Below are positions 1-25,157 of a DNA stretch of 25,157 nucleotides, in pieces. Each line of letters starts with the position of its first letter. The stretch's first letter is position 1. Under the pieces are notes generated by a model. The model was not told where the DNA came from, made no database searches, and saw only the letters and a list, made by a program, of their open reading frames with translations. The stretch lies in the IMG/VR virus record IMGVR_UViG_3300031227_000390, positions 1-25,157 of that record; one strand, 5' to 3'. The translations under genes were made by a program, and so were the position numbers. Source of the DNA: a virus.

Positions 1-15
1 TTGGAGGAAAAAGTT

Positions 16-180
16 ATGCCAAAAAATGTGATATGTAAGAACTGTGGTGGAATAGCAATCATTGGTAATGTATGCACCACGTGCCAGAGTTGTGGTGCGT
101 CAGTAGATCCCAATACTGGTGAACCATATCGAGATAATGGCAAGGTCGTTTTATCGTCATCGTTTGGTGGAGACATATAA
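16..180 (+). CDS. Zinc-ribbon mini-protein, 54 aa
   Basis: An ATG sits 9 nt after a strong GGAGG site at the left edge and opens a complete 54-residue frame. The product has cysteine pairs C7/C10 and C23/C26, with an extra C20, spaced as in a small zinc ribbon (ICKNCGG and CQSCGA). The tail is short and polar, and no other domain is visible. It is the first complete gene of a plus-strand operon and ends 1 nt before the next start. The fold is inferred from cysteine spacing; the function is unknown, with nucleic-acid or protein binding being typical of the fold. Confidence 0.7.
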   Translation: MPKNVICKNCGGIAIIGNVCTTCQSCGASVDPNTGEPYRDNGKVVLSSSFGGDI

Positions 181-181
181 T

Positions 182-349
182 ATGAAAATGTATATGCCAG
201 TGTTTTTGGATTACGAGATGGCGGTCGATGACAATGTATATTACTCTGAAACCAAAGCACAGAAAAGGGCAGATCGGTTGAACAAGCTCGATAACAGTTC
301 GTATTGGTGTGTTCACAATTTAACTGTAAGAGACAAACAGGTGAAATGA
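182..349 (+). CDS. Hypothetical protein, 55 aa
   Basis: This short polar protein is not recognised. It begins MKMYMPVFLDYEMAVDDN and ends with a basic stretch, with a predicted mixed fold. The chosen ATG lies 1 nt after the previous stop, behind a weak GGTGGA site. An in-frame ATG at 119 would overlap the zinc-ribbon gene and lacks a ribosome site. The gene stops 1 nt before the next start, so it is translated within the same operon. No membrane segment or metal motif is seen. Confidence 0.6.
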   Translation: MKMYMPVFLDYEMAVDDNVYYSETKAQKRADRLNKLDNSSYWCVHNLTVRDKQVK

Positions 350-350
350 A

Positions 351-608
351 ATGAAAAGAGCAGATAAGCATCTCGAACCATGTGAAGATACTGAATGTAG
401 GTATGAACATTTTGGAATATGTTCTTTTGGATTAAGAAACAGTCATGGTTGTGAGAAAATGACCATTGAAACAGAATTGAAAAAACTCCATGATAGGGAA
501 GAGTATATTGATGACGTGTGCCCCAAATGTGGTTGTAAAAAAGCAATTTTTGGTGATGATTTTATCGAATGTGCTAACAAGAAATGTGATTATTGGAGAG
601 CAATATAA
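351..608 (+). CDS. Cysteine-rich zinc-binding protein, 85 aa
   Basis: The start follows AGGTGA at a good distance. The first half carries scattered cysteines (PCEDTECRYEHFGICSFG). The second half has a ribbon-like arrangement, CPKCGCKK followed about 15 residues later by CANKKC, suggesting one or two zinc sites. The sequence around the internal Met at 459 is identical over 17 bp to the start of the next gene (608-624). The protein may therefore be a fusion of an old short gene and a duplicated start, or translation could also begin at 459. Its stop overlaps the next ATG. Function unknown. Confidence 0.65.
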   Translation: MKRADKHLEPCEDTECRYEHFGICSFGLRNSHGCEKMTIETELKKLHDREEYIDDVCPKCGCKKAIFGDDFIECANKKCDYWRAI

Positions 609-1564
609 TGACCATTGAAACAGATTATGAAAAGGTAGTTAAGGATCTGACAGAGTTCTTTCGTCGGGATGATTTTCAATGTGTTTCGACGATTGGGACG
701 ATTCAAATAGCTAAAGTATTCATGGATAGCTTGGAAAAGAATACCAAAGAAATCCATCCTAATGGAATAGTAAAAAGATCTGGTTCTGACTTTAAAAAAG
801 CTGTTTCAATTAATCATCCTGTTGATATGGAGTCTCCTGGTTATGTGAAAAAACCAAAGAAAGAAGGAACGTTCGAAAAGCTGTGGCGAGATTTGTATGC
901 TGGTCATGGTGGTGCAGTAGATATGCCTAATACTCTTGGGGATTTGATGAGACGGATGGCAAAGGGTAAATCATCAAAAGAAGATGAACTATTTGAGAAA
1001 ATGTGGAAAGAACTGTACGATAAAGGATGCAACCATGTGCATATACATGATACTCTTGGACATGTGATGATCTTAATAGAGAGGGAAAATTTGACAACAG
1101 AAAAAATATATGCGATGTTCAGAGAAGATAAACGAACATTTCATTCTGATAGTTTTCCACAGGCTGTAATTAATGAAGCATTTAACAAGATAATCAATAA
1201 GGTTCCTGAAAAGGTTGCGTCACTCAATTATAAACCAGGTGATTGGGTACGGTATGACACGTTGTTGAAAGTGGTTGGACCATACAAGTTGGATCCAGAT
1301 TATGTAACTGTTGAAGATCCCAACAATCCAGGTCCTCGGTTATTTCTTAAATCGCTATTGGAACCAGTAGGTGATCATAAAATTGACCGAATAGGTGATT
1401 TCAAGATAGGTTCACGAGTAGAACATAAAAATGCATTAGATTCTGGTACTATCGACAGCTTTTGTATTGGAGGAGATGGAAGAATGTGGCTCACCGTCTC
1501 AATTGACAGTGATCATACTCGTCACTGTTCCGACCCCATTGAGAATTGGAAACTGGTAAGGTGA
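608..1564 (+). CDS. Hypothetical protein with internal repeat and paired SH3-like C-terminal domain, 318 aa
   Basis: This is the largest gene of the left operon. The ATG overlaps the previous stop (TAATG), and this start is preferred over an upstream in-frame codon inside the previous gene. Residues about 89-117 and 129-158 form an imperfect tandem repeat (FEKLWRDLY... against FEKMWKELY..., each ending in a TLG motif). The C-terminal third has two beta-rich units opening with KPGDWV and KIGSRV, as in small SH3/KOW-like barrels. The same two-part region recurs in the gene at 5541-6056, so the two are paralogues in that part. The fold is inferred and the function is unknown. Confidence 0.75.
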   Translation: MTIETDYEKVVKDLTEFFRRDDFQCVSTIGTIQIAKVFMDSLEKNTKEIHPNGIVKRSGSDFKKAVSINHPVDMESPGYVKKPKKEGTFEKLWRDLYAGHGGAVDMPNTLGDLMRRMAKGKSSKEDELFEKMWKELYDKGCNHVHIHDTLGHVMILIERENLTTEKIYAMFREDKRTFHSDSFPQAVINEAFNKIINKVPEKVASLNYKPGDWVRYDTLLKVVGPYKLDPDYVTVEDPNNPGPRLFLKSLLEPVGDHKIDRIGDFKIGSRVEHKNALDSGTIDSFCIGGDGRMWLTVSIDSDHTRHCSDPIENWKLVR

Positions 1565-1570
1565 AATGAA

Positions 1571-1714
1571 ATGACCGAGATAAAAGAAAAGTATATCACG
1601 TTGCATAAACAGACACTCAACTGTACATTGACCGTCACAGTTAAAGACGATGGTGGATCATTGAGTGACATTGAAAAGAGGGCAAAGTCCCTTATAAAAG
1701 AGTTGGCGGAGTAA
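1571..1714 (+). CDS. Hypothetical mini-protein, 47 aa
   Basis: A short frame starts at an ATG behind AAGGTGA, the same junction (AGGTGAAATGAAATGA) used before the gene at 351. The product is MTEIKEKYITLHKQ followed by a strand-rich stretch (NCTLTVTVKDDGG) and a helical end, so a small alpha/beta fold is possible. It fills the gap between two confident genes and stops 2 nt before the next start, which supports it as real. No family is recognised. Confidence 0.6.
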   Translation: MTEIKEKYITLHKQTLNCTLTVTVKDDGGSLSDIEKRAKSLIKELAE

Positions 1715-1716
1715 CA

Positions 1717-1959
1717 ATGACTGACATGAAAGAAAAAGCAACAGCCACGGACATGGACCTTGGTAAGCTCGGGACATTCAACGTACTTAATGATGTTATT
1801 TACGCCAAGCTATCACCATTAGATCTTGGTTATATCGAGGGACTGTTAAAGAAAGATCTTGAAGAGTGCTGTGATGTTAATCATATATCCGCCTATATCG
1901 ATACTTATGAATATTTCAAAGAACTGCTTGAATCATATCATATGAGGAGGAAAAAGTGA
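1717..1959 (+). CDS. Hypothetical helical protein, 80 aa
   Basis: The product looks largely helical, with two cysteines side by side (LEECCDVNH) and a basic end (MRRKK). The start lies 2 nt after the preceding stop, so translational coupling is likely. The 3' end encodes the AGGAGG ribosome site of the next gene, showing how tightly the operon is packed. No motif or family is recognised. Confidence 0.65.
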   Translation: MTDMKEKATATDMDLGKLGTFNVLNDVIYAKLSPLDLGYIEGLLKKDLEECCDVNHISAYIDTYEYFKELLESYHMRRKK

Positions 1960-1960
1960 T

Positions 1961-2287
1961 ATGACATCGACCGATCAACATGAACAAGTAACGGTATATA
2001 TTGGAAACAATAGATATATCCAAGTTGATAAGAAACTTGCACCGCTTGTCGTCGAGCTTAATAAACTTGATATGGCAACCTTATATTGTTGTGAAGGCGA
2101 TATGAATGATGATCGTATGATCGTATTAGATACTACTACATTAACCATTGAGCAGTGGCCACCCAACAAATTAATACTACGATGGAAGGATCGTAACACC
2201 GAAGGAATCAAGGATCAGATAAAGATAATTGACAACAAAGAATTAATCAAGCATATGAAAAAGATAGATGGACATAAGGAGGAATGA
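1961..2287 (+). CDS. Hypothetical phage-type protein with LN-x-YCCEGD motif, 108 aa
   Basis: A strong AGGAGG site precedes the ATG. The middle contains VELNKLDMATLYCCEGD, which from memory resembles the motif of a widespread small phage and prokaryotic family (LNxKGYxTxxxCxGH) with no established function. The C-terminal part alternates strands and helices. The last codons lie inside a 27-bp segment repeated exactly at 3212-3238, where it forms the leader of another gene. Family assignment is tentative because it rests on one motif. Confidence 0.7.
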   Translation: MTSTDQHEQVTVYIGNNRYIQVDKKLAPLVVELNKLDMATLYCCEGDMNDDRMIVLDTTTLTIEQWPPNKLILRWKDRNTEGIKDQIKIIDNKELIKHMKKIDGHKEE

Positions 2288-2290
2288 CCC

Positions 2291-2614
2291 ATGACAACGA
2301 TAGAAGAACTTGAAAAGGAAATATCAGATAGAGAAGTTCAGATAAAGAATTGGACTCCTGAGATACCTGATGAATTGAAAGCCCTAAAAACCATTCAAAT
2401 GACTGCTAAAAATTTATTGGTGGCTTTGCATCGTAAGGAATCTGAGATACGGCATGAAAAGCAAAGACAAATCTTCATAGGAGCAACTGTAATTGATATT
2501 GATATAAATGATGTCTATAAGATAGAAGAAGTTGTTCTCAAAAAAGGAGATAAAAAGATCAGACTATCACCTGCGATTCAATATGGAATAGCTTATGATG
2601 TAGAGGATGCATGA
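2291..2614 (+). CDS. Coiled-coil hypothetical protein, 107 aa
   Basis: The start is preceded by AAGGAGG. The N-terminal 60 residues are charged and heptad-like (IEELEKEISDREVQIKNW, later HRKESEIRHEKQ), suggesting a coiled coil and probable oligomer. The C-terminal 45 residues look beta-rich (FIGATVIDIDINDVYKIEEV). Its stop overlaps the next start in an ATGA arrangement. No family is recognised. Confidence 0.7.
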   Translation: MTTIEELEKEISDREVQIKNWTPEIPDELKALKTIQMTAKNLLVALHRKESEIRHEKQRQIFIGATVIDIDINDVYKIEEVVLKKGDKKIRLSPAIQYGIAYDVEDA

Positions 2615-2877
2615 TTAACATGCCACTATGTAAAGAATGCAGATCAATAGGCAAGGTGAAACCCAAACCTCCAGTATGTGACCGTTGCGGACTTGAAATA
2701 CATACAGTGCCCGACTTCGGTTATATTGAGGTGAAAAACGGTTTGGATGGTCCATCCTCATTAAAATTATTCCGTGACTTCAAGCGGTTGTGGTTTCCAC
2801 TTCCTGAAGGAATCAGGCGATTGGATAAAGATAAAGCAAAAAATAAATCACATTCTTTGGAGGGTGACAAGAAATGA
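2611..2877 (+). CDS. Zinc-ribbon protein, 88 aa
   Basis: The ATG overlaps the preceding stop. Four cysteines in two pairs (CKECRS near residue 7 and CDRCGL near residue 23) make a compact N-terminal zinc ribbon. A region of about 60 residues with aromatic and basic positions follows, ending in a charged tail. The CDRCGL knuckle is typical of ribbons in nucleic-acid-binding proteins, but the partner is unknown. A second in-frame ATG at 2620 is possible. Confidence 0.7.
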   Translation: MINMPLCKECRSIGKVKPKPPVCDRCGLEIHTVPDFGYIEVKNGLDGPSSLKLFRDFKRLWFPLPEGIRRLDKDKAKNKSHSLEGDKK

Positions 2878-2957
2878 AATTTATAACAGCGCAGAATGGA
2901 ATCAGAATGTATGGCAACAATGGGACTATTTTCAACCAGAGACCCATACCCCTTTGA
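2874..2957 (+). CDS. Possible mini-protein, 27 aa
   Basis: An ATG overlaps the previous stop (ATGA) and sits about 10 nt after TTGGAGG, a good ribosome site. The frame runs 27 codons (MKFITAQNGIRMYGNNGTIF and a short tail). A competing frame starts at GTG 2864 and ends at 2992, giving 42 residues rich in W, N and Q. Only one is likely real, and the spacing of the ribosome site favours this one. No function can be assigned. Confidence 0.35.
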   Translation: MKFITAQNGIRMYGNNGTIFNQRPIPL

Positions 2958-2988
2958 TATTCAAAGGAAAAAAGAGGAGGAAATATAA

Positions 2989-3213
2989 ATGAATGATTGG
3001 GAGTATGAAACTTGTCATCTTTGTACAAGAGAACAGAGATTAGCGTGGGTTACAGATGATGTAAAATGGAAATCTGTAATGTTATCAATGCCAAGTCACA
3101 TACAGAACTCACCAGTATGCCTTGAATGTTTCTTGAAAATAGCAGACGATGAAAATATCAAAATAAACATTGATGATGTACAATTCGAAGGAATAGTACA
3201 GAACTGTAAATAA
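2989..3213 (+). CDS. Zinc-finger-like protein, 74 aa
   Basis: An AGAGGAGG site precedes the ATG. Two CxxC pairs about 35 residues apart (CHLCTR at residue 9 and CLECFL at residue 44) suggest one four-cysteine zinc site holding a small domain, with a strand between. The tail is acidic. The stop is followed directly by the 27-bp repeat that serves as leader for the next gene. Function unknown. Confidence 0.7.
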   Translation: MNDWEYETCHLCTREQRLAWVTDDVKWKSVMLSMPSHIQNSPVCLECFLKIADDENIKINIDDVQFEGIVQNCK

Positions 3214-3243
3214 AAGATAGATGGACATAAGGAGGAATCTAAG

Positions 3244-3663
3244 ATGAACTTTGAAGGAGAACACGACACATTAATACACGTATTGGATGAAGGACATTAC
3301 CTTGGCCATTGGGAGCGATTCAGCGAAGGCTGGCGGTGGTATCCAAATGAGTTTATTCCACCTACATTAACCTTTGATCAGATGGCTGAAATGGTCGAGC
3401 ATGTACAATCAGTTGAAAAGAAACGATTGGAGGAAGACAAACCAATTACTCACAAAAGTGATGGTGGGAATGTTGGCTCAACAGAATTCAATATTGTAGA
3501 TTGTCCTGACCGTGGTGGTGATCATATAGTAGAATACTTTGATTGCCCGGATTGTGGTGGTGTAGGGACATTTATAGAGATGGAAGGTCGAATGGATAAT
3601 GATTTCAAAGCGGTTGAGATAGAATGCAGACGATGTAATGGTACTGGTAAGGTGAACAAGTGA
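3244..3663 (+). CDS. Protein with DnaJ-type cysteine motifs, 139 aa
   Basis: The N-terminal part is aromatic and acidic (HWERFSEGWRWYPNEF). The C-terminal part carries two CxxCxGxG units, CPDCGGVG and CRRCNGTG, the repeats that bind zinc in the central domain of DnaJ/Hsp40 chaperones. There is no J-domain and no HPD motif, so this is not a DnaJ orthologue but a small protein using the same zinc module. Such stand-alone modules are common in phages and in redox or chaperone-like proteins. The GGAGG site lies in the repeated 27-bp leader. Confidence 0.75.
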   Translation: MNFEGEHDTLIHVLDEGHYLGHWERFSEGWRWYPNEFIPPTLTFDQMAEMVEHVQSVEKKRLEEDKPITHKSDGGNVGSTEFNIVDCPDRGGDHIVEYFDCPDCGGVGTFIEMEGRMDNDFKAVEIECRRCNGTGKVNK

Positions 3664-3860
3664 ATGATAAGACAAGAAAGAGGCTGATGTCTATATATAT
3701 TAGAATTAAAAATCATAATTTATCAATTACTTATTTTTTGAAAGAAACATGCCCTTCATGTGAATTTTATTGTAAATGTCCTAAATATTGTTGGAAAGAT
3801 GGTAAACCTCAAAATTGGGAACCAAATGAAATAGTATTGAATAAGATTTTGGAGTTGTAG
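3660..3860 (+). CDS. Cysteine-rich small protein, 66 aa
   Basis: The frame begins at GTG overlapping the previous stop (GTGA), with AAGGTG upstream. A later in-frame ATG at 3687 is the alternative start. The middle contains CPSCEFYCKCPKYCW, a dense five-cysteine cluster likely to bind zinc or form disulfides. Codon use here is more A/T-rich than in its neighbours. No family is recognised. Confidence 0.55.
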   Translation: MNDKTRKRLMSIYIRIKNHNLSITYFLKETCPSCEFYCKCPKYCWKDGKPQNWEPNEIVLNKILEL

Positions 3861-3872
3861 GAGATGATGTAA

Positions 3873-3992
3873 ATGTTAGCATATATCATATTAGGCACTA
3901 TACTTGCCCTTGCCTTCCTCGTTGTTGCATGGGCTATTATCGACCTCCGACGCGGTTACATGAATATTATAGAGTATCTTGGGGAGGAGTAA
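3873..3992 (+). CDS. Single-span membrane mini-protein, 39 aa
   Basis: An ATG behind TAGGAGATG opens a 39-codon frame. Residues about 3-24 form one hydrophobic helix (AYIILGTILALAFLVVAWAI), followed by basic DLRRG and an acidic tail. The positive-inside rule suggests a cytoplasmic C-terminus. The stop overlaps the next start (TAATG). Its role is unknown; small viral membrane proteins of this size include lysis and superinfection factors, but nothing specific supports that here. Confidence 0.6.
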   Translation: MLAYIILGTILALAFLVVAWAIIDLRRGYMNIIEYLGEE

Positions 3993-4186
3993 TGATGGTA
4001 AGTTACTTGGATAAGTTGATTAAGAAGTTGATTAAGAGGTTGATAAAAAAAGTTAAGTTTTTGGATTCGGATTGGGATGTGTGTTGGGAAGGATTTCATG
4101 ATATTGATGGATTTGGAGATGGTTATGTTCCAAAATTTAATTATACCCCTGATAATAGTATTATACCAAAGGAGGATGTGGAATGA
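3992..4186 (+). CDS. Hypothetical protein with amphipathic basic N-terminus, 64 aa
   Basis: Two adjacent in-frame ATGs follow GGGGAGG; the first overlaps the previous stop. The N-terminus contains repeated LIKK/LIKR units (LDKLIKKLIKRLIKKVKFL), which would form a cationic amphipathic helix able to touch membrane or nucleic acid. The rest is acidic and glycine/aromatic-rich. The direct neighbour upstream is a membrane mini-protein. It ends in KEDVE because its last codons are the repeated ribosome site of the next gene. Confidence 0.6.
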   Translation: MMVSYLDKLIKKLIKRLIKKVKFLDSDWDVCWEGFHDIDGFGDGYVPKFNYTPDNSIIPKEDVE

Positions 4187-4368
4187 AAGGTTGGGATAAG
4201 ATAACAATACTCGTACCGAGGAACCGATATTTTTTAGTGAAAAGGTTATTAGAGAAAATATCAGTACATTGTGAGATCAGCACTGAGTATGATAGTGGTG
4301 AACCATCCAAAGAATTTATGAAAATTATACCTGATCCATACAAAGAGTTAAAGGAGGATGTGGAATGA
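4183..4368 (+). CDS. Hypothetical protein, 61 aa
   Basis: The ATG overlaps the previous stop (ATGA), with AAAGGAGG 10 nt upstream. The product is a small alpha/beta-looking protein (DKITILVPRNRYFLVKRLLE) and also ends in KEDVE. The 21-bp segment around its start (4168-4188) recurs exactly around the next start (4350-4370), so the two starts share one duplicated initiation unit. No family is recognised. Confidence 0.65.
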   Translation: MKGWDKITILVPRNRYFLVKRLLEKISVHCEISTEYDSGEPSKEFMKIIPDPYKELKEDVE

Positions 4369-4667
4369 AAAGTTTGAACGAGTTGGAAGCTGAGATAAGG
4401 AATGAGCCATGGGAGGTCTCAGTCTTTGAAAGTGATAATTCAATAACCATTAGTCTACATAAGGGATTGATGTCAATAGATCCCAGGAGTCCAAGTTATT
4501 GGAAGTATAATAAGATAGTAAGACCTCCAAACATTATACAAAGAAAACTCGGGATAACTTATCAAGACAAGTATGATAAGGTAATGCGGAACATATTGGA
4601 GTTCCAAAAGAAGATCAATAAAGAATTGATGGAGAACAATGCAAAAGTGGATTCAGTCACCACTTGA
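4365..4667 (+). CDS. Hypothetical protein, 100 aa
   Basis: The start uses the second copy of the AAAGGAGG...ATGAAA junction and overlaps the previous stop. The first 40 residues look strand-rich, and the last 40 are helical and charged (DKYDKVMRNILEFQKKINKE). No motif, membrane segment or cysteine pair is present. It is part of the left operon and of unknown function. Confidence 0.65.
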   Translation: MKSLNELEAEIRNEPWEVSVFESDNSITISLHKGLMSIDPRSPSYWKYNKIVRPPNIIQRKLGITYQDKYDKVMRNILEFQKKINKELMENNAKVDSVTT

Positions 4668-4683
4668 AAGGAAGGTGAATAAG

Positions 4684-4863
4684 ATGAGAATTAAGCATAA
4701 ACCCGAACCGATGATATCAGATGAAAGGGTAATTACAAAGTTCTTATTATTCCCAAAACGGATAGGTGATGAGGAAAGATGGTTAGAAAGAGCGACCTTT
4801 AGACAAGAATATGTGGAAGGATATAATAATGGACGATTTTGGATTGATATATCATGGGTGTGA
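4684..4863 (+). CDS. Hypothetical protein, 59 aa
   Basis: The ATG lies behind AAGGAAGGTGAAT, which decides the start over an upstream in-frame codon at 4639 inside the previous gene. The protein is basic and aromatic (MRIKHKPEP... ERWLERATFRQEYVEGYNNG). No family is recognised. The next start comes 5 nt after its stop. Confidence 0.6.
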   Translation: MRIKHKPEPMISDERVITKFLLFPKRIGDEERWLERATFRQEYVEGYNNGRFWIDISWV

Positions 4864-4868
4864 AGTAA

Positions 4869-5042
4869 ATGCGATACTGGTTAACCGGAATAATAGCTTC
4901 AAAGAATGGCATCTCTGGAGCTATAACAGAGTTGGAACAGATCGAAATATCAAGGGAGCAAGTTGATAAGATCAAGGGCATTGTTGATAGTAAAGAAACC
5001 GAAATTGGATCGCTTATCATTTATGATGAGGTGTTGGTATGA
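4869..5042 (+). CDS. Hypothetical protein, 57 aa
   Basis: A complete 57-codon frame fills the gap between two confident genes. Its stop overlaps the next start (ATGA), which supports it. The sequence (MRYWLTGIIASKNGISGAIT, then an acidic/basic helix) suggests a short helical protein. The ribosome site is weak (GTGAAG), so coupling to the previous gene is likely. Function unknown. Confidence 0.55.
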   Translation: MRYWLTGIIASKNGISGAITELEQIEISREQVDKIKGIVDSKETEIGSLIIYDEVLV

Positions 5043-5539
5043 AAGAATCTGCAAAGCGTTTAATAATTGTTGGGCTTGAGATTATGGTTATGGTATTATT
5101 TATCCAGTTGGCTACGGCAATCGGTGGGGTGTCGGGTAGGATAATGATAGGTATGCTTTTTTTGGTAGCACTTGTGTTATTGATAATTTGTATATTTGTA
5201 TGGATTGATATGTGCAAGGAGGGTTATAAAGTGACAATTTGGCAAAAGATAAGAATGGTATTTAGCAGGAAAGGGCATGTCTTGGATATCAAGGACTCAG
5301 AGATTACTGTTGAGGGACCATTGGTGGTAAGGAATAGCATGATATACCGCAATATCATAAGCATTAACACGGACCCAAAGACTACTCCGTTAATTATCGT
5401 ATGTACCCCCATCATAGGTAGAAATAAGGTATTCGCGTATAATACTATACTGAACCGATGGGATGAAGAAGAAGGTGAAAAGAACGAAGAGCTCATCAAG
5501 AAAGCAGAGTTGGCATATCAAAAACAGGTGAGTGAATAA
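5039..5539 (+). CDS. Two-span membrane protein with C-terminal cytoplasmic domain, 166 aa
   Basis: Residues about 8-28 and 34-55 are two hydrophobic helices separated by a short glycine-rich turn. A domain of about 105 residues that looks beta-rich (HVLDIKDSEITVEGPLVVRN) follows, with an acidic helical tail. The layout resembles small PH-like or YcxB-type membrane-anchored proteins, but that is only an impression. The start overlaps the previous stop. Role unknown; modification of the host membrane is possible. Confidence 0.7.
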   Translation: MKESAKRLIIVGLEIMVMVLFIQLATAIGGVSGRIMIGMLFLVALVLLIICIFVWIDMCKEGYKVTIWQKIRMVFSRKGHVLDIKDSEITVEGPLVVRNSMIYRNIISINTDPKTTPLIIVCTPIIGRNKVFAYNTILNRWDEEEGEKNEELIKKAELAYQKQVSE

Positions 5540-5540
5540 G

Positions 5541-6056
5541 ATGATAACAAAAGAAGAATTTCTAAAACGGGATATTCATTATTGGGAAGAGGATTGGGAA
5601 GAGGGGATGACCAGCGGAAGGATGGAACTCTTTTCTGATACAATAGCACAATTGCTTCCATCCGAAAGGGCGCCAGTTAAACAAGCGTATAGTAAAGGGG
5701 AATGGGTATGGGTTATTGGAGAGGGAGTAAACCAGATAATTTCGTTACATACAACAGAGTTAGGAGATGATTGTCCTACCACTTACCATCTTAAATATCC
5801 TACCGAGAATAGTCAGACACGTGTATTTGTAACAAACATGGAGCCGATAGGTAGCAGGATAATCGAACAGGTGGGCAATTTTGAAATAGGGAGCAAGGTT
5901 TGGTATCATGGGGACGACGAAATTGCACCCGTATATTTAACCATTGAATCTTTTAAACTGCTTGCTCTTCATAACATGATGGCACGTTTTGATGAACTTA
6001 TCTCGAGTGTATCGATCAACATAAACGAGCTTTTCAATGTAGCGAAGGTACAATAG
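5541..6056 (+). CDS. Hypothetical protein sharing an SH3-like region with the 608-1564 product, 171 aa
   Basis: The ATG after CAGGTGAGTGAATAAG is chosen over GTG at 5532 because of spacing. Residues about 55-130 contain SKGEWVWV, then METIG-like text (NMEPIG), then QVGNFEIGSKVWY. These align in order with KPGDWVRY, LLEPVG and RIGDFKIGSRVEH of the gene at 608-1564. The shared part is probably two small beta barrels. The N-terminal region is acidic and helical. This is the last gene of the first left-hand operon; a promoter follows. Function unknown. Confidence 0.7.
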   Translation: MITKEEFLKRDIHYWEEDWEEGMTSGRMELFSDTIAQLLPSERAPVKQAYSKGEWVWVIGEGVNQIISLHTTELGDDCPTTYHLKYPTENSQTRVFVTNMEPIGSRIIEQVGNFEIGSKVWYHGDDEIAPVYLTIESFKLLALHNMMARFDELISSVSININELFNVAKVQ

Positions 6057-6067
6057 GTTCATAAATG

Positions 6068-6088
6068 TTTAAATAATATTACAACGTT
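6068..6088 (+). promoter_or_regulatory. TATA promoter, class A copy 1
   Basis: TTTAAATAATAT is an archaeal TATA box located about 35 nt before the ATG at 6107, so the transcript would have a short leader. The 21-bp element recurs exactly at 6404-6424 ahead of another gene, which supports a functional promoter rather than random A/T-rich sequence. Confidence 0.65.
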
Positions 6089-6106
6089 TATGCGTTAGTG
6101 AGTAAT

Positions 6107-6271
6107 ATGACTGAGCTACATGAATTCAAGACTGAACTGATCAGCACAATGGAGCGTGAACGACATGTCATACCACTTGATTTAAATCGGATCAGCAAAG
6201 CGAATCGTGAATTAACTGAACTTCTTGAGACGATGAATGATCTCCCACCTTATAAACCGCTGGTGAAGTGA
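6107..6271 (+). CDS. Hypothetical helical mini-protein, 54 aa
   Basis: This 54-codon frame starts at an ATG about 10 nt after the expected transcription start of the class A promoter. The product is almost wholly helical and charged (MTELHEFKTELISTMERERH; later ANRELTELLETMNDLPP). There is no strong ribosome site, so the gene may be translated from a very short leader. It is first in a new short operon with the next membrane mini-protein. Function unknown. Confidence 0.6.
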   Translation: MTELHEFKTELISTMERERHVIPLDLNRISKANRELTELLETMNDLPPYKPLVK

Positions 6272-6272
6272 A

Positions 6273-6371
6273 ATGACAACAATGGAAGAAGCACATAAAA
6301 TATGGATGGTGTTTATAACTGGACTGTATATTGTTTATATTGTAGTTGCTTATATTGTAGTGATAAAATAA
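6273..6371 (+). CDS. Single-span membrane mini-protein, 32 aa
   Basis: The start lies 1 nt after the preceding stop behind GGTGAAGTG. After a short polar head (MTTMEEAHKIW), about 20 hydrophobic residues rich in I, V and Y (VFITGLYIVYIVVAYIVVI) form one membrane helix ending in a single lysine. Such a minimal membrane protein could be a regulator of a larger partner or a lysis-type factor. Nothing in the context decides. Confidence 0.5.
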   Translation: MTTMEEAHKIWMVFITGLYIVYIVVAYIVVIK

Positions 6372-6403
6372 GTACTATCTTTGGAGGAATGAAACAAGTA
6401 ATA

Positions 6404-6424
6404 TTTAAATAATATTACAACGTT
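6404..6424 (+). promoter_or_regulatory. TATA promoter, class A copy 2
   Basis: This is an exact copy of the 21-bp element at 6068-6088. The TATA box TTTAAATA lies about 45 nt before the ATG at 6453, leaving a leader that contains the AAGGAG ribosome site. Confidence 0.65.
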
Positions 6425-6452
6425 ACAACATTGATCATAAGGAGCCACAACA

Positions 6453-6926
6453 ATGGATGAAGCATCGAAACACTATAAATTAGGTGACGATCTGAGAAAT
6501 ACAATACTTGAAGATGAAATAATTGACTTCGATGAAACTCCGAAGGATTATAAAACAGTCATTTCTTTGAAAGCGATAGTGTTGAAATTGTTTGAGGGAC
6601 TTGAAGATGACATTGTTAATGGAGCAATCAAAAAAGAAGCTATCGATAGGACAGAGTTTTCACTAAAAGACATAAAAACAGACACTTCTTTTCAAGAGGC
6701 AGTGTTGTCGTGTTTTAAGGGACTTGAAGAAGCAATTGCTAATTTACCAGACGGTGAAGAACTTATCCGTAAAAGGAAGTTTTCACTGAAGGAGATCAGA
6801 GAGGCATTACAGTATCATTATACTTTATGTGATGTTGATGGGTTTATCATGACTACGGAAAAGCTGGATGAAAAATTCACAGAACATTGGACAGAAATGA
6901 GGAAATATTTACTGAATAACAAGTAA
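6453..6926 (+). CDS. Hypothetical acidic protein with internal duplication, 157 aa
   Basis: The ribosome site AAGGAG precedes the ATG. Residues about 40-75 and 81-115 are imperfect copies: AIVLKLFEGLEDDI...FSLKDIK and EAVLSCFKGLEEAI...FSLKEIR. The protein is therefore built of two helical units plus a C-terminal helical tail. It is acidic, and no known domain is recognised. The segment spanning its ribosome site and start (6441-6458) recurs exactly at the next gene. Confidence 0.7.
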   Translation: MDEASKHYKLGDDLRNTILEDEIIDFDETPKDYKTVISLKAIVLKLFEGLEDDIVNGAIKKEAIDRTEFSLKDIKTDTSFQEAVLSCFKGLEEAIANLPDGEELIRKRKFSLKEIREALQYHYTLCDVDGFIMTTEKLDEKFTEHWTEMRKYLLNNK

Positions 6927-6943
6927 AAAATGGAGCCACAACA

Positions 6944-7150
6944 ATGGATAAAATTAGACTGGTACCATCTACAATAGTAAATGATGATGCCAAAGTGATA
7001 CTGGTACCACTTACCAAGTTACAAATAAAATACCTTAGAATCTGTAAAACTTTATTCGATGATAGCAAGGATATGGATGAAGTTGCTGAATACTTGACAC
7101 CGATCTTTGAACATCTTGATAAGTGTCTTATAGCTGAGAAGGTGGAATGA
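6944..7150 (+). CDS. Hypothetical protein, 68 aa
   Basis: The start uses a second exact copy of the GGAGCCACAACAATGGAT junction. The product has a short strand-rich N-terminus with a repeated LVP unit (IRLVPSTIV... VILVPLTKLQ) and a helical acidic C-terminus. No family is recognised. Its 3' end carries AAGGTGG, the ribosome site of the next zinc-ribbon gene. Confidence 0.65.
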   Translation: MDKIRLVPSTIVNDDAKVILVPLTKLQIKYLRICKTLFDDSKDMDEVAEYLTPIFEHLDKCLIAEKVE

Positions 7151-7288
7151 ATGGTGAAAGCGATCAGGAATGGAAATGACGAGGTTGAGGTATATTGTCT
7201 GTGGTATCGTTGCTCTGGATGTGGCTTTGTGGATATAGCAGAGAATTACAAGTATTGCCCTCGTTGTGGTAAAAAAATAGAGTGGTGA
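7151..7288 (+). CDS. Zinc-ribbon mini-protein, 45 aa
   Basis: A 45-codon frame starts 0 nt after the previous stop with GAAGGTGG upstream. It encodes two perfect zinc knuckles, CSGCGF and CPRCGK, 15 residues apart, the classic four-cysteine zinc ribbon. The N-terminus is a short beta hairpin (NDEVEVYCLWYR). Single-domain ribbons like this are common in phages and in transcription or RNA-binding proteins. The metal site is clear, the role is not. Confidence 0.7.
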   Translation: MVKAIRNGNDEVEVYCLWYRCSGCGFVDIAENYKYCPRCGKKIEW

Positions 7289-7293
7289 TTAAC

Positions 7294-7560
7294 ATGGACG
7301 ATAAAGAAAGAGATTTCAGTAATGAATTTAACGATAGGTGGAACAAACCAGCATGGAAGGAATACCCAGAGGGAGTAGAACCTAATCCAGAATGGATACG
7401 TGACCTTCTTGACGCATATAAACAGAATAAGATGAAAAAAGACGCTTATAAGAAAAGGTGGAAATGCTTCATTGAAACAGCAATAGAAGATCCGAGAACT
7501 CTCAACGAATGGGCAACGTTTATTGACGAATGTTCGGAAATGTTTCCAGTGGGCGAGTGA
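7294..7560 (+). CDS. Hypothetical acidic protein, 88 aa
   Basis: The ATG lies 5 nt after the previous stop; an upstream in-frame codon at 7282 lies inside that gene and is less likely. The sequence is aromatic and charged (FNDRWNKPAWKEYPEGVEPN) and mostly helical. It is the last gene of the left block, followed by an A/T-rich region of 267 bp with repeats. No family is recognised. Confidence 0.65.
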   Translation: MDDKERDFSNEFNDRWNKPAWKEYPEGVEPNPEWIRDLLDAYKQNKMKKDAYKKRWKCFIETAIEDPRTLNEWATFIDECSEMFPVGE

Positions 7561-7636
7561 ATGACATTCTGTTTAATCCATAAATGGTGAATAATTATCG
7601 ATGTATATGTTGTATAGGTTGATAGATTAAACTTAT

Positions 7637-7704
7637 GGCTATAAATGTAGTTATAATCTATAAATGTAGATTATAACATTTTTGGCTATAAATGTTGTTA
7701 TAAT
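7637..7704. repeat. Three iteron-like direct repeats in an A/T-rich region
   Basis: Three related units lie at 7637-7657, 7658-7677 and 7684-7704. Two read GGCTATAAATGT(A/T)GTTATAAT and the middle one reads CTATAAATGTAGATTATAAC. The surrounding stretch 7561-7827 is gene-free and very A/T-rich. Iterons in such a setting are typical of replication origins or of operator clusters. Confidence 0.6.
7650..7677. terminator. Perfect 11-bp dyad followed by a short T run
   Basis: GTTATAATCTA and TAGATTATAAC form a perfect inverted repeat around the 6-nt loop TAAATG, followed two bases later by five T. It could end the left operon transcript, although the stem is A/T-only. Because it overlaps the direct repeats, it may instead be a protein-binding dyad of an origin. 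Confidence 0.4.
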
Positions 7705-7730
7705 ATTGTGTAACAAGTTATGTTGATTTT

Positions 7731-7748
7731 AATCAAGTTTACTTGATT
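7731..7748. promoter_or_regulatory. 8-bp inverted repeat, possible operator
   Basis: AATCAAGT-TT-ACTTGATT is a perfect inverted repeat of 8 bp arms. It lies about 80 nt before the candidate small terminase gene, within the gene-free stretch. It could be an operator for that gene or part of the adjacent repeat region. Confidence 0.4.
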
Positions 7749-7827
7749 CAAGGTGGAATATGTGTATGTATGTGTGTATATGTGCTTGTTACAAAATGCT
7801 TTTTTACTTTGTTACGTATTTAAGTAT

Positions 7828-8511
7828 ATGCCCAAATCACGGACAGGTAACGGAAATACCCCTGAAATCAGTCTCAGCCCCCTCACCACGAGCCCCCCTC
7901 CCAATACAGCAACCCCCTCCACCAAGATCATTAACCCCACCAGCACAGGTAACAACAAGATCATTGAATACAAGCTGGAGAAGATCGTATTGGAAGGCTA
8001 CGCCAAGGGCATGTCAGCCAGCAAGATCGCCAAGCTATGCACCAAGCGACTGAAACAACATAACGAACCAACACATGTTAATTACAGAACAGTGCGCGAT
8101 TATTTTTTATCACTACCAAAGACTATGCAGACCAGTATCGATGAACGCCGAGCAGAGATCTTGCTATCTATGGCGCGCGAGTGGGAAGCTACTGCACTCG
8201 ATACCAGACAGGACGCTATCGATCAGTTGGAGATGCTACTATCTGAGTACATGAAGCAGGACGATGATCTACGTTGGCAGATCAAAGAGGATCATAAAGG
8301 GAAACTATCTACCAGCGCCCTTGACAACCTGGCCAAGATACTCGGACGCATAGTTAAGATCCAGGAAAGTGGCGAACAATTCCTTGGTATTGCAAACAAA
8401 GAGGGTGGTAGATATGCTAAACCACAAGCCCGCAACGACTTCATTGATCAGTTGAAGCAACGGTTCAGAGATAAGTCAATTGATGTTAATGCTAAAGATA
8501 TCGAGGAATAA
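7828..8511 (+). CDS. Helix-turn-helix protein, candidate terminase small subunit, 227 aa
   Basis: The ATG at 7828 is preferred. Upstream in-frame codons would add a strange hydrophobic leader (from 7753), and an A/T-rich TATA-like stretch about 25 nt upstream fits a leaderless transcript. Residues 1-45 are a disordered Pro/Thr/Ser-rich tail. Residues about 48-98 look like a helix-turn-helix (ILEGYAKGMSASKIAKLC-like text, then YRTVRDYFLSLP). Residues 105-155 form a helical or coiled-coil oligomerisation part, and the end is basic. This layout of DNA-binding head plus helical oligomer matches small terminase subunits, which recognise the packaging site. The large subunit lies 5.4 kb downstream, so a transcription regulator is a real alternative. 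Confidence 0.55.
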   Translation: MPKSRTGNGNTPEISLSPLTTSPPPNTATPSTKIINPTSTGNNKIIEYKLEKIVLEGYAKGMSASKIAKLCTKRLKQHNEPTHVNYRTVRDYFLSLPKTMQTSIDERRAEILLSMAREWEATALDTRQDAIDQLEMLLSEYMKQDDDLRWQIKEDHKGKLSTSALDNLAKILGRIVKIQESGEQFLGIANKEGGRYAKPQARNDFIDQLKQRFRDKSIDVNAKDIEE

Positions 8512-8539
8512 AGTTTAATACATCGATAGTATTATATAT
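8499..8539 (+). promoter_or_regulatory. Shared-class promoter 1 (TATCGA-N18-TCGATA-TATA)
   Basis: TATCGA at 8499 and TCGATA at 8523 are 24 nt apart and followed at once by TAGTATTATATAT, the TATA box. Transcription should begin near 8560 and serve the gene at 8570. The left hexamer overlaps the end of the previous coding region. The sequence 8542-8560 is nearly identical to the matching part of the minus-strand promoter near 19628-19668. Confidence 0.65.
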
Positions 8540-8569
8540 CCATGACGCCATGTAGTATTAGTGACAAAC

Positions 8570-8725
8570 ATGAAAACAGATAAAGAGAAAGAAAATGACC
8601 TGGGTTCGATATATCGGTACTGCCCAATAACGGACAGTATTGATTTGTTCAGGATGTCGTTTCCCACAGATTATGAGATCAACTATGATCTCATTGATGG
8701 GTATTATTACATGATTGAGTGGTGA
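8570..8725 (+). CDS. Hypothetical mini-protein, 51 aa
   Basis: The start ATG lies about 10 nt after the expected transcription start; an in-frame GTG at 8561 could be a leaderless alternative. The product is tyrosine- and aspartate-rich (IYRYCPITDSIDLFRMSF; ending DGYYYMIEW). No family is recognised. It has no strong ribosome site, and the next gene starts 4 nt after its stop. Confidence 0.55.
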   Translation: MKTDKEKENDLGSIYRYCPITDSIDLFRMSFPTDYEINYDLIDGYYYMIEW

Positions 8726-8729
8726 TAAC

Positions 8730-8876
8730 ATGACCATAATCGAAGTAGATACTGAAAAAGGGTTCTGGCATGGTGGGTTGTATTGGTCCAAAGATCAATA
8801 TAATAACCCTGTAAGGCTCAGCAAGAAAGAATATAACCAGATGATAATAAATAAAGATGTTCTTATATTAGAGTGA
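8730..8876 (+). CDS. Hypothetical mini-protein, 48 aa
   Basis: A 48-codon frame starts 4 nt after the previous stop, with GGTGATAAC as a weak ribosome site. The sequence (MTIIEVDTEKGFWHGGLYWS, then a basic helical end) suggests a small beta-hairpin protein. It is followed by 658 bp without a convincing gene. Function unknown. Confidence 0.55.
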   Translation: MTIIEVDTEKGFWHGGLYWSKDQYNNPVRLSKKEYNQMIINKDVLILE

Positions 8877-9190
8877 ATAATAATTATGCCAGGCTCGAGA
8901 ATAAAATTGCAGGATCTTTGGTTTTATAAATGGGGAAATATTTTGCAGGATCTCAGAATGGATATGGGTTTGGTTTTTGTTTTAGTATGGGGAAATATTT
9001 TCCAGAAAAATTTGCGAGGGGAGCTTACTCGATTATGGAGGGAAAAATCGACCAGGTTGAAACACCAAACGTCTGATCGGTTTCATGTATGTGTAGTCGT
9101 GGATAATCGAGTTGTTGTGTCTTGATCGGGAGTGGGTTATTGCTCCCCTCAAAGAACTGTATGTTGTATGTTAATATAAAGCTTATGCAA

Positions 9191-9212
9191 GGGAGTGAGG
9201 GATGGGGCTGGG
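9191..9212 (+). other. Canonical G-quadruplex motif
   Basis: Four G runs of at least three (9191-9193, 9199-9201, 9204-9207, 9210-9212) are separated by loops of 5, 2 and 2 nt. This satisfies the standard G3+N1-7 pattern. A further group of three G runs follows at 9272-9287. The motif is on the plus strand in the non-coding region. Confidence 0.65.
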
Positions 9213-9453
9213 CAAGTGCAAGGCACAGGCAGGGGAGCTTGTTAGGTGTTGTTAAAATAAAGTAATGATACAGGGGCAAGGGAGGGGTATGATATTCCTC
9301 CAGGCACGATATAAAAATAAAAGGGGTGTTGCTTCGATTGTTGGCTGGTGAGTGAGTGGGTTTACAACGGGGCACGAAGGGAGGATGGAATGATGGCTCG
9401 AAAAAAAATTTAATACTTTCATCCTGTAAATTGAATTTTGGAATCTTGGTCAC

Positions 9454-9470
9454 GGTGCCCCCCCGCCGGA
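9454..9470. other. GGTG-C7-GCCGGA block, possible packaging or cos site
   Basis: A run of seven C flanked by GGTG and GCCGGA stands out in otherwise A/T-rich DNA and is followed by A/T-rich sequence with short A and T runs. C-rich blocks of this kind occur near cos or pac sites in some tailed phages, which is known only as a general similarity. Its position between the candidate small terminase and terL fits but does not prove a packaging signal. Confidence 0.35.
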
Positions 9471-9505
9471 TGTGAAATTTTCAAAAAACCCATGTTGTAA
9501 TAAAG

Positions 9506-9513
9506 TTTAAATA
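9506..9513 (+). promoter_or_regulatory. TATA box of a leaderless gene (AAAGTTTAAATA type)
   Basis: TTTAAATA is centred about 26 nt before the ATG at 9535, the distance expected for a leaderless archaeal transcript. The preceding bases AATAAAG are identical to those of the box at 11929-11936. Confidence 0.65.
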
Positions 9514-9534
9514 CATTCACTACAATAACCCCTC

Positions 9535-9810
9535 ATGGCACCACTCAAGCTACCCCGCGACGACACTGACGATCCATTCATCACCCCACCCAAATCCAAA
9601 TTGATCAAAGTTGGAAAGAATTATTTTAATCCAAAATACGTGAGCCATATCGAATGCTTTCACAACGATGTTATTCCATTTTTTAACTTCATTGTTTACA
9701 TGATCAGCTTTGGCGACAATTACCCTGCCGAGATCCCATCCGATAATTATGAAACCGAAGCTTTCCGCGACAAAGCACTTGACAACATTGTAAACCGACT
9801 ACCGATGTGA
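9535..9810 (+). CDS. Hypothetical protein, 91 aa
   Basis: This leaderless gene has its ATG 26 nt from the TATA box and no ribosome site. After a Pro/Asp-rich start (MAPLKLPRDDTDDPFITPPK), the middle is strand-rich and aromatic (NYFNPKYVSHIECFHNDVIP). It is not hydrophobic enough for a clear membrane span, although FFNFIVYMISF is marginal. The fold could be a small beta domain. No family is recognised. Confidence 0.65.
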   Translation: MAPLKLPRDDTDDPFITPPKSKLIKVGKNYFNPKYVSHIECFHNDVIPFFNFIVYMISFGDNYPAEIPSDNYETEAFRDKALDNIVNRLPM

Positions 9811-9815
9811 TTACC

Positions 9816-10088
9816 ATGGACACAAAAATGGATATAAAAAATATGATAAGCGAGTTATCAAAACAACTTCCTATACTGGACAATGAGATCGAAGCACTGA
9901 ACAAAAAACAAAAAAAGCAACATATCACGTTGAGCAAATTGCCTATTAAGAATACTTTAGATGAGGAAACTTTCAAAATTGTAAAATCTCGTAGCTATAT
10001 ACTCATACAACTTCCTGCTTTGGGATCTGCGAGGAGTCATCTGAAACATGCAATAAGTCGGCTTGAACAGGCGATGACGTTCTATTGA
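9816..10088 (+). CDS. Coiled-coil hypothetical protein, 90 aa
   Basis: The ATG 5 nt after the previous stop is preferred over an overlapping GTG at 9807. The protein is almost entirely helical with heptad patterns (NMISELSKQLPILDNEIEAL and LKHAISRLEQAM) around a lysine/glutamine-rich middle, suggesting an elongated helical hairpin or oligomer. There is no ribosome site, so translation is probably coupled. Function unknown. Confidence 0.65.
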   Translation: MDTKMDIKNMISELSKQLPILDNEIEALNKKQKKQHITLSKLPIKNTLDEETFKIVKSRSYILIQLPALGSARSHLKHAISRLEQAMTFY

Positions 10089-10098
10089 GCTTTTCATT

Positions 10099-10139
10099 TA
10101 TCAACCTATCCCCTATATTCCTCGATAGTATTATATACC
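10099..10139 (+). promoter_or_regulatory. Shared-class promoter 2
   Basis: TATCAA at 10099 and TCGATA at 10122 (23 nt apart) are followed by TAGTATTATATACC. Downstream comes CTTATACTATCAAGGAG, which places a ribosome site just after the expected transcript start for the gene at 10174. Confidence 0.65.
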
Positions 10140-10173
10140 AGTAACCCCTTATACTATCAAGGAGAAATAAAAA

Positions 10174-10383
10174 ATGGCAAAAGATAGTTTCACAACCGGA
10201 ATGGATGTTGCGGATATGTGGGACACAAACAAGGTCTACAGGTCCCTTTTGAAGATGAATCTTGATACCAAAAAGGGCCTTGATCAAATGGCCAAAAAGA
10301 TATACAAGACGCACCGAGCCCAGAAACTATTCAAAGAAGGGTTCAATTCACAGATGGAATACAACAAATCCAAAAAGGAATGA
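10174..10383 (+). CDS. Hypothetical basic helical protein, 69 aa
   Basis: AAGGAG lies a good distance before the ATG, behind a shared-class promoter. The protein is basic and helical (MDVADMWDTNKVYRSLLKMN, later AKKIYKTHRAQKLFKEGFN) with a lysine-rich end. It could bind nucleic acid, but no motif confirms this. The next gene starts 6 nt downstream. Confidence 0.65.
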   Translation: MAKDSFTTGMDVADMWDTNKVYRSLLKMNLDTKKGLDQMAKKIYKTHRAQKLFKEGFNSQMEYNKSKKE

Positions 10384-10389
10384 TCAACC

Positions 10390-10635
10390 ATGAACATGAA
10401 AGAAGCCATAAAAGAAATTAACAAACTAATATTCAAAAGAAGGGGAAGAAAGATTTACGGAGATAAGTTTGTTCACATTCACTCTGATGGCTGGACCGAA
10501 AGTATGGATACGAAAGGTCAAGCAATCATTACCATCGAAGTTATTTATGAAGATCTTACAGATAGAACAGCCCGAGTTTGGATGAATGCAAACAATGAAA
10601 TAATTATCGATGAAACATACATAAAACATCGATAG
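10390..10635 (+). CDS. Hypothetical protein, 81 aa
   Basis: The start is 6 nt after the previous stop with no clear ribosome site, as for several genes here. The N-terminus is a basic helix (KEAIKEINKLIFKRRGRK), then three or four strands (AIITIEVIYEDLTD...ARVWMNANNEIIIDE), consistent with a small alpha+beta fold. The 3' end of the gene contains both hexamers of the next promoter. Function unknown. Confidence 0.65.
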   Translation: MNMKEAIKEINKLIFKRRGRKIYGDKFVHIHSDGWTESMDTKGQAIITIEVIYEDLTDRTARVWMNANNEIIIDETYIKHR

Positions 10636-10645
10636 TTATATATAC
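10605..10645 (+). promoter_or_regulatory. Shared-class promoter 3
   Basis: TATCGA at 10605 and TCGATA at 10629 are exactly 24 nt apart and lie inside the end of the previous coding region. TAGTTATATATAC follows. The ATG at 10666 is about 27 nt from the TATA centre, so this copy drives a leaderless gene. Confidence 0.65.
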
Positions 10646-10665
10646 GAGTACTGCGTTATACTATC

Positions 10666-10899
10666 ATGGACAAATGGATTGTAACGGACATGGACCGGGA
10701 AAATGTAACCCGCCATACATCATATCACGATGCCCGCAACGAAGCCATTGATCGAATTGGACTACATACACCAGAACGAGCACGTGCCGGGTTCTATCAC
10801 TGCATCACCATTGAAAATGATGAAGCCCGTGAAGTTTATATCATCCGCGAGCGCACTGTTGCAACCGGATTTCACGACCTTTGGGAGGACCAAGAATGA
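10666..10899 (+). CDS. Hypothetical protein, 77 aa
   Basis: The leaderless ATG follows the TATA box by the expected distance. The product (MDKWIVTDMDRENVTRHTSY...) has an N-terminal strand, a central helix rich in Arg and Ala (YHDARNEAIDRIG) and two further strands (YHCITIENDEAREVYIIRE). Codon use is more GC-rich than in the left block. Its end overlaps the next start. No family is recognised. Confidence 0.65.
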   Translation: MDKWIVTDMDRENVTRHTSYHDARNEAIDRIGLHTPERARAGFYHCITIENDEAREVYIIRERTVATGFHDLWEDQE

Positions 10900-11057
10900 C
10901 ACGAATACACCTATCAAGATCTGAATGGGAGATGCTCAAGGACGAAGGACACACCGTAGCTTCCATTAAACGGGAACTGAAAATGTGGGAATCCGCATTG
11001 ATCGATAACATTATAGATAATCTTGACCAAGAAAAAAGAGATATGGAGTATGAATAA
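10896..11057 (+). CDS. Small HTH-like protein, 53 aa
   Basis: The ATG overlaps the previous stop (ATGA), and GGGAGGAC upstream is a good ribosome site. The sequence SRSEWEMLKDEGHTVASIKRELKMWE has the two-helix spacing of a minimal helix-turn-helix (turn near EGHTV), followed by an acidic helix. It could be a DNA-binding regulator. The assignment rests on pattern only. Confidence 0.55.
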   Translation: MTRIHLSRSEWEMLKDEGHTVASIKRELKMWESALIDNIIDNLDQEKRDMEYE

Positions 11058-11058
11058 T

Positions 11059-11304
11059 ATGGATAATGAAAAAATTAATCCAACAAGAAAAATGTATATT
11101 GGCGGTTTTCCTAATGTGGAAACAGCTTATGACTTTGCAAGAGGAGTAAGAAGATTGTTACAAAAAGGTTTTCCTGATTCTGACCAATCTTGGGTTCACG
11201 ATAATGGAAAATATGTTTATATTTTTTGTATCACTGTAAAGGAGCAAAAAAAGGTTTATAACTATTTCAAGAAACACGGAATAGTTTTTAAGATAGATGA
11301 TTAA
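11059..11304 (+). CDS. Hypothetical protein, 81 aa
   Basis: The ATG at 11059, about 10 nt after GGAG, is preferred over ATG 11050 and upstream codons. The order of predicted elements is strand (MYIGGFP), helix (AYDFARGVRRLLQKG), strand (KYVYIFCITV), helix (EQKKVYNYFKKHG), strand (IVFKID). This is a beta-alpha-beta-beta-alpha-type arrangement resembling a small ferredoxin-like fold. It ends the operon; a T-rich terminator follows. Confidence 0.65.
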   Translation: MDNEKINPTRKMYIGGFPNVETAYDFARGVRRLLQKGFPDSDQSWVHDNGKYVYIFCITVKEQKKVYNYFKKHGIVFKIDD

Positions 11305-11320
11305 GAAGTGTAAAAATCAT

Positions 11321-11340
11321 TTATCTTTTTTTTATTTTTA
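11321..11340 (+). terminator. T-rich transcription terminator
   Basis: After the stop at 11304 there is a run CTTTTTTTTATTTTTA with no strong hairpin. Archaeal RNA polymerase ends at such T tracts. It directly precedes the next promoter. Confidence 0.5.
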
Positions 11341-11379
11341 TCGATGTTTCATAGTGGATACATCGATAGTATTATATAT
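11339..11379 (+). promoter_or_regulatory. Shared-class promoter 4
   Basis: TATCGA at 11339 and TCGATA at 11363 (24 nt apart) extend to an inverted repeat ATCGATGT...ACATCGAT. TAGTATTATATATG follows. The inner spacer GTTTCATAGTGGATA matches that of the promoter near 19640, but on the opposite strand relative to transcription. The leader TATAGTGTTAAGGAG supplies a ribosome site. Confidence 0.7.
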
Positions 11380-11414
11380 GTACGAGTGTATATAGTGTTA
11401 AGGAGCTGAAACCC

Positions 11415-11585
11415 ATGGACACCAAATCAATCTTAATCAAGGGAAATGAGAACCCACTCAACGTTGTTGCCTGGGACCATTATTGCAACACTGATCACCA
11501 CTGCCGAGCGGAGTGGGACAACGACCAAAAGAACATCATCGTTACCGAAGAAGACGGAAAAAAGACAAGCTACACCCCGTATTAA
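11415..11585 (+). CDS. Hypothetical mini-protein, 56 aa
   Basis: An ATG follows AAGGAGCTGAAACCC behind a shared-class promoter. The protein contains DHYCNTDHHCRAEWDND, with histidines and two cysteines that could bind a metal, flanked by strands (SILIKGNENPLNVVAW and NIIVTEEDGKKTSYTPY). It is probably a small beta protein. No family is recognised. The next gene starts 14 nt on. Confidence 0.6.
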   Translation: MDTKSILIKGNENPLNVVAWDHYCNTDHHCRAEWDNDQKNIIVTEEDGKKTSYTPY

Positions 11586-11599
11586 AAGGAGCATCTTAA

Positions 11600-11926
11600 A
11601 TGACAAGCCATGATGAACACATAACCATGACACAACTTAAAAATCTTCGGAAGTTGAGAAGCATAGTTCAAAAAACACCAACGGAATTATTGAGATATGA
11701 TCTGAAAAACTTCCCACAATATGCTTTCCTGATAGAGAAAGAACTTAAAAGACGAAACACAAATGAGGAAACAAAGTTTGACTGCCCTGATCTTATCAAA
11801 CAAAGTTATTATCTCGATCATGAATTCAATCATGAATATTTCTGTTCAAAATATGGCAAGGGAGAATTCTACTGCGAGACAGTTAGACAAAAAGGAAAAT
11901 GCCCAAGAATGAAACAATTACAATAA
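11600..11926 (+). CDS. Hypothetical protein with C-terminal cysteines, 108 aa
   Basis: AAAAGGAG precedes the ATG. The first 60 residues are helical and basic (QLKNLRKLRSIVQKTPTELL...). The last 50 carry four cysteines and two histidines (FDCPDLI...FNHEYFCSKYGKGEFYCETV...GKCPRM), suggesting a zinc-binding tail. A nucleic-acid-binding role is possible but not shown. Confidence 0.65.
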   Translation: MTSHDEHITMTQLKNLRKLRSIVQKTPTELLRYDLKNFPQYAFLIEKELKRRNTNEETKFDCPDLIKQSYYLDHEFNHEYFCSKYGKGEFYCETVRQKGKCPRMKQLQ

Positions 11927-11928
11927 AG

Positions 11929-11936
11929 TTTAAATA
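11929..11936 (+). promoter_or_regulatory. TATA box of a leaderless gene (AAAGTTTAAATA type)
   Basis: TTTAAATA is centred about 28 nt before the ATG at 11960 and is preceded by AATAAAG exactly as at 9506-9513. There is no TATCRA/TCGATA pair, so this is a different promoter class. Confidence 0.65.
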
Positions 11937-11959
11937 AAGATATAGTATTACCCTTACCC

Positions 11960-12349
11960 ATGCAACAAATTCCAATATTTATTTCACCACCAACCGATCA
12001 CTGGAAAATAACTATCGGACTCGAAATTAACGATGACGGACTTGTATCGATATACAAAACAAAATTTTTTAATTACGATGCAACAATCCATCACGCGAAA
12101 TACCAAATTACCATCAATGAGCTAATCAGCAAGCTACAAGACATCGACCTTATGACAAAGAGCATCATTGACATAATAGTATCAGCAATCGAGATCAGCA
12201 AGAACTCACCACCCGACAGAACAAGCGAAGCAATCGCCAAGCACTTCATTCCATCCATACAAAACATCGATACATACACCAAGGGAGCAGACGGTGAAAT
12301 ATACGTTAAATTAAATGATATAAAGAAAATCTTTGAAGGAGTGAAATAG
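11960..12349 (+). CDS. Hypothetical protein, 129 aa
   Basis: This leaderless gene begins with a beta-rich N-terminus (IPIFISPPTDHWKITIGLEI), continues with helices (ELISKLQDIDLMTKSIIDII) and ends with a short helical segment. No catalytic motif is visible. The 3' end carries GAAGGAGTG, the ribosome site of the following gene, and the two form an operon. Function unknown. Confidence 0.65.
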   Translation: MQQIPIFISPPTDHWKITIGLEINDDGLVSIYKTKFFNYDATIHHAKYQITINELISKLQDIDLMTKSIIDIIVSAIEISKNSPPDRTSEAIAKHFIPSIQNIDTYTKGADGEIYVKLNDIKKIFEGVK

Positions 12350-12778
12350 ATGAAACAATGGAAAACAATACTGGAAATTGTGAAAAAATTTGATGGATCC
12401 ATTCCTGACCCATCAGATGAATTGCCATCAGATCTGGTAAAGCAGATACTTGAACAAGGTCATTTAACATTGATCGATCCACTTCGAACATTGATGATCC
12501 AGTTTAAAGGTGATAGATTGATCCAATTTGTTGCAACACTGGTCGATGACAACACATTAAAAGAATCACTGAACCTTAAAATACCAGTTCACCCGGACAA
12601 TCTCGACAATGAAAAGGTTTGCAAGTCAACATATGACGCCGATTATTTGGAGATCATATGGAAGTTCGCTCAGAAGTTTCATGATGAAGTTGAGATGATC
12701 ATGGGTACTGACACCATATTAATCGTAAACATTGGCGAGCAGATTACTTTCTACCTTGCACCACGAATAAGAAGTTGA
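12350..12778 (+). CDS. Hypothetical protein, 142 aa
   Basis: The start lies directly after the previous stop and behind AAGGAGTG. The protein is acidic and mainly helical (WKTILEIVKKFDGS; DLVKQILEQGHLTLIDPLRT), with a strand-rich end (DTILIVNIGEQITFYLAPRI). A Pro/Asp-rich loop sits near residue 25. No recognised domain. Its stop is 2 nt before the next shared-class promoter. Confidence 0.65.
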   Translation: MKQWKTILEIVKKFDGSIPDPSDELPSDLVKQILEQGHLTLIDPLRTLMIQFKGDRLIQFVATLVDDNTLKESLNLKIPVHPDNLDNEKVCKSTYDADYLEIIWKFAQKFHDEVEMIMGTDTILIVNIGEQITFYLAPRIRS

Positions 12779-12779
12779 T

Positions 12780-12820
12780 TATCAAGCTATTATACACATA
12801 AGGTCGATAGTTATATATAT
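12780..12820 (+). promoter_or_regulatory. Shared-class promoter 5
   Basis: TATCAA at 12780 and TCGATA at 12804 are 24 nt apart, followed by TAGTTATATATAT. The upstream hexamer is embedded in TTATCAAGCTAT, also seen in promoter 6 and closely in promoter 2. Confidence 0.65.
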
Positions 12821-12861
12821 GACTGACGCTTATAGTGTTTTGTGTGCAAGGACATACGGGA

Positions 12862-13032
12862 ATGGGACAACCTCCCACCGTAACAACTTACATACACGAG
12901 CAACAAAGCCCAACACCGGACGCCTCGAAATGGCCGTTGATGATCAAGAACATGATCTACCTTCATAATGGAGAGGTCGAACGTGGATCCAGTGAAGCCC
13001 GGCTCAGAAGTACTAAATTCGTAGTTGGATGA
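12862..13032 (+). CDS. Hypothetical mini-protein, 56 aa
   Basis: The ATG is about 20 nt after the expected transcript start, with AAGGA somewhat far upstream. An in-frame GTG at 12835 would lie before the likely transcription start, so it is rejected. The product starts Pro/Thr/Gln-rich (MGQPPTVTTYIHEQQSPTP), then helix or strand segments with a basic end. Support is moderate: the promoter is clear, the coding evidence weak. Confidence 0.45.
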   Translation: MGQPPTVTTYIHEQQSPTPDASKWPLMIKNMIYLHNGEVERGSSEARLRSTKFVVG

Positions 13033-13038
13033 AATCCC

Positions 13039-13167
13039 ATGTACCCCTACGACTTCACTCCATTAGTAGCACCCCGTGAGGGACGTTACTTTGTTGCTCA
13101 CTCTTCCTTTTATCAAGCTATATTACACAATAGATCGATAACTATATATACTTATAAGGCTATGTAG
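13039..13167 (+). CDS. Possible mini-protein overlapping the next promoter, 42 aa
   Basis: A 42-codon frame starts 6 nt after the previous stop (MYPYDFTPLVAPREGRYFVA...). Its last third reads through promoter 6, so the C-terminus has an unnatural look (ITIYTYKAM). The first 28 residues look protein-like. It may be a real gene whose end was overlaid by a promoter, or a chance frame. Confidence 0.3.
   Translation: MYPYDFTPLVAPREGRYFVAHSSFYQAILHNRSITIYTYKAM
13111..13150 (+). promoter_or_regulatory. Shared-class promoter 6
   Basis: TATCAA at 13111 and TCGATA at 13135 (24 nt apart) precede ACTATATATAC. The leader from 13162 to 13189, including AAGGAG and the ATG, is identical over 28 nt to the minus-strand leader 19617-19590. 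Confidence 0.7.
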
Positions 13168-13186
13168 TGTTAAGGAGAAAAAAAAT

Positions 13187-13393
13187 ATGGAAGCAAAAAT
13201 CAACATGAACGGATCAAAGATTGCACCAGGGAAAGGGGACCTCGCATACCAGCCAAAGACCAATTCCGTTTATCGGATTGCAACGGTTGGAGCATATGCC
13301 GGAAATGGCCAGTATTATGGATGGCTTGACTTCCGTTACGACCCTTTTGAGCTGAAAGGTGATGAATTCGATGAAATCGTTTTCTCGATCTAA
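13187..13393 (+). CDS. Hypothetical small beta-rich protein, 68 aa
   Basis: AAGGAG followed by eight A precedes the ATG. The product is glycine- and tyrosine-rich with alternating strands (GDLAYQPKTNSVYRIATVG; NGQYYGWLDFRYDPFELKGD), likely a compact beta fold. It is expressed alone from a shared-class promoter and is followed by a convergent minus-strand gene. Function unknown. Confidence 0.65.
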   Translation: MEAKINMNGSKIAPGKGDLAYQPKTNSVYRIATVGAYAGNGQYYGWLDFRYDPFELKGDEFDEIVFSI

Positions 13394-13423
13394 AAACTCA
13401 AATTAAGGTAGTTCTTTGAAGGA

Positions 13424-13576
13424 TCACTCAAATATAAGCTCGAATGCTTCAACGACCTCGATCTTTGGTGTTTTGCAACAATTTATTTCCATTGGTAGGT
13501 CGAAAGGATATATTGTTTCCTCATGTCCACAGTTGACACATTTTATGAGGCATTCGCCCAAGTCTACATAAACCAT
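13424..13576 (-). CDS. Zinc-ribbon mini-protein, 50 aa
   Basis: On the minus strand an ATG at 13576 opens a 50-codon frame starting MVYVDLGECLIKCVNCGHEE and ending in an acidic stretch. The cysteines (C9, C13, C16, then a CC pair at 33-34) suggest a small zinc site. The ATG is 26 nt from a reverse TATA-like box (13606-13599), so it is probably leaderless. It diverges from the gene at 13621 and converges on 13187-13393. Function unknown. Confidence 0.6.
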   Translation of the reverse strand: MVYVDLGECLIKCVNCGHEETIYPFDLPMEINCCKTPKIEVVEAFELIFE

Positions 13577-13590
13577 GATGTAGTTAACCC

Positions 13591-13606
13591 TTATATACTA
13601 TTATAA
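13591..13606. promoter_or_regulatory. Overlapping divergent promoters
   Basis: TTATATAC at 13591-13598 is 27 nt before the forward ATG at 13621. TTATAATA read on the minus strand at 13606-13599 is 26 nt before the reverse ATG at 13576. The two boxes abut, so TBP/TFB binding for one direction should exclude the other. Confidence 0.55.
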
Positions 13607-13620
13607 CGTTTTTTATTGCT

Positions 13621-13872
13621 ATGCCATCAATGAATTATTCGTTCGATGAAGTTAAGCTTATGCTGGAAGCAATGGGACACGAAGTCATCAATATACGTTC
13701 TGAGAATGGTGAAATGCTCATTGAAAAAATAGAACGATGGGATAAAAAACGGTTGCAAGACATCTTTAAAGTATCCATAAAGAATTTAATCGATGTTGAA
13801 ATAACAGATGATAAGATAATAATGAATCAAAAACTATCATTATATGAGGATCCGGTAGAGTGCAATGGCTGA
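13621..13872 (+). CDS. Hypothetical protein upstream of terL, 83 aa
   Basis: This leaderless gene is the first of the packaging operon; its end overlaps the terL start by 8 nt. The protein has an N-terminal helix (YSFDEVKLMLEAMGHEV), a strand and a second helix (KKRLQDIFKVSIKNLIDVEI) with a short strand-rich end. Its position before terL invites a terminase-related role, but it lacks a helix-turn-helix and is small. Function unknown. Confidence 0.65.
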   Translation: MPSMNYSFDEVKLMLEAMGHEVINIRSENGEMLIEKIERWDKKRLQDIFKVSIKNLIDVEITDDKIIMNQKLSLYEDPVECNG

Positions 13873-15547
13873 CAACTCGAAGTTAACTGACAACGAGGCA
13901 AATTATCTCGTTGAACATCCTGAGATAATAATAGAACAGATCAGGACGATTAAAGGCGAGGAATTTAAACTTGATGATCGTCCATATTTGATTTCCATCT
14001 ATCACGAATTCAAACCATTTAAACCAAAAGTAGTCGTTTGGAAATCATCTCGTAAAATGGAAAAGACTGAAACTGGTGTTAATCTGATTCTGTTGCCTTC
14101 CCTATTCTATGATTATTTCAAATGCTTATATACGATTGCTCGAGGACCACAGGTGCATAATTTTTCCGTGACCAGATTCGAACCGGCAGTAAATGAATGT
14201 AATGGAGGAGTTTACGAGCGCCTGAAAAAGCCAACCTCAGTAAGCCACAAGCGATTTATTTCCGGCATTAACGATAACACTGGCGAGGAACGATATAACG
14301 AGACGTTCTTTTACAGTGCATGGCTGGACGCTTCGTCGATACTTGGACATGACCCTGATTATATTCACGTAGATGAAGCTCAAGATATGGTCGGTGAATG
14401 GTATCCAAAGATCAAAGAGATGCAAAAATTATCACAGTATAAACACATGCTAATCTCTGGAACTGCAAGGGATGAAGGCGATTATTTTGATGATCTTTGG
14501 AAAAAATCAACCATGAACGAATGGTTCGTTACATGCCGAAGTTGTAATCATGAGCATATATTAACAATTGATAATATACTTGGTCCGCCAGGCAGGAAAT
14601 ACAAAGGATGCATCAAGTGTAAGGCGGTAATAGATGTTCGAAATGGTGTATGGAAACCAACGTGCCCAGATCTTAATAGAGCTCGATTTGTGGGTTATCA
14701 CACATGGCAGATAATGCATCCGAGCATAACTGCGAATGATATTTGGGATTCACGAGAGGATTATGGAAAACGACAATTCGATAATGAAGTTCTTGGAATA
14801 TCACATGCCGGAGGACTTAAACCGATAACGATGGGTATGTTGATCGGTGATACAGAGTTTGGTGGCGAACATAAAGGTTGCATAAATAAAAATATCGAGT
14901 ATGTCACAACACATGACAAACCTGGAAATGTCATGGGTATTGATTGTGGAAAGGGTCATCATTATACAGTGATGTCCAAAGAAAAACGTATTCTATACCA
15001 GGGTGTTGTCGACACTATGCAGTATCGAAGTTTTGAACAGGCGATGAGTTTTTTGATATCTACATTCAATCGTTACAACTGCGAAAAATGTGTTATAGAT
15101 TTTGGTTATGGTGCAAATGAAACAAAGGAGATGCAGAATGAATTTGGTGAAAAAGTTCGAGGGTGTAGGTACGGAATAACCGATGTCGATAACTGGTACA
15201 AGTATGTAGAAAAAGATGATGAAGGACATTATATTTATCGATTGAATGTAAATCGATCAAGGGCAATAGAATTGGTAATAGATAGTTTCACGGATGGAGA
15301 AATAGAAATACCATACGGATACAACAGTCAAGAATTGGTAGATAAAACGTTTAAACATTACGTGAGCCTGAAAAGTAATCTTGAAGATCTTATTGAATCA
15401 AAAAAGACAAAGGCAAAAGAAAGGCCCATCGAATACGGACACGATGGACCTGATCATTTTCTTCATACGGTGGTATATTGTTTGTTGGCATTACGCGAAC
15501 CGGAAACTCCGGAACCATGCGTCAGGCGAGTCGGACGTCGTCACTGA
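13865..15547 (+). CDS. terL: Terminase large subunit (ATPase and nuclease), 560 aa
   Basis: This is the motor that pumps and cuts viral DNA at the portal. The N-terminal ATPase shows a Walker A-like KSSRKMEKT at residues 60-68, Walker B YIHVDE at 167-171 with the catalytic Glu, and a coupling SGT at 198-200. A zinc knuckle with C224, C227, C249 and C252 sits between the domains, as in the GpA-like/phage terminase group. The C-terminal RNase H-like nuclease has likely metal ligands D360 (GIDCG), D412 (IDFGYG) and D530 (GPDHFLH). The length is normal. The end overlaps a convergent minus-strand gene by 7 nt. The best-supported gene in the window. Confidence 0.95.
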   Translation: MADNSKLTDNEANYLVEHPEIIIEQIRTIKGEEFKLDDRPYLISIYHEFKPFKPKVVVWKSSRKMEKTETGVNLILLPSLFYDYFKCLYTIARGPQVHNFSVTRFEPAVNECNGGVYERLKKPTSVSHKRFISGINDNTGEERYNETFFYSAWLDASSILGHDPDYIHVDEAQDMVGEWYPKIKEMQKLSQYKHMLISGTARDEGDYFDDLWKKSTMNEWFVTCRSCNHEHILTIDNILGPPGRKYKGCIKCKAVIDVRNGVWKPTCPDLNRARFVGYHTWQIMHPSITANDIWDSREDYGKRQFDNEVLGISHAGGLKPITMGMLIGDTEFGGEHKGCINKNIEYVTTHDKPGNVMGIDCGKGHHYTVMSKEKRILYQGVVDTMQYRSFEQAMSFLISTFNRYNCEKCVIDFGYGANETKEMQNEFGEKVRGCRYGITDVDNWYKYVEKDDEGHYIYRLNVNRSRAIELVIDSFTDGEIEIPYGYNSQELVDKTFKHYVSLKSNLEDLIESKKTKAKERPIEYGHDGPDHFLHTVVYCLLALREPETPEPCVRRVGRRH

Positions 15548-15693
15548 TCTTTTCGCATTCTGTACGCAATGTCGTTTACTGTTCTGTTGTCATAACCAAA
15601 AAGCTTCCTGCATATTATTCCAACTCTTGCTTTTGGATTATGTTTTAACATTTCTTCGACTACGATTCTTTCTCTTGTTTTGTCTCGTCCCAT
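15541..15693 (-). CDS. Small HTH-like basic protein, 50 aa
   Basis: A minus-strand ATG behind GAGGAGGAAGAAT opens a 50-codon frame. The product begins MGRDKTRERIVVEEMLKHNP and continues with ARVGIICRKLFGYDNRTVND and a basic end. The spacing fits a short winged or plain helix-turn-helix (first helix RERIVVEEML, turn near KHNPKA, recognition helix near NRTVNDIAYRM). It is the last gene of a three-gene reverse cassette, overlaps the previous gene by 56 nt and terL by 7 nt. It is a candidate regulator, possibly of the shared promoters, but that link is inference. Confidence 0.6.
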   Translation of the reverse strand: MGRDKTRERIVVEEMLKHNPKARVGIICRKLFGYDNRTVNDIAYRMRKDQ

Positions 15694-15895
15694 ATTCTTC
15701 TTCCTCCTCATTTATCGGCGGATGTTTTTTCACATATTCGATTCCTTTCTTACAGTTGCGACATGATACATAGTTCAGTCGCTTCGGACATGGTTTGCCA
15801 TCAATAAAGCACAAACCATCTGGATAACTCGCGCCCGTTTGTTTATAGTCAGGCAAGCGACAGGCTTTTGGCAATTTCAACTTCCTCCTCGTCAT
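15638..15895 (-). CDS. Cysteine-containing basic protein, 85 aa
   Basis: The frame can start at ATG 15895 or at TTG 15874, which lies a better distance after GAGGAGG; both overlap the upstream reverse gene. The middle has four cysteines (DGLCFIDGKPCPKRLNYVSC and CKKG), probably a zinc site. Five glutamates are then followed by a strongly basic tail (TRQNKRKNRSRRNVKT). The tail overlaps the 15541-15693 gene in another frame. Function unknown; nucleic-acid contact is plausible. Confidence 0.6.
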   Translation of the reverse strand: MTRRKLKLPKACRLPDYKQTGASYPDGLCFIDGKPCPKRLNYVSCRNCKKGIEYVKKHPPINEEEEEYGTRQNKRKNRSRRNVKT

Positions 15896-16172
15896 GATAT
15901 CCAAATAGTTGGCGATATAAAAAGTCGCCATACCATTCGTCATAATCGTCTGCCATTTTCTTTACCATCTTGGTTGCAACTGGATCCTTTTCATATGTTG
16001 CTTTGATCTGTTGCCACTGCTCGTATGTAATATATCCAATTAGGTGATGATATACATCATCCCAATCGTCTGCATACTCGAAAAGATAGTTCTCTAATAG
16101 ATCTATCAATTGCTCCTTTGTTATATGTGTCTCTACAATTTCTGCAAAGACCTTGTTGTTCAGTGTGTACAT
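15849..16172 (-). CDS. Hypothetical acidic helical protein, 107 aa
   Basis: First gene of the reverse cassette. The ATG follows GGAGCTGAATC, close to the leader of the gene at 11415. The protein is rich in D, E, Y and W (LFEYADDWDDVYHHLIGYIT; later ADDYDEWYGDFLYRQL) and almost all helical. Acidic small proteins of this type can mimic DNA, but nothing specific shows it. It is driven by a shared-class promoter variant and inserted between terL and portal. Confidence 0.65.
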   Translation of the reverse strand: MYTLNNKVFAEIVETHITKEQLIDLLENYLFEYADDWDDVYHHLIGYITYEQWQQIKATYEKDPVATKMVKKMADDYDEWYGDFLYRQLFGYHDEEEVEIAKSLSLA

Positions 16173-16204
16173 GATTCAGCTCCGTTAGTGTGTATGCATT
16201 AAAA

Positions 16205-16245
16205 GTATATAAAAGTTATCTATCTATATGTATGATTTATCGATA
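16205..16245 (-). promoter_or_regulatory. Shared-class promoter 8, divergent variant
   Basis: Read on the minus strand, TATCGA begins at 16245 and TAGATA (one change from TCGATA) at 16222, 23 nt apart, followed by ACTTTTATATAC. The TATA box is about 37 nt from the ATG at 16172, leaving a short leader with GGAG. Confidence 0.5.
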
Positions 16246-16276
16246 GTTCAAAGAGTGTATGTTATAATAACAAAAG

Positions 16277-16284
16277 TATAAATA
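16277..16284 (+). promoter_or_regulatory. TATA box of the leaderless portal gene
   Basis: TATAAATA is centred 28 nt before the portal ATG at 16309, with no ribosome site. A short palindrome GTTATAATAAC lies just upstream at 16261-16271. The hexamer pair of the shared class is absent on this strand. Confidence 0.65.
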
Positions 16285-16308
16285 CAACACAACACAGTTT
16301 AAGCAACG

Positions 16309-17721
16309 ATGCCAAAGAAAAAACCAAAAGATCGATCAGGCAATGTCACCGTGAAAAAGCTGGCAAGCTTGGCCGATTACGGTAGCTCATACTGGCAAGA
16401 AGGAAAAGCAGTATCGCCAACCATTGAAAAGAGTTTACTTCGTCGAGTTGCTGAATCGTCAAGGACAGTAGATGGCATTCTCAGAAGGATGGTTGAGGAT
16501 ACCATAAACGTAGAACGATTTATAGTTCCTGCTCCTGGATATGATGAAGTAAGCGAGGCATCAAAAAAGAAAGTGATTGAATTTTTACGGTCGCCAAACC
16601 CAGATGATAAGGGAATGGAATGGTTAGAAGAATTCGTTTATGACTTTTACCTGTTTTGTGAAGCTTATTGGGAAATGTGTGGTAGTGCAGATGATAACCC
16701 GAAAGATACAGATAAATGGTATTTCGGGGGAGAATTTCAAGCACTTTGGCACGTTGACGCTTCGAGTATGTATATCATAGCAAATAACAAGACTGGACAG
16801 ATGAGTACTGATCCATTGGATATGTGCTATGAACAGAAGGTTAATCGTGATAAGGTACAGTTCGATGCAAGAAAAATAATACATATTGCACGATTTCGAA
16901 AGGGTAGGCTGTACGCGAAATCACCACTTGTATCATTACTCAATATTATAGCTGGACAGATCAATCTTACTGGCTACTTAACTGGATTATATGATGGGGA
17001 AATACCACAACAGATTCTCAATGCTGGAGATATGGACGATAAAAAAATGGATCGTTTGATTGCATTGATGCAGGAACAGATTGAGAACGCACAAAACCCA
17101 TATGGCATCATTGCCGTAAATGTCCCGAAAGGATTTCAACTCGAAAAGATTATGGACTCTGCCGAGAGCGGAAAATTCATTGAAGCACTTTTATATTTTC
17201 GGGAAGAAATATGTGGCGTCTTTGGAATGCCACCATCGAAAATGGGTTGGGCAACACCTGGGAAATTAGGATCTCAGACTGACATGGATGATACATATTA
17301 TGATGTCGTTGAGCGAGGTCAAGATAAGATTGAAAAAGCCTTGTATTTCGGGACACTTGCATCAGAAGACGGATTGAATACCCCTGATGCATACATTAAA
17401 TTTGGGCGAGTTCGACCTAAACAAGTAAAAATCGAAGCAGAAGCGAACGCCAAAAATGCCCGAGCAATTCAGGTCAACAGACAAGAACAAATTATGTCAG
17501 TTAATGAAGTTCGGATAAAGTTTTTAAATCTTCCAAAGATTGATGAAGATTGGGCAAGAGATCCACAATTAATTAGTCCGGTATTATCTAATCGTGGTGG
17601 AACTGAAACGGAACCCGAGGAAGAAAAAGAGGAAGAAAAGGGTGCTGAAAATATTATCTTGCGAAGCACAGTGCCAAAAGATTGGCCGTATGACAACGAA
17701 AAAAATAAAAAAAAAAGCTGA
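16309..17721 (+). CDS. Portal protein, 470 aa
   Basis: Forms the twelve-subunit ring at the head vertex through which DNA passes. The family is recognised from the overall pattern: basic N-terminus, DGILRRMVEDTIN helix region, the LYAKSPLVSLLNIIAG stem-side segment, and the FGMPPSKMGWATPGKLGSQT loop followed by DDTYYDVVERGQDKI, typical of HK97/SPP1-type portals. Residues after about 430 are acidic (EPEEEKEEEKG) and not conserved. The gene ends in a run of ten A; a -1 shift there would join it to the following MuF frame. The start is leaderless. Length is usual for the family. Confidence 0.88.
   Translation: MPKKKPKDRSGNVTVKKLASLADYGSSYWQEGKAVSPTIEKSLLRRVAESSRTVDGILRRMVEDTINVERFIVPAPGYDEVSEASKKKVIEFLRSPNPDDKGMEWLEEFVYDFYLFCEAYWEMCGSADDNPKDTDKWYFGGEFQALWHVDASSMYIIANNKTGQMSTDPLDMCYEQKVNRDKVQFDARKIIHIARFRKGRLYAKSPLVSLLNIIAGQINLTGYLTGLYDGEIPQQILNAGDMDDKKMDRLIALMQEQIENAQNPYGIIAVNVPKGFQLEKIMDSAESGKFIEALLYFREEICGVFGMPPSKMGWATPGKLGSQTDMDDTYYDVVERGQDKIEKALYFGTLASEDGLNTPDAYIKFGRVRPKQVKIEAEANAKNARAIQVNRQEQIMSVNEVRIKFLNLPKIDEDWARDPQLISPVLSNRGGTETEPEEEKEEEKGAENIILRSTVPKDWPYDNEKNKKKS
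17707..17716 (+). other. Ten-A run, possible -1 frameshift site joining portal and MuF
   Basis: Portal reads AAT AAA AAA AAA AGC TGA here. The MuF frame (-1) is open from 17709 with no start codon of normal type until ATG 17865, yet its 52 upstream codons look like protein. A slip of one base on the A run bypasses the portal stop. A sequencing or assembly indel would look the same. Confidence 0.5.
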
Positions 17722-17864
17722 TACGGGCAAAGCCAGCAGATAAACCACCAAGTAAAGACCAATTAGATCTTCGAAAAAAACTTCAAGCATTCAGATTAAC
17801 CCAATATTCGATATTTGAAAATCAACTGATTGGTAAGTTCGCCAAGGAAGTTTCAGATCGGGTC

Positions 17865-18530
17865 ATGAAAGTAGTTAAAAAAGTTGCTGGTGTAAAGGGT
17901 CTTAATGATTACATGACCATCGAGCAGTATAATAAAGCATTGTCCGGGATCGGGATGGAGCTGGAGGGGATGGTAGATGTTGGTGTGGAAGGAATGAAAG
18001 GTCCAGATCAAAAAGTCTATAAGAATTCTTTGACATTTACTGGCAATTATTACGGTACGACATTCGCATTTGGGAAGCCTGACATTGATGTAATCAAGTA
18101 TTATGAGAAAAAGTATTATCCTCCTACGTTTAAACGGATGCTGATCGATTATAAAACTCCATACAACTATAAGAACAGTATCAAATCGATCTTTGACAAG
18201 GGGCTCAAAAATCATTGGAACTGGCATAAGGTTATTACGGAAACAAAATCATTCGTCAACCCGATCAGTGGCACGAATTTTCCGAAATGGATGTATAGTC
18301 GCATTGTTAGAACTGAAACTGCTCGCTATGTTGTCGCTGGCCATTTATCTGGTGCCAAAAAGATGGGATTTACTCATATGCGAAGATTGGTTGTTGTCGA
18401 TGATCAAACAGATGAAGATTTATGTTTACCATATGAGAATTATCTTTACACAATGCAAGAAGCAAATGGGTTAATCCCGGCGCACCCTCATTGTAGATGC
18501 GACATCACTCCCGAGCCGGTAGGTGGTTAA
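17865..18530 (+). CDS. MuF-like minor head protein, at least 221 aa
   Basis: Mu gpF-type proteins sit in the capsid near the portal and help head morphogenesis. The C-terminal signature is clear: RIVRTETARYVVAGH, then VDDQTDEDLCLPY, then PAHPHCRCDITP (Cys/His motif at residues about 187-213). The given start ATG 17865 has only a weak, distant AAGGAA. The reading frame continues upstream to 17709 through helical, protein-like sequence (KPADKPPSKDQLDLRKKLQA). The true N-terminus is therefore either longer or supplied by fusion with portal. It lies directly between portal and the gp10-like gene, the usual place. Confidence 0.85.
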   Translation: MKVVKKVAGVKGLNDYMTIEQYNKALSGIGMELEGMVDVGVEGMKGPDQKVYKNSLTFTGNYYGTTFAFGKPDIDVIKYYEKKYYPPTFKRMLIDYKTPYNYKNSIKSIFDKGLKNHWNWHKVITETKSFVNPISGTNFPKWMYSRIVRTETARYVVAGHLSGAKKMGFTHMRRLVVVDDQTDEDLCLPYENYLYTMQEANGLIPAHPHCRCDITPEPVGG

Positions 18531-18557
18531 ATGGGCGGATGGGGTGCAGGAGGAAAT

Positions 18558-18956
18558 ATGGCACAAGCATCGATGGTGTTTACAAGGGTTGAACAAATGG
18601 CCGAAAAGAAATGTCGTCGAGCAATATATGATCTCGGTGCAAAGATATTGAAACAGGCTAAAGAAAATGCACCCTATCGAAGTGGTGCCCTTCGTCGATC
18701 TGGTAGAATTAAAGATGAGAGTCCAAATCGCGGACTATTTGCGCATGTCGTTATATCATTCGGCGGTAGAGGAACAGGCGTGGATTATGCTTATTTTGTT
18801 GAGAGTGGTACTACATATATGCAAGGACGCTTCTATTTATTACGAGCGGTAAGAAAGTTCGCACCACAATTAACAAGGAGCAATCTTCGAGCGTTCGAAG
18901 GTGCATGGGATAATGAGGTAGATAAATTCAATGCAATAAGTCATTTGATACATTAA
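18558..18956 (+). CDS. HK97 gp10-like head-tail/tail completion protein, 132 aa
   Basis: The ATG at 18558 directly after GGAGGAAAT is preferred over 18531, which would add a glycine-rich leader. The typical signature is present: helix (RAIYDLGAKILKQAKENAP), then YRSGALRRSGRI, a strand (HVVISFGG), VDYAYFVESGT and GRFYLLRAVRKF. These match the family that forms the tail completion or neck ring between head and tail. It closes this head operon and overlaps a convergent gene by 4 nt. Slightly divergent, but the motif order is convincing. Confidence 0.8.
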   Translation: MAQASMVFTRVEQMAEKKCRRAIYDLGAKILKQAKENAPYRSGALRRSGRIKDESPNRGLFAHVVISFGGRGTGVDYAYFVESGTTYMQGRFYLLRAVRKFAPQLTRSNLRAFEGAWDNEVDKFNAISHLIH

Positions 18957-19402
18957 AATTCACTTGACTTGGTGATTTCGTCTTCTCTTACATTGTAAAC
19001 TTTGATCTTATCATAAAACCATTTTGGAACGACTATCTGTCGATGCATCTGGTTGTATCGATAGATAACTCTCGATATTGATTTTGGTATCCATATTTGG
19101 AAGTTATCAAATCCTTTTCCGTGAAATATTCGTCCATTTCCATAAACGTGCCACTGTTTTCCATCGTCAACTACCCGTGAAATTTCAATACGTTCATTCC
19201 ATCCTCCGGGATTGTATTTTTCTCCGGTGATCATTTTTAATTGTTCACTATCGTCATACATTACTTCTCCGTCGTCATGATATGTGTCACGTCTGAGCTG
19301 ACAATCTTTACATACTTCCTTTGTATAAGCTTTTGATCTTTTCTGAATTTCTTCATAATGATGTTTATGGTCGTCCGATATTGAGCAACATTTTCGTTCC
19401 AT
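18953..19402 (-). CDS. Hypothetical protein with N-terminal cysteines, 149 aa
   Basis: Second gene of the reverse cassette, starting 28 nt after the first behind GGGTGATTAA. The N-terminal 40 residues hold C5, C6 and CKDCQLRR near residue 31 together with histidines (DDHKHHYEEI), a likely zinc site. The rest is beta-rich and aromatic (WHVYGNGRIFHGKGFDNFQI; YNQMHRQIVVPKWFYDKI). It interrupts the virion genes on the opposite strand, as accessory cargo does. Function unknown; codon use is like the surroundings. Confidence 0.65.
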   Translation of the reverse strand: MERKCCSISDDHKHHYEEIQKRSKAYTKEVCKDCQLRRDTYHDDGEVMYDDSEQLKMITGEKYNPGGWNERIEISRVVDDGKQWHVYGNGRIFHGKGFDNFQIWIPKSISRVIYRYNQMHRQIVVPKWFYDKIKVYNVREDEITKSSEF

Positions 19403-19430
19403 ATTTAATCACCCATAATACATAAAAAAT

Positions 19431-19592
19431 TCACTGGTCAATGATGATATGATCATAAATGTGTCTGATCAAAGCATATGCAGAAGAAAGGATAGCTTCA
19501 TCCTCAAATCTGATCTTGTTCGAGTTTCCTCCAATGAACTCGGTCATATTTCCAAGCTCGCTTAGTTCCTTGCATCCAATTTTTTGTGTCAT
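19431..19592 (-). CDS. Hypothetical mini-protein, 53 aa
   Basis: The ATG at 19592 follows AAGGAG plus eight A; an upstream in-frame ATG at 19625 lies before the expected transcription start and is rejected. The product is MTQKIGCKELSELGNMTEFI followed by a helical segment (DEAILSSAYALIRHIYDHII). It is a small helical protein with no recognised family. The 28-nt leader is identical to that of the gene at 13187. Confidence 0.6.
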   Translation of the reverse strand: MTQKIGCKELSELGNMTEFIGGNSNKIRFEDEAILSSAYALIRHIYDHIIIDQ

Positions 19593-19627
19593 ATTTTTTT
19601 TCTCCTTAACACTACATGGTGTCATGA

Positions 19628-19668
19628 GTATATATACTTATCGATGTTTCATAGTGGATATATCGATA
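19628..19668 (-). promoter_or_regulatory. Shared-class promoter 7 on the minus strand
   Basis: On the minus strand TATCGA begins at 19668 and TCGATA at 19644, 24 nt apart, followed by AGTATATATAC as TATA box. Downstream text CATGACACCATGTAGTGTTA matches promoter 1 (18 of 20 bases) and leads into AAGGAG and the ATG at 19592. Confidence 0.7.
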
Positions 19669-19684
19669 AACCGTCAGCTTCACA

Positions 19685-19700
19685 GTAGTAATATTACTAC
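19685..19700. promoter_or_regulatory. Perfect 16-bp palindrome upstream of the capsid operon
   Basis: GTAGTAATATTACTAC is a perfect palindrome placed just before the A/T-rich box ATTTAATACATATAG (19701-19715). That box is 25-35 nt from the ATG at 19739. It could be an operator for a dimeric regulator of the protease/capsid genes. Confidence 0.5.
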
Positions 19701-19738
19701 ATTTAATACATATAGGTACCAAAAATAATAAGTAACAT

Positions 19739-21277
19739 ATGCCATCAGAGAAAGAAAAAGACGAATGGCTGGCTAATATCAGGTCACCAGATCAGTTCAA
19801 ACACTTGGAACAAATATGGCCAAGCAAGTATCTCAATACTGATTATCCATATAATACCAGTGGCATCCGAGCAATCGGTGGAGAACTTAAATCTGGAAAG
19901 ATCACCGAGCAAACCATACGATTTTCCAAAGATGTCAAATATAATTGGACCGAGGATAAAATAAAATCCTGGCTCAGAAAAAATGACTATCATGTAAAAG
20001 AGATATCTTTGGACGTTCTGAAGCTTTACGCGAAATCTAATAAACCGAACATGTGGTTGAGCTCACCTAATTTCAAGATCAAGTCAGAATTTAAAGCTGG
20101 AGAACCTTTGATCATTGAGGGAATAATTAATTCTGATGCAGTTGATACATATGGCGAGATTGTGGATCCAGATGCAGTTATAGAATCGATGGAGTTCTAT
20201 ATGCGTTATCCAACAGTTAGATACATGCATCAAGCCGAACCAATTGGTAGAACGATCAAGATCTGGAAGGACAAGAACTTTGTTTGGGCGACTATCGAGA
20301 TCGATCCAACTGAAGAAAAGATCATCCAGAAGATAATCAATAAAACGATCACAGCCTTTTCAATTGGATTCCTTGCCGTTGATGCTGTAAAGACCGAAAT
20401 TCAGGAAAATGTTTTTGTGTGGACCTGGACCAAAATTTTCCTCATAGAAATTTCACCCGTTGACAGCCCGGCAAATCGTGACGCTGAAATCAAGGAAGTT
20501 GGATACAAAAGTAATGATGATAAAGGTGCCATTGATATTGATGTTGAAAACACTGAACAGAGGACGACAACTGTTGGTGTTTTGGATCCAAATTTTGATC
20601 TTGCAGGAATTAAGCAGGCGATTAAAGTCAAATCGAGTAAAGGATTGGTGTTTCATATGAAAGTAGCAAAGAAATCCACGGACGAAACGGAATCGGTTGA
20701 AGAAGTTGAGGAAGAGGAAGTTGAACAGGAAGAAGCATCAACCGATGATGAAACTACGCAAGAAGTTGAGCAGGAAACCGAAACAGATGACGATTCTGAT
20801 AAAGAAAAAGAAGATGAGGAGGAAACTGAATCGGAAGCTGAAGAGGAAGAACCAAGCGAGCTTTTGATCATGCAGGACAAGGTCAAGGAAATGGAAAATG
20901 AGATCAGACGGATAAAGCTGACCGAGGATGAAAGAATTGCTGAAGATTTGTTCATAAAACAGGCAGAACCGTTGATTGCTGATTACGAAAAGCAGATCAC
21001 TGAAAAGGATGCACGTATTGCCGAGTTGGAAGCGGAAGTGCTATCGTTGACGAATGAAAAAACGATCAGTGACGAAGTTGAAAAACGGCTGAAGCAAGGA
21101 CCGGCAAGTAAGAGATCACTTTTGAATGATGATGATACTGACGAAGAGCTGGAAGCTGAAAAGATCCGAAACAAGTATGGCTATGATGTAGAGCCAGAGA
21201 TTGCCAACGGATATACGAAGCTGGCCAGAAAACTCAGAGGATTATCGGCAAGAGCCATAGGAGAAAAAACGGAATAA
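19739..21277 (+). CDS. Head maturation protease with C-terminal scaffold-like region, 512 aa
   Basis: Cleaves the capsid precursor during head assembly and, through its tail, may act as scaffold. Residues about 42-85 form a conserved N-terminal unit (GIRAIGGELKSG, then NWTEDKIKSWLRKNDY). Residues 115-255 are the HK97-type protease: Tyr-Met-His-Gln with the catalytic His at 164, TAFSIGF with the nucleophile Ser at 208, and ISPVDSPANRDAEI. Residues about 314-373 are extremely acidic, followed by a coiled coil to about 445 and a helical end. Protease plus scaffold in one chain explains why no separate scaffold gene is present before the capsid gene. The start appears leaderless or short-leadered. 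Confidence 0.85.
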   Translation: MPSEKEKDEWLANIRSPDQFKHLEQIWPSKYLNTDYPYNTSGIRAIGGELKSGKITEQTIRFSKDVKYNWTEDKIKSWLRKNDYHVKEISLDVLKLYAKSNKPNMWLSSPNFKIKSEFKAGEPLIIEGIINSDAVDTYGEIVDPDAVIESMEFYMRYPTVRYMHQAEPIGRTIKIWKDKNFVWATIEIDPTEEKIIQKIINKTITAFSIGFLAVDAVKTEIQENVFVWTWTKIFLIEISPVDSPANRDAEIKEVGYKSNDDKGAIDIDVENTEQRTTTVGVLDPNFDLAGIKQAIKVKSSKGLVFHMKVAKKSTDETESVEEVEEEEVEQEEASTDDETTQEVEQETETDDDSDKEKEDEEETESEAEEEEPSELLIMQDKVKEMENEIRRIKLTEDERIAEDLFIKQAEPLIADYEKQITEKDARIAELEAEVLSLTNEKTISDEVEKRLKQGPASKRSLLNDDDTDEELEAEKIRNKYGYDVEPEIANGYTKLARKLRGLSARAIGEKTE

Positions 21278-21317
21278 TAACGGGCACATCTTTGCTACTA
21301 AAACGAGGTGAAATGAT

Positions 21318-22361
21318 ATGGACAATAAAGTACCTGGACTGGATAAAATAAAATCGACTTTCAACGGCGACACCGGATACGGAGCCGAGATGTTGCCCGA
21401 AGAACTGAGCACTGCGATCATAAAGCGGGTTTTCGATCTGTCATGGATAAGAAATAGTGTTCCTTCCGTGAACATGACGACACAAACGATGAAACTGCCA
21501 AAGATCACTGGCGGAATCACCATGCAGGGAACATCGAGCAACAAAAACGTTGCCGCCGATGAATCGAGACAGACTACATCCGAAGTAGAGCTCGATATGA
21601 AAACCATCATTGGGAATGCACCCATTGACAACAAAACGACCTTCTATGCCGTTGACACAATGATGCCATCGCTGATGGACGATATCGTTATGTCAGTGTT
21701 GGACACCGAAGAAGATGTGTTTATCAATGGTGATATCACAACTGGCGTGACCAACATCAACGGTGTCTATGATGCAACCAATTTCCCAAATGGATATAAG
21801 AGTAGAGATCCAAAACTGGAACTCAATGGGCTCAGAATTTTCGCTCAGAGCGGAGTTACAGTGAACGCATCTGGTGGATATCTGACACCGTCAGATATCA
21901 ACAATGCACTTGCTGGACTGAGAAAGTATGCATTGACGAAGAGCAACATCCTTGTACTTGTTTCGCATTCCACCGCCGCCACAATAAGGTCATGGGAACA
22001 GTTGGAAACCGTTGAGAAATACGGAAAGGACGCAACGATACTCACTGGCGAGATCGGAAAAGTTCTTGGAACATCTGTTCTTCAATCATCCAGGATCAGC
22101 GATACCTTGGATACAGCCGGAGTTGAGCGAGATCAGAGTGCTGGAACAAGTGCTGATAACAGAACAATCGTTCTTGTTTTCAACAAGACGTCACCGTTGA
22201 TCGGAAATCCTGCCGGAGCAGAAAGGAAGTTCAACGTGAAGATCGATGATCAACCAACCACAGATCGAATCGTTCTCGTGCCAAGGGAGGATCTTGCATT
22301 CGCGAACAAATATGATGAAGCAATTTGCCAAATCATAAACGTGAAAATAGGAACCATTTAA
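21318..22361 (+). CDS. Major capsid protein, HK97 fold, 347 aa
   Basis: Builds the icosahedral shell. The length and pattern match HK97-type capsid proteins: N-terminal arm with EMLPEELSTAIIKRVFDLSW, a strand-rich E-loop region (KLPKITGGITMQGTSS), then SLMDDIVMSVLDTEEDVFING, the P-domain (DINNALAGLRKYAL; ILVLVSHSTAATIRSW) and the C-terminal IVLVPREDLAFANKYDEAIC. No long delta domain precedes it, fitting a scaffold fused to the protease. Codon use is more GC-rich and even, as for a highly expressed gene. AACGAGGTGA is the ribosome site. A hairpin terminator follows. Confidence 0.9.
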   Translation: MDNKVPGLDKIKSTFNGDTGYGAEMLPEELSTAIIKRVFDLSWIRNSVPSVNMTTQTMKLPKITGGITMQGTSSNKNVAADESRQTTSEVELDMKTIIGNAPIDNKTTFYAVDTMMPSLMDDIVMSVLDTEEDVFINGDITTGVTNINGVYDATNFPNGYKSRDPKLELNGLRIFAQSGVTVNASGGYLTPSDINNALAGLRKYALTKSNILVLVSHSTAATIRSWEQLETVEKYGKDATILTGEIGKVLGTSVLQSSRISDTLDTAGVERDQSAGTSADNRTIVLVFNKTSPLIGNPAGAERKFNVKIDDQPTTDRIVLVPREDLAFANKYDEAICQIINVKIGTI

Positions 22362-22374
22362 TCGGACATACCAC

Positions 22375-22403
22375 GCCCCTTGACAATTAGTTGAGGGGCT
22401 TTT
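22375..22403 (+). terminator. Hairpin plus T tract after the capsid gene
   Basis: GCCCCTTGAC and GTTGAGGGGC (22375-22384 and 22390-22399) pair over 10 positions including two G-T pairs, with loop AATTA, then four T. It is the only strong GC stem followed by T in the virion region and would trim or separate the abundant capsid message. Confidence 0.65.
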
Positions 22404-22423
22404 ACGATCACGGAGGTACGGAC

Positions 22424-22750
22424 ATGGTGTACAGAAGCGCGAATTGGGATACATTCCGAGCAACCACACAAAATGGTACAACTGATAGATTATTCTTTAA
22501 CGATTTCGGTGCCAACAATGGTATAATCAATCAATCAGCGAAATCTATCGATGTTCACAATGCCGCCGATCCAGATGATGCCGGGTCAGCCCCTCTAAGA
22601 GTTGCTTTTAATTTAAGAGCTGGAGAAATCGGAACAGCATATCGAACCGTTTACCCGGGTGGATCCATATCATTAGAAGGAAATGTAGACTGCATTGCAT
22701 ATGAAGGAATTGGTGGAACCCCAGCCATTGAAATCACTTATGGGTGGTGA
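22424..22750 (+). CDS. Possible head decoration protein, 108 aa
   Basis: The ATG after CGGAGGTACGGAC is preferred over an upstream in-frame codon at 22391, which overlaps the terminator. The protein is small and beta-rich with many N, G and T residues (MVYRSANWDTFRATTQNGTT; AFNLRAGEIGTAYRTVYPGG) and ends in strands. Placement right after the capsid gene suits a decoration or stabilising protein, but no family signature is recognised, so the role rests on position. Confidence 0.6.
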   Translation: MVYRSANWDTFRATTQNGTTDRLFFNDFGANNGIINQSAKSIDVHNAADPDDAGSAPLRVAFNLRAGEIGTAYRTVYPGGSISLEGNVDCIAYEGIGGTPAIEITYGW

Positions 22751-22752
22751 CG

Positions 22753-23085
22753 ATGGGTGGATGGTCGATCAAAAAACAACAAGCCGAGTGCAAAAAGCAG
22801 TACATACACAAAGACATTATCTATGACCGGTGGCGTAAAGATTCAGAATTTCAAACATTGGTAACAAATTCTTTGAACAATCTGAATCGTGGTATGTATT
22901 ATGGTAAGAGAAAAATGAAACCGCCAAGTAACATTAAACAAAACACTGGTAGGATATTCGTAGAAAACGTGCCTGGAGTTGGTGCCGTTGAATTACCAAC
23001 GACTAAATTAACTTTACTCGTTATATCTGGCTGTATTGGAATAAGTATTATCGTGGTAGTTGCTTATTATTGTGGGGTGTTTTAA
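22753..23085 (+). CDS. Small protein with C-terminal membrane anchor, 110 aa
   Basis: The ATG at 22753 is 2 nt after the previous stop; GTG codons at 22744 overlap that gene and are less likely. Residues 1-80 are basic and helical, then a Pro/Gly-rich linker. Residues about 88-108 form one hydrophobic helix (LTLLVISGCIGISIIVVVAY). A tail-anchored protein encoded between capsid and fibre genes is unusual; a structural, lysis or membrane-docking role is possible. The stop overlaps the next start (TAATG). Confidence 0.65.
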   Translation: MGGWSIKKQQAECKKQYIHKDIIYDRWRKDSEFQTLVTNSLNNLNRGMYYGKRKMKPPSNIKQNTGRIFVENVPGVGAVELPTTKLTLLVISGCIGISIIVVVAYYCGVF

Positions 23086-24755
23086 TGTATTTAGAAACCG
23101 GTGATTATAAAGTTCGAAACGGAGCTATCTATGTCAAGACTGGAATAGGTGGGTATGGTGATATTGATGTTCCACTTTTGAATAACATTGACATGAATGG
23201 CAAGAATATTCAAACAGTAACACCGGCAGAAATGACTTATCTGCATGGTGTAACATCAGATATTCAAGCTCAGATAAATGCAAAAACTTCTTATCCAAGC
23301 GCGGGTGAACAAGCGTTTTTAGATGCAGATCATACCAAACTTGATACAATCGAAAATTCGGCTGATGTTACTGATGCAGACAATGTAAATACTGCTGGAG
23401 CCGTTATGGAAAGTGATTATAATGCGCACACCATTCTTCGAGCAATAGCAAATAATACACCATTGGCGCTAACAGTCGGAGAACAGACTTTAGTCGGTAG
23501 AATAACGGGTGGCAATATAACAGCACTTACACCGACACAGATTAGAACCCTGATAAATGTTGCCGACGGAGCTGATGTAAGTCCTTGGACAACAGTAGCA
23601 AATGAGACCTATCTAACAATTGGAACGGATGAGATAGTATCCACTGGTGGGTTGACAATAAGGGACTCCGGAACACATCCACTCACAATTGAAAATGATG
23701 ATGGAGATGAAAGTGGAACTATTTATAGAACTAATGATGACCTCACGTTCAATTCTGGAACAGGTGGCGGTATAGCCCTTATCTCAATTAATGATATTAC
23801 GAATAAACTTGGTGATGATGCAGGAGTGAACTATTGGCAATTACTTGACAGTGCAAATGCAATAGTACTACAAGTGGATTCAAATGGAGTTATCTCTGGA
23901 GGCGGGACAGCAGTTCACTTCTCATCCACAACCACGATCACAAACACGCTTGGGGATAACGCTGGATCATATTCATTCATTGTAGAGGATAGTGGAAATA
24001 ACAATAAATTTGAGATTAATTCTGATGCTGATACTCTATGGACAATGGAAGCGGATAGTACCATTAAAATTGATGCTGACACCACGAATCATACGATTGG
24101 CTCCATTTTCACCATAGATGCCGGGATAAACTCTGCCACTGTTGATGTTATAGACCTTAATATAACCGTGGGGACTGCACTATCTGCCAGTGAAGTTGTC
24201 ACTGGGTGGAATCTGTCAATTGATGGTGATGGTGGAGATGATGTAACATCCATAATCAGAGGTATGTACCTTGAATACGGTGGAACATCATCTGGAATTT
24301 CAAGGGCATTGCATTTTGAAGGATCATGGGATTATGAAATTTACTGTGGCGGTGATCTGAAGATTGGTATGGACACGAATGATGGAACAACATCATTTGA
24401 GATTTGGAATAGTGATGATTCAAAGGTAATCGAGATCGATAGCGATGGAACTATACAGGGAACACTCGCAGGGTCAGAGTTTGAGACTGCTAACGACTGT
24501 GCGGTCGCCGCCTTGACAATAGATCAGAATGATGATGATCAACCATTCCTGAAATTTGAGGGTGTTGGAGCCGCCGACCAAACCAAGAATTTTTCTAATG
24601 TAAATGGTGATGGGGCGGCAAGTGGACCACTCTTATACTCCTCGAATCCTGGTTGGATATTCGTTGGAATGGTGAGACATGAAATGGAAGATACTGCTAA
24701 TGTTATGAGCGATCAAGATGTTTGGGTTCCATTATACATACCAAATACAAGTTGA
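23085..24755 (+). CDS. Tail-fibre-like or receptor-binding structural protein, 556 aa
   Basis: The ATG overlaps the previous stop. Residues about 44-67 carry VTPAEMTYLHGVTSDIQAQI, which closely resembles the repeat unit (EIGYLDGVTSAIQTQI) common in phage tail fibres. The centre has beta repeats of about 45-60 residues with the pattern NxLGDxAG...F/VxDS...xIxSDG (for example around ITNKLGDDAGVNYWQLLDSA and TNTLGDNAGSYSFIVEDSG), typical of trimeric fibrous proteins. It is Thr/Asn/Asp/Gly-rich with almost no cysteine. The C-terminal domain may bind the host surface. No intramolecular chaperone is recognised. Confidence 0.75.
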   Translation: MYLETGDYKVRNGAIYVKTGIGGYGDIDVPLLNNIDMNGKNIQTVTPAEMTYLHGVTSDIQAQINAKTSYPSAGEQAFLDADHTKLDTIENSADVTDADNVNTAGAVMESDYNAHTILRAIANNTPLALTVGEQTLVGRITGGNITALTPTQIRTLINVADGADVSPWTTVANETYLTIGTDEIVSTGGLTIRDSGTHPLTIENDDGDESGTIYRTNDDLTFNSGTGGGIALISINDITNKLGDDAGVNYWQLLDSANAIVLQVDSNGVISGGGTAVHFSSTTTITNTLGDNAGSYSFIVEDSGNNNKFEINSDADTLWTMEADSTIKIDADTTNHTIGSIFTIDAGINSATVDVIDLNITVGTALSASEVVTGWNLSIDGDGGDDVTSIIRGMYLEYGGTSSGISRALHFEGSWDYEIYCGGDLKIGMDTNDGTTSFEIWNSDDSKVIEIDSDGTIQGTLAGSEFETANDCAVAALTIDQNDDDQPFLKFEGVGAADQTKNFSNVNGDGAASGPLLYSSNPGWIFVGMVRHEMEDTANVMSDQDVWVPLYIPNTS

Positions 24756-24764
24756 GGAATAATA

Positions 24765-25157
24765 ATGAACATGAAACCGACACTCGACCTGAACGTATTC
24801 ACTGACCTTGAGATAGTGAAAAGCAGGATCGGTATGCGGAGATATAATGCAAGGATGATCGCACCTAAGTTATCCCGTAAAAGAGTAGATCAGATCAGGC
24901 GAAAATGTTCAATGGGAAAGATATCCAATACGATTAATAATGTAATGCTACTCACCCATTTGATTAAGATCGCTGGTGGGGTGAAGTTCAACAATGGGGT
25001 TAAGATAGTTGGTAGTGGTGGAGTTGTTCCTGGTGCTGATTTCACTGAAAGTTTTGAGGATGCAACATGGCTTACAGATAATTGGGATGGGGCGATTAGG
25101 ACCAGGCTTACAACTTCGGATAGATCAGCAGATTTTGTGAGAACAACTGACTGGAAG
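24765..25157 (+). CDS. Truncated surface or tail protein, at least 131 aa
   Basis: The ATG behind TTGAGGAATAAT opens a frame that runs off the right edge. The first 70 residues are basic (SRIGMRRYNARMIAPKLSRK). A glycine-rich link (GVKFNNGVKIVGSGGVVPG) follows, then FTESFEDATWLTDNWDG, which looks like the start of a beta-sandwich domain of a surface protein. The position after the fibre suggests a tail or fibre-associated role. It is incomplete because of the window end. Confidence 0.65.
   Translation, partial: MNMKPTLDLNVFTDLEIVKSRIGMRRYNARMIAPKLSRKRVDQIRRKCSMGKISNTINNVMLLTHLIKIAGGVKFNNGVKIVGSGGVVPGADFTESFEDATWLTDNWDGAIRTRLTTSDRSADFVRTTDWK

Follow-up and report, generated by a model that had tools for sequence, protein, structure and literature searches.

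A probable -1 frameshift between portal and MuF head genes in a virus of likely archaeal host, with a matching design in Bacillus-type phages

In the tail assembly chaperone genes of phage lambda (G/GT) and of HVTV-1, HCTV-1, 2 and 5, a -1 slip before the stop codon yields a minority, longer assembly protein, and the lambda site is reportedly G_GGA_AAG. In archaeal viruses, frameshifts have been reported for these tail chaperones of HVTV-1, HCTV-1, 2 and 5, together with a +1 event in HSTV-2 (PMC8211752, PMC5009743). In T7 (10A/10B), Lactobacillus phage A2 and the phiEco32-like phages, including Privateer, slippage close to the 3' end of a structural gene is described, whereby a minor, longer form of a virion protein is made (PMC7881722, PMC5009743). 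The locus analyzed here resembles both arrangements but joins other genes. Whereas the tail systems concern chaperones, here the genes are those of the portal and of MuF, and the longer product should remain part of the virion; and whereas the capsid systems extend a major capsid or tail protein, here a ring-forming portal gains a complete second head protein. Outside viruses, the archaeal gene fucA1 of Sulfolobus solfataricus carries an A_AAA_AAT -1 site, and the gene is full length in relatives that lack one A (PMC8211752), a one-A difference comparable to that found in one relative of our virus. However, fucA1 encodes a cellular enzyme and has a putative stem-loop and rare codons, whereas in our case no stimulator was detected, and the design has persisted at roughly 50% identity.

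Portal-MuF gene fusions have been reported in Microbacterium phages of clusters EA and EB (PMC7302621), and these in-frame fusions, like those represented by the profile PHROG_2662 and by L007, combine both proteins in a single chain, arranged in the order seen here. In such fusions every portal subunit bears a MuF, whereas in our virus only slipped copies would carry it. The MuF protein of SPP1, gp7, is bound to the portal (gp6), and few copies of it enter the procapsid (PMC6316719). The likeness lies in a portal-associated MuF present in few copies; SPP1 differs in having two separate proteins joined by binding, and a tandem stop, UGAUAA, closes its portal gene. No report of a portal-MuF frameshift was found in the literature searched, which did not extend to subscription papers, and a comparison of 93 Bacillus phages including Andromeda leaves frameshifting unmentioned (PMC4197329).

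The window, that is, the whole stretch of 25157 bases under analysis, is a linear IMG/VR virus record (IMGVR_UViG_3300031227_000390) in which portal and MuF sit between terminase and capsid (Table 1). The portal passes the Pfam cut-off for PF04860 (91.8 bits against 39.1). The MuF product, whose gene adjoins the portal, matches the minor head or head morphogenesis families PHROG_115 (E 2e-8) and PHROG_4728 (E 4e-8), and remains below the cut-off for Pfam PF04233 (13.6 against 29.6 bits). No SD was found before the portal ATG; the upstream TATA-like element is inferred to be the promoter of a leaderless portal transcript, and the capsid genes are preceded by GAGGTG-type SD sequences. An archaeal host is likely, although not shown, and rests on the TATA-like element without SD and on the GAGGTG-type SDs. 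Genome scans revealed no provirus relatives, and a terminase query against viral contigs found no relative. Only two distinct relatives covering the junction were found in IMG/VR: L018 (IMGVR_UViG_3300031227_001180), with a portal 51% and a MuF 42% identical to those of the window, and L011 (IMGVR_UViG_3300008470_000403), with 93% identical DNA. The contig L020 is nearly the same virus as L018 from another sample, and ends before the junction.

Table 1. Head module and portal-MuF junction of the window (positions in the window)
Feature	Position	Strand	Remarks
Terminase large subunit	13865-15547		Head module
Archaeal-like TATA element AAAGTATAAATA	16270-16284	+	About 28 nt 5' of portal ATG; read from sequence
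Portal	16309-17721	+	470 aa if frame kept; PF04860, PHROG_12/2662
Run of ten A, proposed -1 slip site	17707-17716	+	Portal-frame A_AAA_AAA at 17709-17715
MuF (minor head protein) frame	17709-18530	+	273 codons plus stop; fusion partner
Start-less MuF-frame segment	17709-17864	+	52 codons, no ATG/GTG/TTG
Portal stop TGA	17719-17721	+	Two codons past last AAA
First ATG of MuF frame	17865-17867	+	Start not conserved; first ATG of L018 elsewhere
HK97-gp10-like protein	18531-18956		Head module
Prohead protease	19739-21277		Head module
Major capsid	21318-22361		Head module

The portal gene of the window ends in GAA AAA AAT AAA AAA AAA AGC TGA. The MuF frame is -1 relative to the portal and opens only after TAA 17706-17708, so that a slip must fall within 17709-17718, an interval of 10 nt nearly coextensive with the A run. 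Both the window and L018 carry an in-phase slippery heptamer A_AAA_AAA in the overlap, 5' of the zero-frame stop, within a homopolymer of about nine or more at the frame change (A10 and A9, respectively). Each run is the only homopolymer of at least nine in its contig, and among the Lys-Lys-Lys tracts of the genes checked in these two viruses, the junction tract alone is pure AAA, all others containing AAG. Since 0.43 A runs of at least ten are expected by chance in the window and one was seen, the A10 run alone is unremarkable and was set aside as evidence; its non-chance aspect is its position at the junction. Downstream of the junction, no RNA fold better than shuffles or chance was detected; a stimulatory RNA structure or an internal SD is usual, but not required, for programmed -1 frameshifting.

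Several observations bear on whether the start-less segment is translated. In the 48 codons upstream of the ATG, window and L011 differ in the MuF frame by 8 silent and 2 replacement changes (7 of the 10 at codon position 3), whereas the two other frames give 8 replacement and 0-1 silent differences. When the stretch after the A run and before the first ATG was aligned between window and L018, the score was 47, against a shuffle mean of 20.9; this value was reached by none of the 5000 shuffles, and all other frame pairs scored 36 or less. In addition, the PHROG_115 match to the MuF of the window starts inside the segment, at residue 18. Substitution pattern and homology to L018, two independent tests, thus say yes: as judged from these comparisons, the 52 codons appear to be translated or under protein-level selection. 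An AlphaFold model of MuF, built on a 3-row alignment, reached a mean pLDDT of 44, and its low-confidence helix 16-60 spans the ATG. A sequence-only reading had held that the portal stops just past ten A, that the MuF frame is open from 17709 without a usual start for 52 codons, and that these codons read as natural helical protein. The observation was confirmed: the portal ORF ends on the run, the next ATG is the one at 17865, and the segment is conserved as described above. That reading had also proposed a -1 slip leading to a fusion of about 743 residues; the arrangement is supported by L018 and by 13 Bacillus-type junctions (see below), but the computed length of the fusion is 740 aa.

Translation of MuF as a separate protein, without any fusion, could be envisaged through reinitiation at CTG 17718 or ATA 17721, both directly after the run and in the MuF frame, or through a start at ATG 17865. 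Phage operons often use reinitiation downstream of a stop codon. Nevertheless, L011 has GCA in place of CTG 17718, L018 lacks any ATG, GTG or TTG before its first ATG, which is itself not at the homologous place, no good SD precedes ATG 17865 in the window, and the starts annotated in Bacillus-type phages are neither at a constant position nor of one codon type, and would truncate conserved protein. The CTG, ATA and ATG starts, none of them conserved, were therefore rejected, and separate translation is regarded as very improbable.

The two relatives disagree at the junction. L018, whose portal ends in AAC AAA AAA AAA CTC AAA AAA CGA AGT TTA TAA, keeps the -1 arrangement, with MuF in the -1 frame on the A9 run and no ATG, GTG or TTG for 52 codons; its other head genes are intact. 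L011 has A11, which places portal and MuF in one open frame. Thus, the same run, which the sequence-only reading had suggested looking for in relatives, recurs with the frame change in one of them, and in frame in a lesioned contig in the other. The L011 contig carries an in-frame TGA inside MuF (L011:1470-1472; ACA at 18060 in the window) and a one-base loss at the place matching window position 22597, in the gene matching window 22391-22750. Its first 353 nt or so (L011:1-353) are unlike the portal upstream region and look like repeated, unrelated sequence, either a putative chimeric contig end or a rearrangement. Because of the in-frame TGA and the one-base loss, L011 is regarded as either poorly assembled or undergoing decay. 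Three origins are conceivable for its A11: an artefact, genuine in-frame variation, or decay. A copy with 11 A is what the sequence-only reading had named as a refuting result; the one in L011 is the chief evidence that the frameshift is not fixed, and weakens the case without overturning it, because the contig carries other lesions. Shifted junctions of the window's own type number only two (window and L018), both from metagenome assemblies without read check.

A rival explanation is an assembly or sequencing error, according to which the true runs would be A11 in the window and A10 in L018, and portal and MuF simply one fused gene. A runs are where such errors fall, L011 has its run in frame, and fused genes are known in L007 and in Microbacterium phages (PMC7302621). 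However, two contigs with otherwise intact head genes would each have had to undergo the same one-base loss independently, the in-frame run occurs in the very contig that has other lesions, and the 12 canonical heptamers of isolated phages (see below) cannot be homopolymer errors. We consider this explanation unlikely. Lesions do occur in the group, as L011 illustrates, and a recent mutation might likewise have broken the portal-MuF gene of the window in a decaying or defective genome; but the other head genes of the window are open, and the same arrangement is found in L018 at about 50% protein identity, which leaves this possibility hardly credible.

A larger set of junctions supports the preferred reading, a slip between portal and MuF. 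Geobacillus phage GBK1 and many Bacillus phages encode terminases related to that of the window (28% identity, E 1e-47), and a Bacillus-type set was compiled from the portal-MuF junctions of eleven phages and two related plasmids (n = 13). In all 13, MuF lies in the -1 frame, open back into the portal end and overlapping it, and in 12 a canonical in-phase slippery heptamer directly precedes the portal stop: G_GGA_AAG in nine (GBK1, Finn, Gemini, 276BB001, Riggi, Blastoid, Novomoskovsk, PcaP2EGY and p_ACL01CRY2), G_GGA_AAA in VPHSA1, and A_AAA_AAG in BpsS-36 and PS1; a weaker site, G_GAA_AAG, is present in the Halobacillus plasmid. In phages, GGGAAAG is already recognized as a frameshift signal (PMC7881722). 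The class of heptamer is kept while its letters change, since the A_AAA_AAG members have altered all G positions together. Elsewhere in Bacillus-type portals, heptamers of this class occupy 20 of 6538 codon positions (0.3%), and none was found in the last 12 portal codons of eight control phages; in most of these, the next head gene is preceded by a clear SD. The -1 frame relation by itself was set aside as evidence, as it is shared by three of the eight controls. A conserved peptide, GKVxASE..FGERR..AD, runs across the Bacillus-type junction, and the annotated MuF starts vary in position and codon (ATG, GTG, TTG), cutting through conserved protein; to judge from the sequences, they look mis-annotated. 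Only a weak, 5-pair stem was seen near these junctions. The thirteen are not thirteen independent events, because the phages are mutually related.

Some members of this set have features of their own. In GBK1 (L012:3211-5073) and BpsS-36 (L022:4431-6359), MuF is greatly extended at its C terminus, the annotated protein measuring about 620-640 aa, compared with about 300 aa in Finn; the extension is possibly a cargo domain carried on a frameshifted MuF. MVC_VPHSA1 (L026), recorded from Staphylococcus aureus, and PcaP2EGY (L024), recorded from Pectobacterium, fall inside the Bacillus-type portal clade, and their host labels or assemblies may need checking. The terminase and MuF of VPHSA1 are annotated in pieces.

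Taken together, we consider it likely that programmed -1 frameshifting on the A run yields a minority portal-MuF fusion. What is directly observed comprises the frames, the slip site, a conserved MuF stretch without a start, and a -1 design that recurs in L018 and the Bacillus-type phages; the slip itself, its mainly ribosomal mechanism and its stoichiometric role are inferred, in the absence of reads and peptides. According to the proposed mechanism, most ribosomes would stop at TGA 17719 and release the portal, and a minority would slip back one base within A_AAA_AAA and read on into MuF. Short and long forms would co-assemble in the single portal ring of each head; as both share this ring, the frequency of slipping would keep the number of MuF copies low and position them at the portal. 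With a slip rate near 10% and a ring of about twelve subunits, one or two subunits would be expected to bear MuF.

The same fusion could also arise by transcriptional slippage, if RNA polymerase adds an A on the A10 run and part of the mRNA is A11. The A10 and A9 runs are compatible with either process, -1 slippage of the ribosome on A_AAA_AAA or insertion of an extra A during transcription. Run lengths of 9-11 are within the known range of bacterial polymerase slippage (PMC1088944), no ribosomal stimulator was found, and the fused form of L011 is exactly A11. However, both A-run members carry an in-phase A_AAA_AAA, and the convergent Bacillus-type G_GGA_AAG is not a homopolymer; indeed, since most Bacillus-type heptamers are not homopolymers, the ribosome is indicated as the slipping agent. 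Transcriptional slippage as the source of the fusion is thus a real but less favored possibility, and, provided that the frameshift is real, there is a moderate preference for the ribosome over the polymerase.

The two groups of junctions do not appear to share a portal ancestry. Their portals belong to different families (PHROG_12/2662 in the window group, PHROG_113 in the Bacillus-type set), BLASTP detected no similarity between the GBK1 and L018 portals, and the frameshift label requires two changes on the portal tree, which has some long branches and an unsure deep order. A single shared origin was rejected on the basis of the portal families and this tree, and the common -1 design is best explained by convergence, or by a portal exchange in which the design was retained. 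PHROG_2662 is a 717-position portal profile, matched by the portal of the window at 59-409; positions within 467-708 match the MuF domain of the Bacillus-type phages and, weakly, of the window (E 0.12). As this profile covers portal and MuF, fully fused versions do exist, L007 being one example, which together with the Microbacterium phages bears out the earlier remark that the two genes are fused in other genomes. On balance, we lean toward the view that portal-MuF frameshifting has evolved at least twice, on an A run in probable archaeal viruses and on G_GGA_AAG and its variants in Bacillus-type phages, as a general device by which one or two of the roughly twelve subunits of the portal ring come to bear MuF. 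The data suggest a general, and apparently undescribed, way of fixing the number of MuF copies per head. If true, this would explain how some tailed viruses load only few copies of MuF into the head, would imply mixed portal rings, and would give archaea a head-gene case on their short list of recoding events.

Beyond the junction, a 561 aa ORF 3' of the capsid genes (window 23070-24755), for which a Pfam search gave no match, differs from L011 in a large internal segment, window 23711-24219 having no counterpart there. Small minus-strand ORFs lie between terminase and portal in both the window (15638-16172) and L018 (L018:3001-3333), interrupting the head operon at the same place in the two viruses.
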